Shown: positions 1 to 64,000 of the stretch, piece after piece
Numbering within the stretch: the first letter of the stretch is position 1
Layout of the letters: every line of letters starts with the position of its first letter
Source: Bacteroidota bacterium
GTDB taxonomy: Bacteria; Bacteroidota; Bacteroidia; B-17B0; Aurantibacillaceae
Direction of reading: 5' to 3'
Length of the DNA stretch: 64,000 nt
NCBI GenBank assembly: GCA_963169355.1
Contig: CAUJCR010000008.1
Coordinates: 1-64,000 of the forward strand
Translations under genes and position numbers: made by a program
Notes under the pieces: model-generated
Database searches by the model: none
The model's input: the letters and a program-made list of their open reading frames with translations, nothing else
What the model was told of the DNA's origin: nothing

Positions 1-110
1 CACCCACCGCAGCGGGCATAAAATCATCCGCAAGTCACTCACATGAGAGCGAAAGTATAATTGAAGTTGAAAGACTGAAGCACATATTAATTGCGTAATA
101 AAAATAAAAT

Positions 111-140
111 GCCGCAGCATTACAAATGCAGCGGAGCGGG
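111..140 (+). repeat. 30-bp inverted repeat, left copy
   Basis: This 30-bp GC-rich segment is the exact reverse complement of 644-673. It lies 28 bp before the lipoprotein gene at 169. Each copy is itself a near palindrome (CCGC-x-GCATT ... AATGC-x-GCGG), so each could fold as a hairpin. The flanking bases do not match, so the repeat ends sharply. It resembles REP-like intergenic elements, but that assignment is inference. Confidence 0.85.
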
Positions 141-168
141 AGTGTTTTAATTTAAAGTAATAAAACCA

Positions 169-612
169 ATGAAATTATTTTGTTTAACTTTTATTATGAT
201 TTTTTCTTTAATTGCTTGCGAGCGTAACAAGGAAAATCATATTTGCGTAAAAAAGACTCTGTTAAATTCAGAAGCAGTTACGTTGGATACAACTTTTCTT
301 AATAGCCATTTTGGAGATATTATTACAATTATTCCTAAAGATAGTTTATGTCATGATACAAACGTGTATACTGTTTTAATTGTGAAAATTTACGCAAAAG
401 ATAAAAAAACTCGTTTATGTAGATTATTAGATAATGACGCAAAATGGATTGATTCAGAATATCGTAAATTGACGCTTAAAACTAAAATACTTGAATTTAA
501 TATTTTGAAACATAAAGTAATTAATGAAACAACATTAACTTCTGATTCAACAGCTTTATCTAAAATCAATCTTCCAACATTAATAGTTGATAGTAAATTA
601 GTTGAAATGTAA
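169..612 (+). CDS. small putative lipoprotein, unknown function
   Basis: The 147-residue product starts with a short hydrophobic signal ending in a lipobox (SLIAC, Cys17), so it is probably a lipid-anchored envelope protein. I do not recognise the mature part. It has three further cysteines, is rich in lysine and threonine, and shows no transmembrane segment or clear motif. The gene is AT-rich and sits alone between two exact 30-bp inverted repeats, which suggests an accessory cassette rather than core genome. No partner gene is adjacent. The start is the ATG directly before the signal peptide. The reading frame and signal are clear; the function is unknown. Confidence 0.7.
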   Translation: MKLFCLTFIMIFSLIACERNKENHICVKKTLLNSEAVTLDTTFLNSHFGDIITIIPKDSLCHDTNVYTVLIVKIYAKDKKTRLCRLLDNDAKWIDSEYRKLTLKTKILEFNILKHKVINETTLTSDSTALSKINLPTLIVDSKLVEM

Positions 613-643
613 ATGAGTTAAATATAAATATCTGTATACCCCC

Positions 644-673
644 CCCGCTCCGCTGCATTTGTAATGCTGCGGC
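644..673 (-). repeat. 30-bp inverted repeat, right copy
   Basis: Exact reverse complement of 111-140, beginning 31 bp after the lipoprotein gene stop at 612. It follows a run of eight C residues. Together the two copies bracket a single gene almost symmetrically. Confidence 0.85.
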
Positions 674-725
674 AATTGAAATTGTATTTTATTAGTAAAT
701 ATCATAAATTGGCTATTCCCCGCTC

Positions 726-767
726 GCGCGGATATGAAGCGTTGTATTGTGTGTGAGGTATCCGTGC
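726..767. repeat. GC-rich intergenic hairpin
   Basis: Positions 726-734 (GCGCGGATA) and 759-767 (TATCCGTGC) form a 9-bp stem with one mismatch around a 24-nt loop. The segment is markedly more GC-rich than its surroundings and directly follows the right copy of the 30-bp repeat. It looks like a REP-type repeat fragment; no other copy occurs in the window. Confidence 0.45.
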
Positions 768-788
768 CTTGTATATAAATTATTTTAC

Positions 789-814
789 TTTCTTTTGCCT
801 TGAAGCAAAAGAAA
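789..814 (-). terminator. hairpin, probable terminator of the ORF6N gene
   Basis: A perfect 10-bp stem (TTTCTTTTGC / GCAAAAGAAA) with a 6-nt loop CTTGAA lies 6 bp beyond the stop of the minus-strand ORF6N gene. A variant of the same scaffold recurs at 1465-1490 and at 1513-1538, so this is a repeated hairpin family as well as a likely intrinsic terminator. Confidence 0.6.
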
Positions 815-820
815 CAAAAG

Positions 821-1345
821 TTATCGTTCTTTATACCCAATTTTCTTTCGGTCTCGTTGAGTTAGCTCTTGTTTATCTTTTTGCAATAGGTAATTAATGG
901 CTTCGTACACATCTTTAAACTGTTTGTTATACTTTTCTTCAAGTTCTTTAAGTTTATGATTTAACTCCATGTTAGATAAGGCAAATTGTTTTAAAGCAAT
1001 AAAGGCACGCATTATAGTAATATTTACATCAATAGCTTTGTTGCTGTGTAAAACGCCACTTAACATAGCAACACCTTGTTCGGTAAAGGCGTAAGGTAAA
1101 TACTTGCGGTATTTTCCTCTGCCACTTTCTAAGGTTGCATTTTGTAACCTTAGAGAATTAATCATATCCCATTCTGATTTTGTGAGTTGAAACATAAAAT
1201 CTGGAGGAAATCTCTTTAAATTTCTTTTTACAGAAAGATTAAGATTTTTTGTTAATACTTCGTAAAGCTCTGCTAAATCATCATCTAACATTACTTTCTT
1301 CCCTCTAATTTCATAAATTTTCTGTTGAATTACTTGTAGTTGCAT
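821..1345 (-). CDS. ORF6N domain-containing protein
   Basis: The 174-residue product matches the ORF6N domain over roughly residues 1-120: an N-terminal IYEIRGKKVMLDDDLAELY segment, then RFPPDFMFQLT and YAFTEQGVAMLSGVL. ORF6N domains come from phage and nucleocytoplasmic viruses and are thought to bind DNA; many bacterial copies are orphans. The last 50 residues are charged and probably coiled-coil. No phage genes are near it. It sits between repeat-rich intergenic regions, consistent with a mobile or decaying neighbourhood. The ATG start gives the expected N-terminus. The domain call is firm, the cellular role unknown. Confidence 0.85.
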   Translation of the reverse strand: MQLQVIQQKIYEIRGKKVMLDDDLAELYEVLTKNLNLSVKRNLKRFPPDFMFQLTKSEWDMINSLRLQNATLESGRGKYRKYLPYAFTEQGVAMLSGVLHSNKAIDVNITIMRAFIALKQFALSNMELNHKLKELEEKYNKQFKDVYEAINYLLQKDKQELTQRDRKKIGYKER

Positions 1346-1512
1346 CTTTCTATAAATTAAAATGTTTTATTACCACAAAATTAGATTAATTAGGTTTTGG
1401 CTTTTGCTATGGATTGTAGCATTAATGTATAACCTTGAAAAAGGAATAAAGAATTATTTTTTACTTTCTTTTGCCTTGAAGCAACAAAAACAATAGTTCA
1501 AGTTTTTTATAA

Positions 1513-1538
1513 AACTTTTTGTCTTGATACAAAAAGTT
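1513..1538. repeat. hairpin of the CTTGAT-loop family
   Basis: AACTTTTTGT and ACAAAAAGTT form a perfect 10-bp stem around CTTGAT. A second, overlapping pairing is possible between CTTGAT at 1523-1528 and ATCAAG at 1547-1552. It has the same architecture as the hairpin at 789-814. Confidence 0.6.
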
Positions 1539-1866
1539 ACAAAAAAATCAAGGCTCCTTAAAATCTTGTTAAAATCATCGTGGTATCAAGCTGATTCTTT
1601 GAAAGCGCTTCGCGAACAGCCCAAAGAATCTACACACTTGCTCTCGCCTTTGATTCCACTCGATTTTTACGCAACATTTTAAAATGCCCTTGTGCTAACC
1701 GGAATAGCATAGCGTATAACCCAACACACAGGATTTTGAGTGCGAGGACTTTTATTTTTCGCAGATATAGCTGTGAGAAAATCGAAGGGTGGGCACGAGC
1801 GCTTCGTGGGATTTTTGAATCAGCGGTTTTATTTGGCGGAGATATGTGCGTAGAAAACAAAAATAT

Positions 1867-1925
1867 CCTTCCGAAAAATAAAACGGTTTTGGATACTTTT
1901 CACGCCAAAAGTATCGTAAAAAATT
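1867..1925 (+). repeat. direct repeat copy 1 with internal hairpin
   Basis: This copy shares the stretch CTTCCGAAAAATAAAACGG and flanking sequence with 1982-2040. It ends in a hairpin: GATACTTTT at 1891-1899 pairs with AAAAGTATC at 1906-1914. Copy 2 keeps the arms with a changed loop. Confidence 0.7.
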
Positions 1926-1981
1926 CTTTTGTAACTTTTCTTTGGATGAGCAAAGAAATTTAGGAAGAGTAAAATAATTTT

Positions 1982-2040
1982 CTTCCGAAAAATAAAACGG
2001 TTTTGAATACTTTTTCCGAATAAAGTATCGTAAAAAAAAT
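1982..2040 (+). repeat. direct repeat copy 2 with internal hairpin
   Basis: Second copy of the repeat at 1867-1925, about 115 bp downstream. ATACTTT and AAAGTAT can pair (2008-2026), so the arms are retained while the loop differs. It ends roughly 50 bp before the response-regulator promoter. Confidence 0.7.
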
Positions 2041-2092
2041 TCATTTACCTTAAATCAAAAAAAACAAAAACCCAAATTTGATAAATATCATT

Positions 2093-2122
2093 TTGTGGTT
2101 TAAGTAATAAATACTACCTTTG
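2093..2122 (+). promoter_or_regulatory. Bacteroidota promoter of the response-regulator gene
   Basis: TTG at 2093-2095 and TACCTTTG at 2115-2122 match the Bacteroidota -33 and -7 elements (TTG, then TAnnTTTG) with a 19-bp spacer. This places transcription start near 2129. It shows that the in-frame TTG at 2120 is promoter, not start codon. Confidence 0.7.
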
Positions 2123-2146
2123 TTTAAAATTAATCTAAATAAGAAT

Positions 2147-2803
2147 ATGATTTCTGTTTTAATTGCTGATAAAAACTATTTAAGCCGCTTGGGTTTATAT
2201 ACTTTATTAAGTAATTCGGCTCATTTTGAGGTTGATTATATTGAAAATGAAGCATTTGAAGATATTTTACTTGCTATTAAAAAATTCAAACCAAAAGTTT
2301 TGGTGCTCGATTTTCAGTCGCTTGGTTTAAGCATGAACCAATTAGAAACTATTTCTAAAACGTTTAATCGTTTACAAATATTAGCTATTACCGACTATCT
2401 TCATAAATCGGATATGATGATGGCATTAGAAAGTGGTGTTAAAAGTTATTTGCTAAAAGAGTGCGACAAAGAAGAGATTATTGAAGCCTTACATGCTACT
2501 TATAACGGACAGCGTTTTTTATGCGGAAAAATTGCACATTATTTAGCATCTCCTCAAGAAGAAACCATCATACGCCACGAACTTGATAAGGTATCTTGCA
2601 AGGGCTTAGGCATTACCGATCGTGAATTAGACATCATCCGTTTAATTTCCGAAGGTTTATCAAATAAACTAATTGCTGATAAATTAGAACTAAGTACACA
2701 CACCGTAAACACACATCGCAAAAATATTATGACTAAATTAGGCATCCCTAATACGGCTGGTATTGTGATGTTTGCTGTTAGAAACAACTTATTAGCGGCT
2801 TAA
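2147..2803 (+). CDS. LuxR/NarL-type response regulator
   Basis: The 218-residue protein has an N-terminal receiver-like domain (about 1-120) and a C-terminal LuxR-type helix-turn-helix (about 150-215: GITDRELDIIRLISEGLSNK, then STHTVNTHRKNIMTKLGI). The receiver keeps an Asp at the phosphorylation strand (VLVLDF), a Thr in LAITD and a Lys in SYLLKE, but the acidic pocket reads IADKN rather than the usual DDH, so phosphorylation is likely but not certain. No histidine kinase is adjacent. The ATG at 2147 is preferred because the upstream in-frame TTG overlaps the -7 box. Its targets are unknown. Confidence 0.88.
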   Translation: MISVLIADKNYLSRLGLYTLLSNSAHFEVDYIENEAFEDILLAIKKFKPKVLVLDFQSLGLSMNQLETISKTFNRLQILAITDYLHKSDMMMALESGVKSYLLKECDKEEIIEALHATYNGQRFLCGKIAHYLASPQEETIIRHELDKVSCKGLGITDRELDIIRLISEGLSNKLIADKLELSTHTVNTHRKNIMTKLGIPNTAGIVMFAVRNNLLAA

Positions 2804-2808
2804 TTATA

Positions 2809-2922
2809 ATGGGAAATACATCTTTAGAAATAGGTGATTATTTTATCTTGCTTTTTATTGCACTCGTTTTAGGATTGGGTATTTATACCATCGTAAAATT
2901 TATGAGAAATAAGAATATTTAA
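2809..2922 (+). CDS. 37-residue single-pass membrane protein (small ORF)
   Basis: An ATG six bases after the response-regulator stop opens a 37-codon frame: a short polar N-terminus, one hydrophobic helix (YFILLFIALVLGLGIYTIV) and a basic tail (KFMRNKN). This is a typical N-out, C-in small membrane protein. It is probably co-transcribed with the regulator. The hydrophobic core and positive-inside tail support coding, but the ORF is short and I do not recognise a family. Confidence 0.45.
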   Translation: MGNTSLEIGDYFILLFIALVLGLGIYTIVKFMRNKNI

Positions 2923-2946
2923 CCCTAAATACACCAAACAATTAGC

Positions 2947-2954
2947 TATCTTTG
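2947..2954 (+). promoter_or_regulatory. -7 box before guaA
   Basis: TATCTTTG matches TAnnTTTG and ends 9 bases before the guaA ATG at 2964, implying a very short leader. I see no good TTG -33 element at the expected distance. The in-frame TTG at 2952 lies inside this box, so it is unlikely to be the start. Confidence 0.45.
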
Positions 2955-2963
2955 TTAGCTATT

Positions 2964-4493
2964 ATGCAAGAACAAATTTTAATTCTCGATTTTGGTTCAC
3001 AATTTACACAACTCATAGCCCGTAGGTTGCGAGAGATGAATGTATATTGTGAGATTCATCCATTTAATAAAATTCCTGAAATCACTCCGCAAATAAAAGG
3101 GGTTATTTTATCAGGTAGTCCTCATAGCGTACGACAAGACAAACCGCTTAATCCAGATTTATCAAACATAAAAGGTAAGTTGCCTTTACTAGGTATATGC
3201 TACGGCGCACAACTCCTTGCTCATTTTTATGGTGGCGAAGTTGGTATGTCAAACTCTAGAGAATACGGTCGTGCCAACTTAAATTTTGTAGATAACGAAA
3301 ACCCATTATTTAAAGGCGTTTCAACTAATTCGCAAGTGTGGATGAGCCACGGCGATACCATTGTAAAAATTCCAAGTCATTATAAAGTTATTAGCAGCAC
3401 ACACGATGTAAAAATTGCTGGCTATGCCATTGAAGGAGAACAAAGTTGGGGGATTCAGTTTCATCCAGAGGTGTACCACTCTACCGAAGGCAGCAAACTA
3501 CTCGAAAACTTTGTAAAAGGTGTTTGTGGTTGTAAAGGTAGCTGGACATCGGCATCGTTTATAGATTTAACCGTAAAAGAGTTAAAAGAAAAACTTGGCA
3601 ACGATAAAGTAGTTTTAGGATTATCGGGTGGTGTAGATAGTAGCGTAGCAGCGGTTTTGCTTCATAAAGCCATTGGTGCTAATTTACATTGCATATTTGT
3701 AGATAATGGTTTATTACGCAAAAATGAATTTGAAAGTGTGTTAGACTCCTACAAACACATGGGACTAAACGTAAAAGGCGTAAATGCCAAACAACGATTT
3801 TATGACGCACTAAAAGGCTTAACCGACCCAGAGGCAAAACGCAAAGCCATTGGAAAAGTTTTTGTAGATGTATTTGATGATGAATCTAAATTAATTAGCG
3901 ATGCCAAATGGCTGGGACAAGGTACCATCTATCCCGATGTAATTGAGAGTTTATCAGTCAATGGCCCTTCGGCTACTATTAAATCTCATCACAATGTAGG
4001 TGGATTACCTGATTACATGAAACTAAAAGTAGTAGAACCACTTCGTAGTTTATTTAAAGACGAAGTAAGACGTGTAGGAACTGCATTAGGCATAGATGCT
4101 TCATTAATTGGACGTCATCCATTTCCAGGTCCTGGATTAGCCATTCGTATTTTAGGAGATATTACCGCACAAAAAGTAGAATTATTACAACAAGCCGATT
4201 CAATCTTTATTGAAAATTTAAAATCGGCTGGGTTATACGATAAGGTATGGCAAGCAGGTGTTATTTTATTACCAATACAAAGTGTAGGCGTAATGGGCGA
4301 TGAACGTACCTACGAACAAGTAGTAGCGCTTCGTGCCGTTTCATCTACAGATGGAATGACGGCCGATTGGTGCCACTTACCGTATGAATTTTTAGCAAAA
4401 GTGTCTAACGAAATTATTAATAAAGTAAAAGGTGTTAATCGGGTGGTGTATGATATAAGCTCTAAACCACCTGCTACTATTGAATGGGAATAA
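2964..4493 (+). CDS. guaA: GMP synthase (glutamine-hydrolysing)
   Basis: GuaA converts XMP to GMP in the cytosol using ATP and glutamine. The 509 residues show a class I glutamine amidotransferase domain with nucleophile Cys79 (LGICYGAQ) and the His167/Glu169 pair (FHPEV), then an ATP pyrophosphatase domain with the PP-loop SGGVDSS at 221-227, and the conserved C-terminal dimerisation domain ending in [11 protein letters not shown]. The length is normal. The ATG at 2964 gives the standard N-terminus; a further upstream TTG lies in the -7 box. It is followed after 15 bp by the LysM protein gene. Confidence 0.97.
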
Positions 4494-4508
4494 TTTGTAG
4501 AGAGTAAA

Positions 4509-6155
4509 ATGAATTTTATAAAACAGTCATATTGTTTTTTATGCTTATTAATGTTTGTGGGTTTTATAACACAAGCACAAGTTAAGTCATCAGAAATAAA
4601 AACCATTAATGGCAAAAAATATTATATTCATAAAGTAGAAAAAGGACAGAGTTTATACGCCATTGCAAAGGTTTATGAAACGGATATAAATGCCATATTA
4701 GCCGAAAACGATGAAGCCATCGATGGTTTAAGGGCGGGACAGGAACTTAAAATTCCATTTGATAAATTATCTGCACAACAAGGTAGCACCAATTCAATAG
4801 ATACCAATAAATATGTGTATCATAAAATACTAAAAGGCGAAACCATTTATAGCATTACAAGAAAGTACAGCATTGATGAAAAAAAATTAGCCGCCTATAA
4901 TGTAGGGCTTACATCAAATGTAAAAGAAGGTGATTTTATTATTGTAGGTGAAAAGAAAAAAACCACATATGCAACTATTACACAACCTGTAAAAACAACA
5001 GTAGTTCCAAAACAAGAAATCACTCAAGAGCCTATCATTCATAAACCTAAAAAAACATCGTATGTTATAGGTTTATTACTTCCTTTTAAATTAGCCGAAA
5101 GCGAATTAATTAATGTAGATGAACTAGCCAAAACAAATGGAAAGTTCCCTTTTGCTCAAGATTTATCATTAGATTTTTATACAGGATTTAAAAAAGCAGT
5201 GGACTCACTAAATAATGCCAATATTGAAGTAAGCATACGATTATATGATACTGATGATAGAGATACTTCGAAAATAGAAACAATATGTAAAAGCAATGAA
5301 TTTAAACAGCTTGATGCTATATTTGGACCTTTATATGCAGGCGTATTTAAGATAGTAACCAAATATGCCAAGCAATATCAAATTCCAATTATATCTCCTG
5401 TAATACAACAAAATAAAATTTTATTTGAAAGCCCACATGCCAGTAAAGTTGCTTCATCTGTATTCACATTAATAGAATCATTAGCTGATTTTACACTCGA
5501 CTCTTTTCCAAATAGCAGAGTAATTGTTGTAAACACAACCGCAAAAGACATTGCATACACCAAAACGTTTAAAGCTGAGTATAATAATGCACTTCAAAAA
5601 AAACATATTAGTTTAAAAGACTCCGCTATCGAAGTTAAAGGAATTGCAGGTGTAAAAGCTGCTTATATACCGGGCAAGAAAAACATCATTGTTATGTTTA
5701 CGAATAATCAAGTATATCTTCAAGATTTTATTACTCAATTAAATATTTTCTCCGATAAAAAAGAAATTGTTCTTATGGGATTTCAATCAACAACAAATAT
5801 TGATAATTTAGATCAAGAATATTTAAACAATCTCCAATTTCATTTTGCATCTTCTAATCACTTAAATTACCAAGATAGTGCAACTATGCGACTAACAAAA
5901 TATTACCAAACTACCTATGGTTCTGACCCAAGCGACTATTATTTTTTAGGATATGATATTGCTACTTATTACTTAAATCATTTACAAACTATTGGCCCCG
6001 ATTTTTTTAATAATTTAGACAAATACGAATCAACGGGAGTATATACCGGTTTTAAGTTTTATCAACCAGACAAAGAAACTGGTTTTGAAAATACCGCTGC
6101 ATATATTTATAAATATTCAAATTATAAATTATACCAAATACACTGGAAACAATAA
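4509..6155 (+). CDS. LysM-domain protein with periplasmic-binding-protein fold
   Basis: The 548-residue product has a signal peptide (about 1-23, ending in QAQ), two LysM domains (about 36-80: HKVEKGQSLYAIAKVYE; about 98-142: HKILKGETIYSITRKYS), a Lys/Thr/Pro-rich linker, and a C-terminal region (about 180-548) resembling type 1 periplasmic binding proteins of the amino-acid ABC family (VIGLLLPFKLAE, IFGPLYAG, IISPVIQ). LysM binds peptidoglycan, so the protein probably anchors a ligand- or protein-binding lobe to the wall in the periplasm. It starts 15 bp after guaA. No transporter partner is near. The ligand is unknown. Confidence 0.85.
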   Translation: MNFIKQSYCFLCLLMFVGFITQAQVKSSEIKTINGKKYYIHKVEKGQSLYAIAKVYETDINAILAENDEAIDGLRAGQELKIPFDKLSAQQGSTNSIDTNKYVYHKILKGETIYSITRKYSIDEKKLAAYNVGLTSNVKEGDFIIVGEKKKTTYATITQPVKTTVVPKQEITQEPIIHKPKKTSYVIGLLLPFKLAESELINVDELAKTNGKFPFAQDLSLDFYTGFKKAVDSLNNANIEVSIRLYDTDDRDTSKIETICKSNEFKQLDAIFGPLYAGVFKIVTKYAKQYQIPIISPVIQQNKILFESPHASKVASSVFTLIESLADFTLDSFPNSRVIVVNTTAKDIAYTKTFKAEYNNALQKKHISLKDSAIEVKGIAGVKAAYIPGKKNIIVMFTNNQVYLQDFITQLNIFSDKKEIVLMGFQSTTNIDNLDQEYLNNLQFHFASSNHLNYQDSATMRLTKYYQTTYGSDPSDYYFLGYDIATYYLNHLQTIGPDFFNNLDKYESTGVYTGFKFYQPDKETGFENTAAYIYKYSNYKLYQIHWKQ

Positions 6156-6178
6156 TACCTAACACACTAAAGTAATTC

Positions 6179-6751
6179 ATGAACAAGTTCTTAAAATATT
6201 TTCTTCAAGGCTTGGTATTGTGTATTCCTATTGGTTTAACCTTAATGGTATTAATAAAAATCTTTTTAATATTTGAAGACATCTTCTCTTTTGTTAGATT
6301 TACTAAATTACCGTTCTTAGATACAATTATCTCATTAGTTAGTTTAGTTGCATTTATTGCATTAATAGGCTTATTAGCTTCATCATTTATCTTCAAAAGG
6401 TTATTTGAATTTTTTGAAGAAAAAATAGAACAAGCTCCAGTAATTCGCCATATCTATTCACCTATAAAAGATTTTATGAATGCTTTTATGGGTAATAAAA
6501 AAAGTTTTACCAAACCGGTTTTAGTACTTACAAATCCACAAGCCAATATTCAAGAGGTTGGATTTATAACTCAAGAAGATTTATCGGATTGGGGAATTAA
6601 GGATAAATATGCCGTGTATCTCCCCTACTCTTATTCATTCTCTGGAAGGCTTGTGATAGCGCCAAAAGAACAAATAACACCTATTAACGCTGAGGGTGGT
6701 GATGCGATGAAATTCATCATTTCTGGAGGTGTAACTGACGTAGATAAGTAA
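6179..6751 (+). CDS. DUF502 family membrane protein
   Basis: The 190-residue protein has two N-terminal transmembrane helices (about 7-30 and 50-72) and the DUF502 soluble part, including APVIRHIYSPIKDFMNAF, a segment around GFITQEDLSD and the PYSYSFSGRLVIAP motif. DUF502 proteins are widespread inner-membrane proteins without an established function. The gene follows the LysM gene by 23 bp in the same direction and may share its transcript. The family call is confident; no role can be inferred from context. Confidence 0.85.
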   Translation: MNKFLKYFLQGLVLCIPIGLTLMVLIKIFLIFEDIFSFVRFTKLPFLDTIISLVSLVAFIALIGLLASSFIFKRLFEFFEEKIEQAPVIRHIYSPIKDFMNAFMGNKKSFTKPVLVLTNPQANIQEVGFITQEDLSDWGIKDKYAVYLPYSYSFSGRLVIAPKEQITPINAEGGDAMKFIISGGVTDVDK

Positions 6752-6788
6752 ATTATCTAATTAAAATCATATCTTTTTCTTGTTTTCA

Positions 6789-6802
6789 TTGAGTAACATC
6801 AT
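6789..6802 (+). promoter_or_regulatory. possible Crp/Fnr-type operator before nirK
   Basis: TTGAG-TAAC-ATCAT matches the FNR-like consensus TTGAT-N4-ATCAA at 8 of 10 positions. It lies about 33 bp upstream of the nirK -7 box. Crp/Fnr regulators often control nitrite reductase genes, but a single near match in AT-rich DNA can occur by chance. Confidence 0.35.
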
Positions 6803-6834
6803 GTATAATCATAGCTTATTTATCAAATAGTATT

Positions 6835-6842
6835 TACCTTTG
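6835..6842 (+). promoter_or_regulatory. -7 box of nirK
   Basis: TACCTTTG matches TAnnTTTG and implies a leader of about 60 nt before the nirK ATG. No TTG lies at the usual -33 distance, consistent with a promoter that needs an activator. Confidence 0.5.
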
Positions 6843-6911
6843 TTCTGAAATTAATCGTTCTTTATCTTCATAAATAATCCATCAAATAAAAACTCATAAA
6901 TAAATAGTATT

Positions 6912-7979
6912 ATGAAAAGAAGTATAACCATAGCTAGCGTAATCATTGCACTTATGCTTAGCGCTTGTAACAGCGGTTCAACTGCTGACAAAGCAAAAAA
7001 CGAAAATCAAAACTCTGCTGAACAAAAAGCCCCATCAACGTCTGCCATTGATATGGTTGCTGAAGGTCAGCCAGAAGTAGCACAAGTTACTGGTGCACCT
7101 AATGTTCCTGCTCCTGTTGGAGATAGAAAACCCAAAAAGTTAATTGTAAACTTAGAAACTACTGAAATTGAAGCTGAAATTGCTGATGGAAAAAAATACA
7201 CTTTTTGGACATTTAACAATACCGTTCCAGGTAGTTTTATTCGTGTGCGCGAAGGTGATGAGGTGGAGTTACATTTAAAAAATGCTGAAAACAGTATTAT
7301 GCCACACAATATTGATTTACATGCCGTAAACGGACCAGGTGGGGGTGCTGAGCCTACCTTTGCATCGCCAGGAAAAGAAGCGGTGTTTACTTTTAAAGCA
7401 TTAAATCCAGGATTATATGTTTATCACTGTGCTGCTCCTCCTGTTCCTATGCATATTGGTAATGGCATGTATGGTTTAATATTAGTTGAGCCAGCAGGAG
7501 GTCTTAAAAAAGTGGATCGTGAATATTATGTAATGCAAGGAGAATTTTATACTAAAGATGGAAAATCAGGTGTGTTAGAGTTTGATAACGATAAAGCTGT
7601 AGCTGAAAATCCAGACTATGTTTTATTTAATGGCAAGAAAGGATCAATGCTTGGACAAAATGTTTTAGAAGCTAAAGTAGGCGAAACAGTTAGATTTTTT
7701 GTAGGAAATGGTGGACCAAATTTAGTATCTTCATTTCACGTTATTGGTGAAATTTTTGATAATGTTTATTTAGAGGGAGGTTCTACTGTATCACATAACA
7801 TACAAACAACTATAGTTCCTGCTGGAGGATCGGCCATAGTTGAGTTCAAAGTTGAAGTACCTGGTGTATATAACATTGTTGATCACTCATTATCACGTAC
7901 TTTTAACAAAGGTTGTTTAGGTCAATTAAAAGTTGTAGGCGAAGAAAATCCTAAAGTGTACAAAAAAGGTGGATTTTAA
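6912..7979 (+). CDS. nirK: copper-containing nitrite reductase, lipoprotein form
   Basis: NirK reduces nitrite to nitric oxide in the periplasm. The 355-residue protein has a lipoprotein signal (LMLSAC, Cys19), a low-complexity linker and two cupredoxin domains. All copper ligands are visible: type 1 His132, Cys173, His181 and Met186; type 2 His137, His172 and His325; with catalytic Asp135 and His276. The C-terminal His motif reads IVDHSL rather than the usual VNHNL. It heads a three-gene set with an FGE-fold lipoprotein and a SCO copper chaperone. No nitric oxide or nitrous oxide reductase is in the window. Confidence 0.95.
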
Positions 7980-7991
7980 AATCATAAATTA

Positions 7992-8834
7992 GTGAAGAGT
8001 AATTATATAGTCAGTTTAGGTATTTTAGTAAGTTTAATGATAAGTGTTGGCTCTTGTAATAAACAAGAGCCAACGCTTTTAGTTACACCTAAATCATCTC
8101 ATACTGATATAACACCTATTAAAACGGATGTAAAAATGCTTACAATTACTGGTGGAAAGTATTTACCGTTTTATAGTTCAGATGATTCATTGGTTAAAGT
8201 TGAAACATTCTTAATTGACGAACATCCAGTAACTAATCAAGATTATTTATTATTTGTAAAAGCAAATCCGCAATGGCGTCGTTCACAAATAAAAAAGATT
8301 TTTGAAGATGGTAACTATTTAAAACATTGGGTAAACGACACTACGTTACCTGTAAATAGTAACCCTCAAGCAGCCATTTGTAATGTATCTTGGTATGCTG
8401 CTAAGGCTTATGCCAAAGCGGTTGGTAAACGATTACCAACTCTCGACGAATGGGAATTTGTGGCTATGGCCGATACAGACACATCAAATGCTCGTTCCAA
8501 AAAATCTTATTCAGACAATATTGTGAATCTATACTTAGAGAAAAACAGACAGTTAAATCCTGTAAAACAATCAGCTGCTAATTACTGGGGAGTTTATAAT
8601 ATGTTTGATTTGGTTTGGGAATGGACAGACGATTTTAATTCCGTACTTGTTTCGGGTGAGTCAAGAGCTGGCGAATATGGCGATAAAAATTTAGTTTGTG
8701 CAGCAGGGGCTACAAGTGCTACAGATGTTTTAAATTATGCGGCTTTTATGAGGTTTGGATTAAGAACAAGTTTAAAAGCTAATTACACTGTAAACAATTT
8801 AGGGTTTAGATGTGCGAAAGATATTAATCATTAA
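7992..8834 (+). CDS. FGE/SUMF1-fold lipoprotein, probably non-catalytic
   Basis: The 280-residue protein starts at a GTG 12 bp after nirK and has a lipobox (VGSC, Cys22). The rest is an FGE-sulfatase (SUMF1/EgtB/PvdO) fold: EHPVTNQDYLLFVKA, NVSWYAAKAYAKAVGKRLPT, EWEFVA, YNMFDLVWEWTDDF and a terminal NLGFRCAKD. Active FGEs carry a copper-binding cysteine pair before GFRC; here that segment reads NYAAFMRFGLRTS and has none, so formylglycine formation is unlikely. Its position between nirK and a SCO protein suggests a role in nitrite-reductase maturation or electron supply, which is inference. Confidence 0.85.
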   Translation: MKSNYIVSLGILVSLMISVGSCNKQEPTLLVTPKSSHTDITPIKTDVKMLTITGGKYLPFYSSDDSLVKVETFLIDEHPVTNQDYLLFVKANPQWRRSQIKKIFEDGNYLKHWVNDTTLPVNSNPQAAICNVSWYAAKAYAKAVGKRLPTLDEWEFVAMADTDTSNARSKKSYSDNIVNLYLEKNRQLNPVKQSAANYWGVYNMFDLVWEWTDDFNSVLVSGESRAGEYGDKNLVCAAGATSATDVLNYAAFMRFGLRTSLKANYTVNNLGFRCAKDINH

Positions 8835-8845
8835 AAAACTATTAT

Positions 8846-9436
8846 ATGAAACATATTATCATCTTCATTTTCTCACTACTAACTTTAATTTCATGCCAGC
8901 AAAAAGCTGATAAAGTTGTAAAAGAGTTACCTGCTGATTCGATATTTCATCTTACATCCGATTGGCAAAATCAAAATGGTACATCCCTAAAACTAAACGA
9001 TTTAAGAGGTAAAACATTAGTAGTAGTAATGATTTACACCAGTTGTAAAACAGCTTGTCCAATTTTAGTAGCCGACATGAAACGGATTGAAAAATCGATA
9101 CTTGAAAAAAATTTAGACAAAATATCATTGGTACTTGTTTCTATTGACCCAGAAGTTGATACACCTCAGCGATTAAAAGAATTTGCCAATACAGGCGGTA
9201 TGGATAAAGCACATTGGGTATTTTTAAGAAGTAACGAAGAAGCAACTCAAGAATTTGCAAATGTACTTTCTATGAAATACAAAAAAATATCTCCTGTTGA
9301 TTTTTCACACTCAAACATCATTAGTATTTTTAATCCAGATGGTGAGTTAATACTCCAAGAAGAAGGTGCTAATATTAATACACAAAAAGTAGCAGATAAA
9401 GTTAACGAAGTGGTTGAGATAAGTTCAAAAGAATAA
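8846..9436 (+). CDS. SCO1/SenC family copper chaperone
   Basis: The 196-residue lipoprotein (LLTLISC, Cys17) has a thioredoxin fold with the SCO metal site: Cys67 and Cys71 (YTSCKTACPIL) and His155 (DFSHSNII). SCO proteins deliver copper, classically to cytochrome oxidase CuA. Here the gene follows nirK and the FGE-fold lipoprotein with an 11-bp gap, so it probably loads copper into NirK in the periplasm. The cluster ends here, converging on the DUF58 gene 6 bp away. The family is certain; the client is inferred from context. Confidence 0.92.
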   Translation: MKHIIIFIFSLLTLISCQQKADKVVKELPADSIFHLTSDWQNQNGTSLKLNDLRGKTLVVVMIYTSCKTACPILVADMKRIEKSILEKNLDKISLVLVSIDPEVDTPQRLKEFANTGGMDKAHWVFLRSNEEATQEFANVLSMKYKKISPVDFSHSNIISIFNPDGELILQEEGANINTQKVADKVNEVVEISSKE

Positions 9437-9442
9437 TACAAC

Positions 9443-10369
9443 TTATTTCAGCATAGCCATTCGTTTGGCTAAATAGGTATGAAGCACTTGGTCGAAGCCC
9501 AAGTTAATATCAGCCTCCACAAAATCAATTTTAAATTGTCCACATTTTAATTTTATTGATTCGGTATATTCATTCATTTTTGTGGTATAATACTCTTTCA
9601 CCTGATTAGGATTGAGTTTAAGTTCTTCTTTAGTTTCAATATCAATAAAATGATAAGGACGATTTTCGAACTCAAAATCTAATTCCATTTTTTTATCGGT
9701 AACATGAAATAATACAACGTCATGTTTTTTATATTTTAAATGTTGAAGTGCCGAAAAAATAGATTCGAGATGCGAGGAGTCCTCAAACAAATCGCTAAAA
9801 ATAACAACTAATGAACGTTGATGAATTATTTCAGCAACTTGATTTAAAGCCTTAGCCGATTGGGTAATTTGCGTTTCTTGTTGTTCTGTTTTTTGCAACA
9901 AAGCTTCCAAATCATGATAAATAATTTTTTGCTGTGTAGGGTTTGCTTTGGCGGCATAATGTTGCCTTACTTCGTTATCAAACAAGGTTAAGCCAAAGGC
10001 ATCACGTTGATTTTTGAGTAATTGCATGATAGCTGCTGCTGCATAAACCGAGAAAGACAGCTTATTAAATTTATTTTGCTTTTCTGCTTCTAATGGAAAT
10101 AACATCGAATTTGAAATATCAATCATTAATTGACACCTCAAATTTGTTTCTTCCTCGTATCTTTTTAAAAACAATTTATCCGTTTTGGCATACAATTTCC
10201 AATCAATATGCTTAGTGCTTTCTCCAGGATTATAAATGCGGTGCTCAGCAAACTCAACCGAAAAACCATGAAAAGGACTCTTGTGTAAACCCGTTATAAA
10301 ACCTTCTACTACTTGCTTAGCAAGTAATTCTAATTTTGAGAATGGTTCTATTAAATCACGTTTTATCAT
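9443..10369 (-). CDS. DUF58 domain protein (vWA-like fold)
   Basis: The 308-residue protein is a typical DUF58 member: the HRIYNPGESTKHIDWKLYAK region (residues about 47-66), then KRYEEETN and a vWA-like core starting LMIDISNSML, which supplies a MIDAS-like DxSxS. DUF58 genes usually sit beside a MoxR-type AAA ATPase and von Willebrand factor genes; here neither is present in the window, so the cluster partners lie elsewhere or are absent. The molecular function of DUF58 is not settled; roles in chaperone-like maturation or stress resistance have been proposed. The protein is soluble. Confidence 0.88.
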   Translation of the reverse strand: MIKRDLIEPFSKLELLAKQVVEGFITGLHKSPFHGFSVEFAEHRIYNPGESTKHIDWKLYAKTDKLFLKRYEEETNLRCQLMIDISNSMLFPLEAEKQNKFNKLSFSVYAAAAIMQLLKNQRDAFGLTLFDNEVRQHYAAKANPTQQKIIYHDLEALLQKTEQQETQITQSAKALNQVAEIIHQRSLVVIFSDLFEDSSHLESIFSALQHLKYKKHDVVLFHVTDKKMELDFEFENRPYHFIDIETKEELKLNPNQVKEYYTTKMNEYTESIKLKCGQFKIDFVEADINLGFDQVLHTYLAKRMAMLK

Positions 10370-10446
10370 TTTTATAAAGTTACAAATTTATATTAATGAT
10401 AAAGCAAAGAATTTAGCAGTTGCTAAATAAAAAACATATAAGTGGA

Positions 10447-10476
10447 AAAGAAGTAAGCTTTTTAGCTTACTTCTTT
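10447..10476 (-). terminator. terminator of the pyrophosphatase gene, overlapping its stop codon
   Basis: A perfect 13-bp stem (AAAGAAGTAAGCT / AGCTTACTTCTTT) with a 4-nt loop. One arm contains the last two lysine codons and the stop of the gene ending at 10467. On the minus strand a T run follows the stem. It is a strong intrinsic terminator. Confidence 0.75.
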
Positions 10477-13268
10477 AATTGCATTAATTCTAAAGCAATA
10501 TTAATAGTTACATTTTCGCCTAATCCGCCACTATTACCAATGCCAAATTGAGTACGATTAATAACAACTTTTCCTTCTAAACCTGCTACATTATATTTTA
10601 CCTCATTACCATTAGCGTCTTGTCCAGATTGCTCTCCAACGCCTAAATAATTAAATGGAATTTCAGTATCTATGGTTTTATCTTTAATAGTTAATTTTCC
10701 TTTTGCTAGATATGCAAAACCATCAACTGCTGACTCATTCTTAACGATTTCATTCGCCTCAAAAATAATCTTAGGGAATTTCTCTGAATCAAAGAAATCA
10801 GATGCGGCTAAATGGCTATCACGTTTTGCATTTTGAGTATTTATTGTTTTAGCATCAATTTCAATATAAACTTTCTTATCAGCACTTTCTAAATTTACCC
10901 AACCGCTATCAATTACTGCTGTACCTTTTACATTAGATACAATATGGCGAATGCTAAAATCAACAGCCGAGTGGGAACCATCAACATCGTACACACCTTT
11001 TAATTCATTTACATCTTTAGTGTTAGCAGCCATCATGCTATCAGCTTGTGCTTGAGATGAGAATGTATATTCTTGACCATTGATATTTAATTTAATAACT
11101 TCTTCGGTCATTTCCGCAGAACAACAAGCTTCTTTTGTTTCAGAAGAACTACCACCAATTCCAACAATATAAGGTGCAATTACTAATGATACAATTGACA
11201 TTAATTTAATTAAGATGTTCATTGATGGGCCAGAAGTATCTTTAAATGGATCACCTACTGTATCACCTGTTACAGATGCTTTGTGTGGTTCTGATTTTTT
11301 ATAAAATGTTTCGCCATTTATTTGTACACCTTTTTCAAAAGATTTTTTAGCGTTATCCCAAGCACCACCAGCATTGTTTTGGAAAATACCTAACAATACA
11401 CCACTTACTGTTACACCTGCCAATACACCACCTAAAACCTCAGGACCAAATACAAAACCTACAATTACAGGAGTAATTAACGCAATTAAACCTGGTGTAA
11501 TCATTTCGCGAATAGAAGCCTTAGTAGAAATAGCTACACATTTTTCGTATTCAGGTTTTGCTTTGTATTCCATAATTCCTGGAATTTCACGGAACTGACG
11601 ACGAACCTCTTCAACCATATCCATAGCTGCACGACCCACAGCCGCAATTGCTAAAGCTGAGAAGATAAATGGAATCATCGCTCCTACAAATAAACCTGCT
11701 AATACAGGCGCTTTATAAATATCAATAGCTGAAATACCCGCTACACCCACAAATGCTGCAAATAATGCTAATGAAGTTAATGCTGCTGATGCAATAGCGA
11801 AACCTTTACCAGTTGCCGCAGTAGTGTTACCTACAGCATCTAAATTATCAGTACGCTCGCGAACCTCTGGAGGTAATTGACTCATTTCGGCAATACCACC
11901 TGCATTATCAGCAATAGGACCAAACGCATCAATAGCTAATTGCATAGCGGTAGTTGCCATCATACCAGCTGCTGCAATAGCCACACCATATAAACCAGCA
12001 AAATAATAAGAACTCATAATACCAGCTGCTAAAACGATGGTAGGAATTACGGTAGATTCCATACCAACCGATAAACCACCAATAATATTGGTAGCATGTC
12101 CGGTAGCCGATTTCTGAATGATTGAATTTACTGGGCGTTTACCCATTGCCGTATAATACTCGGTAACAATACTCATTAAAGTACCTACTACTAAGCCTAC
12201 AAAAATAGCAGCAAATACATTTAATCTTGTAAACTCATAACCACGTAAATTCATATTTTCTGGTAACATCCAGTTTACAATAAAGTAAGATGCAATAACA
12301 GTTAATACAATAGAAGACCAGTTACCCAAGTTTAAAGCATTTTGTACGCTATCTTTCTCGCCTTTTACACGAACAAATAAAGTACCAATGATTGAGAAAA
12401 TGATTCCTAAACCAGCTATTAACATTGGTAATAAAATTGGAGATAAACCACCAAAATTATCAGAAGACGCATCAATTTCTTGACCAAGCACCATTGTTGC
12501 TAAAATAGTAGCAACATAAGAACCAAATAAATCAGCACCCATACCAGCTACGTCGCCCACGTTATCGCCTACGTTATCAGCAATAGTAGCAGGGTTACGA
12601 ACGTCATCTTCAGGAATACCTGCTTCTACTTTACCTACTAAGTCAGCGCCCACATCGGCTGCTTTCGTATAAATACCACCACCTACACGTGCAAATAAAG
12701 CGATAGACTCAGCACCTAACGAAAAACCAGTTAATACTTCGATAGCTGTTTTAATTTGATTACCCTCTAAATGAGCAAACATAGCTAAGAATACAATAAA
12801 TAAAGCACCTAAGCCAAAAACTGCTAAACCAGCTACACCAAGCCCCATTACAGTACCACCAGTAAATGATACTTTTAAAGCCTTAGCTAAACTCGTACGA
12901 GCGGCTTGTGTTGTACGAACATTAGCCTTTGTAGCTACTTTCATACCAATATATCCAGCAAAAGCTGAAAATACTGCACCAATAATAAATGCTACTGCAA
13001 TAATCCAATGCGAATGAATTTCTCTTCCGTTTACTTCATGAATAGTACCACTCCATCCTAATAAGATGGCTGCTACAAGCACAAAATAACTTAACACTTT
13101 CCATTCAGCTTTTAAGAAAGCCATAGCTCCTGCGGCAATATAACCAGCCAATTCTTTCATATTGGCTTCACCCGCATCTTGCTTATTAATCCAGGCCGAT
13201 TTAACAGCCATTACTACTAATCCTACAATTCCTAATACAGGAATTAAATAAATCAAGTTCTCGTTCAT
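10467..13268 (-). CDS. hppA: K+-dependent membrane pyrophosphatase fused to a YceI domain
   Basis: Residues 1 to about 720 form a membrane-integral ion-pumping pyrophosphatase, which couples pyrophosphate hydrolysis to H+ or Na+ export. Signature motifs are [20 protein letters not shown] (197-216) and the [20 protein letters not shown] block (231-250). [10 protein letters not shown] (480-489) has Ala and Gly where K+-independent enzymes carry Lys and Thr, indicating K+ dependence. The usual TM6 gate glutamate is missing ([10 protein letters not shown]) while Glu187 occurs in GAES of the preceding helix. Residues 760-933 are a complete YceI lipid-binding-type domain ([16 protein letters not shown]) after a linker with a CC pair. 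The usual family length is about 700-770. The reading frame is continuous. Confidence 0.93.
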
Positions 13269-13292
13269 GATATTAATTTAAATTAAAGGTTG

Positions 13293-13300
13293 CAAAAATA
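13293..13300 (-). promoter_or_regulatory. -7 box of the pyrophosphatase gene
   Basis: On the minus strand TATTTTTG fits TAnnTTTG, 24 bp before the ATG. No TTG lies at the standard -33 spacing, so only half of the promoter is recognisable. Confidence 0.35.
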
Positions 13301-13405
13301 CGCATTTATCTGAAATAATAAAATAATTAACAATTTGATAATCAAACGGTTGTAAATTTAATAATTTGATAAAGTCTGTAAAAAGTACTTAAACGTTACG
13401 TTTTT

Positions 13406-15409
13406 TTAATTCAGATGCTTGATGACTTCATCAATTTGAGATGTAGGTAATTGACAGGCTTTGTTTTTACACACATACACTTGTGTTTGCGTTTTATTAT
13501 ATCGGTTTTTTAATAATGGCAAATCAGATTCGGTGGTGCTTATGGCAAAAACAACGTGTGGTGGCGCTTGTTTATAAATTGATTTTAGAAAGGTTAAACT
13601 TTCATTTCCAGTAATAACAACCTCTGTAGATGCTTGTGTGAGCCATAATAATAAAATACTCCAATTGCTATATCCTGCTCCGTAATGCACTATTTCTTTA
13701 AGTACTTTATGAAGTAAGTTTTTAGAAATTTGAAGGTAAGAAGGCTCGTTGAAATAGATAGACAATTGATATAAGTTTAAAGCCATTTGCGAACTTGAAG
13801 CAGGAATAACATTATCGCTCCACTCTGCTTTTCGAACAATGAGTTTTTCTTTTGAGGCATCAGTATAGAAAAACGTTTGCATAGCTTCTTCATAAAAATG
13901 TTGAATAGCGTAATCACACATTCGTTTAGCTTGATATAAATAAGATAAATTTGCTGTTACTAAATACACATGAATAAAGGCATCGATGGTAAAGGCATAA
14001 TCTTCTAAAAAGCCCGACACCATTTTTTGGGTACTGGCTAAATGTAATAAGCTACCATCTTCTCTTAAACAATGAAGGCATAAATATTCTGTATTAGAAA
14101 CAGCGAGTTGCTTAAATGCATCTTCATCAAACACTAAATATGCTTCACACAATGCTTTAATCATTAAAGCATTCCAAGAGGTAATGATTTTATTATCTAA
14201 GCCAGGTTTAACTCTTTTGTTTCGATGTGCTAATAAAATTAATTTTGATTGTTTTATAATATCAGATAGTTCATCAAGACTTATGTGATGTCGAGCCGCA
14301 ATTTCATCATCATCTTCTTGCCTCATTAATATATAATTATCTTCTTCCCAATAACCCAAATTGTTCACGTTATAATAATCGCCAAACACATGGTAATATT
14401 GCGGAATAAGTGTTTGTAGTTCTTCTTTTTTCCAAACATAAAACTTCCCTTCCACGCCTTCGCTATCAGCATCTAATGCCGAATAAAATCCTCCAGCAGA
14501 ATTTAACAACTCTTGTTTTACAAACTCAATACTATCATATACAATATCTTTATATAATTGATTTGGGATTTGCTTATATGCTTGTGTATATAAACTAATT
14601 AATTGTGCGTTGTCATACAACATTTTTTCAAAATGAGGTACTTTCCAAAGCATATCTGTACTATATCTTGCAAAACCTCCGCCAATTTGATCGTAAATAC
14701 CACCATAAGCCATTTTGGTTAAGGTAAGTTGAAGATGGTTTTGTAGTTCGGAATCTTTATAAAAATATTGATAATATAATAAAAACAAATAATTATTAGG
14801 CATCGGAAATTTAGGCGCTCTGTTTGTTCCGCCATCTTCTTTATCAAATCTTAATTTCCATTTTTGGACACTTTGTTGTAAAAGATCTTCATCAAAATTT
14901 TGTTCTGTTTCCAATACATTTGGCATCTCTAATTGTGCTAAACCTTGCGTAAGTTGTTCGGCATAGTCATACACTTTTTGAGGATTGGTTTGAAACAACT
15001 CAGCCAAATTTTTTAAAATTTGCATCCATTGTTGTTTAGGAAAATACGTTCCACCATAAATTGGTTTACCATTAGGTAAAGCAAAACAATTAAGTGGCCA
15101 ACCACCTTGCCCCGTCATTAACTGAACTGCGCCCATATACACCATATCAATATCGGGACGCTCTTCTCTATCTATTTTAATATTAATAAAATGTTGGTTC
15201 ATCAGTTGCGCCACCTCTTCGTTTTCAAAACTCTCGTGTTCCATGACATGACACCAATGGCAGGCGCTATAACCAATACTGATTAAAAGTAATTTATTTT
15301 CTTGTTGTGCTTTAGCTAAGGTGGTCTCATTCCACGGCATCCAGTTTACAGGGTTGTGTGCATGTTGTAACAAATACGGACTAGATTCGTGTATTAATTG
15401 ATTAGGCAT
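13406..15409 (-). CDS. DUF255 thioredoxin-domain protein (YyaL/SPATA20 family)
   Basis: The 667-residue protein begins with the family hallmark [19 protein letters not shown] and a thioredoxin-like domain with Cys50-His-Trp-Cys53 ([15 protein letters not shown]), followed by [10 protein letters not shown] and GGTYFP. The C-terminal two thirds are an (alpha/alpha)6 barrel related to N-acylglucosamine 2-epimerases ([30 protein letters not shown]). Members are soluble and widely conserved; the biochemical role is uncertain. The length matches the family. It precedes a helicase gene on the same strand by 41 bp but is unlikely to be functionally linked. Confidence 0.92.
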
Positions 15410-15450
15410 TTTACTAAGGTAAAAGAAAGTTGGTTTTATTCAAACAAAGA

Positions 15451-16863
15451 TTAAAAGAAATCGTCTGAAAAATTAATGAGATAAACTTTTTCGGTTGCTC
15501 GTGTAAGAGCGGTATATAACCATCTTATATATTCAACATTCAGCATTTCTTTAGTTAAATATCCTTGATCGATAAACACACTTGACCACTGTCCACCCTG
15601 CGCTTTATGACAAGTTACAGCGTAATTAAATTTTACTTGAAGCGCATTGTAAAACGGGCTACTTTTTAAATAAGCCATTCGTTTGCCTTTTACTGGCTCA
15701 TCGGCCACATCAGCCATTACTTCTTCAAATAATTGTTGTTGCTGCGCCTTGGTTAACGACGGTGCTTCTGTATAAATACTATCTAATAATAAATTAACGG
15801 TTAGCTCAGGTGAATTTTGATAATCGCTTAACTCAACTACACACTCAGCAAAATGAAAACCATACAACTCTTTACGCGTAATAATTTTTTTAATTTTTAA
15901 ACTGTCGCCATTTGCAATAAACCCAATTTCGGATGAGTCTTCTAACCAAAAATAATTATTCTTTACCACCATCATTAAATCGCCACTACATAAATCATCG
16001 TCCATATACCTTACTCTATTACGCACAGCCTGATTAAATAAGTTAGCACGTTTATTACTTCTTGTAACAATTAGCACATCATCATAACCATATTTACTAT
16101 ACGCATTATTTAAGGCATCTTCTAACTCATCGCCTGCTAACTTAACTACATCTTTAAACAGAGTAAGTTTAGGAAAATCTTGATTAAAATGACTGATGCA
16201 ATTACGCAGATGTGTTGCATTTAATAAAATACCACTCGCATCTTGCTGACGCGCGACTTGTTTTAATTCGGTATGCTTTACTTGAAAACGATATGCTGTT
16301 TTTAAAAACTCAATACTTAATGCTGGACTCTCGTTACTACCAACAGGCGGTAACTGTGCTGTATCTCCTACTAAAATAAGTTTGCAATTTACACCAGCAT
16401 ACACATACTCTAATAAACTTTCTAATAAATTACCATACACACTATCTCCTGTTGATTGGTCTAAGCCAATCATAGAAGCTTCATCTACAATAAAAATAGT
16501 ATTAGTATGTTTATTTTCCGCCAACGAAAACATCACACCGCCATCGTGTGTAGGAATTTTAATAAATATTTTTTTATGGATGGTTTGTGCTACTTTTTCA
16601 GAATACAATGATAATACCTTAGCGGCTCTACCTGTAGGTGCTAATAATACACTCTTCCATTTAAAAACAGGTAAGGTTTTAGAAAGTGCTGCCAACATAT
16701 TTGTTTTACCTGTTCCAGCATAACCTTTTATAACTAGTATTTCTTGCTCATTGTTCGTTGCAACAAATTCGGATAATAAATTGAGTAGATGTTGTTGGTC
16801 GGTGGTAGGTGTAAAACGAAGATGACTTAAAAACACCGATTTAAACTGAGTAATAACATTCAT
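15451..16863 (-). CDS. RecD/Dda-like superfamily 1 DNA helicase
   Basis: The 470-residue ATPase has a Walker A loop (GYAGTGKT, 47-54), Walker B TIFIVDEASM, a Q-containing motif III (LVGDTAQLPPVGS) and the C-terminal UvrD-like segment with TCHKAQGGQWSSVFID and YTALTRATEKVYL. This is the organisation of short RecD2/Dda-type 5'-3' helicases. It lacks the N-terminal extension of full RecD2. It acts on DNA in the cytosol, presumably in repair or replication restart. The start 5 bp downstream of the PorP/SprF gene stop suggests that the four genes from 19088 to 15451 may be one transcript, though the function differs. Confidence 0.88.
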   Translation of the reverse strand: MNVITQFKSVFLSHLRFTPTTDQQHLLNLLSEFVATNNEQEILVIKGYAGTGKTNMLAALSKTLPVFKWKSVLLAPTGRAAKVLSLYSEKVAQTIHKKIFIKIPTHDGGVMFSLAENKHTNTIFIVDEASMIGLDQSTGDSVYGNLLESLLEYVYAGVNCKLILVGDTAQLPPVGSNESPALSIEFLKTAYRFQVKHTELKQVARQQDASGILLNATHLRNCISHFNQDFPKLTLFKDVVKLAGDELEDALNNAYSKYGYDDVLIVTRSNKRANLFNQAVRNRVRYMDDDLCSGDLMMVVKNNYFWLEDSSEIGFIANGDSLKIKKIITRKELYGFHFAECVVELSDYQNSPELTVNLLLDSIYTEAPSLTKAQQQQLFEEVMADVADEPVKGKRMAYLKSSPFYNALQVKFNYAVTCHKAQGGQWSSVFIDQGYLTKEMLNVEYIRWLYTALTRATEKVYLINFSDDFF

Positions 16864-16868
16864 AGTGT

Positions 16869-17831
16869 TTAAAAATCAAAATCGGGACATTTTGCTACGC
16901 TTGTACCTTTTTTATCAGAACCTAACGATGAAAAAAGAGGTGTTACACCTAACATTAATTCAAACGAATTAGCTGCCGATGAGCGTAACTTATTAATAGT
17001 ATAATCATACGCAAAACCAGCGGTGATATTTTCCCAAATTCTAACTTGAAAAATACCAGAAATAAAATCCTTATTTCGAATGCTTGCCCCTACTCCAATG
17101 CGCTTAGCATAATAAGCCATTAAATTTAATTCGGCACTTGGAATTGCTGTAACCGTAGTGTGCAAATTAATAGCAGGCACTATTATCCATTGTCCATCAA
17201 ATGCAAACTTTCGCCCATACGATATATATAAATGTGGCGTTAAGATAGATTTACTTCCAATTTGTTTATCACCTTGTACACGTTTTGCTTTGGTTACTTG
17301 TTGTACCGAAACATCAAAAAACATTTTTCTACTATACACTCTTATACCTGGAATAAAATCGGGATAAGAATAAAATGAACCCAAATAGCTTGTAGAATAA
17401 ATAGGATCAAATTCCGAAAGTACATTTTTAGCCATAGAAAATCGTTGCACGCCCGCCATTACTCCAAACGACATTTTATACTTATTAGTAATAGGTAAAT
17501 GAATCGCATAAGAACCATAAATACCAACTGTTTCAAAAATGCCATTTTTTTCTTGTGATAAATAAACGCCTACATTATGCCAACGCTTATAACTACGCTC
17601 CTTACGAATGGTATAATTTGCACTTACAAAGTTTGAAGCAGGCGCATAATCAAAGCCTACCCACTGTTTTCTAAATCCAATTATTGATTCGAGTTTACCA
17701 TTTGGATTACAACCAGCCGCCGCAGGATTATAACCATAACTATTAAACGTAAACTGTGTAAATTGTCCTGTTTGCTGACACACACCAATGCCAGGAACCA
17801 ATAATAAGATATATAAAACTATGTTTTTCAT
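16869..17831 (-). CDS. PorP/SprF family type IX secretion outer-membrane protein
   Basis: The 320-residue protein has a signal peptide (about 1-18, ending GVCQQ) and the PorP/SprF pattern: QFTQFTFNSYGYNPAAAG near the mature N-terminus, FRKQWVGFD, and alternating beta strands typical of a small outer-membrane barrel. SprF-like proteins work with individual type B-sorted surface adhesins in the type IX secretion system, helping their attachment. The gene starts immediately after the stop of a small type B CTD protein, the expected partner. The family is clear. Confidence 0.92.
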   Translation of the reverse strand: MKNIVLYILLLVPGIGVCQQTGQFTQFTFNSYGYNPAAAGCNPNGKLESIIGFRKQWVGFDYAPASNFVSANYTIRKERSYKRWHNVGVYLSQEKNGIFETVGIYGSYAIHLPITNKYKMSFGVMAGVQRFSMAKNVLSEFDPIYSTSYLGSFYSYPDFIPGIRVYSRKMFFDVSVQQVTKAKRVQGDKQIGSKSILTPHLYISYGRKFAFDGQWIIVPAINLHTTVTAIPSAELNLMAYYAKRIGVGASIRNKDFISGIFQVRIWENITAGFAYDYTINKLRSSAANSFELMLGVTPLFSSLGSDKKGTSVAKCPDFDF

Positions 17832-18383
17832 TTATCTAACAATGCTTACAGCTCCTTTAATAAATTGATGTTTGTTGCTTCTTGAAAAATATAAAACATA
17901 ATAATATGTAGCATCAGGCAACGGAAGCGTTAAGTTCTTCCCGTCCCAAGGTATATAATTACCTGTTTGATGATGCACTTGTTGTCCCCAACGATTATAA
18001 ACATATAAATCAAACTCAGGAAAATTATTAATTAAAGAAATGTTCCAAGTATCATTATAACCATCGTTATTAGGCGTAAAATGAGTTTCGGGAACTGGTT
18101 CACACACCGGATTTTCAACATGAAAATTAATGGTTGTGTCTTGGCTATTGGCATCGGTTACTTTTACCGAGTAATCGCCTGTTTCTAAGTTTTCTACTGA
18201 TGAAAGAATGGCGCCATTACTCCATTCATATTGTATAGGCGATAAGCCAGTTTCAATAGTAATTGTTGCCTCTCCTAACTGACAAGGTTTTTCTTTCACT
18301 TGTAAACTCACACTTAAACTTTGTGCATTAACCACGCTATTAAGCAACAAACATAAGATGATATAAAAAATATAATTTCTCAT
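17832..18383 (-). CDS. small secreted protein with SprB-like repeat and type B T9SS sorting domain
   Basis: The 183-residue product has a signal peptide (about 1-20), one SprB-like repeat (about 25-90: PIQYEWSNGAILSSVENL, TGDYSVKVTDANS) and a gliding-motility-type C-terminal domain (about 95-183: THFTPNNDGYNDTWNIS, FDLYVYNRWGQQVH, LPDATYYYVLYF). This type B domain directs export by T9SS and later anchoring through PorP/SprF proteins. Such adhesins are usually thousands of residues long; this one is close to the minimum. It abuts the PorP/SprF gene with no gap, so the pair is very probably a dedicated unit. Confidence 0.88.
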   Translation of the reverse strand: MRNYIFYIILCLLLNSVVNAQSLSVSLQVKEKPCQLGEATITIETGLSPIQYEWSNGAILSSVENLETGDYSVKVTDANSQDTTINFHVENPVCEPVPETHFTPNNDGYNDTWNISLINNFPEFDLYVYNRWGQQVHHQTGNYIPWDGKNLTLPLPDATYYYVLYFSRSNKHQFIKGAVSIVR

Positions 18384-19088
18384 TTATTTACAATAATTAT
18401 GCATTAATTCATCAGCAGCCATCACACCTTGTTGCTTAGCTGTCTGCAATGTTTCGCAAGCTTTTGTGTTATCTCCAACTTTAGAATACATATAAGCCAA
18501 TGCAAAATAAGCATCATTAAAGTTTTTATCTAAGTCGATGGTTTTTTTATAATCATCTATAGCAGCGTTGTAATTCTCCGTTACTTCGTTCCAATATGCT
18601 CTATTATAATAGGCTAATGTATAATTAGGATTTAGTGCAATACATTGATCTAAATCTTTAAGCGCATTTTTATAATCATCTAACAATCCTAAAGCCAATG
18701 CTCTGTTATAAAATGCTTTGTCATGTTTCGAATTAGCCTCTATCACTTTATTAAAACAATCAATAGCATCGGCATATTTTTGTTTCTTCGCATAAATCAT
18801 TCCTTTTAATAAATTGGCTTCATAAAAAGTAGGATTGATTTGTAGAATTTGTTTAATAGTTATACTTGCCTCTTTAAGTTGATTTAACTTGAGCTGTGAA
18901 TATGCTTTTAAATACAACATACTATCAACTGGTAATTCAGATGCGTGAATTGAATTTATTTCATCAATTGTGAGTTGATATTCTTTAGCTTCGAAACTCG
19001 ATTTAATTTTGGATGCTTGAGTTTGAGCATAGGAATAAAATAAGAATAAAATAAAAGCACTCAATAAATATATTCTCTTGCTTATCAA
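18384..19088 (-). CDS. secreted tetratricopeptide-repeat protein
   Basis: The 234-residue protein has a signal peptide (about 1-21, ending SYAQ) and at least four TPR units from residue 70 on (for example YADAIDCFNKVIEANSKHDK, YKNALKDLDQCIALNPNYTL, YNAAIDDYKKTIDLDKNFND, VGDNTKACETLQTAKQQGVM). It is a periplasmic or outer-membrane-associated scaffold. Its stop directly adjoins the start of the type B sorting-domain gene, making a three-gene set with the PorP/SprF protein. TPR partners are common in SprF-type loci. The exact function is unknown. Confidence 0.85.
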   Translation of the reverse strand: MISKRIYLLSAFILFLFYSYAQTQASKIKSSFEAKEYQLTIDEINSIHASELPVDSMLYLKAYSQLKLNQLKEASITIKQILQINPTFYEANLLKGMIYAKKQKYADAIDCFNKVIEANSKHDKAFYNRALALGLLDDYKNALKDLDQCIALNPNYTLAYYNRAYWNEVTENYNAAIDDYKKTIDLDKNFNDAYFALAYMYSKVGDNTKACETLQTAKQQGVMAADELMHNYCK

Positions 19089-19089
19089 T

Positions 19090-19133
19090 TTATCTTAACG
19101 ATTACAAAAATTAGGAAATCAAAATTAAGATAA
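19090..19133. promoter_or_regulatory. 9-bp inverted repeat before the TPR gene
   Basis: TTATCTTAA at 19090-19098 and TTAAGATAA at 19125-19133 are exact inverted repeats spaced by 26 bp, between ispG and the TPR gene. On the minus strand TAATTTTG (19120-19127) inside the outer arm fits the -7 consensus. It may be an operator or a chance AT-rich palindrome. Confidence 0.3.
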
Positions 19134-19191
19134 TTTTTAAGACTAGAAACAGGTAAAGCAAGTAATTCTATAGAATAATATTAATCTGATA

Positions 19192-21135
19192 TTAAGATGG
19201 CTCCTTTTCTACCCAATCTCCATGGTCTTTTATAAGGTTGATGAGTTCATCTACGGCTTGTTCGGTTGGGATATTTTTCTTAACCACTTCTTTTCCTTTG
19301 TACAACGAAATTTTTCCTACACCTACACCTACATAGCCATAATCGGCATCTGCCATTTCTCCAGGGCCATTTACAATACATCCCATAATTCCAATTTTTA
19401 CGCCTTTTAAATGACTGGTGCGTTCTCTAATACGCTGCGTGGTTTCTTGTAAGTCAAATAAGGTTCTGCCACAGCTTGGGCATGATATATATTCTGTTTT
19501 ACTAATGCGAGTACGAGTAGCTTGTAAAATACCAAAGCTAGTTGAATTTACAACCTGTGGCGAAGCACTATTTATAGTCTTTAACCATAACCCATCTCCC
19601 ATGCCATCTAACAACAAAGCTCCAGCCTCAGCCGAGGCATACAACTGAAAATCTTCTTCAGACAAATCTTTATAATTGTATTTTACAATTACTGGTAAAG
19701 TTACCTGAACAGACATTAACTTAACAAACAATGCCCTTATTTCCATCATGGTGTTATCAGAAAAACTGTCGGCTACTAACACCACATTGCGTTTGGTTTT
19801 TATTTGATTTAAAAAATCGTCGGTTAATACCTCTAAAGTAACAGCCACAAAATTAAGTTCGGGGTGCGTGTGCTCGCTTACTAAAAACTCATCGCTACAA
19901 AATAATGGATACTGACGAATAGGTTGTTTAATTTGTTTCCAAGTTTCAGAATTATAAATGATTCCTAAAGTTCCAGGAATTTCAAAATCAATTTTATTAT
20001 TTCCTACATACACATAATCGCAAGCCATATCGCTCATGTTCCATTTATCAGTTGCAATAGAGTAATTGTAACCTAATGGATAAAATGAAGCGGGAGTTAG
20101 TTGTTCTCTATGACTTAAATCGGCAACGACACGAGGTACATTTTGAGTGCCAATATTTATAATATTGTCGCATACTCTACGAGTATATTCGTAAGGATTG
20201 TAAGGTAAACTCCACGATGGGTGATTTGTTGAAGAATTAATTTTATGTGCTTGATATTTTTTAACTAAGGCTCTAGCTACAGGCATTTCAAATTCAGGAT
20301 CTTCGGTTAATGATACACGAACCGTATCGCCTAAACCATCTTCGAGTAAAGTACCAATGCCTACTGCCGATTTAATACGCCCATCTTCGCCATCGCCTGC
20401 TTCGGTAACTCCCAAATGTAGTGGGTAATTTCTACCGCTCTCCATCATTTTTTGCACCAATAACCGATAAGCCTGTACCATAACTTGCGTGTTACTGGCT
20501 TTCATTGAAATAACAATGTTGTAATAATTTAAGTCTTCGCAAATACGTAAAAATTCAAATGCCGACTCCACCATTCCTAAAGGTGTATCGCCATAACGAC
20601 TCAATATCCTATCACTTAAACTACCATGATTAGTACCTATGCGCATTGCAGTACCATACTCTTTACAAATTTTTACTAAAGGCGTAAAGCGTTGTCGGAT
20701 GCGTTCTAACTCTGCTTCATAAGCGCTATCTGTATATTCTATTTCTTCAAATTTTTTTTTGTCGGCATAGTTGCCTGGGTTTACACGCACCTTTTCAATA
20801 ATTCTTGCAGCGTGTTCGGCGGCATTGGGTGTAAAATGAATATCTGCTACTAAAGGCGTATGATAGCCAGCCGCTACTAATTCTTTTTTTATTTGCTCTA
20901 AATTCTTAGCCTCGTTAATACTTGGTGCTGTAATACGTACTAATTCACATCCTGCCTCAATCATTCTAATACTTTGCGCAACCGTGGCTTTGGTATCCAT
21001 GGTGTCGGTTGTCGTCATACTTTGTATGCGAATTGGATTATCGCCACCAATTCCTACATCGCCGCACTTTACCTCACGGGTTTTAAATCGGCTATACGAT
21101 GTTAAACTATTACAATATGGAAGTATTAAATTCAT
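19192..21135 (-). CDS. ispG: 4-hydroxy-3-methylbut-2-enyl diphosphate synthase
   Basis: IspG is the iron-sulfur enzyme of the MEP isoprenoid pathway that converts MEcPP to HMBPP in the cytosol. The 647 residues represent the long Bacteroidota/plant form: TIM barrel with IRIQSMTTTDTMDT and VADIHFTPNAA, an extra central domain (about 300-540), then the 4Fe-4S domain with cysteines in SCPSCGRT and GIMGCIVNGPGE, including the essential Glu. The ATG start gives a normal N-terminus. A good -7 box lies 29 bp upstream. IspF of the same pathway is at 50645-51127. Confidence 0.96.
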   Translation of the reverse strand: MNLILPYCNSLTSYSRFKTREVKCGDVGIGGDNPIRIQSMTTTDTMDTKATVAQSIRMIEAGCELVRITAPSINEAKNLEQIKKELVAAGYHTPLVADIHFTPNAAEHAARIIEKVRVNPGNYADKKKFEEIEYTDSAYEAELERIRQRFTPLVKICKEYGTAMRIGTNHGSLSDRILSRYGDTPLGMVESAFEFLRICEDLNYYNIVISMKASNTQVMVQAYRLLVQKMMESGRNYPLHLGVTEAGDGEDGRIKSAVGIGTLLEDGLGDTVRVSLTEDPEFEMPVARALVKKYQAHKINSSTNHPSWSLPYNPYEYTRRVCDNIINIGTQNVPRVVADLSHREQLTPASFYPLGYNYSIATDKWNMSDMACDYVYVGNNKIDFEIPGTLGIIYNSETWKQIKQPIRQYPLFCSDEFLVSEHTHPELNFVAVTLEVLTDDFLNQIKTKRNVVLVADSFSDNTMMEIRALFVKLMSVQVTLPVIVKYNYKDLSEEDFQLYASAEAGALLLDGMGDGLWLKTINSASPQVVNSTSFGILQATRTRISKTEYISCPSCGRTLFDLQETTQRIRERTSHLKGVKIGIMGCIVNGPGEMADADYGYVGVGVGKISLYKGKEVVKKNIPTEQAVDELINLIKDHGDWVEKEPS

Positions 21136-21163
21136 GTTACTTACAAGTTACAACATTAGCAAA

Positions 21164-21171
21164 CAAAGGTA
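21164..21171 (-). promoter_or_regulatory. -7 box of ispG
   Basis: TACCTTTG on the minus strand is a full match to TAnnTTTG, 28 bp before the ispG ATG and after the stop of the preceding gene. No clear TTG is seen at the -33 distance. Confidence 0.5.
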
Positions 21172-21200
21172 CATTTTTATGATGGAAATAAAACAGCACA

Positions 21201-21533
21201 TTAATCCAGAAATCCATTGCGTTTAAAATAATCTACCAAGGCCTCTGTCATTAATTTATTTTGTTGCTTAGGTTCTAAAAAAGGAATGTTTTCTTTGAGT
21301 TCCCAGTGTGGCCAATCATCATCATCTCGCCCTTTGTATTCATAAAAACCATAAGGTGTAAGCACAGTACACACGCCGATATGGATAATATCTATTTTTT
21401 CATCTTTCTTATATTTTCTATTTGGTTTATCTAACTCTTGTAAACCAATCATAAATAAAATAGCATCTGGATCCATCTCTGAACCAAAACGTTCTTTTAA
21501 TTTAAGCTGTAATTGTTTCCACTCCGAAATCAT
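21201..21533 (-). CDS. conserved hypothetical protein of Bacteroidota
   Basis: The 110-residue protein is acidic and soluble with no signal peptide (LKERFGSEMDPDAILFMIGL, then IDIIHIGVCTVLTPYGFYEY and DDDDWPHWELKENIPFLEP). I recognise the pattern as a small conserved hypothetical of this phylum but know no function. Its start overlaps the stop of engB by 4 bp, so it is translationally coupled to engB and the acyltransferase gene in one minus-strand operon (23109 to 21201). Confidence 0.75.
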   Translation of the reverse strand: MISEWKQLQLKLKERFGSEMDPDAILFMIGLQELDKPNRKYKKDEKIDIIHIGVCTVLTPYGFYEYKGRDDDDWPHWELKENIPFLEPKQQNKLMTEALVDYFKRNGFLD

Positions 21534-22162
21534 TTGTTTGGTAATTTAAGTTCTTTGGGAGGAGGTATAAAGTATGGTATGTTTTCTTCGATATATTTTA
21601 AGATAGTTTCTTTTCCAATTTTGTTTTCAGAACTTGTTTCAAAATACATTGGCATTTCCTCCCACTGTGTGAGTAGTTGTTTTTTAAACTTTGCTAAGTT
21701 GCTTGCCCATTGATTTTTTCCTAATTTATCTATTTTAGTAAACACAATAGAAAATGGAATTTCTTTTTCGGCACACCATTCCATAAATTCGGCATCAATT
21801 TTTTGAAGCTCTAAACGACTATCAATTAATACAAAAACCGAAATTAAATTTTTACGCTTTGTAATATAGTTACTAATTAGTGCTTCAAATTTTTCGAGGT
21901 TCGATTTACTTGTTTTAGCATATCCATATCCTGGTAAATCTACCAAATACCATTTTTCATTGATAATAAAATGATTGATTAATTGGGTTTTTCCAGGCTT
22001 TGAAGAAGTTTTAGCTAAATCTTTTTGCTGACATAACATATTAATTAACGAGGATTTACCCACATTGCTTCGTCCTATAAATGCAAACTCTGGTTTATCG
22101 GGTGTTGGGCAACCTTTGTAATCGGCACTGCTCTTAAAAAATTTAGCTTGTTTAATTTCCAT
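21530..22162 (-). CDS. engB: ribosome biogenesis GTPase YihA/YsxC (EngB)
   Basis: EngB is an essential GTPase for late assembly of the large ribosomal subunit. The 210 residues show G1 IGRSNVGKSSL (about 30-40), the G2 threonine region SSKPGKTQ, G3 DLPGYGYA, G4 FTKIDK and G5 near TSSENKIGK. The length is typical. It overlaps the upstream acyltransferase stop by one base and the downstream hypothetical start by 4 bp, so the three are one operon. Confidence 0.96.
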   Translation of the reverse strand: MEIKQAKFFKSSADYKGCPTPDKPEFAFIGRSNVGKSSLINMLCQQKDLAKTSSKPGKTQLINHFIINEKWYLVDLPGYGYAKTSKSNLEKFEALISNYITKRKNLISVFVLIDSRLELQKIDAEFMEWCAEKEIPFSIVFTKIDKLGKNQWASNLAKFKKQLLTQWEEMPMYFETSSENKIGKETILKYIEENIPYFIPPPKELKLPNK

Positions 22163-23109
22163 TATTTTTTTCCTCTCTCGGCTTTCTCTTTTATATAAGT
22201 TTCAATGTGTCGTTCAGACTTACTCGGATAAATATCGGCAATAGTTACTAAAATACCTGTTTCCTCAACTCCACCAAAGGTTGGATTAATAGCAGTACCA
22301 AAGGATAACATGGTACTTGATAAGTTACTATAGGCATTTACCAAAGGCGGAATGTTTTCACCCAAAGCTCTTACTAATTTATTTAACACAGCGTGTCCGT
22401 CTTTATAAGGTTTTCCTTCTATTTCCTTTAAGAAAGCAGAAACATCTGTTTTAAGTTCAATGCCATGAATTGGTGTTACTAGTTTTTGATGGTCGGGGAA
22501 ATAATATTTTAAAAATGATAAAATATAATCTCGTGCCTCTACATTAAAATCTGTGTACATCGTAAATTTTCCGTAATAATATTTCATATCAGGATTATCA
22601 ACTACTATTGCACCTAAGCCGTCCCATAAATTATCAAGACTAAACAATCCTTTGCGAAATTGCTCAGATGGCTGATACTGTGGCTGAATAAACGAACGAC
22701 CTAACTCAATGGTATAAGGTACATATTTTTCATAAAACTCGGGCGAAAAATCAAACAACTCGGTGGTTGCTAAATGAATTTTTCCGTCTCTAAATTCAGC
22801 ATCTCTACACAATATAAAACGATAAGCGCCCACGATTTCTTGGTCTTGCGGATTCCACACTAACAACTGCTGATAAGGATGTTCACTCGTATCAAACTCA
22901 TCAATATCAATGGCTTTGCCTGTTCCACCACCAGCATGCCTAAATGTTACCTCTCTTAAGCGCCCAATTTCTCGCATGGTATTGGGCGAATTATGTGCCG
23001 TGATGATGTATATTTCGTTATCGCCATTATTTACTTTTCGCACATAACGGTTATTACTTAATTCTTTAATAATTGCTTCTCTCGAAACCTTATCTATAAT
23101 ATTTTCCAT
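22162..23109 (-). CDS. GNAT-fold N-acyltransferase, GlsB/OlsB-like
   Basis: The 315-residue protein belongs to the family of hemolysin-like acyltransferases (COG3176-type) that acylate the amino group of glycine or ornithine with a 3-hydroxy fatty acid: IGRLREVTFRHAGGGTG, QELLVWN-type strand (YQQLLVWNPQDQEIVGAYRF), YTIELGRSFIQPQYQ, and LFSLDNLWDGLGAIV. In Bacteroides GlsB makes the first acylation of glycine lipid. A likely partner for the second acylation is at 51158-52012. It is the first gene of an operon with engB. The family call is good; substrate (glycine or ornithine) is inference. Confidence 0.8.
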   Translation of the reverse strand: MENIIDKVSREAIIKELSNNRYVRKVNNGDNEIYIITAHNSPNTMREIGRLREVTFRHAGGGTGKAIDIDEFDTSEHPYQQLLVWNPQDQEIVGAYRFILCRDAEFRDGKIHLATTELFDFSPEFYEKYVPYTIELGRSFIQPQYQPSEQFRKGLFSLDNLWDGLGAIVVDNPDMKYYYGKFTMYTDFNVEARDYILSFLKYYFPDHQKLVTPIHGIELKTDVSAFLKEIEGKPYKDGHAVLNKLVRALGENIPPLVNAYSNLSSTMLSFGTAINPTFGGVEETGILVTIADIYPSKSERHIETYIKEKAERGKK

Positions 23110-23167
23110 GTATAAAAAAAATATGACTACAAGGTAACTAATTTAAAAAAACACAAAGTGCCTTAGG

Positions 23168-23251
23168 ACTTGTAAAATGTTAAAAGATATTAACCCACTA
23201 TGTTTTATAATAATATGTTAATTAAGGATAAAGTAATTATATTTTACAAGT
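23168..23251. promoter_or_regulatory. 11-bp inverted repeat in a divergent intergenic region
   Basis: ACTTGTAAAAT (23168-23178) and ATTTTACAAGT (23241-23251) are exact inverted copies separated by 62 bp, between the divergently read acyltransferase and symporter genes. The right copy ends 12 bp before the symporter ATG. It could be an operator pair; no known motif was recognised. Confidence 0.3.
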
Positions 23252-23263
23252 ATCTTTAGTTTT

Positions 23264-24766
23264 ATGTCGCCTTTATTTATCATTACTTGTATTTCATTAT
23301 ACTTTGGAGGATTACTTTTAATAGCCTATTTCACCTCTAAAAATTCTACCGCCGAGAGTTATTTTTCTGGAAACCATGCCTCGCCTTGGTATGCCGTTGC
23401 CTTTGGTATGATTGGCGATTCGTTAAGCGGAGTAACTTACATTTCGGTTCCAGGAAAAGTAGGTACTGCTAACTTCTCTTATTTACAATTAGTGTTCGGT
23501 TATTTTGTAGGGTATTTTATTATCTCTAAGGTTTTATTACCCATGTATTATAAACTCAATCTTATTTCAATTTATAGTTATCTTGAAAGTAGATTTGGTA
23601 GAAATACCCAAAAAACAGGTGCCTTCTTTTTTATTATATCTCGGGTACTTGGTGCAGCCGCACGATTATACTTAGCCGCAGGCGTAATTCAGTTTTTTGT
23701 GTTTGATAGAATTGAAAGTGTGCATATACCATTTTGGGTAAGTGTATCTATTATTTTAGCGTTGATGCTATTATACACCTACAAAGGTGGTATTAAAACT
23801 TTGGTATGGACTGACACTTTTCAATCCTTATTTCTCATATTGGGTGTAGTTGTTTCAATCATTGTTATTATTCATAAAATGGATATTGGTTTTACTAAAG
23901 CAGTGGGCAACATCATCACTTCAGATTATTCCAATACATTTTTTTGGGATTGGCGAGAAAGTAACTTTTTTGTAAAAGAATTTATTGGCGGTGTTTTTAT
24001 TGCAGTAGCCATGACGGGCTTAGACCAAAATATGATGCAAAAAAATTTGAGTTGCAAATCATTAGGCGATGCTCAAAAAAACATCTTTTGGTTTAGTGTG
24101 GTAATGGTTGTAGTAACTACTTGTTTTTTAGCCTTAGGGGCTTTATTATACCAATATTACGATTTTGCACACATTGCTTTACCTACACATGAGGAAACAG
24201 GAAAAGTGATTACTGATAAAGTATTTCCAAATTTAGCACTCAATCATTTAGGCATGTTTGCAGGATTAATATTTATAATTGGATTAACAGCAGCTACCTT
24301 TAGTAGCGCCGATAGTGTGCTTACTACCCTCACTACCTCTACTTATATTGATGTGTTGGAATTAGACAAGAACATCAAATTGAGTGAAGAACAAAAATCG
24401 AAACGACGTACGTATATACATATTGGCTTTGCTATTTTAATGTGGTTAGTAATTGTTGTATTTGATATTATAAATCAAAAAGCCATTATAGATACGGTGC
24501 TAATGATTGCAGGTTACACTTACGGTCCTCTTTTAGGTTTATTTATGGTGGGTTTATTTACTAAAGTAAATTTAAAAGATAAGATAATCCCTATAGTGTG
24601 TGTATTAGCGCCAATAGTTACTTACTTACTGGCTAATTACCTTATCCCAAGTATTAGTAATTACAAAGTAGGAAACGAATTAATTTTACTGAATGCCTTA
24701 ACCACTGTAATTGGATTGATTGTCTTTACAAAAATTCATACAAAAACTAGAATAATAAATGGATAA
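23264..24766 (+). CDS. sodium:solute symporter family protein
   Basis: The 500-residue integral membrane protein has about 13 predicted helices and SSS-family features: a helix 1 pattern with the AFGMIGDSLSGVTYISVPG segment, SRVLGAAARLYLAAG, YKGGIKTLVWTDTFQ, and the helix 8 sodium-site region LTAATFSSADSVLTTLTTS. It imports an unidentified small solute with Na+. Many Bacteroidota members are annotated only as sodium:solute symporters. Nothing beside it (acyltransferase operon upstream, methyltransferase downstream) indicates the substrate. Confidence 0.9.
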   Translation: MSPLFIITCISLYFGGLLLIAYFTSKNSTAESYFSGNHASPWYAVAFGMIGDSLSGVTYISVPGKVGTANFSYLQLVFGYFVGYFIISKVLLPMYYKLNLISIYSYLESRFGRNTQKTGAFFFIISRVLGAAARLYLAAGVIQFFVFDRIESVHIPFWVSVSIILALMLLYTYKGGIKTLVWTDTFQSLFLILGVVVSIIVIIHKMDIGFTKAVGNIITSDYSNTFFWDWRESNFFVKEFIGGVFIAVAMTGLDQNMMQKNLSCKSLGDAQKNIFWFSVVMVVVTTCFLALGALLYQYYDFAHIALPTHEETGKVITDKVFPNLALNHLGMFAGLIFIIGLTAATFSSADSVLTTLTTSTYIDVLELDKNIKLSEEQKSKRRTYIHIGFAILMWLVIVVFDIINQKAIIDTVLMIAGYTYGPLLGLFMVGLFTKVNLKDKIIPIVCVLAPIVTYLLANYLIPSISNYKVGNELILLNALTTVIGLIVFTKIHTKTRIING

Positions 24767-24794
24767 ATAAATTTCTTAAATCCTTTAAAAAATT

Positions 24795-24802
24795 TATCTT
24801 TG
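24795..24802 (+). promoter_or_regulatory. -7 box before the plus-strand FkbM gene
   Basis: TATCTTTG matches TAnnTTTG, 10 bp before the ATG at 24813. No convincing -33 element. It implies a very short leader. Confidence 0.4.
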
Positions 24803-24812
24803 AAATCTCTAT

Positions 24813-25658
24813 ATGCTTAATAGTTGGCTTCCTATAACTCGAATTAAAATTTTCTTAGCAAAAATTTTATATAAAACTATTACCCTTTTTGTTGGTAAAG
24901 AAAAAAAAACAATAAAGAGAGGTGGTGTAACCTATGAGGTTGATTTATCTGAGGGAATAGAACTATCGTTGTATTTATTCGGTAGTTTCCAAAAACACAT
25001 TACTAAAAATGCTTTTCTTACCATAAAAGATAATTTTACGATTATTGATATTGGAGCTAATGTAGGATTAATGACATTACAATTTGCTAAGTTAGTACCT
25101 AATGGAAAGGTATATTCATTTGAACCAACTTTTTATGCACTTGAAAGGCTAAAGAAAAACTTAGCATTAAATCCTGAAATTTCTAAAAATGTTTCAGTCA
25201 TTAATTCATTCGTTTCCGAAAAATCATCAGACAATCCCAATATTATTGCCTTTTCGAGTTGGAAAGTAAATGGAGAAAAAGATGAAAATAATCATCCTGT
25301 TCATTTAGGAACACCAAAAGCCACAGAAGGTGTTCCTGCAATTTCGTTAGATGATTTTACATCAACTCATCAAATTGAAAAAATTGATTTTATAAAAATT
25401 GATACAGATGGCCATGAATATGAAGTTTTTAAAGGTGCTAAGCATGCAATAGCTAAGTACAGACCAAAAATTATATTCGAGATTGGCTTGTATGTGATGG
25501 ACGAAAAAAACATAAGCTTTGATTTTTACTTCAACTATTTTAAAGACTTAAACTATAAGTTATATGATACTAAAACTGATGTTGAAATAACATTAAGCAA
25601 CTACAAGAGCTATATTCCTAAAAATGGTTCTACTGATTTAATTGCTGTTCCAAATTAA
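24813..25658 (+). CDS. FkbM family methyltransferase
   Basis: The 281-residue protein has an N-terminal amphipathic stretch and a Rossmann methyltransferase domain (about 75-260): SAM motif I FTIIDIGANVGLMTLQFA, VYSFEPTFYALERLKKN, and the FkbM hallmark DFIKIDTDGHEYEVFKGA. FkbM enzymes O-methylate sugars or small molecules; in this setting (with a membrane glycosyltransferase and other methyltransferases) a surface glycan is the likely substrate, by inference. Its stop codon overlaps that of the convergent FkbM gene. Confidence 0.9.
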   Translation: MLNSWLPITRIKIFLAKILYKTITLFVGKEKKTIKRGGVTYEVDLSEGIELSLYLFGSFQKHITKNAFLTIKDNFTIIDIGANVGLMTLQFAKLVPNGKVYSFEPTFYALERLKKNLALNPEISKNVSVINSFVSEKSSDNPNIIAFSSWKVNGEKDENNHPVHLGTPKATEGVPAISLDDFTSTHQIEKIDFIKIDTDGHEYEVFKGAKHAIAKYRPKIIFEIGLYVMDEKNISFDFYFNYFKDLNYKLYDTKTDVEITLSNYKSYIPKNGSTDLIAVPN

Positions 25659-26407
25659 TCTTTTTGGATTAACACATTAAAACTAAATTCGAAGGGCATT
25701 TCATTATTTTTCACAATATATTCTCGCTCTATTTTTGTTGTAGATTGATTGTCGAGTAGTGTAAAATAATAACCCATCGCACTAAAAAAATCAAAAAAAT
25801 CAATAGCAGAAGTTCCTGCTCTTTTAAAACCGTGTGGCCAATATTCTGCAATAATTTTCAGATGAGGATTAGTCATCAGTAAATTCTTCATTCCTTTAAA
25901 TGCGGTAAGTTCATAACCTTGTATGTCTATTTTAATAATATCTACTTTAGGAATTATACCTTGAGCGATGAGTTCATCAATAGAAACAGATTTTATTTCT
26001 TCCACACTATCATAATTATTTACCGGATAAGTACGATGATCTACATTCAATAATTTAGACTTATATACTTTTATAGTTTCAGATTTATCTGATACAGCGT
26101 TATTAAATAATACAACGTTTTGTAAGTGTTTGGTATTGTTTTTGAAATATTTAAAGTTTAAACTATCTGGTTCAAAGCAATATACTTTGCCTTTATGAGT
26201 TGTAAATGCAGAAAGTAATTTAGCATAAAAACCTATATTGGCTCCAATATCTAAAATATAATCACCTGGTTTAATTATCTTTTTCAGAAGTTCAATTTCT
26301 GTTCTATCATTTTTTAGTTTAAACCTAGTGTAAGAGAAATTATAAAGTGGAAAACAATACTTATACAATAAGTTACCAAATTTTATTTTTGTATAATTAA
26401 AATCCAT
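25655..26407 (-). CDS. FkbM family methyltransferase
   Basis: A second FkbM protein, 250 residues, with motif I YILDIGANIGFYAKLLS, VYCFEPDSLNFKYFKNN and the hallmark VDIIKIDIQGYELTAFKGM. It differs clearly from the neighbour at 24813, so the two are not a recent duplication. It is read convergently and shares the tetranucleotide TTAA, which supplies both stop codons. It lies 2 bp after the GT39-like gene on the same strand, so these two are probably co-transcribed and act on the same glycan. Confidence 0.9.
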   Translation of the reverse strand: MDFNYTKIKFGNLLYKYCFPLYNFSYTRFKLKNDRTEIELLKKIIKPGDYILDIGANIGFYAKLLSAFTTHKGKVYCFEPDSLNFKYFKNNTKHLQNVVLFNNAVSDKSETIKVYKSKLLNVDHRTYPVNNYDSVEEIKSVSIDELIAQGIIPKVDIIKIDIQGYELTAFKGMKNLLMTNPHLKIIAEYWPHGFKRAGTSAIDFFDFFSAMGYYFTLLDNQSTTKIEREYIVKNNEMPFEFSFNVLIQKD

Positions 26408-26409
26408 GA

Positions 26410-28143
26410 TTAATATTTTATCTCGTATAAGTAAGATGGTTCAGATAATCCCATTTCTTTTACGAGCACCAATTTCTCGGGATATTTACGCATAATGGGT
26501 GCTGCAATATTATGCAAGGTATTAATCACATCACCTGTATTTTTATTAGGATTAATTCTTAAACTTGCAATAAGTAGATGTGTTACGTTTTTACTCTTAA
26601 ATATAGCTAAGGCACTATCAGGATTAGATTGTTGAGTAGCGGGATCTTTTGCGATTACTGAATAAATTGGATAAAAATGTTTTCCTTTGGCGTACACAAA
26701 ACTCATGGGTGCTTTTCGAGCCGCTACTAAGCTATTTTCAGGTAAGCTATCTTTACAATAAGCACTTAATTTTAAATAGTTTTGCCAATCTGGTGTATAA
26801 CCATAATAAATGTCGCCTTTCAAATTTTTAGAAACAATGGGTATGTTTTTTACGGCTCTTTTAGTTGAAGACATGACGAATGAAATAACTAAAACTGCAA
26901 TTAATCCAACAAAAATAAATTGATTTGTTCCTTTCTTGAAGTAACTATACAATCCGTATAAAATCCCTAAGAACAATGCGGGCATGTGTACCATAATAAA
27001 ACGGGGTTGATCCCATCTTGCTTGCAATACGAAGAAGGTACCAAAACAAATTGCACCTGCAAACCACACAAAAAAGAAAACAAATTTATTATCATCTTTG
27101 TAAGCCTTATATAATCCATAAAAAGTTAATCCTAAGATGATAAATGCAAAAAAGAAATAAATACTATTATTAGATGTTTCCATTAATTGCCCATCTTGTT
27201 CCACAACTTTTTTAAATAAAAAATCTTCATCAAAAAAACCTATAATTTGATAAAATCGTTTACCTACATAAGCCGCAATATTATCTGTAAATCTTCCAAA
27301 AAAGCCCATTATATCTTCTTGTCCTTGGCTTGCATCATAAGGATCCTTATTAAATAAAATATTCATTTGTGAGGCGTACTGTATTGCCGAATCTCCCCAA
27401 ACCAAACTTTTAATTAATTCATATAACAACTTGAATAAGCCAAAAAAGCCCAAGGCAAATAACGCTTTTTTCTTTTCCTTTTGAACTAAGAAATAAAGCA
27501 AAACAGCGATAATTCCAACTACTAAAATGTTCTTTGCAAGCGTTAACAACATCATTAAAAAACCAAGCACCATCCATCCTTTCCAGTCTTTCTTTAAATC
27601 TGTACCTATTGGATTTTCAGAGAAATTATATTTCGAGAAATAATAAAAAAAGATAGCTTGTATCAACATGTAAAATGCCTCCGAAAAAGTTTGGCTAGCA
27701 TAATACAAAATCATATAATTAATACAAATGAAAGTATATACAAAAAATTTAATAATTGGTGTTACCTTTTTATCTAATGCCTTATAGAAGAATACAGCGC
27801 CCAAGGCATAAAATAAAACTGAGAATAATTTAAAATATATCAAATTAGTACCCAACAACATAGTTAATAGTGCTAAAAACATAGGATACATAGGTGCGTT
27901 GGATGTATAATAATAATTAGGAAACTCGTGTACATAACGATATGCAGCTTCTATATATAATGAGTCGTCATGCGCCTCACTCATGCGAGCGTTAAAACTC
28001 ATTAGTGCTAAAGTAACTCCAACTACTAAAATTCCCAAAAAAAGCGGTTTCTCGTTTTTTTCAAGAAAAGCATTAAGCCTGTCAAACAAACTAGTGCCTT
28101 TTGAGTATGTAGGAGCTGTTTTTCCGGTTGCTGTTTTTGCCAT
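26410..28143 (-). CDS. GT39/ArnT-like membrane glycosyltransferase
   Basis: The 577-residue protein has a short cytoplasmic N-terminus, about 11-12 transmembrane helices and a C-terminal soluble domain (about 440-577). After the first helix the loop contains SEAHDDSLYIEAAYRYVHEF, an acidic pair in the position used by the GT-C/PMT family for catalysis. Such enzymes transfer sugars from polyprenyl-phosphate donors on the periplasmic face. The C-terminal domain with LVAARKAPMSFVYAKG resembles Bacteroidota members. It is followed directly by an FkbM gene. The acceptor is unknown. Confidence 0.75.
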   Translation of the reverse strand: MAKTATGKTAPTYSKGTSLFDRLNAFLEKNEKPLFLGILVVGVTLALMSFNARMSEAHDDSLYIEAAYRYVHEFPNYYYTSNAPMYPMFLALLTMLLGTNLIYFKLFSVLFYALGAVFFYKALDKKVTPIIKFFVYTFICINYMILYYASQTFSEAFYMLIQAIFFYYFSKYNFSENPIGTDLKKDWKGWMVLGFLMMLLTLAKNILVVGIIAVLLYFLVQKEKKKALFALGFFGLFKLLYELIKSLVWGDSAIQYASQMNILFNKDPYDASQGQEDIMGFFGRFTDNIAAYVGKRFYQIIGFFDEDFLFKKVVEQDGQLMETSNNSIYFFFAFIILGLTFYGLYKAYKDDNKFVFFFVWFAGAICFGTFFVLQARWDQPRFIMVHMPALFLGILYGLYSYFKKGTNQFIFVGLIAVLVISFVMSSTKRAVKNIPIVSKNLKGDIYYGYTPDWQNYLKLSAYCKDSLPENSLVAARKAPMSFVYAKGKHFYPIYSVIAKDPATQQSNPDSALAIFKSKNVTHLLIASLRINPNKNTGDVINTLHNIAAPIMRKYPEKLVLVKEMGLSEPSYLYEIKY

Positions 28144-28219
28144 AATATAGTTTTACTTAGATTTACAAAAATAGTAAATTAATTATGCTATCCTCATTTT
28201 ATAACATCACGATTTTGTG

Positions 28220-28227
28220 TATTTTTG
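28220..28227 (+). promoter_or_regulatory. -7 box before the SAM methyltransferase
   Basis: TATTTTTG fits TAnnTTTG. It contains the in-frame TTG at 28225, arguing that translation starts at the ATG at 28270 instead. No good TTG at -33. Confidence 0.35.
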
Positions 28228-28269
28228 GGTACTTATTTTGAGTTATTTAAATTAAAACAAACTTTATTA

Positions 28270-29031
28270 ATGTTTCATTTCTTATTACGAACCATTCCGC
28301 GTCCTATACTTATTAAATTAAGTTTAGTTTTTAGTAAAATAGCTCCTTTGGTTTATTATGGTAATACCTACGAAGACCCAATTAGCGGAAAAACATATCG
28401 TAAATTTTTACCTTATGGTTATAGTGGGCGTGCCAAGCGCAACAATGTACTATGCCCAGGTAGTTTATCACTCGAAAGACACCGATTATTGTGGTTATAT
28501 TTAAAAAACAAAACCAACTTTTTTACAGCAAAACATAAGGTATTGCACATTGCTCCCGAGCAGTGTTTTTATAAATTATTTAAAAAGATGCCTAATTTGG
28601 AGTATGTAACAGGCGATTACAATTCGCCTATTGCCGATTATCATTTTGATTTACATAAAGCCCCTTTTGAGGATAATAGTTTTGATGTTATTTTCTGCAA
28701 TCATGTATTAGAGCATGTAGAAGATGCTAATCAATGTATGCGCGAATTATATCGCATGATGAAACCAGGTGGGTTTGGCATCTTTCAAATACCACAAGAC
28801 GTTACTCGCTATGAAACCTACGAAGACAAAACTATTACCAGCGAGAAAGATCGCGAAATTCATTTTTGGCAAAAAGACCATGTGCGCTTGTTTGGTTTAG
28901 ATTACAAAGATAAATTAGCCGCTGCTGGTTTTAATGTAACGGTAGAAGATTACACCAAAGAAATTAGCCCCGAGTTAGTTGAACGCTACCGTTTACCAAA
29001 AGGCGAATTATTATATTTTTGTCGTAAATAG
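28270..29031 (+). CDS. class I SAM-dependent methyltransferase
   Basis: The 253-residue protein has a Methyltransf_11-type core: VLHIAPEQCFYKLF (an unusual motif I without the GxGxG), EYVTGDYNSPIADYHFDLHK, APFEDNSFDVIFCNHVLEHV and MKPGGFGIFQIPQD. The usual glycine-rich loop is replaced by APEQ, as in a Bacteroidota subgroup. An alternative TTG start 45 bp upstream would add 15 residues but overlaps a -7 box. The substrate is unknown; context suggests glycan or lipid modification. Confidence 0.82.
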   Translation: MFHFLLRTIPRPILIKLSLVFSKIAPLVYYGNTYEDPISGKTYRKFLPYGYSGRAKRNNVLCPGSLSLERHRLLWLYLKNKTNFFTAKHKVLHIAPEQCFYKLFKKMPNLEYVTGDYNSPIADYHFDLHKAPFEDNSFDVIFCNHVLEHVEDANQCMRELYRMMKPGGFGIFQIPQDVTRYETYEDKTITSEKDREIHFWQKDHVRLFGLDYKDKLAAAGFNVTVEDYTKEISPELVERYRLPKGELLYFCRK

Positions 29032-29042
29032 TACGACCGAGA

Positions 29043-30002
29043 TTATTGTTGGCTAAACAAACTATCTACAAATTCAGCACGATTAAATACTTGAAGATCT
29101 TCCATCTTTTCACCTACACCAATATATTTAACAGGAATTTTAAATTCATCTGAAATGCCAATTACCACGCCGCCTTTAGCAGTTCCATCTAATTTAGTAA
29201 GCGCTAAAGCACTCACATCGGTAGCTGCTGTAAATTGGCGACATTGTTCGATAGCATTTTGACCCGTACTTGCATCTAAAACTAATAACACATCATGTGG
29301 CGCATCTGGAATAACCTTCTTCATCACATTTTTAATTTTAGTTAGCTCATTCATTAAGTTTATCTTGTTATGCAATCTACCAGCTGTATCAATAATTACA
29401 ACATCACTACCTTTTGCTTTCGCACTACTTAGTGTATCAAATGCAACGCTAGCAGGGTCGGCATTCATGCCTTGAGATACAATATCAACCCCTACTCTTT
29501 GGCTCCATATCGTTAATTGATCAACAGCTGCTGCCCTAAAGGTATCTGCTGCACCTAACATCACATTATAACCTGCTTTTTTAAACTGATGAGATAGTTT
29601 ACCAATGGTAGTTGTTTTCCCAACACCATTTACGCCAACCACCATAATAACATAAGGTTTTTTATCTTTCGGAAGTTCAAAGCTAACAGCATCGCTCGAA
29701 TTATTTTCGGTTAGCAAGGCCGCCACTTCTTCTTTTAAAATCGTATTTAATTCGCTAGTACCAACATATTTATCTTTTGCTACTCTAGCTTCAATACGTT
29801 TTATAATTTTTAATGTGGTATTTACGCCTACATCACCTGTAATTAAAACTTCTTCTAGGTTGTCTAATACATCCGCATCTACACTCGATTTTCCTGCAAC
29901 TGCCTTAGCTAACTTACCAAAAAAACTTTCTTTGGTTTTTGCCAAGCCTTCGTTTAAACTTTCTTTTTCTTCTTTTCCAAATAATTTACTAAAAAATCCC
30001 AT
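29043..30002 (-). CDS. ftsY: signal recognition particle receptor FtsY
   Basis: FtsY is the SRP receptor GTPase that docks ribosome-nascent-chain complexes at the membrane. The 319 residues show an NG domain: N domain about 20-95, P-loop GVNGVGKTTT (123-132), DTFRAAAVDQL, DTAGRL, TKLDGTAKGG and a terminal YIGVGEKMEDLQ. The acidic A domain is very short, as in other Bacteroidota. It lies downstream of the rpmB-rpmG-DUF4295 cassette, with a SIMPL-domain gene between. Confidence 0.97.
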   Translation of the reverse strand: MGFFSKLFGKEEKESLNEGLAKTKESFFGKLAKAVAGKSSVDADVLDNLEEVLITGDVGVNTTLKIIKRIEARVAKDKYVGTSELNTILKEEVAALLTENNSSDAVSFELPKDKKPYVIMVVGVNGVGKTTTIGKLSHQFKKAGYNVMLGAADTFRAAAVDQLTIWSQRVGVDIVSQGMNADPASVAFDTLSSAKAKGSDVVIIDTAGRLHNKINLMNELTKIKNVMKKVIPDAPHDVLLVLDASTGQNAIEQCRQFTAATDVSALALTKLDGTAKGGVVIGISDEFKIPVKYIGVGEKMEDLQVFNRAEFVDSLFSQQ

Positions 30003-30014
30003 GAGTACCCAAAA

Positions 30015-30764
30015 TTATAAATCAAAACTTAATCTTACTGTAATACTTGCTGTTTTATGTTTGGAAGAAGTATTTAATGAACCACCCCACGAATAATCTT
30101 CGTTGGTATTTTGTCCTGTAATTTGAAAAACACCCATGCTCGCTTCATGCAAATTCCCAATACTACTATTTGCATTTTCAGCTATCGTTTCTGCACGTTT
30201 TAAAGCATCTTGGGTGGCACTTTTTAATAATTCCAATTTTAAATCGGCTAGCTTAGTATAAAAATAACTCGGTTCATTTGAAGTGAACTCGATACCTTGT
30301 TCAATTAAATTACCTACCTCAGCAATTGTTTTTTCTATCTTTGATAACTCTTTTGATTCAACCGATATTTCTTGAAAAAGGCTATAGCCTACAAATCTAT
30401 TTCCAACTGGATTACCTTCATTATTATAAATTGACTCATAATCTCTATTAATGCGTAATGATGAGAAATTAATTTCTTTTTCATTGATGCCATTACTCTT
30501 CAAGAAATCTTTCACAGCTTTAATATCTGCTTTTATTAATTTATTAGCCTCTGCTAATGTGGGTGCATTTCTAGAGAAAGAACCTGTCCATACAATTAAA
30601 TCAGCATCAAAGTCTTTAGAGCCTAACCCAGTTACCGAAACGTTATTAGTAGAATAATGTGTTTTTTGCCACACATTTCCTAATTTATAACCAACCAATA
30701 CAATAGCAGTAGCTATCAAAAGACTAGTTATTACTTTGGTATTAATTATTTTTTTCATCTTCAT
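30015..30764 (-). CDS. SIMPL domain-containing protein (DUF541)
   Basis: About 249 residues from the ATG at 30764: one N-terminal transmembrane or uncleaved signal helix (VITSLLIATAIVLVGYKLG), then the SIMPL domain with VTGLGSKDFDADLIVWTGSF, GINEKEINFSSLRINRDYE and TQDALKRAETIAENANSSIG. SIMPL/DUF541 proteins are periplasmic and of uncertain function; some are linked to oxidative stress or membrane integrity. The longer frame from 30797 would begin inside the terminator at 30781-30812, so an internal start is preferred (30764, or 30758). It ends 12 bp before ftsY. Confidence 0.85.
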   Translation of the reverse strand: MKMKKIINTKVITSLLIATAIVLVGYKLGNVWQKTHYSTNNVSVTGLGSKDFDADLIVWTGSFSRNAPTLAEANKLIKADIKAVKDFLKSNGINEKEINFSSLRINRDYESIYNNEGNPVGNRFVGYSLFQEISVESKELSKIEKTIAEVGNLIEQGIEFTSNEPSYFYTKLADLKLELLKSATQDALKRAETIAENANSSIGNLHEASMGVFQITGQNTNEDYSWGGSLNTSSKHKTASITVRLSFDL

Positions 30765-30780
30765 AAAGGTATAAAAAACA

Positions 30781-30812
30781 AAAAATTTCTCCTGCATATA
30801 GGAGAAATTTTT
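30781..30812 (-). terminator. terminator of the rpmB-rpmG-DUF4295 operon
   Basis: A perfect 13-bp stem (AAAAATTTCTCCT / AGGAGAAATTTTT) with a 6-nt loop, followed on the minus strand by a T-rich run. It is 24 bp after the DUF4295 stop and separates the ribosomal cassette from the SIMPL-ftsY pair. Confidence 0.8.
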
Positions 30813-30836
30813 CTTTTAAAGTAGAATGAATGCTAC

Positions 30837-30989
30837 TTATTTCTTTAAAAAATCGTTAACTAACTCGTTTAATACGATTTCTTCTTTAAAAGCGTAAGCT
30901 CCAGTTTTTGGAGATTTTACTACTTTAATAACTTTAGTAAAAGCATTTCCTTTACCAGTTTTTAATGTTGCTACAACCTTCTTTGCCAT
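30837..30989 (-). CDS. DUF4295 small basic protein
   Basis: A 50-residue lysine-rich protein (MAKKVVATLKTGKGNAFTKV, ending NELVNDFLKK), the DUF4295 family found in Bacteroidota directly after rpmG. It is likely ribosome- or RNA-associated, by position and charge; its role is not known. It starts 19 bp after the rpmG stop and is followed by a strong terminator, so it is the last gene of the rpmB operon. Confidence 0.9.
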   Translation of the reverse strand: MAKKVVATLKTGKGNAFTKVIKVVKSPKTGAYAFKEEIVLNELVNDFLKK

Positions 30990-31008
30990 TGTTTATTGTA
31001 TTAATAGG

Positions 31009-31191
31009 TTATTTAATTTCTTTATGAACAGTCATTTTCTTTAAAATCGGGTTGTATTTTTTCAACTCGATACGATCAGGCGTGTTCTTTTTGTTTTTAG
31101 TAGTAATGTAACGAGAAGTTCCTTGTTTACCACTGTCTTTGTGCTCTGTGCACTCTAAAATTACTTGAATTCTATTACCTTTTTTTGCCAT
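31009..31191 (-). CDS. rpmG: 50S ribosomal protein L33
   Basis: The 60-residue basic protein is L33 ([20 protein letters not shown], then [20 protein letters not shown]). It lacks the paired cysteines of the zinc-binding form, so it is the zinc-independent type. It lies 19 bp after rpmB in the usual Bacteroidota order rpmB-rpmG-DUF4295. Confidence 0.97.
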
Positions 31192-31210
31192 TTTCGATGA
31201 TATTTATGAA

Positions 31211-31447
31211 TTATGCTAAAATACCGCCTTCAACAGCGTCTTTTAAACAAGCATAGATTCCTTTTTTGTTAATGTTTTTAATTGCAGACGTAGATACACG
31301 TAGTGTAACCCACTCACCTGTTTCAGGTACAAAAAACTTTTTAGTTTTTAAGTTTACTTTAAACTGACGACGAGTCTTAGTATTAGAGAAGGAAACATGA
31401 TTTCCTTTCATCGCTTTTTTACCTGTTAATTGACAAATACGTGACAT
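31211..31447 (-). CDS. rpmB: 50S ribosomal protein L28
   Basis: The 78-residue protein is L28 (MSRICQLTGKKAMKGNHVSF, then NTKTRRQFKVNLKTKKFFVP). It is a structural protein of the large subunit. First gene of the rpmB-rpmG-DUF4295 operon, with a well-formed promoter 43 bp upstream. Confidence 0.98.
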   Translation of the reverse strand: MSRICQLTGKKAMKGNHVSFSNTKTRRQFKVNLKTKKFFVPETGEWVTLRVSTSAIKNINKKGIYACLKDAVEGGILA

Positions 31448-31489
31448 ATTGTTTTACTCTTTAAAATGATTTTTCCCAAAAGGGGACGC

Positions 31490-31519
31490 AAATATATGAT
31501 TTCTTTTTCATTTGGCAAA
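31490..31519 (-). promoter_or_regulatory. promoter of the rpmB operon
   Basis: On the minus strand TTTG (31516-31519) and TATATTTG (31490-31497) match the -33 and -7 elements with an 18-bp spacer. Transcription would start near 31483. The -33 box touches the edge of the DEAD-box gene terminator (31517-31556), so the two units are packed back to back. Confidence 0.65.
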
Positions 31520-31556
31520 AAATCAAGTGAATTTTTATAAAAATTCACTGATTTTT
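31517..31556 (-). terminator. terminator of the DEAD-box helicase gene
   Basis: A long palindrome: an uninterrupted 22-bp core (GTGAATTTTTA / TAAAAATTCAC), extended after one mismatch by AAATC / GATTT. On the minus strand it ends in a T run. It begins 20 bp after the helicase stop. Confidence 0.75.
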
Positions 31557-31575
31557 GCACAGCATTTTGTTATTA

Positions 31576-33426
31576 TTATCGCATAAAGCGCTTTTTACGC
31601 TCTCCGCCTTCGCTATTTTTGTTAAAAGTGGTTTCATTTCCAAATTTATCAAAGCTGCGTTTTTCTTCTCTTTTCCCATAACCTCTACGTTCTCCACGGT
31701 CTTTTCCACCAGCGTATGAACTTTTTTCAGAACCATAACTTCTACGCTCTCCATCTCTTCTACCACCTCTGCGATCGCTATCTCTGCCAAATGATTTACG
31801 TTCACCTCCAAAAGCTTTTTTATCACCATACCCACTTCCTCCTTTGGCTTTTGAAACTTCAAAACTAATGGCACGACCATTAAACTCAATTTCCATACTA
31901 TTTAGGGCTAAAAATTGGTCGATAAATTTATTTTCTGTTTCAAAAAATGAGAATGAATTTTTAACGTCAATGTTAAAAATCATACGACTTTGTACATCTG
32001 AAATTTCGATTAAGAAATCTTTTAGCGCATTTCTATTAAAGCCGTCTAAATGTCCCATATTTACAAAGAATCGTGTCGTACGACCATTGCCTCCACCTTC
32101 GCCTTCCGAATTCAAATCTGGAGCATTTTGATAGTAAGTATAAAAACGGTTAAACTCTTCGGATACAAAACGTTTAACGATTTCTTCCTTAGATAAATCG
32201 TTTAACTCATTATAAATTTTTGGAAGATACTTTTCAATTTCATCATCTTTTACCTCAACAGCTTTTAGTTTATTTACTAAATGAAATAATTGTTTTTCAC
32301 ACACATCTACACCATTTGGCACATGAGCTTTCGTAAATTTATTTTGAATGATACGTTCAATATCTCTTATTTTACCAGTTTCTTTAGGCGTAACAATAGC
32401 AATTGAAATACCTGTTTTACCTGCGCGAGCTGTTCTACCACTACGATGCGTGTAATTCTCGGCGTCTTCGGGTAAATTGTAATTTATAACGTGTGTTACA
32501 TCGTTTACATCAATACCTCGAGCAGCCACATCTGTAGCTACTAACATTTGTAATGTTCTACTACGAAAACGTTTCATTACAAAATCACGTTGTGCCTGTG
32601 ATAAATCACCATGTAAAGCATCAGCATTATAGCCATCTTTAATTAAAGCATCAGCCACTTGTTGTGTTTCTGCTTTAGTTCTACAAAACACAATACTAAA
32701 TATCTCTGGATAAAAATCGGCAATACGTTTTAATGCAGCGTAACGATCGCGTTGTTGTACGATATAATACACATGCGAAATATTTTCGTTACTTTGATTT
32801 TTCTTACCTACACTAATCTCGATAGGTGAATCCATGTATTTTTTAGCAATACGCTCTACCTCTTGAGGCATTGTTGCCGAAAACAACCAGGTATTTTTAG
32901 TTGGCGGTGTGTTACCTAATATAAAATCTAAATCATCTTTAAAACCCATGTTAAGCATCTCATCTGCTTCATCAAGCACAACAATATCTACATGTGATAA
33001 ATCGAGTGCTTTACGTTCTAAGATATCCACTAAACGTCCTGGAGTTGCCACTACCACCTGCGATCCTGATTTTAAGTCTTTAATTTGCCCAACAATTGGC
33101 GCCCCACCATACACAGCAGTTACTTTTAATCCATTCAAATATTTTGAATAGTTAATTAAATCTTTACTAATTTGAACACACAATTCGCGCGTAGGTGCTA
33201 GTACCAAAGCCTGTGTATGTCTATCACTAAGATTTAACTTAGATAATAATGGTAAGCCAAAGCCAGCGGTTTTTCCGGTACCTGTTTGTGCTAACGCAAC
33301 TAAGTCAGTGGCTTTATTAGAAAGCTGTGGGATAGTTTGTTCTTGAATAGGTGTAGGATTTACAAAACCTAATTCGGTTACGGCTTTAAGGAGTTTAGAC
33401 TCCAAGCCTAATTCTTCAAATGTCAT
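31576..33426 (-). CDS. DEAD-box ATP-dependent RNA helicase (DeaD/CsdA-like)
   Basis: The 616-residue protein unwinds RNA in the cytosol. It has the Q motif (NPTPIQEQTIP), motif I AQTGTGKT, VLDEADEML, SAT (LFSATMPQ), and the helicase C domain with HRSGRTARAGKTG. A DbpA-like RNA-binding domain (about 475-550: RFFVNMGHLDGFN) follows, then a Gly/Arg/Ser-rich basic tail (about 552-616) with RGG-like repeats that bind RNA nonspecifically. DeaD-type helicases help ribosome assembly, often in the cold; neighbouring ribosomal genes fit. A 120-nt leader precedes it. Confidence 0.95.
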   Translation of the reverse strand: MTFEELGLESKLLKAVTELGFVNPTPIQEQTIPQLSNKATDLVALAQTGTGKTAGFGLPLLSKLNLSDRHTQALVLAPTRELCVQISKDLINYSKYLNGLKVTAVYGGAPIVGQIKDLKSGSQVVVATPGRLVDILERKALDLSHVDIVVLDEADEMLNMGFKDDLDFILGNTPPTKNTWLFSATMPQEVERIAKKYMDSPIEISVGKKNQSNENISHVYYIVQQRDRYAALKRIADFYPEIFSIVFCRTKAETQQVADALIKDGYNADALHGDLSQAQRDFVMKRFRSRTLQMLVATDVAARGIDVNDVTHVINYNLPEDAENYTHRSGRTARAGKTGISIAIVTPKETGKIRDIERIIQNKFTKAHVPNGVDVCEKQLFHLVNKLKAVEVKDDEIEKYLPKIYNELNDLSKEEIVKRFVSEEFNRFYTYYQNAPDLNSEGEGGGNGRTTRFFVNMGHLDGFNRNALKDFLIEISDVQSRMIFNIDVKNSFSFFETENKFIDQFLALNSMEIEFNGRAISFEVSKAKGGSGYGDKKAFGGERKSFGRDSDRRGGRRDGERRSYGSEKSSYAGGKDRGERRGYGKREEKRSFDKFGNETTFNKNSEGGERKKRFMR

Positions 33427-33556
33427 TTTTTTTGTTTTAAATATTAATACTAACTGCTTTGAGATTTAATTTCCGCAGTAGCTGTAATCATTTTTAATGC
33501 CCGACGTAGGCGCGATTACAAAAATTGGGTTGCAAAGATTAAACCTATTTGCGGGG

Positions 33557-33588
33557 CAAAGGTACAATAAACTTTATTAACAAGCAAA
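33557..33588 (-). promoter_or_regulatory. promoter of the DEAD-box helicase gene
   Basis: On the minus strand TTTG (33585-33588) and TACCTTTG (33557-33564) fit the Bacteroidota promoter with a 20-bp spacer. This predicts a leader of about 120 nt, long for this genome. The leader holds a GTAATC/GATTAC inverted repeat around a GC-rich core (33483-33518), which may be a structured 5' UTR. Confidence 0.6.
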
Positions 33589-33629
33589 TAAATATTTGAA
33601 TCATAAGATTATAGCTTCTATTACTAAAC

Positions 33630-33659
33630 AAAAAAGCCACCGATTTGGTGGCTTTTTTT
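33630..33659. terminator. bidirectional terminator after the large T9SS gene
   Basis: AAAAAAGCCACC and GGTGGCTTTTTT form a 12-bp stem around GATTT. On the minus strand it terminates the 1566-residue protein gene, whose stop is 27 bp away. Confidence 0.8.
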
Positions 33660-33685
33660 AAAAGTTAGAATGAGTACTAAGGGGC

Positions 33686-36600
33686 TTATTGCTTAACAAT
33701 TTTACCTACTTTAATTGTACTATTATTATTAATTACTTTAAACATATAAATACCATTAGTTAATGTATTTGTATGAATAGTAGTTGTTTCGGTATTTAAA
33801 ACTTCGGTAATTACTAATTTACCAAGTGCATCAAAAATTTGGATTGATGCTTTTCCTGTTAAACTAGTTGGGATAGCAACATTTACAATACCGTTATTTG
33901 GATTTGGATACAATGAAATTCCATTTGCAGAAAGCTCATTAATTCCAGTACAGTTACTAACCGTTACAGTAACATAAGCATCTGTTGAACAACCAGCATC
34001 AGTAGCTGTTACAGTATAAACAGTGGTTACAGTTGGAGAAACCGAAATAGTAGTTGTAGTAGAACCATCATTCCATAATACCGAAGTAGCAGTTGTACTT
34101 GCTGTTAAGATAGATGATCCAGAACCTCCACTACATAATACAGACTGAGAAGCCACAGCAGTTACTGTAGGGATAGGAGCTACATTTACTGTTACATAAG
34201 CTCCGTTTGAGCAAGATGTATTTGTATTTGTAATTACAACAGAATAATGAGTTGTAGCTGTAGGCGTATCGGTTGCTGTTGAAGTTGTAGCAGTAAATCC
34301 TGTAGGATTTGACGACCAATTATAAGTATAAGAAGCATCAGAAACACCTTCCATTTTCACATTATCAATTGCCCAACCATATCCCCAAGTTGCACTATAA
34401 TTAAAACGTACATATAATGTTGGGTTATTTGTATAAGAATTTAAACTGAAAGTTTCTAAGCTAAAACTTGTTGCAGTACCTATATCAGTTGCACCTGGAG
34501 TAAAATCTTGGATTGTATTCCATGTGGTTCCATCAGTAGAGGCTTCAACTTTTACAGAGATATCATCAGAATAATAATGATAATAGTGATAAAAACTTAA
34601 AGTTAATGAACTCAATCCCATAGTATTCAATGCAGGAGATTGTAACAAAGTAGATGTTGTTCCACCGCTACCTTGGGCATCACTATCTGTTAAATAGAAT
34701 TGAGAAGCATCATTACTTGTTAAGTTAGTTCCAACATTTGAAGATGTAAATGGACTATTTCTTAATGTCCAAGCTGCTGCTGCCGAAGTACCACCTGTAG
34801 AGTTGTTGGTTGTAGTCCATGTATTAGTAGCCGCATTAAAATCTTCATTTAATAATACAACAGGGGCAGGATCATTAGCTGTTGCAGATATTGTAACTGT
34901 ACCCGAACCACATAATGCAGTAGGTGTAGCAACAACTGTTATACTAGTTGGAGCTTCTAATACAGAAACAGAACTTGTTGCATTAGTTGCACAACCAGAA
35001 ACTGAATTAGAGGCTGCTACATTATAATTTAATACACCCGCATTTGTTGTATTTACATAAATTGTGTTAGCGTTACCACCTGTATATGAAGTAGTAGCGG
35101 CAGCATCAGTATATAATCCAGTTGTTGGAGTCCATTCATACGAATCGTAATCAGATACAGTAGATGTTACGCTTAAAGTAGCAATGCCTGAACCAGCACA
35201 AACCGAAGCAGGGCTATTAATTGTTAATACAGGAGGAGCAGTAACACTAGCGGTTACCATTGAGCGAGTTCCTTCACATCCTGCCATAAATTTCCAATTA
35301 TAGAAGAAATAATATGTTGTAGAAGTACCACTTATATAACCAGAAGTAATATTACCAACATTACCTATTGCATACGGAAAACCTCCTAATGCACTTTCTC
35401 TAATTAATGAAGGGCCAGATACAGCTATTAAACGATAGCCAGTACCAGGAACAACAGGGAAATTTAAAGCTACTGTATATGGCGTACCAACTGTACCTGT
35501 TGGAATCGCAACAGTTGCTGTTTGTAATACTGTGCCTAAATTATCGGTAAGATTAACCACTAAACTTCCACTAGTACTAGTAGGAAATACATCAACAGAA
35601 GTTAATGTAAAAGATTTAGTTGCATCAAAAACTAAACCATAACTAGATGGAGTTGTATTAGAAGTTGCAGTTGGTGCAGTTCTTGCACCAGAACCTAAAA
35701 CAGGTGCTCCCATAGCAGAAACATAATAATTCGTAGTAGTGCTAATGGAAGGCGTTGTAAATAAAGTACCTGTACCTATTGCAGTACCACCAGTTGGGTT
35801 AGCATACCATTGTAGAGTTGCACCTGCATCTGCTGTAGCAGATAAAGTAGTTGTACCTGTTCCACAACGAGTACTATTAGTTGTAGTTAAAATATTAGGA
35901 GGTAAACAAGGAGTTGTAAATGCATATAACGGAGTCCAAATACTTTCAGTTCCACCACAATCAGCTCTTACATAAACTACATAATCAGTAGCTGGAGTTA
36001 ATGAAGTGAAAGAATAGCTCGTAGTTGATGTAGTAGCAGTTGGAACTGTAGTTGCATTAGGTACTGATAATGGAGCAGGTCCATAATACACATCCCAAGC
36101 TGTTTCTGAACCACCTGCTACCCATGTTGCATTAGCAGTAGTTGGAGTAATTGCTGATACTGTTAATGAAGTTGGAACTGGGCAATTAGCTAATGTAGTA
36201 AATGTAGCATTTGCCCATGGGCTTACATCTACTCCACCACAATAAGACATTACATAAACAGTATAATTTGTTAAAGGCGTTAATCCTGAAACTGTTACAG
36301 AAGTAGCAGGTGCAGTTACTGTACCTGTAGTAGCTAAACCAACTGTTCCACTTCCTGCGGCTCCACTTGTACGTACCTCATAAATATAAGCTGCTGGTGA
36401 ACCAGAAACTGGTGCTGTCCAAGCAATATCTGAACCTGTAGTAGTAATATTAGTAGCTGTAATTGCAGTAGGTGCAAAACAACTTGCTACATTAATATTG
36501 TCTAAATCAACGTAATAATCACCAGCAACCCAAGTTGCAACAAAGCGAACAAACACACTTTGACCCGCATAACTTGATAATGAAAATACCTTATTAGTCC

Positions 36601-38386
36601 ATGCATTAGTAGTGATGGTATGAGTTGTATTATCAATAGTTCCTATTGTGTTAAAAGTAGTACCACAATCGTTACTCACTTGTACTTGGATATTACCCCA
36701 GTTTCCAGTTGGTACTCCACCAGTTGGATAAGAATTGTAGTTTAAAACTCTGTAATCAAAAGCAAAACCTTCATTACCAGTAAGAGTACCTAGTTTTAAA
36801 GTAGTTACAGTAGCTGTTGTTGTACTACTCCACATATTTTTATATAAACCATAAGTACTTACACCATGCGAAGTAGCAAGTGACCACGAAGAGTTATTTG
36901 TCCAACCTGCAGGTATAGTTGCTGTTGCAAATCCTTCGGTATATGGGGCTGGAGTACCAGAAGTTGTGGTTCTAGTAACAAGTGGCATTGCATCGTTAGC
37001 TGGGTTAGCATCTGGCGATGCTAAAGTTGCATTTGCATTTACACTATACACTCCAATAGCAGACATATCATAAGTACTTGTAACAGTAACATTTTGAGTA
37101 GCATTTGCAGCTAAAGTACCAGTATTAATAGTTGTGGTAAATGATTGAGGATTTGTTCCAGTAATATCAGTAATTAAAGTAGCGTTATTAACACTAAAAT
37201 CTAAAACCGAAGAACCAGCATTTTTAATTTGAATTACAACTGGAATTGATGAGCCATAACAGCCATTTGAACTTACTGCTGGATTGGTCATCGTAACAAC
37301 TTGTAAATCTGTAGGGATTGCTGCTGTAATAAAAGTACCAGTTGCAGTGTATCCACTTCCAGTACCGGCTGAATTAGGAATGTGAGACCATATTGCATTA
37401 TTCGTTCCATCAGAAGATTGAACACGAACTTGATAATTAGTAAGAATGTTTAATCCTGTAAGTGTAACAGAATTTGTACTTACTGGGTTTCCAGAGAAAT
37501 TTGTCCATGAACAAGTTCCAGGGATACGATATTGCACATTATATTGTGTGGCACCACTTGGAGCCGTCCAAGAAATATCAGCACTATTTGATGTTATATT
37601 AGAAACAGCTGAAAATACACGCACAGGTGCTAAGGCTGGATTTACAGGTGTAGTCCATGTTAAAGTTAATCCATCTGTAGGCACAACTCCTGAATTGTCA
37701 GAATTGAAATACACTGTACTTGAATTTGTATTTCCAGTTACTGCATCAGCCCAATTACAAGAACTTGGCGAACCTGTAACATCTAACAATAAATTATTTA
37801 TATCGGTAGCCCAGTTAGAAGCTGTTGCTCCATTTGTTTTCCATCCTACATTAAAATAAGAAGTCTTATTAGACGGTGTGCAAGTTCCATAAACAAATGA
37901 AATACTTCCATTTAATGTATTTAATCTAACTTGAAAATTTAACTCATCGGTATATGAATAACGTGTGTAGCTTTTCCATTCAAACACAATCTCATTACCA
38001 ATTACTTCGTAATAAAATGCAGAACCAGTTTTTGAGTTCAAATCCGCATTCATAGGAGCAATTACTACAGAACCATTAGTTACCGAAGTAGCAAGTATGC
38101 CAGATTCTGTTGTAGCGGTTGGAGCTGTAGCATCATATAATACAATCCAACCATTTGAACTTACTCTAGCATTTGTGTATGTAACACCATTTACTGTAAA
38201 GCCAGGTAAGCCTGTTAGGTTTTGTTGATTGTTGTCAGCAGCCATTGCTGCTATATTAGTACCTGTGGCACTAATAGAAGTATAAGTTCCATTACTTACA
38301 CTCAACGGATAATTGATAGCTAATTGCGCTTGTAAACTAACAACGAGCATTAGTAAACTTAGCAAGCTAAATAATCTTTTTTTCAT
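33686..38386 (-). CDS. large secreted multidomain protein with type A T9SS sorting domain
   Basis: The 1566-residue protein has a signal peptide (about 1-21, ending LQAQ), an N-terminal beta-rich domain (about 40-250), a fibronectin type III domain (about 255-345), a CARDB-like region, a choice-of-anchor J/cleaved-adhesin-type domain (starting near APYTEGFATATIPAGW), two more FnIII domains, Ig-like segments (LQWYANPTGGTAIGTGTLF), a second anchor-J-type domain (LNEDFNAATNTWTTTNN) and a type A sorting domain (SLYPNPNNGIVNVAIP to the C-terminus KVGKIVKQ). It is exported through T9SS and attached to or released from the surface; adhesion is likely. It is Thr/Ser/Asn-rich and stands alone. Confidence 0.92.
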   Translation of the reverse strand: MKKRLFSLLSLLMLVVSLQAQLAINYPLSVSNGTYTSISATGTNIAAMAADNNQQNLTGLPGFTVNGVTYTNARVSSNGWIVLYDATAPTATTESGILATSVTNGSVVIAPMNADLNSKTGSAFYYEVIGNEIVFEWKSYTRYSYTDELNFQVRLNTLNGSISFVYGTCTPSNKTSYFNVGWKTNGATASNWATDINNLLLDVTGSPSSCNWADAVTGNTNSSTVYFNSDNSGVVPTDGLTLTWTTPVNPALAPVRVFSAVSNITSNSADISWTAPSGATQYNVQYRIPGTCSWTNFSGNPVSTNSVTLTGLNILTNYQVRVQSSDGTNNAIWSHIPNSAGTGSGYTATGTFITAAIPTDLQVVTMTNPAVSSNGCYGSSIPVVIQIKNAGSSVLDFSVNNATLITDITGTNPQSFTTTINTGTLAANATQNVTVTSTYDMSAIGVYSVNANATLASPDANPANDAMPLVTRTTTSGTPAPYTEGFATATIPAGWTNNSSWSLATSHGVSTYGLYKNMWSSTTTATVTTLKLGTLTGNEGFAFDYRVLNYNSYPTGGVPTGNWGNIQVQVSNDCGTTFNTIGTIDNTTHTITTNAWTNKVFSLSSYAGQSVFVRFVATWVAGDYYVDLDNINVASCFAPTAITATNITTTGSDIAWTAPVSGSPAAYIYEVRTSGAAGSGTVGLATTGTVTAPATSVTVSGLTPLTNYTVYVMSYCGGVDVSPWANATFTTLANCPVPTSLTVSAITPTTANATWVAGGSETAWDVYYGPAPLSVPNATTVPTATTSTTSYSFTSLTPATDYVVYVRADCGGTESIWTPLYAFTTPCLPPNILTTTNSTRCGTGTTTLSATADAGATLQWYANPTGGTAIGTGTLFTTPSISTTTNYYVSAMGAPVLGSGARTAPTATSNTTPSSYGLVFDATKSFTLTSVDVFPTSTSGSLVVNLTDNLGTVLQTATVAIPTGTVGTPYTVALNFPVVPGTGYRLIAVSGPSLIRESALGGFPYAIGNVGNITSGYISGTSTTYYFFYNWKFMAGCEGTRSMVTASVTAPPVLTINSPASVCAGSGIATLSVTSTVSDYDSYEWTPTTGLYTDAAATTSYTGGNANTIYVNTTNAGVLNYNVAASNSVSGCATNATSSVSVLEAPTSITVVATPTALCGSGTVTISATANDPAPVVLLNEDFNAATNTWTTTNNSTGGTSAAAAWTLRNSPFTSSNVGTNLTSNDASQFYLTDSDAQGSGGTTSTLLQSPALNTMGLSSLTLSFYHYYHYYSDDISVKVEASTDGTTWNTIQDFTPGATDIGTATSFSLETFSLNSYTNNPTLYVRFNYSATWGYGWAIDNVKMEGVSDASYTYNWSSNPTGFTATTSTATDTPTATTHYSVVITNTNTSCSNGAYVTVNVAPIPTVTAVASQSVLCSGGSGSSILTASTTATSVLWNDGSTTTTISVSPTVTTVYTVTATDAGCSTDAYVTVTVSNCTGINELSANGISLYPNPNNGIVNVAIPTSLTGKASIQIFDALGKLVITEVLNTETTTIHTNTLTNGIYMFKVINNNSTIKVGKIVKQ

Positions 38387-38413
38387 AATTTATTGGTTTT
38401 TAAAATTGAGCGC

Positions 38414-38421
38414 CAAATTTA
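38414..38421 (-). promoter_or_regulatory. -7 box of the large T9SS gene
   Basis: TAAATTTG on the minus strand fits TAnnTTTG, 27 bp before the ATG. No TTG at the -33 distance, so confidence is modest. Confidence 0.35.
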
Positions 38422-38520
38422 GGGAATTTTATGGTTGATTTACTAAAAAAATCGCCATATTTGTTGATAAATCATATAAATTAACTTTTTTAACTCTCTA
38501 AATACTTTTAAGTATCTGAT

Positions 38521-38880
38521 ATGGAAATAGATAATATTATCAACTATTGTTTAAAAAAAGAATTTGTAGAAGAGTGTCTGCCTTTTGATAAAGACACCTT
38601 GGTTTTTAAAGTAAAAGGTAAAATGTTTCTTTTGGTAGCGCTGGAAACCCTGCCATTACAGATTAATGTAAAATGCCAGCCAGAAAAAGCAATTGAATTA
38701 CGTGAACAATATCCTGATATTTTGCCTGGCTACCACATGAACAAAAAACATTGGAATACGATTATCTGTTCACACGCCTTATCAGATAAACAAATACTCA
38801 ATTGGATTGATGATAGTTACCATTTAGTAGTAAAAAGTTTGCCTCAAAAAACTCAAGCTGAGTTTAAATTTTTAAAATAA
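38521..38880 (+). CDS. MmcQ/YjbR family protein
   Basis: The 119-residue protein matches the MmcQ/YjbR (double-wing, CyaY-like fold) family: FDKDTLVFKVKGKMFLLVAL, CQPEKAIELREQYPDILPGY, HMNKKHWNTI and a terminal DDSYHLVVKSLP. Members are small cytosolic proteins, suggested to bind DNA on fold similarity; function is untested. Monocistronic, followed immediately by a 161-bp inverted-repeat element whose left end overlaps the stop codon. Confidence 0.9.
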   Translation: MEIDNIINYCLKKEFVEECLPFDKDTLVFKVKGKMFLLVALETLPLQINVKCQPEKAIELREQYPDILPGYHMNKKHWNTIICSHALSDKQILNWIDDSYHLVVKSLPQKTQAEFKFLK

Positions 38881-39040
38881 TACCAAATGCAATTATAATC
38901 TAGACCGAAGATGCTTAGTGATTTTTTATCAAGACGATGAAAAAAATCGTTGCATAGCTTTGCCTATGGAGCTATTTTTTGAAGAAGTATTGATGGAAAA
39001 GAACAAGTAGATTGGACTATATTGTAGTTGTATTTGGTAT
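38880..39040. mobile_element. 161-bp MITE-like element with 27-bp terminal inverted repeats
   Basis: Ends 38880-38906 and 39014-39040 are inverted copies matching at 22 of 27 positions. Inside lie two smaller hairpins: GATTTTTT/AAAAAATC (38920-38948), extended by ATGC/GCAT (38911-38955), and CATAG/CTATG (38953-38968). There is no ORF. It fills the gap between two convergent genes exactly: the left end overlaps the yjbR-family stop and the right end is 2 bp from the SpoIID stop. It could be a miniature transposable element or a structured RNA/terminator; I see only one copy here. Confidence 0.55.
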
Positions 39041-39042
39041 AA

Positions 39043-40302
39043 CTACTCGTCCTTAAAAAAATTAAGCTTGTGCAAATCTATTAATTGTGTTTTTTGATAA
39101 TAGAAATTTATAACTTCTGGATATTTATAACCTAATTTTGCCATTTTCATCGCACCTTCTTGGCACATTCCTACTCCGTGTCCAAAACCTCTTCCTTTAA
39201 ACAACAAACTATCACCTTGTGGATAGATGCTAAAGAAAGTTGATTTTAGTTGTAAATCAGTTCTTACATTTTTTAATGGAACTTTTATATTATTGGATTC
39301 TAAGTAGGCTTTTCGGGTTTCTTGCTTAAAGGTTAGCGCAGCCCATCGAGCATTAGAGTCTTGAATTGGGAAATTATGTTTTAACTTTAAATACGATAGC
39401 CAATCTTCTTTCGACATTTTTCTTTCCCATTTTGCATTAGGCATCTTAATGCTAAAAGTATCGTTCACGCTTCGTAAATATGAAACTTTACTTCCCCACA
39501 CATCCTCAGAATTTGCTGTTTGTCCACCACTGTTACTATGAAAAGTAGCATTTATTAAACTTAAGTTATCATCAACCACTACTTTACCTTTGGTGTCGTT
39601 TACTGCTTTCATAATTTCTAATTCGGTGGTTTTTCCAAAGTAAACTTGACAATGTGTATGATCACATAAGTTAAAAGTCTCTGCACTATGTTTTTGCAAG
39701 TTAGCTAATGCAAAAGTTCGAGCTAAAATTGCTTGAACTTTATAAAATTCTTGAGGCGACCTTCTACCCGACTCCGCCTGTACAACACCTGCGATATAAT
39801 TATCTAACGAAATATCATTTATACATTTTAGCTCTCCTAATTCGGCTGTAACAATTAAATTTCCTTCGTAAAAACGTGGTTTTCTATCGGGTAAAAGCAG
39901 CTTCATTCTAAATGTTCTTTCCGTTTCGGCACTCGAAATTTTTACTTTTTTAAACTTACCTATTACATTCTCAAATGTTTTTACTTCAACTGAATCATTT
40001 ACTAAACTAAATTTAATTAATGCCATTGTAGATGTATTTGCAATCTCCATTCCATTTCCCCACACGCTATACGCACCTTTTTCGGCACTAATAGTAAATG
40101 ATTGAATTTTTACTTGCGAAAAAATTCTAATATTAACCACCTCATCAGCATGAAATTTCTTATAGCTACTTAAGTGTTTGTTTGTTGCTGTTTTATTTTC
40201 TTTTTTAACAGGCTCATTACTTCCAGCCACAAAACCAACTATTCGCCAACTTGCAAATAAAAACACTAATGATATTATGACTATAATTTTATTGATGAGC
40301 AT
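39043..40302 (-). CDS. SpoIID/LytB domain protein
   Basis: The 419-residue protein has an N-terminal signal or membrane segment and a SpoIID domain (about 145-400): EGNLIVTAELGELKCINDIS, YIAGVVQAESG, YKVQAILARTFALAN, and GRGFGHGVGMCQEGAMKMAK near the C-terminus. SpoIID-type proteins are peptidoglycan lytic transglycosylases that cut denuded glycan strands in the periplasm; in non-sporeformers they have wall-remodelling roles. The catalytic Glu is in QAESG. Its start overlaps lpxB by 14 bp, so it is in the surE-lpxB operon. Confidence 0.9.
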   Translation of the reverse strand: MLINKIIVIISLVFLFASWRIVGFVAGSNEPVKKENKTATNKHLSSYKKFHADEVVNIRIFSQVKIQSFTISAEKGAYSVWGNGMEIANTSTMALIKFSLVNDSVEVKTFENVIGKFKKVKISSAETERTFRMKLLLPDRKPRFYEGNLIVTAELGELKCINDISLDNYIAGVVQAESGRRSPQEFYKVQAILARTFALANLQKHSAETFNLCDHTHCQVYFGKTTELEIMKAVNDTKGKVVVDDNLSLINATFHSNSGGQTANSEDVWGSKVSYLRSVNDTFSIKMPNAKWERKMSKEDWLSYLKLKHNFPIQDSNARWAALTFKQETRKAYLESNNIKVPLKNVRTDLQLKSTFFSIYPQGDSLLFKGRGFGHGVGMCQEGAMKMAKLGYKYPEVINFYYQKTQLIDLHKLNFFKDE

Positions 40303-41419
40303 TAAGATGATGATATATTAACTGAGCAACTTTTTTTGATGCACCACTATTTCCAAGTAATTCTATAAGTTGATGATACTCTGAAAGCATTTTCTCTCTA
40401 GCATCTCCAGATAAAATGAGTTGCAACTCTTGTTTTAAATTTTGTTCGTTTAAATCGCTTTGTATTAACTCTTTTACAACTGGTTTATCCATTATTAAAT
40501 TAGGTAACGAAATATATTTCACTCTATTTCCTACTACCATTCTTGCAATGGCATAAGAAACAGCGCCACCTTTGTAACACACCACTTGAGGTAATTTAAA
40601 TAAAGCGCTTTCTAAAGTAGAAGTTCCAGATTTAATAATTCCTGCATGAGCTACGTTAAGTAAAGCATAGGTTTGATTAAATACAACTTTTATATTTTTA
40701 TCAATCGCTTTCTGGTAGGCTTCTTTAGATAAATTAGTAGTACCAGCAATCACAAATTGATAGGCTTTAAACTCATCAACAACACCCAACATAATAGAAA
40801 ACATTTTTTCAATTTCTTGTTTTCTACTTCCAGGTAAAACGGCAATAATTGGTCGGTTATCTAATTGATTTGTTTTTATAAAATCTTCTTTTGAGGGCAA
40901 AGTAGATTTTTGTTGTTCAATTGCATCTAACAGCGGATGCCCTACATAATCAACTACACAGTTATGTTTTTTATACACCCCAACTTCAAAAGGCAGTATA
41001 ACAAACATTTTTTCTACACTACGTTTAATAATCTCTACTCTATTTTCCTTCCAAGCCCAAATAGTTGGCGATATATAATATAGCACTCTTATGCCTTGCT
41101 GTTTTGCCCAATCTGCAATTCTTAGGTTAAAGCCAGGATAATCTACCAGTATTAATACATCTGGTTTATAATCTAAAATATCTTGCTTGCAAAAAGCAAT
41201 ATTTTTAAAAATAGTACGAATATTTTTAGCAACCTCCACAAATCCCATAAATGCTAAATCCTTAATATGCTTACGTGGCTTTTGGTGTGTAACCGCCTCC
41301 ATTAAATCCCCACCCCAAAATCTAAACTGTATGGTATTATCAATAGCAAGTAATTCACGCATCATGTTTGAGGCATGTAAATCGCCCGAAGGCTCTCCAG
41401 CTATCACATAATATTTCAT
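40289..41419 (-). CDS. lpxB: lipid-A-disaccharide synthase
   Basis: LpxB joins UDP-2,3-diacylglucosamine and lipid X at the inner face of the inner membrane, an early step of lipid A synthesis. The 376 residues start MKYYVIAGEPSGDLHASNMM and include FWGGDLMEA, VDYPGFNLRIADWAK, YYISPTIWAWKENRV and VLPGSRKQEIEKMF, with KSGTSTLESALF near the C-terminal lobe. The length is typical. Order surE, small membrane protein, lpxB, SpoIID-family gene with tight spacing shows one operon. Confidence 0.97.
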   Translation of the reverse strand: MKYYVIAGEPSGDLHASNMMRELLAIDNTIQFRFWGGDLMEAVTHQKPRKHIKDLAFMGFVEVAKNIRTIFKNIAFCKQDILDYKPDVLILVDYPGFNLRIADWAKQQGIRVLYYISPTIWAWKENRVEIIKRSVEKMFVILPFEVGVYKKHNCVVDYVGHPLLDAIEQQKSTLPSKEDFIKTNQLDNRPIIAVLPGSRKQEIEKMFSIMLGVVDEFKAYQFVIAGTTNLSKEAYQKAIDKNIKVVFNQTYALLNVAHAGIIKSGTSTLESALFKLPQVVCYKGGAVSYAIARMVVGNRVKYISLPNLIMDKPVVKELIQSDLNEQNLKQELQLILSGDAREKMLSEYHQLIELLGNSGASKKVAQLIYHHLNAHQ

Positions 41420-41421
41420 AT

Positions 41422-41715
41422 TTATAATAACGAAATATAAAATACTAGACCCACGTACAAGAAACTAGCATAGATGAGTCCTTTACCAAAATCAAAAATC
41501 TTTTTATTAAGCGACAAATAAAACACCAACATGTTAGCAATAACACAAGCTATAGATACTTCTTGTAACATGTTACCTGCTTTTAGATATCGAATATATC
41601 CATAAGGAAAACTTAGTTGTTCGTACTTAAATAGCCAAAAACACATAAAACAAAATGCTGGAAAGAAAATCCCAAACAAAAAACCAATCCATTTCTTATC
41701 TATTTTTTCAATCAT
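41422..41715 (-). CDS. small membrane protein between surE and lpxB
   Basis: The 97-residue protein has about three transmembrane helices (GFLFGIFFPAFCFMCFWLF; EVSIACVIANMLVFYLSL; LIYASFLYVGLVFYISLL). I do not recognise a named family, but a small membrane protein at this position is common in Bacteroidota. It is 4 bp after surE and 2 bp before lpxB, so it is certainly co-transcribed. A role near lipid A or the envelope is only a guess from context. Confidence 0.75.
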   Translation of the reverse strand: MIEKIDKKWIGFLFGIFFPAFCFMCFWLFKYEQLSFPYGYIRYLKAGNMLQEVSIACVIANMLVFYLSLNKKIFDFGKGLIYASFLYVGLVFYISLL

Positions 41716-41719
41716 TTTT

Positions 41720-42490
41720 CTAAAGTATATTTTGTAAATGTGGAATAACTTGGTGCGCAGTTAAATCATGCATCGTTGGCACAACCGATACGTAACCATT
41801 TTGCAATGCCCACTCATCTGTATCTTTTGATTCGGGTTCAAAATTTACAAACTTTCCCGTAAGCCAATAGTATGACCTTCCATGTGGATCTTTACGCTCT
41901 TCAAAATCTTCCACCCATCCAGCCTTTGCCTGACGACACACTTTTAATCCATTTATTTCATCTGCTTTTAACTTAGGGAAATTAACGTTTAAGCATACGC
42001 CATTAGGTAAAGGTTCTTTGAGAGTTGAACTAATTATTTTTTCAATAAATGGCGTAGTGGCCGAAAAATCAGCATTAATATCGTAATCGCATAAACTAAA
42101 ACCAACCGAAGATGTCCCTTCTAAACTTCCTTCAATAGCTGCACTCATAGTTCCAGAATAGATGACATTAATAGAACTGTTACTACCATGATTAATGCCT
42201 GATAAAATTAAATTAGGTTTATTAGGTAATATTTTATGAATAGCCATTTTCACACAATCTACAGGTGTGCCCGTACAACTATACTCTTCCACAATACCAG
42301 TGTGATAATTTGTTTTTTGAATTCGAATGGAAGAATTAATGGTAATGGCATGGCCCATACCCGACTGAGGTTTATCAGGCGCTATCACATACACATCACC
42401 ATATTGCTTGGCTATATTAGAAAGATGTAAAATGCCTGGCGCACTCACACCATCGTCATTTGTAACTAATATGATTGGTTTTTGTTGCAT
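41720..42490 (-). CDS. surE: 5'/3'-nucleotidase SurE
   Basis: SurE is a cytosolic metal-dependent phosphatase of nucleoside monophosphates. The 256 residues begin with ILVTNDDGVSAPGILHLSNI, giving the Asp-Asp metal site, followed by VIAPDKPQSGMGHAITI, GTPVDCVKMA and LILSGINHGSN with conserved Asn and Ser ligands. It is the first gene of the surE-lpxB operon. The length is normal. Confidence 0.96.
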   Translation of the reverse strand: MQQKPIILVTNDDGVSAPGILHLSNIAKQYGDVYVIAPDKPQSGMGHAITINSSIRIQKTNYHTGIVEEYSCTGTPVDCVKMAIHKILPNKPNLILSGINHGSNSSINVIYSGTMSAAIEGSLEGTSSVGFSLCDYDINADFSATTPFIEKIISSTLKEPLPNGVCLNVNFPKLKADEINGLKVCRQAKAGWVEDFEERKDPHGRSYYWLTGKFVNFEPESKDTDEWALQNGYVSVVPTMHDLTAHQVIPHLQNIL

Positions 42491-42598
42491 TAGCTTGTAA
42501 AACTATTGAAATATTATGGCTTTTCGTGAAATTATATAGGTATTTTACTAAAATTAGCCTGTTAATTGATGTTTTTTAGCCAAATAAACATTTTTTAT

Positions 42599-42606
42599 TA
42601 CTTTTG
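42599..42606 (+). promoter_or_regulatory. -7 box of the RidA gene
   Basis: TACTTTTG matches TAnnTTTG, 21 bp before the ATG. A -33 TTG is not seen at the standard distance. Confidence 0.4.
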
Positions 42607-42627
42607 TTTTACTAACTAAATAACATT

Positions 42628-43008
42628 ATGAAAAAAATTATTAATACTACAAATGCTCCAGCTCCAATTGGCCCTTACAATCAAGCTGTGCAAGTTGGTG
42701 ATAGTGTGTATGTTTCTGGAACTATTGCAATGGATTTAGCCTCAAAACAACTTATTAAAACTAATATTAGAGAGGAAACCAAAATTGTAATGGATTATAT
42801 TGGCGAAGTGCTTAAAGAAGCTGGCTTATCGTTTGATAACATTGTAAAGACCACTATTTTTTTGGCTGATATAAACAACTTTGTGCAAGTAAACGAAGTT
42901 TATAGCACTTATTTTAAAACAGATTTCCCTGCTCGTGCTACAATCCAAGCAGATAGATTACCTAAAGATGCTAATGTGGAAATTAGTGTTGAGGCAAAAG
43001 TGTTTTAA
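42628..43008 (+). CDS. RidA family enamine/imine deaminase
   Basis: RidA (YjgF/YER057c) hydrolyses reactive enamine/imine intermediates released by PLP enzymes, protecting other enzymes. The 126 residues show APAPIGPYNQAVQVGDSVYV, VSGTIAMD, FPARATIQADRLPKDANVEI with the active-site Arg, and the terminal SVEAKVF. The length is standard. Monocistronic with its own terminator at 43039-43080. Confidence 0.95.
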   Translation: MKKIINTTNAPAPIGPYNQAVQVGDSVYVSGTIAMDLASKQLIKTNIREETKIVMDYIGEVLKEAGLSFDNIVKTTIFLADINNFVQVNEVYSTYFKTDFPARATIQADRLPKDANVEISVEAKVF

Positions 43009-43038
43009 TAACTTATTATTCTAATTTTTATAAATCTT

Positions 43039-43080
43039 AAAGGATTTTTGAGCGTTTTTAAACGCTTTCAAAAATCCTTT
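43039..43080 (+). terminator. terminator after the RidA gene
   Basis: A long hairpin: AAAGGATTTTTGA pairs with TTCAAAAATCCTTT around an inner GCGTTT/AAACGC stem, followed by a T run. It starts 31 bp after the stop. Confidence 0.8.
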
Positions 43081-43247
43081 TTGTTTTTGGAGATTTTCTG
43101 GAAAATTACCTTAAAAACTCAGTTCAAACTAAAAAAATAGAGGTTTATAGAAGAAAAATAAGGATTTAACGAAAAAAAATTATTAAAAATAGTTGCTTAT
43201 TTGTTTTTTTGTTTTAACTTTACTTTACGTATTAAAATTTAAAAAAC

Positions 43248-43523
43248 ATGAACATTTTTGTAAGCAACATCAGCTTTAAAGTTAGAGAACAAGCACTCAC
43301 AGAACTTTTTTCTCAGTATGGCGAGGTAACCTCAGTAAGAATTATTAAAGACAAAGAAACTAAAAGAAGTAAAGGTTTTGGTTTTGTAGAAATGGCTAAT
43401 GATGCCGATGGGCAAAAGGCTATTGACGCATTAAACGGAACTGAACACTACGAACGCCCATTAGTAGTTTCAATTGCCAAAGGAAGACCTGAAAAATCTA
43501 ATTCAGAAGAAGTTAGTCAATAA
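43248..43523 (+). CDS. RNA recognition motif (RRM) protein
   Basis: The 91-residue protein is a single RRM: RNP2 MNIFVSNISFKV and RNP1 SKGFGFVEMA, with a short polar tail ending in SEEVSQ. Bacteroidota use such small RRM proteins as general RNA-binding regulators or chaperones in place of Hfq; this is family knowledge, the targets are not visible. The gene has a 240-bp upstream region and a strong terminator just after, so it is a single-gene unit. Confidence 0.93.
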   Translation: MNIFVSNISFKVREQALTELFSQYGEVTSVRIIKDKETKRSKGFGFVEMANDADGQKAIDALNGTEHYERPLVVSIAKGRPEKSNSEEVSQ

Positions 43524-43545
43524 TTTAATATTAAGATAAAGAAAT

Positions 43546-43569
43546 AGGCTGCCTCAAATGAGGCAGCCT
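43546..43569. terminator. bidirectional terminator after the RRM gene
   Basis: A perfect 10-bp GC-rich stem AGGCTGCCTC / GAGGCAGCCT with loop AAAT and a following T-rich run. It lies between the convergent RRM and P5C dehydrogenase genes and can serve both. Confidence 0.85.
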
Positions 43570-43603
43570 GTTTTGTTATGACATTATCCTAGCAAATTTA
43601 TCC

Positions 43604-45235
43604 TTAGTCTTTTTGTAAGAAAGGATATTTGTAATCTGTAGGCGGCGTAAAGGTTTCCTTAATTGTACGAGGAGAAACCCAACGTTGTAAATTAATTTTA
43701 GCACCTGCTTTATCATTGGTTCCACTACCTCTTGCACCACCAAATGGTTGTTGCCCCACTACTGCTCCTGTACATTTATCATTTATGTAAAAATTACCTG
43801 CACAGTTACTTAATTTTTTAGTTGCCAACTCAATGGCATATCTATCTTGTGCAAGAATAGAACCCGTTAAGGCATAAGGCGATGTAGAATCAACTAACTC
43901 TAATGTTTCTTCAAATTTATATTCATCATACACATACACTGTTAACACTGGCCCAAATAATTCTTCGCACATGGTGGTGTATTTTGGATCTTTAGTTAAA
44001 ATAATAGTCGGTTCAATAAAGTAGCCTTTGCTTTTATCGTAATTTCCACCAGCTATTATTTCTACGTTTTTATCTTTCTTAGCATTCTCAATATATTGAG
44101 CTAATTTATCAAAACTCTTTTCGTCAATTACGGCATTAATAAAATTCGTAAAATCTTCGGTAGGTCCCATCTTCATATCTTTTAAATCTGCCAACACAAA
44201 GTTTTTTACTTCGTCCCATAAATTAGATGGAATATACACACGCGAAGCTGCCGAACATTTTTGGCCTTGATACTCAAATGCACCTCTTGAGATTGCTACA
44301 GCTAAAGCTTTAGCATCGGCACTCTTATGAGCTATCATAAAATCTTTCCCACCTGTTTCGCCCACTACTCTTGGATAAGAACGGTATTTGTGAATATTGT
44401 TCCCGATGGTTTGCCAAATATTTTGAAACACCTCGGTACTTCCTGTAAAGTGAATACCTGCAAAATCTTTATGATTAAAAATAACTTCGGCCGCATCTGG
44501 ACCACTTGGATAAATTAAATTGATAACACCATCAGGCACACCTGCTTTTTTAAACACTTCCATTAATACATTAGCACTATAAACTTGTGTATTACTAGGT
44601 TTCCAAACCACTACATTGCCCATCATAGCACAACTAGAAGGTAAATTGCCAGCTATGGCTGTAAAATTAAAAGGCGTTAAAGCATATACAAATCCCTCTA
44701 ACGGGCGCCACTCTAATCGGTTCCAAACACCAGGACTTGATAGTGGTTGTTCAGCGTATATCTCCGTCATAAACTGAACATTAAATCTTAAAAAATCAAT
44801 TATCTCGCAAGCGCTATCAATTTCGGCTTGAAACGCATTTTTACTTTGTCCTAACATCGTTGCTGCGTTTAACTTTGCACGATAAGGTCCTGCAATTAAT
44901 TCAGCTGCTTTTAAGAAAATACTAGCGCGATGTTCCCAACTTAAATTAGCCCATTTTTCTTTAGCAGATAAAGCAGCTTCAATGGCTTGCTCTACATGTT
45001 TTTTATCGCTCTTATGAAAATAACCAAGCGTGTGTTTGTGGTCGTGTGGAGGCGCTAAACGAACTTTGTTTTCACTACGCACTTCCTTATCACCAATATA
45101 CATTGGAATATCAATTTCTTTACTTCTTAGCTCCTTTAACATAGCTTGAAGTTCTTTTCTTTCGGGGCTCCCAGAAGCATAATTCTTAACAGGCTCATTA
45201 GCCGCTACGGGTACTTTATAAATTCCTTTAGGCAT
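43604..45235 (-). CDS. pruA: L-glutamate gamma-semialdehyde (P5C) dehydrogenase
   Basis: The enzyme oxidises glutamate semialdehyde to glutamate in proline and arginine breakdown. The 543 residues are an aldehyde dehydrogenase of the single-domain P5CDH type: TPFNFTAIAGNLPSSCAMMG, KPSNTQVYSA, FTGSTEVFQ, general base Glu in VGETGGKDF and nucleophile Cys in YQGQKCSAASRVYIP. The length is typical of the non-PutA enzyme. No proline dehydrogenase is in the window. The gene stands alone. Confidence 0.95.
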   Translation of the reverse strand: MPKGIYKVPVAANEPVKNYASGSPERKELQAMLKELRSKEIDIPMYIGDKEVRSENKVRLAPPHDHKHTLGYFHKSDKKHVEQAIEAALSAKEKWANLSWEHRASIFLKAAELIAGPYRAKLNAATMLGQSKNAFQAEIDSACEIIDFLRFNVQFMTEIYAEQPLSSPGVWNRLEWRPLEGFVYALTPFNFTAIAGNLPSSCAMMGNVVVWKPSNTQVYSANVLMEVFKKAGVPDGVINLIYPSGPDAAEVIFNHKDFAGIHFTGSTEVFQNIWQTIGNNIHKYRSYPRVVGETGGKDFMIAHKSADAKALAVAISRGAFEYQGQKCSAASRVYIPSNLWDEVKNFVLADLKDMKMGPTEDFTNFINAVIDEKSFDKLAQYIENAKKDKNVEIIAGGNYDKSKGYFIEPTIILTKDPKYTTMCEELFGPVLTVYVYDEYKFEETLELVDSTSPYALTGSILAQDRYAIELATKKLSNCAGNFYINDKCTGAVVGQQPFGGARGSGTNDKAGAKINLQRWVSPRTIKETFTPPTDYKYPFLQKD

Positions 45236-45392
45236 AATCTTAATTTTTTTAGATGCACGAAGTTAGCCTTTTTTAGACAAAAGCCGAAAGATTTTTAAGG
45301 AAAGCTTATTTAAAAATTGTAATGAAATTAAATAGCTACAAATTGTAGCAATTAATAATTGTTTCTAACAAGATTTAAAAAAAGGGGTAATG

Positions 45393-46109
45393 CTAAAAAT
45401 TAATGTAATAATCTTTGGTTAATTCTTTGTACTCGGAGGTGTAACTATGTCTTACTTCATGTTCAATAGATATTGTACTTTCCGAAAACTCAGTAGGCTT
45501 GGCTTCAAATTGCATAATATGCCTTTTCTCAATTTGTTTATCAGTTCTAGATTTTACCCTCAATAATTTAGAAAGATACAAACCACGTTTTTCGGCCATT
45601 TGCCTAAATTTAAGCGCTTCGTTAGTTGGTAATATCAAACAAAACCTTCCTTTATCACTTAATAATTGTTTAACTCCATCTAACAATGTATCAAAAGGAA
45701 GCACGTCGGCATGCCTCGCTTGTGAACGTTGCTCGTCGCTCGATTTAAGAGATTGTTCGAAATAGGGTGGATTGGTGATAATTAAATCATATTTTTTAGT
45801 GGTTGATTTATAGAAATCTTGAAAGGCAATTTTTGAGATACGAAGTTCGTTATCAAAAGGACTTTCTCTAAAATTATTTTCGGCTTGATGCACGGCTTGT
45901 TCATCAATATCAATAGCATCAATACAAGCTTTTGATTTTTGTGCAAGCATTAATGCAATTACCCCCGTACCTGTACCAATATCTAATATTTGTTTACTTC
46001 CATTAGGCAATACCCAAGCTCCCAATAAAACAGCATCGGTGCTAACTTTCATAGCGCACTTATCTTGCTTTATTATAAATTGCTTAAAAGCAAAAAATGA
46101 ATTAGGCAT
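45393..46109 (-). CDS. tRNA1(Val) adenine-37 N6-methyltransferase, TrmN6-like
   Basis: The 238 residues from the ATG at 46109 match TrmN6/YfiC: NSFFAFKQFIIKQDKCAMKV, SAM motif QILDIGTGTGVIALMLAQ and the catalytic motif IITNPPYFEQSLKSSD (NPPY), typical of N6-adenine methyltransferases. It modifies a tRNA. A longer frame to 46151 would add 14 residues (MFLTLCNLKHTFRF) that do not fit the family N-terminus, so the internal ATG is chosen. Confidence 0.9.
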   Translation of the reverse strand: MPNSFFAFKQFIIKQDKCAMKVSTDAVLLGAWVLPNGSKQILDIGTGTGVIALMLAQKSKACIDAIDIDEQAVHQAENNFRESPFDNELRISKIAFQDFYKSTTKKYDLIITNPPYFEQSLKSSDEQRSQARHADVLPFDTLLDGVKQLLSDKGRFCLILPTNEALKFRQMAEKRGLYLSKLLRVKSRTDKQIEKRHIMQFEAKPTEFSESTISIEHEVRHSYTSEYKELTKDYYINF

Positions 46110-46216
46110 AAAACGAAATGTATGTTTTAAGTTACATAAAGTTAAAAACAAAAATATAAGTTCAAAACATCATGTATCGTTTTATCTTAATTTTAAAGAA
46201 ATTTAATAAATAACTC

Positions 46217-47668
46217 ATGAAGGCTTTATTGGTTTTAATGTTCATTTTTTGTTCGTGTGCGCTTAATTCGCAAACTAGCCTAGATGCGGTATTGAAAACA
46301 TATCAAAAAGATGCACAACTAAAACATGCGAGTTATAGTTTTTGTGTACTAGATGCAGCAACTGGAAAAAGTATTAGTGAGTATCAATCTGAAATGGCAT
46401 TAGTTCCTGCAAGTACTTTAAAAATTGTAACTACCTCTGCTGCTTTAGGAATTTTAGGAAAAGATTATTGCTATAAAACAAAATTCTATACAGCCACTCA
46501 GTTCGACTCAACACTACAAAAAAACGTTCAAGTATTGTGTGTTTTGGGGAGTGGTGATCCTTCTTTTGGTTCGAGTTACTTTAATGTAAATGATACTGAA
46601 TTTATTAATTCTATTGCGCAACAACTTCAAAAAAATGGTATGCAAACATTAAATGGTGATGTGCTCATTGATAACTCCATCTTTAATAACATGATACCTG
46701 ATGCGTGGATATGGAGTGATATTGGCAATTACTTTGGAGCAGGAAGTAACGGTTTATCATATAAAGACAATAAATTTTCTGTTTTTTTAAATAGTACGGC
46801 ATCAAATAAAGAAGTGGTAGTAAGCGATGTAAAACCTTTATTTTACAAACAAGCCTTTCACATTAGCTCTCAAGTAAGAGCATCTGGAACTCAGGATAAC
46901 GCCTTTGTGTATGGCGACCCATATAGTTTTTCGGAAAGAATGATAACAGGAAGTATCCCAGCTCAAAAAACAAATTACGAAGTAGAAGCGCAGGCTCCGC
47001 AACCGCAACTTTATTTTGCTTACGAATTATCAAAAGCCTTACAAAAATATAATTTGCAAAACAGAAATGGAGCTTATAAAAATATAAATCTTCAAAGTTC
47101 GAGTTTAAAAAACAATCAATTAATTTATACGTATAGCTCTCCAAAACTTGAGAAACTGGTATATTTTACCAATTTAAAAAGTAATAACCATTATGCAGAA
47201 AGTTTATTAAACACCCTTGGTGCAATAAAATCAAAACAACAAGGTAGCACCGAAAATGGCATAGAAGCCGTAAAACATTTTTGGAAAGATAGAGGCATAG
47301 ATATTAGCGGATTACACATGGTTGATGGAAGTGGGCTATCAAGAGCCAATACAATAACAACAAAAATTCAAGCTACAATGCTTTCAAAAATATACAGAGA
47401 TAGTAGTATTTATATTCCATTTAATGCTTCTTTACCTGTAGCAGGCAAAAGCGGTAGTATGACGAGTTTATGTAAAGGTACATTTGCCGAAAACAATATG
47501 CGTGCTAAAACGGGTTATATTAATAGGGTAAGAAGTTACTGCGGATACGTAAAAACAAAATCGGGAAAAGAATTAGCCTTTTCGGTTATTTTTAATAATT
47601 ACGATTGTAGTGCAAAGGAAATGAAATTAAAAATCGAAAAATTATTAGTTGCTTTAGTGGAGTTGTAA
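46217..47668 (+). CDS. dacB: D-alanyl-D-alanine carboxypeptidase/endopeptidase (PBP4, DacB)
   Basis: DacB trims peptidoglycan peptides in the periplasm. The 483-residue protein has a signal peptide (about 1-19, ending CALNSQ), the SxxK motif at Ser66-Lys69 (VPASTLKIVTTSAAL), the SxN-type motif in VDGSGLSRAN, and the KTG box in MRAKTGYINRVRSYCGYV. The long insertion domain between SxxK and SxN is present, as in PBP4. It is monocistronic and converges on an aminotransferase gene 16 bp away. Confidence 0.94.
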   Translation: MKALLVLMFIFCSCALNSQTSLDAVLKTYQKDAQLKHASYSFCVLDAATGKSISEYQSEMALVPASTLKIVTTSAALGILGKDYCYKTKFYTATQFDSTLQKNVQVLCVLGSGDPSFGSSYFNVNDTEFINSIAQQLQKNGMQTLNGDVLIDNSIFNNMIPDAWIWSDIGNYFGAGSNGLSYKDNKFSVFLNSTASNKEVVVSDVKPLFYKQAFHISSQVRASGTQDNAFVYGDPYSFSERMITGSIPAQKTNYEVEAQAPQPQLYFAYELSKALQKYNLQNRNGAYKNINLQSSSLKNNQLIYTYSSPKLEKLVYFTNLKSNNHYAESLLNTLGAIKSKQQGSTENGIEAVKHFWKDRGIDISGLHMVDGSGLSRANTITTKIQATMLSKIYRDSSIYIPFNASLPVAGKSGSMTSLCKGTFAENNMRAKTGYINRVRSYCGYVKTKSGKELAFSVIFNNYDCSAKEMKLKIEKLLVALVEL

Positions 47669-47684
47669 AAAACATTTACAAACA

Positions 47685-48881
47685 TCATCTTATTGTTTCA
47701 TTTATCGACTTGATAATAATTGCACAAGCCTGCTTTATTTCATCATCGGTAATTACCAGAGGAGGCGCAATTCTCATGCTATGTGTATTAAATAAAAACC
47801 AATCTACAATTAAGCCATTTTTTACACAGGTTTCAATTATTTGAAGGTTGAGTTCAGTATCTTCAAAATCGATAGAAAGCATTAAGCCCTTACCTTTAAT
47901 ATTTTTAATGGCTGGGTGAATTAAGAGTGAACGAATTAAATTTGATTTTCTTTCTATGTCTTTCATCAACCCACCTTGTTGTATAACATTTAAACAAGCT
48001 AAAGATGCTGCACAACACACAGCGTTTCCGCCAAATGTATTAATATTACCAAGTACTGGGTTATATGTAAATTCATTCATCAATTTTTTTGAGGCAATAA
48101 AACAACCTATTGGTAAGCCACCGCCCATACCTTTAGCAAGCAGTAATATATCGGGTGTAATAGGAGTTTGTTCGAAAGCAAAAAAAGTACCACTTCTTCC
48201 AAATCCATTTTGTACTTCATCTAAAATTAATAGTGCACCATGTTCATCACACTTTAATCGAATGGCCTTTAAAAATTCGTTATTAGCAACGGTGTAGCCT
48301 GTTTCACTTTGTACAGGTTCTAAAATAACAGCGGCTGTTTTGTGCGAAATATGTTTTTCTAATTCTTGTATGGAATTGTAAGTTAATATTTTTACATCAG
48401 GTAACAAAGGACGAAAAGCTTGTTTAAATTCTTCGTTACCCATTACACTTAGCGAGCCATTTGTACTCCCATGATACGAATCTTTAAAACAAATAATTTC
48501 GGTTCTGCCAGTTACACGCTTTGCTAATTTAAGTGCACCCTCGGTGGCTTCTGTTCCTGAGTTGGTAAAAAAAACAGAATCTAAATGTTTTGGTAATAAA
48601 TCGGTAAGTGCCTTGGCTAACTGAATTTGAGGTGCTTGTACGTATTCGCCATACACCATTAAGTGCATATACGTTTGCGATTGATATTGAATGGCTTTTA
48701 CAACCTCTGGATGACAATGCCCTACATTACTTACAGCAATGCCTGAAATAAAATCAATATAAGACTTATTATTTTTGTCATATAAACATACACCCAAAGC
48801 TTTGGTAATTTCTAAGTCCATAGGCTTAGGCGAAGTTTGAGCAACATGATTTAAAAATAACTGTCGGTTTGAGATGGGCAT
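47685..48881 (-). CDS. class III (aspartate/ornithine-type) aminotransferase
   Basis: The 398-residue PLP enzyme shows YIDFISGIAVSNVGHCHPEV, FFTNSGTEATEGALKLAKR, SYHGSTNGSLSVMG, ILDEVQNGFGRSG and the PLP lysine in LLAKGMGGGLPIG. It belongs to the ArgD/RocD/GabT subgroup; no arginine genes are beside it, so the exact substrate (acetylornithine, ornithine or other) cannot be fixed. The ATG at 48881 is preferred: the longer frame to 48917 adds MSNFTSAFYFIV, which does not fit the family. Confidence 0.88.
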   Translation of the reverse strand: MPISNRQLFLNHVAQTSPKPMDLEITKALGVCLYDKNNKSYIDFISGIAVSNVGHCHPEVVKAIQYQSQTYMHLMVYGEYVQAPQIQLAKALTDLLPKHLDSVFFTNSGTEATEGALKLAKRVTGRTEIICFKDSYHGSTNGSLSVMGNEEFKQAFRPLLPDVKILTYNSIQELEKHISHKTAAVILEPVQSETGYTVANNEFLKAIRLKCDEHGALLILDEVQNGFGRSGTFFAFEQTPITPDILLLAKGMGGGLPIGCFIASKKLMNEFTYNPVLGNINTFGGNAVCCAASLACLNVIQQGGLMKDIERKSNLIRSLLIHPAIKNIKGKGLMLSIDFEDTELNLQIIETCVKNGLIVDWFLFNTHSMRIAPPLVITDDEIKQACAIIIKSINETIR

Positions 48882-48978
48882 AACTATAAAATAAAAAGCT
48901 GATGTAAAATTACTCAAAAGAAGATAAAATAAACATTTTGCTTAGTATATTTATGCAACCAATTATTTAACCCAGCTT

Positions 48979-49386
48979 ATGATAAAAAAAATAGAACATA
49001 TAGGTATTGCTGTCAAATCAATTCAACACTCTAATGAGTTATTTAAAAAACTATTTGGCAAAGAACATTATAAAGTAGAAGCCGTAGCAAGCGAAGGTGT
49101 GAGTACCTCTTTTTTTATGCTTGGCGAAACAAAAATTGAATTGCTAGAGGCCACCAATATGGATAGCGCTATTGCAAAGTTTATTGAAAAAAAAGGCGAA
49201 GGTATTCATCACATTGCTTACGAAGTAGATGATATTTACGCAGAGATGGAGCGCTTAAAAACAGAAGGCTTTGAGGTTTTAAATAAAGAACCAAAACAAG
49301 GAGCTGATAATAAATTGATTTTCTTTTTACATCCCAAAAGCACTAATGGTGTTTTGGTAGAGTTATGCCAAGAAAGAAAAGATTAA
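48979..49386 (+). CDS. mce: methylmalonyl-CoA epimerase
   Basis: The enzyme interconverts (R)- and (S)-methylmalonyl-CoA. The 135 residues form a vicinal-oxygen-chelate fold: KIEHIGIAVKSI with metal His, TKIELLEAT, GEGIHHIAYEVDDI with a second His, and the terminal GVLVELCQ with Glu. The length matches the family. Methylmalonyl-CoA mutase is not in the window. The gene is alone on the plus strand. Confidence 0.95.
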   Translation: MIKKIEHIGIAVKSIQHSNELFKKLFGKEHYKVEAVASEGVSTSFFMLGETKIELLEATNMDSAIAKFIEKKGEGIHHIAYEVDDIYAEMERLKTEGFEVLNKEPKQGADNKLIFFLHPKSTNGVLVELCQERKD

Positions 49387-49393
49387 TGCTTAA

Positions 49394-50545
49394 TTAATGA
49401 CTAACCACTAATTTTTGTATATAAGGTTGATAATTATTATTTACTCTTACTGTATAAACACCTGCCGCAAGGTTATGTAAATCTACCACTACTTGTTGGT
49501 GGCAATTGTTTTGGTAAACCATTTGTCCAAGCTCATTTATTATTTCTACACTTGTTAATACATCACTACCAGTGTGTATGGTAACGTTTTGGTTGGCTGG
49601 GTTAGGATAAATTTTCGGCGTAGTATTAGTTTGCACGCATGTCGCTTGAGTAGAAATAATTTTATTAAAGTAGTGAGGCGTACCGTCTGAGTCCACTTGC
49701 TTTAAACGGTAATATACTAAGGCGTTGCCAGTAGTTTGATTATCGGAATACGAATATGATTGCATTTGCGAAGATTGATAATGACCAGGAATGGTAGCAA
49801 TAGAATGATAATTAATACCATCATCACTACGTTGAATTTCAAAATGCTGGCAATTGATTTCACTAGCCGTTACCCATTTTAAGTTAATGCTATTGTTTAA
49901 GCAAGTAGATTCAAAATTGGTAATTTCGGTTGGTAATAAACTGATGCCATTACCAAACTGAAGTGTAAAAGGACAATCATCTCCTTCGTAACCATCTATT
50001 ACAACGTAATAAGTTGCACTGAGGGTTAAATTTGGAACAGTTTGACTTAAACAAGTTTTACCTGATGCTAACAGTGTAGCTCCAGAACCACTCTTGTCAT
50101 ATGATTTTGAAGTTCCACAGGCACTACAATCGGCCCCGCTTAACTGCTTAATAAAAAATTTTTCAGTATAAGGGGGGCTTGAGGTGCTACCACAATTACC
50201 CGAAAAAATTAATACTTGAATACCCGAATAGCCCATCCAATTATCTTTCCTAGTACACCCATTTCCACAACACACTGTAAAAGTAACAGAGGTATTAGTT
50301 GCAACAAATTTATAAAACGCACTATTTTCAATCGTTACATCTCCAAAAACATTACCTCCTTTTTGGTCGAGCCAATTTGGGCTATCTGCTGTATAAGCAC
50401 TTGTATTACCACAATATAAGCCATTGGTTAATATTTGTGGAGCACTTGAGCAATCATCTGATGGAGATTGTGGCTGGCATTGCGATTTTGCAGTTGAATA
50501 CCCTATAAAATAGAAGGCTATTAAAACTATAATATGTAAACGCAT
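49394..50545 (-). CDS. secreted protein with type A T9SS sorting domain
   Basis: About 383 residues from the ATG at 50545: signal peptide (MRLHIIVLIAFYFIGYSTAK), a cysteine-rich N-terminal region (about 25-210, at least 14 Cys, e.g. CCGNGCTRKDN) that I do not recognise, then a region with VTASEINCQHFEIQRSDDGI found before many T9SS tails, and a type A sorting domain (about 310-383: PKIYPNPANQNVTIHTG to YIQKLVVSH). It is exported across the outer membrane; many disulfides suggest an extracellular location. A longer frame to 50569 overlaps a -7 box. Confidence 0.88.
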   Translation of the reverse strand: MRLHIIVLIAFYFIGYSTAKSQCQPQSPSDDCSSAPQILTNGLYCGNTSAYTADSPNWLDQKGGNVFGDVTIENSAFYKFVATNTSVTFTVCCGNGCTRKDNWMGYSGIQVLIFSGNCGSTSSPPYTEKFFIKQLSGADCSACGTSKSYDKSGSGATLLASGKTCLSQTVPNLTLSATYYVVIDGYEGDDCPFTLQFGNGISLLPTEITNFESTCLNNSINLKWVTASEINCQHFEIQRSDDGINYHSIATIPGHYQSSQMQSYSYSDNQTTGNALVYYRLKQVDSDGTPHYFNKIISTQATCVQTNTTPKIYPNPANQNVTIHTGSDVLTSVEIINELGQMVYQNNCHQQVVVDLHNLAAGVYTVRVNNNYQPYIQKLVVSH

Positions 50546-50566
50546 GGCTATATAATTTGGTATAAC

Positions 50567-50574
50567 CAAAACTA
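50567..50574 (-). promoter_or_regulatory. -7 box of the Cys-rich T9SS gene
   Basis: TAGTTTTG on the minus strand fits TAnnTTTG and lies 21 bp before the chosen ATG at 50545. It overlaps an imperfect TTGGT/ACCAA palindrome. No TTG at -33. Confidence 0.35.
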
Positions 50575-50644
50575 TATAAAACAGGAGGCTTATTTTTTGA
50601 CCTACATCAAAATCGTAAACCGTATGAAAAAAAATTGAAAAGGG

Positions 50645-51127
50645 TTATTTTTTATAAATTAATGCCACCGCATAGGCATTTACACCTTCGCCACGCCCTA
50701 CGTAACCAAGCTTTTCGTTGGTAGTTGCTTTTATTGAAATATCATTTTCGGCAATTTGCATAATAGGTGCTAATATTTTTTGCATAGATGCAATATGAGG
50801 ATTTACCTTTGGTGCTTCTAAACTTAATGAAGCGTCAATATTACCAATAGCGTAGCCGTGTTCATTTAACAAAGCAACTACTTCTTTTAAAAGTAGTTTA
50901 CTATCCGCGCCTTTGTATTTTGGATTTGTATTAGGAAAATGAAAACCTATATCACGCAAATTGGCAGCACCCAACAAGGCATCGCAAATAGCATGAAGTA
51001 ATACATCTGCATCACTATGCCCTACACAACCTTTGTTAAATTCTAATTTTATTCCACCCAACCAAAGCTCTCTACCTTCGCCCAAAGGATGTACATCATA
51101 GCCAAAACCAACTCGTATATTTATCAT
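50645..51127 (-). CDS. ispF: 2-C-methyl-D-erythritol 2,4-cyclodiphosphate synthase
   Basis: IspF makes MEcPP, the substrate of IspG, in the MEP pathway. The 160 residues start with GFGYDVHPL (metal ligands Asp11 and His13), then GHSDADVLLHAICDALLGA with the third ligand His, DIGFHFPN and the terminal GYVGRGEGVNAYAVAL. The length is standard. It is read in the same direction as, and 30 bp after, the acyltransferase gene. Confidence 0.97.
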   Translation of the reverse strand: MINIRVGFGYDVHPLGEGRELWLGGIKLEFNKGCVGHSDADVLLHAICDALLGAANLRDIGFHFPNTNPKYKGADSKLLLKEVVALLNEHGYAIGNIDASLSLEAPKVNPHIASMQKILAPIMQIAENDISIKATTNEKLGYVGRGEGVNAYAVALIYKK

Positions 51128-51157
51128 GCTTTTTGTTTATTAGAATTAACGGTTTTA

Positions 51158-52012
51158 TTATTTTCCAATTTTATATTCTTCAAATGAGATGCCTTGCATA
51201 AATTCTTTTGAATAAATGTATTGGTAAATTAAGTCTGCCCATTGCTGATCGGTTTTACTTTTATCCAAAATTTTAGAATCAAAAGGTTTACTATAATGTA
51301 TGCGCACGTTTTTATCCTTGGCTACAAACATCTCATCGGGCAAAAACAACATTTCTATATTTGCTTTAATGCCTATTTTTTTACGGAAATTTGCAAAATT
51401 ATAAAAGAACTTAGAATTCTCTCCCTCAATAAACACAGGCTGTATCATACGTTTATGATCGATGGCTTGAGTAACAAAACTTTTTTTCCATTTCAAATCT
51501 CTTACTAAGCCATTTTGCTTACGCGATACTAACCCTGCTGGAAAAAATAAAACGGCGCTTTCTGTTCTAAATACTTCATCCATGGTACGTAACGAGCGGG
51601 TAGAAGAAGCGCCTACTTTATTAACGGCTACAAAAATCTCATCATAATTTTTTAAATTCTTTAAAATGTCATTCACAAAGAAAAATACATCTTGTCTTAC
51701 CTCGCCAACCGATTTAATTAAAGACATTCCATCTAACCCACCTAATGGGTGATTAGCCGCAACAACCACTGAACCTGTTTTAGGAACTAACTCGGCATGA
51801 ATAGAATGCACTTTTACGCCCAACATATCTAAGGCTTTACGGTTAAATTCTAGTCCACGCTCGTCTTTAAGCACCTCCATAGCATGATTAATTTCATCTT
51901 CATGTAGCTTCTTCTTAAGCCAATTAATCACAAAACGAGGTAGCCACTTATATAATTTATAAGCCTTCTCTTTTAAAATTTTTTCTACATCTATAAATTT
52001 TTTCGCCTCCAT
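51158..52012 (-). CDS. GlsA-like O-acyltransferase (PlsC fold)
   Basis: The 284-residue protein has the PlsC acyltransferase motif in VAANHPLGGLDGMSLIKSVG (HPLGGLD replacing the usual HxxxxD: His followed four residues later by Asp), and VLFFPAGLVSRKQNG (block III FPEG-like). It resembles GlsA, the O-acyltransferase that adds the second fatty acid in glycine-lipid synthesis in Bacteroides, and OlsA-type enzymes. A GlsB-like partner is at 22162. Membrane-associated. The ATG at 52012 is chosen because a GTG at 52024 lies in the -7 box. Confidence 0.8.
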   Translation of the reverse strand: MEAKKFIDVEKILKEKAYKLYKWLPRFVINWLKKKLHEDEINHAMEVLKDERGLEFNRKALDMLGVKVHSIHAELVPKTGSVVVAANHPLGGLDGMSLIKSVGEVRQDVFFFVNDILKNLKNYDEIFVAVNKVGASSTRSLRTMDEVFRTESAVLFFPAGLVSRKQNGLVRDLKWKKSFVTQAIDHKRMIQPVFIEGENSKFFYNFANFRKKIGIKANIEMLFLPDEMFVAKDKNVRIHYSKPFDSKILDKSKTDQQWADLIYQYIYSKEFMQGISFEEYKIGK

Positions 52013-52023
52013 ATAAAGTGGCA

Positions 52024-52052
52024 CAAAGATAATCTAATTGTTAATATCTCAA
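52024..52052 (-). promoter_or_regulatory. promoter of the acyltransferase-ispF unit
   Basis: On the minus strand TTG (52050-52052) and TATCTTTG (52024-52031) fit the Bacteroidota promoter with an 18-bp spacer. The predicted start is within a few bases of the ATG at 52012. Confidence 0.65.
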
Positions 52053-52200
52053 CAGGTCAATTTTCAATTTTAAACTTCAGCACATTTTCACTTCATCTCT
52101 CAAAAAGCCCGTCATTACAAATAAAAGAGCGATTAAGTTCATTTTACTAATACAAAAAACTTTTAAGAAAAATCCCATTAGCTTTCAAAATTATCAACAA

Positions 52201-52240
52201 AGTGGTAAAAAATGGGTGAAAGTGGTAAAAAGTGGTAAAA
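52201..52240 (+). promoter_or_regulatory. four 10-bp tandem repeats, probable MraZ operator
   Basis: AGTGGTAAAA occurs at 52201, 52221 and 52231, with a degenerate unit AATGGGTGAA at 52211, so all four units are in phase at one helical turn. They end 7 bp before the mraZ -7 box and would place a repressor over the -33 region. MraZ proteins of other bacteria bind tandem G-rich boxes spaced by about 10 bp before their own gene, so autoregulation of the dcw cluster is very likely. Confidence 0.75.
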
Positions 52241-52247
52241 TTTTAGT

Positions 52248-52255
52248 TATTTTTG
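52248..52255 (+). promoter_or_regulatory. -7 box of mraZ (dcw cluster promoter)
   Basis: TATTTTTG matches TAnnTTTG, 24 bp before the mraZ ATG. The -33 position is occupied by the tandem repeats and shows no TTG. Confidence 0.55.
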
Positions 52256-52279
52256 ACCAATTCAATTAAAAACTAAGCA

Positions 52280-52750
52280 ATGACAAGCCTTATAGGAGAA
52301 TATGAATGTAAAGTAGATGCCAAGGGGCGTTTCATGTTTCCTGTTCAGTTAAGGAAACAGCTTGAAGATGTATTTGAGAAGGGTTTTGTAATTAATCGAA
52401 ACTTACATCAAAAGTGTTTAGTGCTTTATCCAATACAAGAGTGGAATAAACTCAATAAAAAATTGAGTAAGCTTAACCGCTTAATTAAAGCGAATGATGT
52501 TTTTGTAAGAAAATTTACAGGAGGAGCAACCAGTGCCGATGCTGATAATACAGGTCGTGTTTTATTACCTAAAGCTTTAGTGGAGTATGCCGATATAAAA
52601 GCTGATATAAAAGTATTAGGAAGTAATAATGTGATTGAGATATGGGATAAGAAATTGTATGAGCAATTCTTATCACAAGATTTGAATATTGAAAAATTAG
52701 CCGAAGACGTTTTAGGAAACTTAAATTTTAATGATGGAGATGATGAGTAA
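52280..52750 (+). CDS. mraZ: transcriptional regulator MraZ
   Basis: MraZ is a ring-forming DNA-binding protein and usual repressor of the dcw cluster. The 156 residues contain two SpoVT/AbrB-like domains, with the conserved GEYECKVDAKGRFMFPVQLR and ADADNTGRVLLPKALVEYA motifs. It is the first gene of the cluster; four 10-bp repeats upstream are its probable operator. Its 3' end overlaps the start of rsmH by 8 bp, so translation is coupled. Confidence 0.96.
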   Translation: MTSLIGEYECKVDAKGRFMFPVQLRKQLEDVFEKGFVINRNLHQKCLVLYPIQEWNKLNKKLSKLNRLIKANDVFVRKFTGGATSADADNTGRVLLPKALVEYADIKADIKVLGSNNVIEIWDKKLYEQFLSQDLNIEKLAEDVLGNLNFNDGDDE

Positions 52751-53651
52751 CACTTATCATATCCCCGTTCTTTTACAACCTTGCATAGATGGCTTAAACA
52801 TAAACCCAAATGGTGTTTATGTAGATGTAACTTTTGGTGGCGGAGGACATTCTAAAGAAATTTTAAAACACTTATCCGAAAAAGGACGTTTATTTTCTTT
52901 TGATCAAGATGAAGATGCAAAAGCAAATATTCCAGAAGATAAGCGACTAACCTTTATACCTCATAATTTTAGATATATCTCTAATTACTTAAAGTTATAT
53001 GGTGTTACACAGGTAGATGGCATCTTAGGAGATTTAGGTGTTTCATCGCATCAGTTCGATAAAGGTGAGCGTGGTTTTTCAACTCGCTTTGATGGAGAAT
53101 TAGACATGCGTATGAATCAAAAAAGCGAATTAAGTGCTAAAAAAATTCTGAACACCTATGATGTGAAACAACTCACGCACATGTTTAAAGAATATGGAGA
53201 AGTAGATAACGCTTTTAAACTAGCTAACATCATTGTTGAATCAAGAATGAATCAAACACTTGAAACCACACATCAGTTTAAAGAGGTTATTAAACCTTGC
53301 ACACCAAAGTTTGAAGAGAGTCGTTACCTCGCCAAAGTATATCAAGCCATACGTATTGAAGTAAACCAAGAGATGGAATCGTTAAGAGAATGTTTAACTC
53401 AATGCGTGCAATTAATAAAACCAGGTGGTCGATTGGTAATGATGAGTTATCACAGTTTAGAAGATAGATTGGTGAAGAATATTATTAAAACAGGAAACGT
53501 GGAAGGAAAAGAAGAAAAGGATTTAGTGTTTGGAAAGGTAACTAAGTTTTTTAAATCCATTACTTCAAAACCAATAACACCAAGCGAAGAGGAAATTATT
53601 AAAAATTCAAGAGCACGAAGTGCCAAATTAAGAATAGCAGAAAAAATTTAA
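52743..53651 (+). CDS. rsmH: 16S rRNA (cytosine-1402 N4)-methyltransferase
   Basis: RsmH methylates C1402 in the ribosomal P site. The 302 residues include YHIPVLLQPCIDGLNINPNG, the SAM motif YVDVTFGGGGHSKEIL, DGILGDLGVSSHQFDKGERG and the C-terminal MSYHSLEDRLVKN. It overlaps mraZ. Several ATG codons lie at 52731-52745; the ATG at 52743 is preceded by GGAG at 52736-52739 and matches the family start. Confidence 0.96.
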   Translation: MSNTYHIPVLLQPCIDGLNINPNGVYVDVTFGGGGHSKEILKHLSEKGRLFSFDQDEDAKANIPEDKRLTFIPHNFRYISNYLKLYGVTQVDGILGDLGVSSHQFDKGERGFSTRFDGELDMRMNQKSELSAKKILNTYDVKQLTHMFKEYGEVDNAFKLANIIVESRMNQTLETTHQFKEVIKPCTPKFEESRYLAKVYQAIRIEVNQEMESLRECLTQCVQLIKPGGRLVMMSYHSLEDRLVKNIIKTGNVEGKEEKDLVFGKVTKFFKSITSKPITPSEEEIIKNSRARSAKLRIAEKI

Positions 53652-53689
53652 TCCAATATAACTCAATTAAAAAAAATCCGAAAGGAGAA

Positions 53690-54136
53690 ATGGCAAACAA
53701 ATTTAGAGAATTAAAAACCGAAGAAATTCAAGAACTAGAGGAACTTGTACAGCAAGAAGAACCTCGGGAAACTTCGGCTCCCCGTAAGCCAGCCAAAAAA
53801 GGAGTTTTAGCTAAAGGATTATCAAAAATTTTTGGAGGAAGTTTTTTGGGTAATGATAATACATTACAACATGTGCCTTTCATCTTATTTATTGGATTGA
53901 TTACCATTTTATATATAGCCAATGGCTACTACGCCGATGATAAAATTAGAGAGGTAAATAAAATAAGTAATCAAATTAAAGAATTAAGAACAGAGTTTAT
54001 TTCATCAAAATCTGATTTAATGTTTGTGAGTAAACAAAGTGAAGTGGCTAAAGCGGTTGAGCCTCTTGGGTTAAAAGAACCAGTAAGTGCTCCAATGATT
54101 ATAGAAATAGATAGTTTAAAAACAAGTGGAAAATAA
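53690..54136 (+). CDS. FtsL-like cell division protein
   Basis: The 148-residue bitopic protein has an acidic then basic cytoplasmic N-terminus (about 1-60), one transmembrane helix (VPFILFIGLITILYIANGYY) and a periplasmic coiled coil (about 85-125). This topology and its place between rsmH and ftsI identify it as the Bacteroidota FtsL-like protein of the divisome, where FtsL activates FtsWI. The cytoplasmic part is longer than in E. coli FtsL. Its stop overlaps the ftsI start by 11 bp. Confidence 0.85.
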   Translation: MANKFRELKTEEIQELEELVQQEEPRETSAPRKPAKKGVLAKGLSKIFGGSFLGNDNTLQHVPFILFIGLITILYIANGYYADDKIREVNKISNQIKELRTEFISSKSDLMFVSKQSEVAKAVEPLGLKEPVSAPMIIEIDSLKTSGK

Positions 54137-56273
54137 AAAAGGCATATTATCAAGAGTATATCTTATATACATATTATTATGTGTATTTGCCTTAGCTATT
54201 GTGTATCGCATGTTGGTTATTCAATTTAAAGAAGGAGAAACTTGGCGAGCCAAAGCAGAAGCCTTTACAACACAGGTACACGAAATAGAGGCAGTAAGAG
54301 GCAACATCTTTGATATAAATGGTAATTTACTTGCTACATCCTTACCATATTATGAAGTAGCCGTAGATATTAACGCTCCGTCTATTGATAAAAAATTATT
54401 TGAAAGCAAAGTTGACTCATTAGGAATGATGATTGCTAATTTGTTTAAAGATAAATCACAAAAAGAATATACGAAGCTATTGCGGAAAGCCAGAAAAAGC
54501 GGGGATAGATATGTAGTGATTAAACGCAATGTGTCTTATAAAGATTTACAAACTTTAAAAACATTTCCAATTTTCAGAAAAGGACGCAGAGGCGGACTTG
54601 TTACCTTACAAACTAATAAGCGCGAACGCCCGTTTAAGATGTTAGCCGCACGTACAATTGGTATGGCAAGAACAGGCATTAAACCTGTTGGTTTAGAAGG
54701 CGCTTACGATTCTGTTTTAATGGGCATTAGTGGTAAACGATTAATGCAAAAAATTGCAGGTGGTGTATGGCGTCCAATTAATGACGATAATGAAGTTGAA
54801 CCTAAAGATGGTAGTGATTTATATACCACACTCGATATTAATATTCAGGATGTTGCTGAGAGTGCTTTATTGAAAACATTAATTAAAAACAATGCTTCTC
54901 ATGGCTGCGCTATTTTAATGGAAGTAAAAACAGGTGCCATAAAAGCAATTGCCAATTTACGCAGAAGCGGTAAAGATTCAAGTTCTTATACCTATTCCGA
55001 AGACTTGAACTATGCTATTGCTTATGCTACTGAACCAGGTTCTACTTTTAAACTAGCTTCTTATTTAGCAGTAATGGATGATTATGATGTAAGCTTAGAA
55101 GAGAAAATACAAGTAGGTAATGGTGAGGTTACTTATTATAATAAAACCATTAAAGACTCACATGCACCTGAGTCTCCTACTTTAACTCTACAAAGGGCAT
55201 TTGAAGTTTCATCAAATGTGGCGGCAGCAAAAACAATTACGAAATATTACGCTAAAGATCCACAAAAATATATCGACAAGTTATATTCATTCCACCTCAA
55301 TGAACCATTAAGTTTATCAATTCCTGGCGAAGGAAAACCTAGAATAAAAAATACAAAGAGCAAAGATTGGTCGGGTATTTCGTTACCTCAAATTAGTTAT
55401 GGTTACGAATCATTAATCACACCACTTCAAACACTCACATTATATAATGCCATTGCCAACGATGGTAAAATGGTGCGCCCACGTTTTGAAAATGAAATTA
55501 GAAGAAATGGAAAATGTATTAAAACATTTACTACAGAGGTAATAGATGAACAAATTGTGAAAGCAAGCACTGTAAAAAAAGCTAAACAAATGCTAGAGGG
55601 GGTGGTACAAAACGGAAGTGGAAAAGGATTAAATATTACTGCTTTTAAAGTAGGTGGGAAGACTGGCACAGCCCAAATTGCGGGTGCAAGAAGAGGTAGT
55701 GCAAACACTGCTTATGGCGATATTGGAAACAGAAATTATCAAGCTTCGTTTGTAGGTTATTTCCCAGCAGATAATCCATTATACTCTTGCATTGTTGTAA
55801 TTAACTCTCCAAGTAATGGCGTGTATTATGGAGGCTTAGTTGCAGGTCCAGTATTTAAAGAAATTGCGGAGAAAGTTTACTCTGGTAGTTTAGATTTTAT
55901 CGCTCCTATTAATCAAAAACAAAACTTGCTTACTAAAGCACCTGATGTTATCAATACTAAAAATAATGAACTAACACTTATTGCCAACTCATTTAATATT
56001 CCAAGCATAAGTAAGGATGCAGAAAACAACTATGTGAAAAGAAATGTGAGTGACTCAAGTAGCATTGCCCTTTTACCTATTCAAATAGAAACACAACTTA
56101 AAAAAGGCGTTGTTCCTAATCTTAATGGCTTATCGGCTAAAGACGCTTTGTATTTATTAGAAAACTCAGGGCTACATGTAAAAATAGTAGGAATGGGTTC
56201 GGTAAAAAAACAATCGGTTGAGGCAGGACAAAAGTTTAACAAAGGAGATAAAATAACACTCATACTCAGTTAA
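54126..56273 (+). CDS. ftsI: division transpeptidase FtsI (PBP3) with PASTA domain
   Basis: FtsI cross-links septal peptidoglycan in the periplasm. The 715-residue class B PBP starts at GTG, has one N-terminal helix (about 10-32), a dimerisation domain starting VRGNIFDINGNLLATS, and a transpeptidase domain with SxxK at Ser306-Lys309 (EPGSTFKLAS), SxN at 362-364 (VSSNVAA) and KTG at 512-514 (VGGKTGTAQ). A single PASTA domain (about 650-715) binds peptidoglycan. No upstream ATG fits the overlap with ftsL, so GTG is accepted. Confidence 0.95.
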   Translation: MENKKGILSRVYLIYILLCVFALAIVYRMLVIQFKEGETWRAKAEAFTTQVHEIEAVRGNIFDINGNLLATSLPYYEVAVDINAPSIDKKLFESKVDSLGMMIANLFKDKSQKEYTKLLRKARKSGDRYVVIKRNVSYKDLQTLKTFPIFRKGRRGGLVTLQTNKRERPFKMLAARTIGMARTGIKPVGLEGAYDSVLMGISGKRLMQKIAGGVWRPINDDNEVEPKDGSDLYTTLDINIQDVAESALLKTLIKNNASHGCAILMEVKTGAIKAIANLRRSGKDSSSYTYSEDLNYAIAYATEPGSTFKLASYLAVMDDYDVSLEEKIQVGNGEVTYYNKTIKDSHAPESPTLTLQRAFEVSSNVAAAKTITKYYAKDPQKYIDKLYSFHLNEPLSLSIPGEGKPRIKNTKSKDWSGISLPQISYGYESLITPLQTLTLYNAIANDGKMVRPRFENEIRRNGKCIKTFTTEVIDEQIVKASTVKKAKQMLEGVVQNGSGKGLNITAFKVGGKTGTAQIAGARRGSANTAYGDIGNRNYQASFVGYFPADNPLYSCIVVINSPSNGVYYGGLVAGPVFKEIAEKVYSGSLDFIAPINQKQNLLTKAPDVINTKNNELTLIANSFNIPSISKDAENNYVKRNVSDSSSIALLPIQIETQLKKGVVPNLNGLSAKDALYLLENSGLHVKIVGMGSVKKQSVEAGQKFNKGDKITLILS

Positions 56274-56280
56274 CAAAAAC

Positions 56281-57744
56281 ATGAAGTTGTTAAGTAACAT
56301 ATTATACAAAACAAGTATTGAAGAAGTTATTGGGAGCACCAATATCTCAGTATCAACTATTACCTTTGATTCTCGTCAGGTTACTGCCCATACATTATTT
56401 GTAGCTATTAAAGGAACCGTTTCTGACGGACATCAATTTATTAATACAGCCATCCAAAACGGCGCTACTGCCATCATTTGCGAAACATTGCCCCCTGAGA
56501 TACAAGCAAATGTAACTTACATTAAAGTTCCAAACTCATCAGCAGCATTGGGATTTGTAGCTTGCAATTATTATGGTAATCCATCTGAAAAATTAAAATT
56601 AATTGGTATTACAGGCACTAATGGAAAAACAACTACGGTAACTCTATTATTTAATTTATTTAAAGGCTTAGGTTATCATGTTGGTTTATTATCTACAGTT
56701 GAAAATAAAATTAATGACACCATAATTCCTTCTACTCACACCACACCTGATGCCTTAAAGTTAAATGAACTTTTAGCTAAAATGGTAGAAGAGAAATGTG
56801 AGTATGTGTTTATGGAAGTAAGTTCACATGCTGTTGTTCAACATCGTATAACAGGGCTACATTTTACAGTAGCTGCATTTTCTAACATCACACACGATCA
56901 TTTAGATTATCATAAAACATTTGAAGAATACATTAAAGCTAAGAAAGGATTTTTTGATGCTTTATCAGAAGATGCTTTTGCACTTACCAATAAAGATGAC
57001 AAAAATGGCGAGGTGATGTTACAAAACACGAAAGCAAAAAAATTCACTTATAGCCTTCGTTCGGTTGCTGATTTTAAATGTAAAGTTATCGAAAATCATT
57101 TGAATGGTTTATTATTAAATATCGACAACCAAGAAGTGTGGGTAAAATTAATAGGCTCTTTTAATGCTTACAATGTATTAGTAGTATATGCTATTTCTCA
57201 AATTTTAAATCAAGAAAAAACTAAAGTATTAACTACACTTAGCAACTTAAACTCTGTTGAAGGACGTTTTCAATATATTAAATCTAAAGATGAAATTGTG
57301 GCGATAGTTGATTATGCTCACACGCCAGATGCCCTAAAAAATGTTTTAGAAACAATTAAAGATATTAGAACAGGTAACGAACAAGTAATTACACTAGTTG
57401 GGTGTGGTGGCGATAGAGATGCTGCTAAGCGTCCTATTATGGCACAAATTGCTTGTGCTTATAGCGACAAAGTAATTCTAACAAGTGATAACCCAAGAAG
57501 TGAAAATCCTGAAGATATTTTAAATCAAATGCAAGCTGGTATTAATCCAGCAGATGCAAGAAAAACTTTAAGAATAAGTGATAGAAAAGAAGCTATTAAA
57601 ACAGCTAGCACGCTTGCTAAAAGAGGCGACATTATTTTGATTGCTGGTAAGGGGCATGAAAAATATCAAGAAATAAAAGGCGTCAAACATCCATTTGATG
57701 ATTTTGAAATTGTAAAACAAACATTTGAACTACTATCGATATAA
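56281..57744 (+). CDS. murE: UDP-MurNAc-tripeptide synthetase (meso-DAP type)
   Basis: MurE adds the third amino acid to UDP-MurNAc-Ala-Glu in the cytosol. The 487 residues show FDSRQVTAHTLFVAIKG, the P-loop ITGTNGKTTT (110-119), the EVSSHAVVQHR segment and the DNPR motif at 403-406, which specifies meso-diaminopimelate rather than lysine. It begins 7 bp after ftsI. Confidence 0.96.
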   Translation: MKLLSNILYKTSIEEVIGSTNISVSTITFDSRQVTAHTLFVAIKGTVSDGHQFINTAIQNGATAIICETLPPEIQANVTYIKVPNSSAALGFVACNYYGNPSEKLKLIGITGTNGKTTTVTLLFNLFKGLGYHVGLLSTVENKINDTIIPSTHTTPDALKLNELLAKMVEEKCEYVFMEVSSHAVVQHRITGLHFTVAAFSNITHDHLDYHKTFEEYIKAKKGFFDALSEDAFALTNKDDKNGEVMLQNTKAKKFTYSLRSVADFKCKVIENHLNGLLLNIDNQEVWVKLIGSFNAYNVLVVYAISQILNQEKTKVLTTLSNLNSVEGRFQYIKSKDEIVAIVDYAHTPDALKNVLETIKDIRTGNEQVITLVGCGGDRDAAKRPIMAQIACAYSDKVILTSDNPRSENPEDILNQMQAGINPADARKTLRISDRKEAIKTASTLAKRGDIILIAGKGHEKYQEIKGVKHPFDDFEIVKQTFELLSI

Positions 57745-57750
57745 CACACT

Positions 57751-59016
57751 ATGATATATTATTTATTTCAATACTTAGATCAACTTAACTTTCCAGGCGC
57801 TGGAGTATTTCAATACATTTCTTTCCGTGCTGCGCTCGCCCTTATGACATCTTTGTTAATATCCATGGTGTTTGGAAAACGTATTATCAACTTCATCAGA
57901 AAAAAACAAATTGGAGAAACAGTTAGAGAGTTAGGCCTGGCAGGACAAACAGAAAAAGCAGGAACTCCAACAATGGGTGGCTTAATTATTCTTGCAGCTA
58001 TTATTACACCTACTCTTTTGTTTGCAAAACTTCACAATGTATATATCATATTAATGTTAATCTCCACAGTGTGGTTAGGTGCAATTGGTTTCTTAGATGA
58101 TTATATTAAAGTATTCAAAAAAAATAAAGAAGGTTTACAAGGTAAATTTAAAGTCATCGGACAAATAGGCATTGGCTTATTAGTTGGGGCGGTGTTATTT
58201 TTTCATCCTGATGTGGTTATCAAAGAACGCGTGAGTGCAAATCAACAAAGTGCTTATTCATTCGACGAAGCCATCAGTAAAACATCGCATTTAAAATTAC
58301 CTAAGTATTCTTCAGAAACTACCAAAACAATTAAAACCACCATCCCATTTGTAAAAAACAATGAATTTGATTACGCTAAAGTTCTTTCATTTATGGGAGA
58401 TAAAGCTGTTCAATATGGTTGGATTATTTTTATTCCGATTGTTATTTTAATTGTAACAGCTGTATCAAACGGAGCAAATATTACAGATGGTATTGATGGA
58501 CTTGCGGCAGGTACAAGTGCTATTATTGGAACTACGCTTGGTATTTTAGCTTATGTAAGCGGTAACACCATCTTTGCCGATTATCTAAACATTATGTACA
58601 TACCACACACTGGCGAGTTGGTGGTATTTATGGCTGCCTTTGTAGGAGCCTGTGTTGGATTCTTATGGTACAACGCTTTTCCAGCACAAGTATTTATGGG
58701 CGATACTGGAAGTTTAGCAATAGGTGGAATTATTGCAGTGTATGCTATTGCCATTCGTAAAGAGTTACTCATTCCTATTTTATGTGGAATCTTTTTAGTA
58801 GAAAACGTATCGGTTATACTTCAAGTTTATTATTTCAAATACCAGAAAAAGAAAAGAGGCATTGAGTACGCTCGAGAGAATCGCTTATTTAAAATGGCAC
58901 CTCTTCACCATCATTATCAAAAACTTGGATTTCATGAAAGTAAAATTGTGATGCGATTTTTCATCATTGGAATCATGTTAGCAGCACTCACCATTGTAAC
59001 CTTAAAATTAAGATAA
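57751..59016 (+). CDS. mraY: phospho-N-acetylmuramoyl-pentapeptide-transferase
   Basis: MraY makes lipid I at the inner membrane. The 421-residue protein has about ten transmembrane helices and the motifs [39 protein letters not shown] and [20 protein letters not shown]. It is about 60 residues longer than the E. coli enzyme; the extra residues (about 151-215) form a soluble loop between helices, a feature seen in Bacteroidota. It follows murE by 6 bp. Confidence 0.96.
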
Positions 59017-59020
59017 GAAC

Positions 59021-60367
59021 TTGAATAAAAGAATTGTCATATTAGGAAGTGGCGAAAGCGGTGTAGGTAGTGCAATTTTAGCACTAGCTAAAGGCTTCGA
59101 CGTGTTTGTATCTGACAAAAACACCATTCAAGAAAAATATAAAACTCAATTAATAGAACATCAAATTGATTTTGAAGAAGGTACTCATACTCTAGAAAAA
59201 ATCTTAAATGCTCATGAAATAATTAAAAGTCCTGGCATTCCAGATAAAGCAGAAATTATTGTAAAAGCGAAAGAGAAAAATATTTCCGTTATCTCCGAAA
59301 TCGAATTTGCAGGACGTTACACACAAGCTAAAAAAATTTGTATTACAGGTAGTAATGGCAAAACAACTACTACACTATTAACATATCATATTCTTAAAAA
59401 AGCAGGATATAATGTAGGCTTAGCAGGCAATGTAGGAAAAAGTTTTGCTTATCAGGTAGCAAAAGAAAATTTTGATTATTATGTTTTAGAATTAAGCAGC
59501 TTTCAATTAGATGGCATGTATGAATTTAAAGCCGATGTTGCTGTTTTATTAAATATTACCCCTGATCATTTAGATAGATACGACTATAAGTTTGAAAATT
59601 ATGTAGCATCTAAATTTAGAATTACACAAAATTTAACTTCAACCGAAGCCTTTGTGTATTGTGCGGATGATGAAGCCATGCAAGACTACATGAAACATCA
59701 TTCTTTTAAAGCAGAGTTGGTGCCATTTAGTATTAAAAAGAAAATTGACGGGAATGGTGCTTACTTAACTAACAATGAAATAACCCTTAATTATAATAAT
59801 AACCCTAAACCCTTAATTATGACAATTGAACAATTAGCCTTAGCTGGTAAACACAATGTTTACAACTCAATGGCAGCATCAATGGCTGCTCGCATCGTAG
59901 ATATCCGTAAAGATATTATCCGCGAAAGTTTAGAAGACTTTGTAAACGTAGAGCACCGTTTAGAATTTGTATCTTCTATTAATGGTGTTGAATTTATTAA
60001 CGACTCAAAAGCTACAAATGTAAACTCAGCATGGTATGCGTTAGAGAGTATGCAAAAACCAACCGTTTGGATAATGGGCGGTCAGGATAAAGGTAATAAC
60101 TACGAAGAGTTAATTGACTTAGTAAAAGAAAAAGTAAAAGCCATTGTATGCTTAGGTGTAAACAACAAAAAAATTATTAAAGCATTTAAAGGCACTGTTG
60201 AAACGATTATTGAAACAGGTTCTGCAGCCGAAGCTGTAGCAGTAGCAAATAAATTAGCTACCAAAGGAGATGCCGTTTTATTATCTCCTGCTTGTGCTAG
60301 TTTTGATTTATTTGAGAATTACGAAGATAGAGGTCAACAATTTAAAGCAGCTGTAAGATCGTTATAA
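59021..60367 (+). CDS. murD: UDP-MurNAc-L-alanine:D-glutamate ligase
   Basis: MurD adds D-glutamate to UDP-MurNAc-Ala. The 448 residues begin at a TTG (no nearby ATG fits) with a dinucleotide-fold N-domain (VILGSGESGVGSA), central ATPase with P-loop GSNGKTTTTL (about 112-121) and NITPDHLDRY, and C-terminal domain with FINDSKATN at 325-333 and LSPACASFD. All three domains are intact. It is immediately followed by a separate gene that repeats only the third domain. Confidence 0.95.
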   Translation: MNKRIVILGSGESGVGSAILALAKGFDVFVSDKNTIQEKYKTQLIEHQIDFEEGTHTLEKILNAHEIIKSPGIPDKAEIIVKAKEKNISVISEIEFAGRYTQAKKICITGSNGKTTTTLLTYHILKKAGYNVGLAGNVGKSFAYQVAKENFDYYVLELSSFQLDGMYEFKADVAVLLNITPDHLDRYDYKFENYVASKFRITQNLTSTEAFVYCADDEAMQDYMKHHSFKAELVPFSIKKKIDGNGAYLTNNEITLNYNNNPKPLIMTIEQLALAGKHNVYNSMAASMAARIVDIRKDIIRESLEDFVNVEHRLEFVSSINGVEFINDSKATNVNSAWYALESMQKPTVWIMGGQDKGNNYEELIDLVKEKVKAIVCLGVNNKKIIKAFKGTVETIIETGSAAEAVAVANKLATKGDAVLLSPACASFDLFENYEDRGQQFKAAVRSL

Positions 60368-60368
60368 T

Positions 60369-60836
60369 ATGAAAGAGAGCGTAATTGGACAAAAAACATT
60401 TTCGATTAGTCGTGAGACTGATCATAGCTTTGAATTTGTAGCTACAATAAATGATGTAACATTTATTAATGACTCTAAGGCTACCAATGCTAAGGCTACA
60501 GTAGAAAGTATTAATTCTGTAGATACTGAATTGGTAGTCATATTAGGTGGAGATGATATGAAAACAGATTATTCTTGGTTTAATAATGTAAATTATTACA
60601 ACATAAAAACGGTGATATATTATGGTCGTCGTTTCCCCGAAATTAAGAATATCTTTAATAAGCATGTCATGCTTATTGTAGCAGATAATTTAGAAAGTAG
60701 TGTAGCTATAGCAAAACAAAATGCTTTAAAAAATCAGGCTGTCTTATTTTCGCCAGCTTGTCCTAGTTACGACCCCTTTGATAATTATAAAAATCGTGGA
60801 AACAAGTTTAAAGAACTTGTTTTACAAAACAGTTAA
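60369..60836 (+). CDS. free-standing MurD C-terminal-domain protein
   Basis: The 155-residue protein aligns only with the third (glutamate-ligase C) domain of MurD: FEFVATINDVTFINDSKATN (FINDSKATN at 32-40 is identical to MurD 325-333), VVILGGDD, and LFSPACPSYDPFDNYKNRG. It has no UDP-binding and no ATPase domain. The rest differs strongly from the intact MurD next door, so it is an old, maintained copy rather than a fresh tandem duplication or a frameshift fragment. It has its own ATG one base after the murD stop and sits before ftsW. The GG-x-x-K lysine of MurD is replaced or shifted (GGDDMK). A binding or regulatory role is inferred. Confidence 0.8.
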   Translation: MKESVIGQKTFSISRETDHSFEFVATINDVTFINDSKATNAKATVESINSVDTELVVILGGDDMKTDYSWFNNVNYYNIKTVIYYGRRFPEIKNIFNKHVMLIVADNLESSVAIAKQNALKNQAVLFSPACPSYDPFDNYKNRGNKFKELVLQNS

Positions 60837-60868
60837 TTATTACACTAACATTAAGCTAAATATCACTA

Positions 60869-62026
60869 ATGAAACAGTTTGCTTACTTAAAAGGCGATAG
60901 AGTCATTTGGGCAGTAGTTTTTCTACTCTCATTGCTTTCTATTTTAGTGGTATATAGTTCTGTTGTTACATTAGCACATAAATACAAGCAAGGAAATACC
61001 GAGGCGTATCTTATTAAACATGCTTTTACAATTATAGGTGGAATCTTAATTATGTACATCACCCACAAAGTAAGATACACATTGTTTTCAAGAGTGGCGC
61101 AGTTTGGAATATTTCTAGTAATCCCATTACTTATTTTTACTTTACTAAAGGGAGTAAGTGCTGGCGATGCAAGTAGATGGGTTGAAATACCAGGGTTAGG
61201 GTTAACATTTCAATCGTCTGATGTTGCTAAAATTATTCTTATCATTTATGTTGCTCGTGCGTTAACAATACATCAAGGTAAGTTAACCGATTTAAAATCG
61301 GTATTTAGATATTTACTTTTGCCAATTGGTGTTATTTGCTTATTAATATTTCCTGCCAACTTTTCTACTGCAGCTCTATTATTTGTCAATTGTTTATTCC
61401 TCATGTTTATTGGTGGAATTAACTTTAAAGTTATAGGAAAAATAATTGGCATTTGTGTATTAGTAGGCACTATTACCCTTGGCTGGATACTCCTTTCGCC
61501 AGAAACCTTTCCTACAAAACGAGCTATTACATGGAATAATCGTATCGAAAACTTCTCGAAGGGAGATTCTGAAAGTAATTATCAAAGCGACCAAGCAAAA
61601 ATTGCAATTGCTACTGGAGGTATTCTTGGAAAAGGCCCAGGCAATAGTACGCAACGTGCATTTTTACCACAAGCCTCCTCCGATTTTATTTATGCCATTA
61701 TCATTGAAGAGTACGGTGTGGTAGCTGGTTTTGTGCTTATTTTTTTATATATGATTTTATTATTTAGAGGCATTCGTATCTTAAGAGATTCAGAAAAACC
61801 CTTTGGCGGATTAATGGCTATTGGCTTGAGTTTTAGTTTAGTGTTTCAAGCACTTATTAATATGGCTGTTGCAGTTAATTTATTTCCTGTAACTGGTCAA
61901 CCTCTTCCTTTAGTAAGTATGGGTGGAACATCTATTTGGTTTACCTGCCTTGCTATTGGTATTATTTTAAGTGTAAGTAAAATAAACGAAGAAAAAGATA
62001 CAAAAGAAAAAATAGCTACTGAATAA
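60869..62026 (+). CDS. ftsW: peptidoglycan glycosyltransferase FtsW
   Basis: FtsW polymerises septal glycan from lipid II, working with FtsI. The 385-residue SEDS protein has about ten transmembrane helices and the family motifs KGVSAGDASRWVEIPGLGLT, FQSSDVAKIILIIYVAR, GKGPGNSTQRAFLPQASSDF, FIYAIIIEEYG and TGQPLPLVSMGGTS. It lies between the MurD C-domain gene and murG in the dcw order. It starts 32 bp after the previous stop. Confidence 0.95.
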   Translation: MKQFAYLKGDRVIWAVVFLLSLLSILVVYSSVVTLAHKYKQGNTEAYLIKHAFTIIGGILIMYITHKVRYTLFSRVAQFGIFLVIPLLIFTLLKGVSAGDASRWVEIPGLGLTFQSSDVAKIILIIYVARALTIHQGKLTDLKSVFRYLLLPIGVICLLIFPANFSTAALLFVNCLFLMFIGGINFKVIGKIIGICVLVGTITLGWILLSPETFPTKRAITWNNRIENFSKGDSESNYQSDQAKIAIATGGILGKGPGNSTQRAFLPQASSDFIYAIIIEEYGVVAGFVLIFLYMILLFRGIRILRDSEKPFGGLMAIGLSFSLVFQALINMAVAVNLFPVTGQPLPLVSMGGTSIWFTCLAIGIILSVSKINEEKDTKEKIATE

Positions 62027-62068
62027 TAATAACATCCGTACTATTTAAAATGATGTAATAATAAAAAC

Positions 62069-63193
62069 ATGAAACCATTAAAAGTAATATTAAGCGGTGG
62101 CGGCACTGGAGGACATATCTTTCCAGCAGTAGCTATTGCTAATGAAATAAAAAAAATGGTTCCTCATGCCGATATATTATTTGTGGGTGCATTAGGTAAA
62201 ATGGAAATGGAAAAAGTACCTCATGCTGGCTATAAAATTATTGGTGTTCCAATTGCAGGCTTACAACGAGGAAAAATTTTCGCGAATTTAAAACTTCCAT
62301 TTTTATTACTTAAAAGTTGGTTAAAAACAAAAAAAATAATTGATGAATTTAAACCACAAGTTGTAATTGGAACAGGAGGCTATGCTTCATTTCCAGTTCT
62401 TAAAACCGCTTCGGATAAAGGCATTCCTACACTCTTACAAGAACAAAATTCATTTGCTGGAAAAACAAATAAAATTTTATCGAAAAAGGCTAGTAAAATT
62501 TGTGTAGCCTACGAAGGCATGGAGCAATTTTTTCCGAAGGAGAAAATAATTTTAACTGGCAATCCTGTTCGTCAAGATTTAAAAAACGTAAAGCAACACA
62601 AACAAGAGGCTCAACAATTTTTTAAACTAGACGCTACTAAAAAAACAATATTAGTTATAGGCGGTAGTTTAGGCGCACGAACCATTAATGAAGCAATAGG
62701 GCAAGAACTAAAGTATATTGCCGAGCATAATATTCAACTAATTTGGCAAACAGGAAAAGGATATTTTGAAACAGCCAAACAACAATGTGCTGCTTTTTCT
62801 CAACAACAAATTTTTGCATTTGATTTTATTACCCGAATGGATTTAGCCTATGCTTGTGCTGATGTTGTGATTTCGAGGGCGGGCGCCAGTTCTGTTTCCG
62901 AACTTTGTAATATAGGTATGCCTTGTGTTTTGGTACCTTCGCCTAATGTTGCCGAAGACCATCAAACTAAAAATGCCATGGCATTGGTTAATAAAAACGC
63001 CGCTATCCTTGTAAAAGATAATGAGGCAAAAACCAAATTAGTAAAACAAGCAATTGATTTAATTAATAATAACTCTTTACAAGAAACATTAACTAAAAAT
63101 ATAAGTCAAATGGCTTATTATAATTCGGCCAATGTTATTGCAACAGAAGTACTAAAATTAGCAGGATACGCAGATGAACATACTAAATTATAA
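62069..63193 (+). CDS. murG: UDP-GlcNAc:lipid I transferase MurG
   Basis: MurG adds GlcNAc to lipid I at the cytoplasmic membrane face, giving lipid II. The 374 residues show the GGTGGHIFPAVAIANEI loop near the N-terminus, GTGGYASFPVL, QEQNSFAGKTNKIL, GGSLGARTINEA and the C-terminal AGASSVSELCNIGMPCVLVP motif. The length is typical. Its end overlaps the start of murC by 20 bp. Confidence 0.96.
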   Translation: MKPLKVILSGGGTGGHIFPAVAIANEIKKMVPHADILFVGALGKMEMEKVPHAGYKIIGVPIAGLQRGKIFANLKLPFLLLKSWLKTKKIIDEFKPQVVIGTGGYASFPVLKTASDKGIPTLLQEQNSFAGKTNKILSKKASKICVAYEGMEQFFPKEKIILTGNPVRQDLKNVKQHKQEAQQFFKLDATKKTILVIGGSLGARTINEAIGQELKYIAEHNIQLIWQTGKGYFETAKQQCAAFSQQQIFAFDFITRMDLAYACADVVISRAGASSVSELCNIGMPCVLVPSPNVAEDHQTKNAMALVNKNAAILVKDNEAKTKLVKQAIDLINNNSLQETLTKNISQMAYYNSANVIATEVLKLAGYADEHTKL

Positions 63194-64000
63194 ATTATAT
63201 TATTTTTTGGGTATTGGCGGCATTGGTATGTCTGCTTTGGCGAGGTATTTTAACCACTATCAAAAAATAGTAGATGGCTATGATAAAACGGCAAGTGCCT
63301 TAACTAATGAGTTAAAAGAAGAGCATATCAAAATTCATTTTAACGAAGATGTAGAGTATGTAAAGAACTTATTTTCCCAATATAAAAAGGAAGAAATTCT
63401 AATAATTTACACACCTGCAATTCCAAAAGAACATACCGAATACCAATACATTTTAAAAAACGAATACCTAATTTTAAAACGCTCACAAGTTTTAGGCGAA
63501 ATTACCAAGCAATTTAAAACTATTGCCATTGCAGGCACGCATGGCAAAACTACCACCACTACTTTAGTAACACATTTATTAAAGTCTGCTGGCATAGATT
63601 GTTACGCATTTTTGGGTGGTATTTCTCAAAATTATCACACCAATCTAATTCTTGGAAATTCAGAAAACAAAGAAGCTTATGTAGTGGTAGAGGCAGATGA
63701 ATACGATCGTTCGTTTTTAACCCTTAACCCTTTTATTTCGGTGATAACCAGTGTTGATGCCGATCATTTGGATATTTATGGAGATGCGGATGCTATGCAC
63801 GAAACTTATACTCAATTTGCCTCTCAAGTAAAAGATGGGGGGACTTTGATTGTTAAAAAAAATGTTGATAACGATTTGAATATCAAAAATAAACGACTAC
63901 TCTACTCCTTAAATTTAGATACTGAATATTCTGCTAATTCTATTCAAATTATTGATGGAGAATTTTGTTATAACATCAATAGCCCAATAGAAACTATAAA
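63174..64000 (+). CDS. murC: UDP-MurNAc:L-alanine ligase MurC (partial, runs off the window)
   Basis: MurC adds L-alanine to UDP-MurNAc. The visible 275 residues begin at the ATG at 63174 within the murG coding region and include the Rossmann loop YFLGIGGIGMSALARYF, the P-loop AGTHGKTTTTT (120-130), VEADEYDRSFL and DADHLDIYGD, as in intact MurC. The reading frame is open to the window edge, where about 40 percent of the normal length is still missing. Nothing suggests that the gene is broken. Confidence 0.94.
   Translation, partial: MNILNYKLYYFLGIGGIGMSALARYFNHYQKIVDGYDKTASALTNELKEEHIKIHFNEDVEYVKNLFSQYKKEEILIIYTPAIPKEHTEYQYILKNEYLILKRSQVLGEITKQFKTIAIAGTHGKTTTTTLVTHLLKSAGIDCYAFLGGISQNYHTNLILGNSENKEAYVVVEADEYDRSFLTLNPFISVITSVDADHLDIYGDADAMHETYTQFASQVKDGGTLIVKKNVDNDLNIKNKRLLYSLNLDTEYSANSIQIIDGEFCYNINSPIETI

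Follow-up and report, generated by a model that had tools for sequence, protein, structure and literature searches.

The 64,000-nt stretch analyzed here (the window) carries, at its dcw promoter, an array of 10-nt repeats that is very probably an MraZ operator, a site of an ordinary type that is conserved in many relatives. We read the sequence in this way because of the array itself, the identity of the MraZ product, the conservation of the boxes in relatives, the result from genomes lacking mraZ, and the near-background occurrence of the pattern elsewhere. By analogy with other bacteria, the operator most likely autorepresses the dcw cluster, and the joint reading, an MraZ operator with negative autoregulation of mraZ and the dcw genes, is one in which we place high confidence. 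What this survey adds is the exact box in Bacteroidia, a conserved weak slot in the window's own family and, above all, an accessory motif beside the array.

Read directly, positions 52201–52240 consist of four contiguous 10-nt slots in strict 10-bp register, and the order across the promoter is TTATCAACA-A-AGTGGTAAAA-AATGGGTGAA-AGTGGTAAAA-AGTGGTAAAA-TTTTAGT-TATTTTTG, all on the + strand. Putative MraZ box 1 (52201..52210) is AGTGGTAAAA, which is also the unit-1 consensus in 31 loci of the window's own family. Putative box 2 (52211..52220) is a degenerate unit, AATGGGTGAA, known from direct reading, while putative boxes 3 (52221..52230) and 4 (52231..52240) are again AGTGGTAAAA, both by direct reading and by family consensus. 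Downstream lies TATTTTTG (52248..52255), which keeps a fixed spacing to the boxes in relatives and which we take to be a Bacteroidota −7 promoter box of the TAnnTTTG type; 24 nt separate it from the mraZ ATG at 52280. The original prediction of three exact units and one degenerate unit at 10-bp spacing, placed before a TAnnTTTG box and mraZ, is confirmed by this reading. A sigma-70 scan of 51950–52400 gave no promoter on the + strand.

Tandem Repeats Finder returned the array unprompted (52199–52240, period 10, 4.2 copies, score 56). The units are A-rich and in phase, as they might be in a tandem repeat produced by chance or slippage, or in a series of phased A-tracts that merely bends the DNA, but we consider either origin exceedingly improbable. 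We counted as an array any 10-mer of at least three different letters that recurs unchanged in three of four consecutive 10-bp slots. The real window has one, here only, and 300 second-order Markov simulations of 64 kb had none, on which ground a chance repeat was rejected. Bending by A-tracts is countered by the family's slot 2, which keeps its TGG core and loses its A-tail, and by the other classes, in which the core is kept and the tail is often GGAA or GAGA. The pattern GTGG-N6-RTGG-N6-GTGG occurs without mismatch at two places in the 3.2-Mb assembly from which the window derives, namely the array and the inside of a 903-nt open frame.

The gene behind the array (52280..52750, + strand) encodes a 156-aa product that is MraZ by Pfam (PF02381, 1.8e-24) and by NCBI equivalog (TIGR00242, 111.1 bits, cut-off 98.35). 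Both DxxxR motifs of MraZ (D13/R17 and D89/R93) are invariant in an alignment of ten sequences, and the window's protein matches four distinct chain sequences from solved MraZ structures. An ordinary dcw cluster headed by mraZ follows, in the order rsmH, a 148-aa ORF in the ftsL position, a penicillin-binding protein gene, murE, mraY, murD, ftsW, murG and murC. The first of these, rsmH (mraW; 52731..53651, + strand), was identified by NCBIfam profile (TIGR00006, 323.3 bits, cut-off 154.3), as was the penicillin-binding protein, and murD was identified by Pfam; murE, mraY, ftsW, murG and murC are names presumed from the translations. Directly after murD, a 155-aa ORF (60369–60836) encodes a stand-alone MurD C-terminal domain, 38% identical to the C-terminal domain of the full murD. 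Such a relative follows murD in seven of nine loci (the window, G018, G004, G006, G007, G014 and G024), without a stop codon in any matched stretch; none was found in the other two, G026 and G023. The stand-alone domain diverges faster than murD. On the other side of the promoter, a divergent neighbor (51158–52024, − strand) matches the lyso-glycine lipid O-acyltransferase GlsA (NCBIfam, 316.8 bits, cut-off 260), and this GlsA-like gene and the dcw promoter have a common intergenic region.

With the window's own genome counted in both cases, 56 of 60 genomes have mraZ, as do 234 of 247 in the phylum. We compared 224 regions upstream of mraZ, comprising 35 from the window's own family, 40 from other families of the class, 69 from other classes and 80 named loci; at least four of the named loci repeat the upstream sequence of unnamed ones. 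The loci are also related among themselves, and the counts are of loci and not of independent events. A locus was scored as having boxes if, no more than 250 bp upstream, two or more GTGG cores kept the 10-bp register over a span of four slots; one masked family locus was excluded. By this measure they stand before mraZ in 33/34 loci of the own family, 35/40 of other class families, 58/69 of other classes and 78/80 named loci, while 0–1.5% of shuffled sequences reach the same score. Fewer than two cores were found in 11 of the 69 loci from other classes, five of the 40 from other class families, a single family locus (L037), and two named loci, of which L098 offers 21 nt of upstream sequence only and L109 is the same locus as L037. 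A looser RTGK core occurs at least twice in register in all 69 loci of other classes, but also in about 7% of shuffles. The units in other classes are often GTGGGGAA or GTGGGAGA and adjoin TTGACTTT- or TTGACA-like sequences. The boxes thus track mraZ and not one promoter type. Conservation of the repeats in relatives, which the original prediction had proposed as its own test, thus extends through the family and the class to other classes.

Two loci in this survey, L112 and L170, come from MAG contigs titled Klebsiella pneumoniae and Candidatus Nitrotoga. Their MraZ is 48–49% identical to that of the window, a level resembling that of Flavobacterium MraZ, and they are probably mislabelled or contaminated bins.

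The number of units differs between families. Four slots are present in 31 of 35 loci of the own family and three slots in 33 of 40 loci of other class families. In the 31 four-slot loci, the consensus of slots 1, 3 and 4 is AGTGGTAAAA, and slot 2 is mostly AATGG with a variable tail; the TGG core of this slot is conserved at 94–100% and the next four positions at 35–68%. Because slot 2 is weak across these 31 loci, the degenerate unit is a common feature of the family and not a product of decay in the window's own genome. The family loci without four slots are L012 and L018, which have GGG for TGG in slot 2, L039, which has three full units, and L038, which is masked. The original prediction had presented four units as a novelty against the three or so reported elsewhere; this does not hold, as four repeats had already been reported for Burkholderia cenocepacia, according to PMC7761207.

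Thirteen of the 247 genomes and four of the first 60 lack mraZ, and rsmH was found in 12 of these 17. In all 12, the 400 bp before rsmH are free both of paired RTGG cores in register and of a motif like TTWTYMACA, the accessory motif beside the window's array. In the wider flank of about 1.5 kb, one RTGG pair occurs in two of the 12, some 1.2–1.3 kb away, three cores in register occur in none, and a TTWTYMACA-like motif lies far upstream once each in two. Nine of the 12 genomes come from one distant family and several have coding-like sequence directly before rsmH, so that the operon promoter may lie elsewhere and the control is weak; the comparison is therefore supportive only. The conservation before mraZ supports the predicted MraZ operator at the dcw promoter, and the lack of arrays within 400 bp upstream of rsmH in these 12 genomes is in keeping with it. 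In one mraZ-less genome (L246, G064), the rsmH match has one TAG inside the aligned stretch.

Away from mraZ the pattern falls nearly to background. The strict pattern GTGGKAANNNGTGGKAA, matched in 30 of 60 genomes, gave 37 matches, of which 31 are at mraZ and six elsewhere, and the reversed control gave four. Of these six, four fall inside long open frames and one, L330, in the spacer that separates two frames; the sixth (L335, G055) is on the opposite strand in the intergenic region before mraZ. We looked among these matches for further MraZ targets and rejected them, their number being near the control level (six against four). The box array is thus nearly restricted to the mraZ promoter. 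At L335, the match belongs to an extra phased GTGGGAA pair before mraZ on the opposite strand, which is followed by TTTTTCAACA.

These distributions bear on the proposal that the array is the site of another regulator, with MraZ a mere neighbor. Binding of MraZ to the array is predicted from sequence, and the array adjoins a second conserved motif, TTWTYMACA, that another factor may read, both of which leave some room for such a regulator. We nevertheless regard it as very unlikely, in that boxes of the same type precede mraZ in other classes whose promoter types differ, the pattern is near background away from mraZ and was not found within 400 bp before rsmH in the 12 mraZ-less genomes, and the box fits the Mollicutes site as published (PMC8475190).

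If the array is an MraZ operator, its position relative to the promoter suggests how it could act. Counted from the last box core, TAnnTTT[GA] starts 15 or 16 nt downstream in 33 of 34 loci of the own family, in 71 of 79 named loci and in 20 of 39 from other class families, and in the window the last box ends 7 bp before the −7 box. The boxes there cover the stretch in which Bacteroidota promoters have their −33 contact. MraZ is a ring-shaped oligomer of two-domain subunits, as seen in solved structures. We infer MraZ binding, its stoichiometry and the sign of control as follows: several subunits would set onto the four GTGG/ATGG cores, which, one helical turn apart, would present the same face of the DNA; with 7 bp between the array and the −7 box, the ring, once bound, would lie over the promoter's upstream half and exclude RNA polymerase; and the outcome would be negative autoregulation, acting on mraZ and on the dcw genes that follow.

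Comparison with characterized sites shows both likenesses and differences. The MraZ boxes of E. coli are reported, in work by Eraso et al. from 2014, to be TGGG repeats with 5-nt spacers. The two systems have in common G-rich direct repeats at about one turn, a location at the gene's own promoter and repression, the last being inferred for the window; the box here is AGTGGTAAAA and not of the TGGG type, and the promoter class and position are different. For Mollicutes, PMC8475190 relates from Fisunov et al. 2016 a site made up of AAAGTG[T/G] in direct repeats, and the likeness lies in the core (AAAGTGG here), the direct repeats and the mraZ promoter. In the account of PMC8475190, the motif occurs in Mycoplasma genitalium only in the mraZ promoter of the chromosome, and here this is nearly so. 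Different from the Mollicutes arrangement described there are the TAnnTTTG promoter that follows the boxes, the four slots with a degenerate second, and the TTWTYMACA that precedes them. In Burkholderia cenocepacia, four 7-nt repeats are separated by 3-nt spacers (PMC7761207), which resembles the window in having four units in 10-bp register before mraZ. That site, however, is described as lying downstream of the −10 box and overlapping the transcription start, whereas the array here lies upstream of the −7 box.

The sign of control is taken from Mycoplasma genitalium, in which MraZ represses its own cluster and loss of mraZ raised mraW, MG_223 and ftsZ, as related in PMC8475190. We think it unlikely that MraZ binds the array as an activator or as a growth-phase dependent switch and not as a simple repressor. 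The array stands upstream of the −7 box, where activation is possible, unlike the Burkholderia and E. coli sites, which PMC7761207 places downstream of the −10 box; overexpression of MraZ in Mycoplasma gallisepticum was, moreover, accompanied by raised FtsZ levels, as told in PMC8475190. On the other hand, the 7 bp between the last box and the −7 box leave little room for polymerase, and the M. genitalium result points toward repression. We therefore retain negative autoregulation, with the qualification that the means of interference may differ here, given where PMC7761207 places the sites of Burkholderia and E. coli. Among the top open-licence PMC matches, judged by titles and the starts of abstracts, we recognized no published Bacteroidota MraZ operator. 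The sequence evidence extends the MraZ operator to Bacteroidota. It supplies an exact box, AGTGGTAAAA, together with a constant spacing to the promoter and a second slot that is weak in this family, and all three could be examined in cultivable Flavobacterium.

Directly before box 1, with one base between, lies the accessory element TTATCAACA (52191..52199, + strand), a case of the conserved motif TTWTYMACA. The original prediction missed it because its reading began at 52201. TTWTYMACA occurs no more than 35 nt before the first box core in all 34 family loci with an array, in 79/79 named loci and in 22 of 39 loci of other class families (five more have it inverted only); it was found before the boxes in none of the 69 loci of other classes and occurs in 0.35% of shuffled 35-nt stretches. 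Its offset is −11 or −12 in 32 family, 75 named and 18 other class-family loci. Its distance to TAnnTTT[GA], by comparison, is 56–58 bp with four units, mostly 46–48 bp with three, and 39 bp in six named loci. The element thus keeps its distance to box 1 and not to the promoter. With a looser pattern, a further copy is seen 18–19 bp upstream of the element in many genomes of the window's genus, but not in the window.

TTATCAACA is a separate conserved site for a further factor, perhaps DnaA or an activator of growth genes. As a tentative proposal, the Bacteroidia dcw promoter could be a composite switch in which a TTWTYMACA box, read by DnaA or a growth regulator, abuts the MraZ operator, the two jointly controlling division-gene transcription. 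The reader of TTWTYMACA would also act at purH, where 35 or 45 bp separate it from the −7 box, and near the rpsL and transketolase promoters, and at the dcw promoter the two proteins would touch or compete. The fourth unit moves TTWTYMACA one turn further from the promoter with the 11–12 bp to box 1 kept, as would be expected if they did so. The motif beside the operator offers a testable proposal for the way in which growth or replication might be tied to division-gene expression.

Candidate readers of TTWTYMACA are DnaA and some growth regulator. The E. coli DnaA-box consensus is TTATNCACA, which TTATCAACA fails by an A at position 6. Forms of the element with C at this position occur at L039 and L057; the L039 element is TTATCCACA, with a second TTATCCACA and TGTTGATAA close upstream. 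In the window's genus, 13 of 14 dnaA loci have TTGTTNATA a short way upstream of the gene, and no match to the motif was listed before dnaA in the eight readable loci of other class families. The E. coli-type DnaA box was rejected as an origin marker, there being no obvious origin-like TTATCCACA cluster in three single-contig genomes (origin not located). The window's assembly likewise has no obvious TTATCMACA cluster (origin not located), and TTATCMACA is rarer there than the reversed pattern (97 against 176). One close pair of boxes was found in this assembly, 335 bp apart with no further boxes near, beside frames that we take from their translations to be ribonucleotide reductase-like and pyrF-like. 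Pairs of TTTTCAACA gave 19 matches in 79 genomes and eight in the control; in six of the 15 pair loci that were read, the pair lies between ychF-like and transketolase-like frames (names from translations). Since only one of these six has a third box within about 300 bp, the pairs were rejected as an origin by the measure of box counts.

TT(T/A)TCAACA is a proposed Mollicute DnaA-box consensus, and TTATCAACA fits it letter for letter; the review that states this consensus also doubts it (PMC3322544), and the search here turned up no cluster resembling an origin. According to PMC4674748, a box of a Cyanothece origin reads TTATCAACA.

The occurrence of the motif elsewhere bears on the same choice. 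TTTTCAACA-N20-50-TAnnTTTG is matched 186 times in 41 genomes, mraZ sites included, and the reversed pattern 86 times; the counts in the window's own genome are one and four. The motif precedes purH in 16 of 21 loci and in 13 of 14 within the own family. Among these 13, the distance from the start of the nearest TTTTCAACA to TAnnTTTG is 35 bp at ten loci and 45 bp at three; before purH in the window's genome, TTATCAACA and TTTTCAACA are ten bp apart. Thirty TTTTCAACA-TAnnTTTG loci were read, five of which have no downstream ORF by the rule used, and ten chosen from the rest were searched with Pfam. These gave purH (AICARFT), ribosomal proteins S12 and L13, transketolase N, an EF-Tu-type GTPase, HU, dihydroorotate dehydrogenase, RimP, a phosphoglucomutase-type enzyme and NADH dehydrogenase chain 3. 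This gene list looks like growth genes in general, which speaks against DnaA as the reader, as do the lack of listed motifs before dnaA in the eight loci of other class families, the lack of an origin-like cluster and the rarity of TTATCMACA in the window's own genome. Pairs of TTTTCAACA about 20 bp apart also stand before transketolase-like frames in several families. Examples of TTWTYMACA upstream of the TAnnTTTG promoters of growth genes are L320 and L350 (purH) and L310 (rpsL), and further examples at transketolase genes are L281, L282, L289 and L290; at growth genes the motif sometimes occurs twice, at a spacing of about 10 or 20 bp.

Follow-up and report, generated by a model that had tools for sequence, protein, structure and literature searches.

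A free-standing MurD C-terminal domain encoded directly upstream of ftsW in the dcw cluster of Bacteroidia

Domain identity and relation to described Mur proteins

The described systems closest to the protein reported here are the lipid II isoglutaminyl synthase MurT-GatD, the ligase MurD itself, and the MurD2/MurL route. MurT-GatD places a Mur-ligase-type C-terminal fold in a hetero-complex, and MurT retains its ATP domain. A complete MurD comprises a UDP-binding domain, an ATPase domain with a GK[ST] loop, and a C-terminal domain (domain 3); in E. coli numbering, which we use for all MurD positions, residues K348, T321, S415 and F422 are in contact with the D-Glu-like moiety of MurD inhibitors (PMC3527612). 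In the MurD2/MurL route L-Glu is added and then epimerised, and MurD2, a complete ligase, carries Arg in place of K348, Pro in place of A414 and Phe in place of L416 (PMC8788868). The same review lists this route for Proteobacteria and Actinobacteria only.

The window analysed here (the whole stretch of 64,000 nucleotides from the start of contig CAUJCR010000008.1 of a Bacteroidota bacterium) encodes a free-standing paralogue of MurD domain 3, referred to as the solo (P0001; 60369-60836, plus strand). A preliminary description had placed it as a gene of its own, with its own start, between murD and ftsW, and the open reading frame has exactly these limits, beginning with ATG, encoding 155 residues and containing no frameshift. 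The surrounding genes, all on the plus strand, are murE (56281-57744), mraY (57751-59016), a complete murD of 448 codons with a TTG start (59021-60367; TIGR01087, 398 bits), ftsW (60869-62026) and murG (62069-63193). One nucleotide separates the murD stop from the solo, and 32 nt separate the end of the solo from the ftsW start. In most genomes the solo lies 1-40 nt downstream of murD, and many copies are separated from it by only 1-3 nt, a spacing consistent with translational coupling.

Elsewhere in the window, a membrane H+-pyrophosphatase (PF03030) is fused to a C-terminal YceI-like domain (PF04264) in one 933-aa frame (10467-13268, minus strand). Two further minus-strand genes (33686-38386 and 49394-50569) encode predicted type IX secretion cargo (Por_Secre_tail), the larger also with fn3 and Ig_7 domains.

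Residues 18-151 of the solo align to residues 311-445 of the MurD encoded beside it (38% identity, E 1e-26). The murD model TIGR01087 matches the solo with 127.1 bits over model positions 303-440 only, below the whole-protein cut-off of 211.95 bits, and Pfam PF02875 (Mur_ligase_C), the sole domain above cut-off, scores 29.1 bits, just above its gathering cut-off of 28.4. The adjacent MurD has PF21377, PF08245 and PF02875. Among other solos, the copy on L174 passes PF02875 with 50.7 bits, and those on L170 and L191 fall below the cut-off. An AlphaFold2 model built from 30 solo rows (mean pLDDT 87, pTM 0.83) predicts the Mur ligase C-terminal fold. The best Foldseek matches of this model are all MurD domain 3 (about 141 residues, TMq up to 0.81, rmsd 1.9), and solved MurDs are the only matches in a sequence search of the PDB. 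The N-terminal tail, residues 1-16 (60369-60416, plus strand), is predicted to be disordered (pLDDT below 50); in other families the solos have a longer N-terminus, which alignments derive from the junction of MurD domains 2 and 3. Alignment, model span and fold thus agree with the original proposal that the protein repeats domain 3 of MurD only, without the UDP and ATP domains. One significant match to the solo model was found in a viral structure library (A0A8S0I5L0, 276 aa, E 1.7e-10, TMq 0.74), an unnamed protein that could be a fragment of MurD, either carried by a phage or wrongly assigned.

The relation to MurT is distant in sequence. MurT models do not match the solo, the MurT-type middle (ATPase) domain is absent from it as well, the structural match is weak (TMq 0.54-0.59), and the solo's neighbours are murD and ftsW. 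No dedicated Pfam or NCBIfam model fits the free-standing protein, in line with the earlier statement that it has no named family. Searches of open-access papers, judged by title and abstract, gave none on a MurD C-terminal domain encoded by itself or on duplication of murD within the dcw cluster. The domain is already known; it is the free-standing, catalytically eroded and positionally conserved protein that would be new.

MurD and the solo share the fold, the order of the motifs and the signatures IND-S, SPAC-S and NY-RG. The motif FINDSKATN (residues 32-40, corresponding to MurD 314-322; 60462-60488, plus strand) is identical to that of the adjacent MurD, and the SPAC-S-D-F-NY-RG region is near-identical, both as initially reported. 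The latter lies within SPACPSYDPFDNYKNRG (residues 128-144; 60750-60800, plus strand), and the solo-type residues F127, P132 and K141 lie at or beside it. In GGDDMK (residues 60-65; 60546-60563, plus strand) the position of K348 is taken by methionine (M64) and the lysine is shifted by one, which bears out the reported alteration of the GG-x-x-Lys motif.

Residue columns of 49 solos and 51 MurDs extend this comparison. Common to both groups are H301, E304, N316, S318, G344, P411, C413, S415 (43 of the 49 solos), R425, G426 and F429. In contrast, K348, the D-Glu lysine, is present in 50 of the 51 MurDs and has been lost from 43 of the 49 solos (Lys in 6). The ATP-side residues R302 and K319 are found in 50 or 51 of the MurDs; R302 is Arg in only 13 of the solos (lost in 36) and K319 is retained in 32. 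T321 is retained in 30 solos and N322 in 15. The solos have gained Phe at L409 (46/49), Pro at A414 (29/49) and Lys at E423 (32/49), and often vary at the sites that distinguish MurD2. The claim that residues contacting D-Glu are kept therefore holds only in part: the solos of the window's genus mostly retain K319, T321 and S415 and never K348 (11 tabulated rows: K319 in 11, T321 in 9, S415 in 10, K348 in none), and as a general rule the claim is not supported. Since domains 1 and 2 are absent and both K348 and R302 are gone, D-glutamate ligase activity of the solo appears implausible under the established MurD mechanism.

Distribution, position and selection

Within the window's genus the solo is found in all 20 genomes examined (19 complete copies and one truncated at the edge of a contig). 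An even sample of 296 Bacteroidia genomes, each at least 90% complete, contains it in 65 genomes and 19 of the 74 families, excluding second matches proven to be other ligases or split genes. None of 88 sampled genomes from other classes of the phylum has a solo. A scan of genome contigs shows it beside murD also in uncultured Bacteroidetes, a Sediminibacterium MAG, Flavobacteriales and a Crocinitomicaceae MAG.

Several matches were set aside. Solo-like matches in other phyla are ordinary full-length MurDs or, on L111, a MurD interrupted where the contig stops; L072 has a split MurD beside its solo. A 612-aa frame in G111 that seemed to fuse the solo to another domain is a stop-to-stop artefact, solo and FtsW being separate reading frames. 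In G065, G229 and G276 a second match of low significance (about 1e-4) lies in a frame of 418-500 aa and apparently belongs to another Mur ligase; G183 has a single match only, at 1e-10, and G269 and G341 have split MurDs. None of these entered the count.

With mraY, murE and murG as synteny markers, the usual gene order is mraY-murD-solo-ftsW-murG-murC. Apart from a few extra diverged copies, the solo lies directly upstream of ftsW in every inspected copy, and ftsW is the neighbour retained in every inspected dcw arrangement. The place in the dcw cluster, observed first in a single contig, is a fixed one, and it is the same in the single-contig genome G199. A sequencing error can be excluded because numerous independent genomes share this arrangement. 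One genome (G336, family f74) harbors two diverged solos in tandem between murD and ftsW (L144:1984-2496 and 2531-3061). Additional, strongly diverged copies occur off the dcw cluster in families f4, f42 and f46 (L042:2283-2822, L171:1871-2488, L172:2195-2833 and L173:1622-2281), near no cell-wall gene where flanks were read.

Close pairs of solos have dN/dS values of 0.02-0.1, about equal to those of murD and ftsW. Together with the occurrence throughout the genus, these values uphold the early suggestion that the gene is maintained by selection; neither relaxed selection nor absence from all relatives was found. In genomes without the solo, 14-180 nt lie between murD and ftsW and the intervening sequence is clean, with no solo remnant. 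Most of the class lacks the gene, and its occurrence is uneven even among members of a single genus (f21/g30); it is therefore dispensable.

Origin and natural separation from murD

In a tree of 122 domain-3 sequences, which rests on only 136 columns, all 51 full-length MurDs from the class group together in a clade (SH-aLRT 85) that contains no solo. Trees in which the solos are constrained to a single clade pass the AU test (p 0.80 and 0.70) and are likelier than the free ones; solo subgroups mirror MurD subgroups. These results support a single origin of the solos as probable. Separate duplications in each lineage are not supported, since the MurD clade is free of solos and a single clade of solos is compatible with the data. 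In several families the N-terminal part of the solo resembles the junction between MurD domains 2 and 3, as in MNFETLAQQ...MAASVAQRIYELRKKSL of family f73 compared with MTIEQLALAG...MAASMAARIVDIRKDII of the window's MurD. Most simply, the solo would have arisen in an ancestor of the class by a single in-place tandem duplication of about the last 180 codons of murD, comprising the junction helix and domain 3. The duplicate would then have evolved faster, lost the ligase chemistry and become free-standing, with many losses by lineage.

Family f73 separates the solo from its presumed parent. The solo is present in 38 of its 41 genomes, and the dcw order is mraY-solo-ftsW, with no murD within, in all inspected flanks (on L183 the sequence ends ahead of ftsW). 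These genomes have just one further MurD-like protein, which is distant in sequence and encoded away from the cluster. It carries Arg in place of K348, the replacement known from MurD2 (PMC8788868), and in many genomes forms one chain with a MurL-like part; in the fusion on L215 the MurL model matches residues 73-445 with 258 bits and the murD model residues 470-873. The glutamate racemase MurI is found in none of 16 f73 genomes and in 8 of 8 controls, whereas MurL is found in all 16, below the Xanthomonadales-specific cut-off of its model, and in none of the 8 controls. Because MurI and a dcw murD are lacking and MurL is present throughout, f73 most likely obtains the D-Glu residue through MurL, having lost both canonical MurD and MurI-supplied free D-Glu. 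In these genomes MurD2 and the solo coexist as separate genes, the one a complete ligase, the other a single domain. The f73 solos are under purifying selection, stronger than that on the adjacent ftsW (NG86 dN/dS mostly 0.02-0.08, compared with 0.11-0.21).

The f73 copies fall outside the MurD clade and the more conserved ones share the solo-type Pro at A414; their orthology with the other solos has moderate support (SH-aLRT 85). Even if they were truncated murD remnants, it would stand that domain 3 alone is still useful without canonical MurD. A second separation occurs in genome G101, whose mraY-murD pair and solo are on different contigs, the solo still immediately upstream of ftsW.

The MurL-MurD2 loci of f73, fused or split, include L215:1264-3894 (minus strand) and L217:11-2473 (plus strand), with further loci on L154, L184, L185, L188-L190, L193, L196, L198 and L199. 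The family is a whole Bacteroidia family with MurL-MurD2 and without MurI, beyond the groups listed in PMC8788868.

Possible function

We tentatively favour a non-catalytic adaptor or regulator, a binding module whose action lies toward the FtsW side of the dcw cluster. An FtsW-side role is preferred because ftsW is the constant element across dcw arrangements. The solo would be translated in the dcw operon directly before ftsW, would presumably act by protein binding, and would bind the membrane or division side (FtsW, possibly MraY or MurG), being neither a D-glutamate sensor nor an obligate MurD subunit. It is the gene neighbourhood, with the two separation events in one family and one genome, that points to a partner on this side. 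Of the roles proposed at the outset, the link to the divisome survives best. A bolder version, in which the solo is a class-wide accessory factor working with FtsW in septal wall synthesis and couples precursor supply to division independently of its parent enzyme, is possible but doubtful.

A paralogue of MurD domain 3 with a conserved fold, encoded mostly just downstream of murD, could instead regulate or stabilise MurD as a partner that docks on domains 1-2 of the enzyme, either replacing its own domain 3 or sitting next to it. We consider this unlikely, since f73 keeps the solo without canonical murD, where an obligate MurD subunit should be useless, and G101 has parted the two genes. A read-through model of MurD and solo gives pTM 0.59 and no confident docking, weak evidence from only 8 paired rows; unpaired solo rows align to MurD's own domain 3. 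The initial suggestion of a MurD stabiliser has lost ground accordingly. The persistence of the solo where a MurL-MurD2 protein replaces MurD would fit with a protein that binds Mur ligases generally (MurC, MurE, MurF, or MurD2 in f73) and gathers the cytoplasmic ligases. The solo is surrounded by mur genes, and a study in Bordetella reports MurG as a scaffold for Mur ligases (PMC6420597). However, the conserved adjacency is to ftsW and not to ligase genes, and we regard this reading as likewise unlikely.

Sensing of D-glutamate, ATP/ADP or UDP-MurNAc-peptides, of which a D-Glu or UDP-MurNAc-intermediate sensor had been suggested before, would agree with the retention of K319, T321 and S415 in most solos of the window's genus. 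It is nevertheless improbable: most solos have lost K348 and R302, the UDP-binding domain is absent, and f73 retains the solo without MurI, MurD and the usual D-Glu route, a setting in which a D-Glu sensor should be useless. A decaying duplicate or an assembly artefact, to which lost catalytic residues and the many relatives without a solo might point, is ruled out by the low dN/dS, the same place in 19 families including the single-contig G199, and the remnant-free empty sites.

The FtsW-side adaptor thus remains our tentative reading. The dcw cluster is among the best-studied bacterial gene clusters, yet about one fifth of the sampled Bacteroidia hold an extra, strongly conserved gene there. 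A pseudo-enzyme derived from an essential antibiotic target and outliving its replaced parent offers a case, open to testing, in which the synthesis of precursors would be connected to the division machinery by non-enzymatic means, and f73 constitutes a natural experiment that separates the function of the domain from MurD and from D-glutamate.
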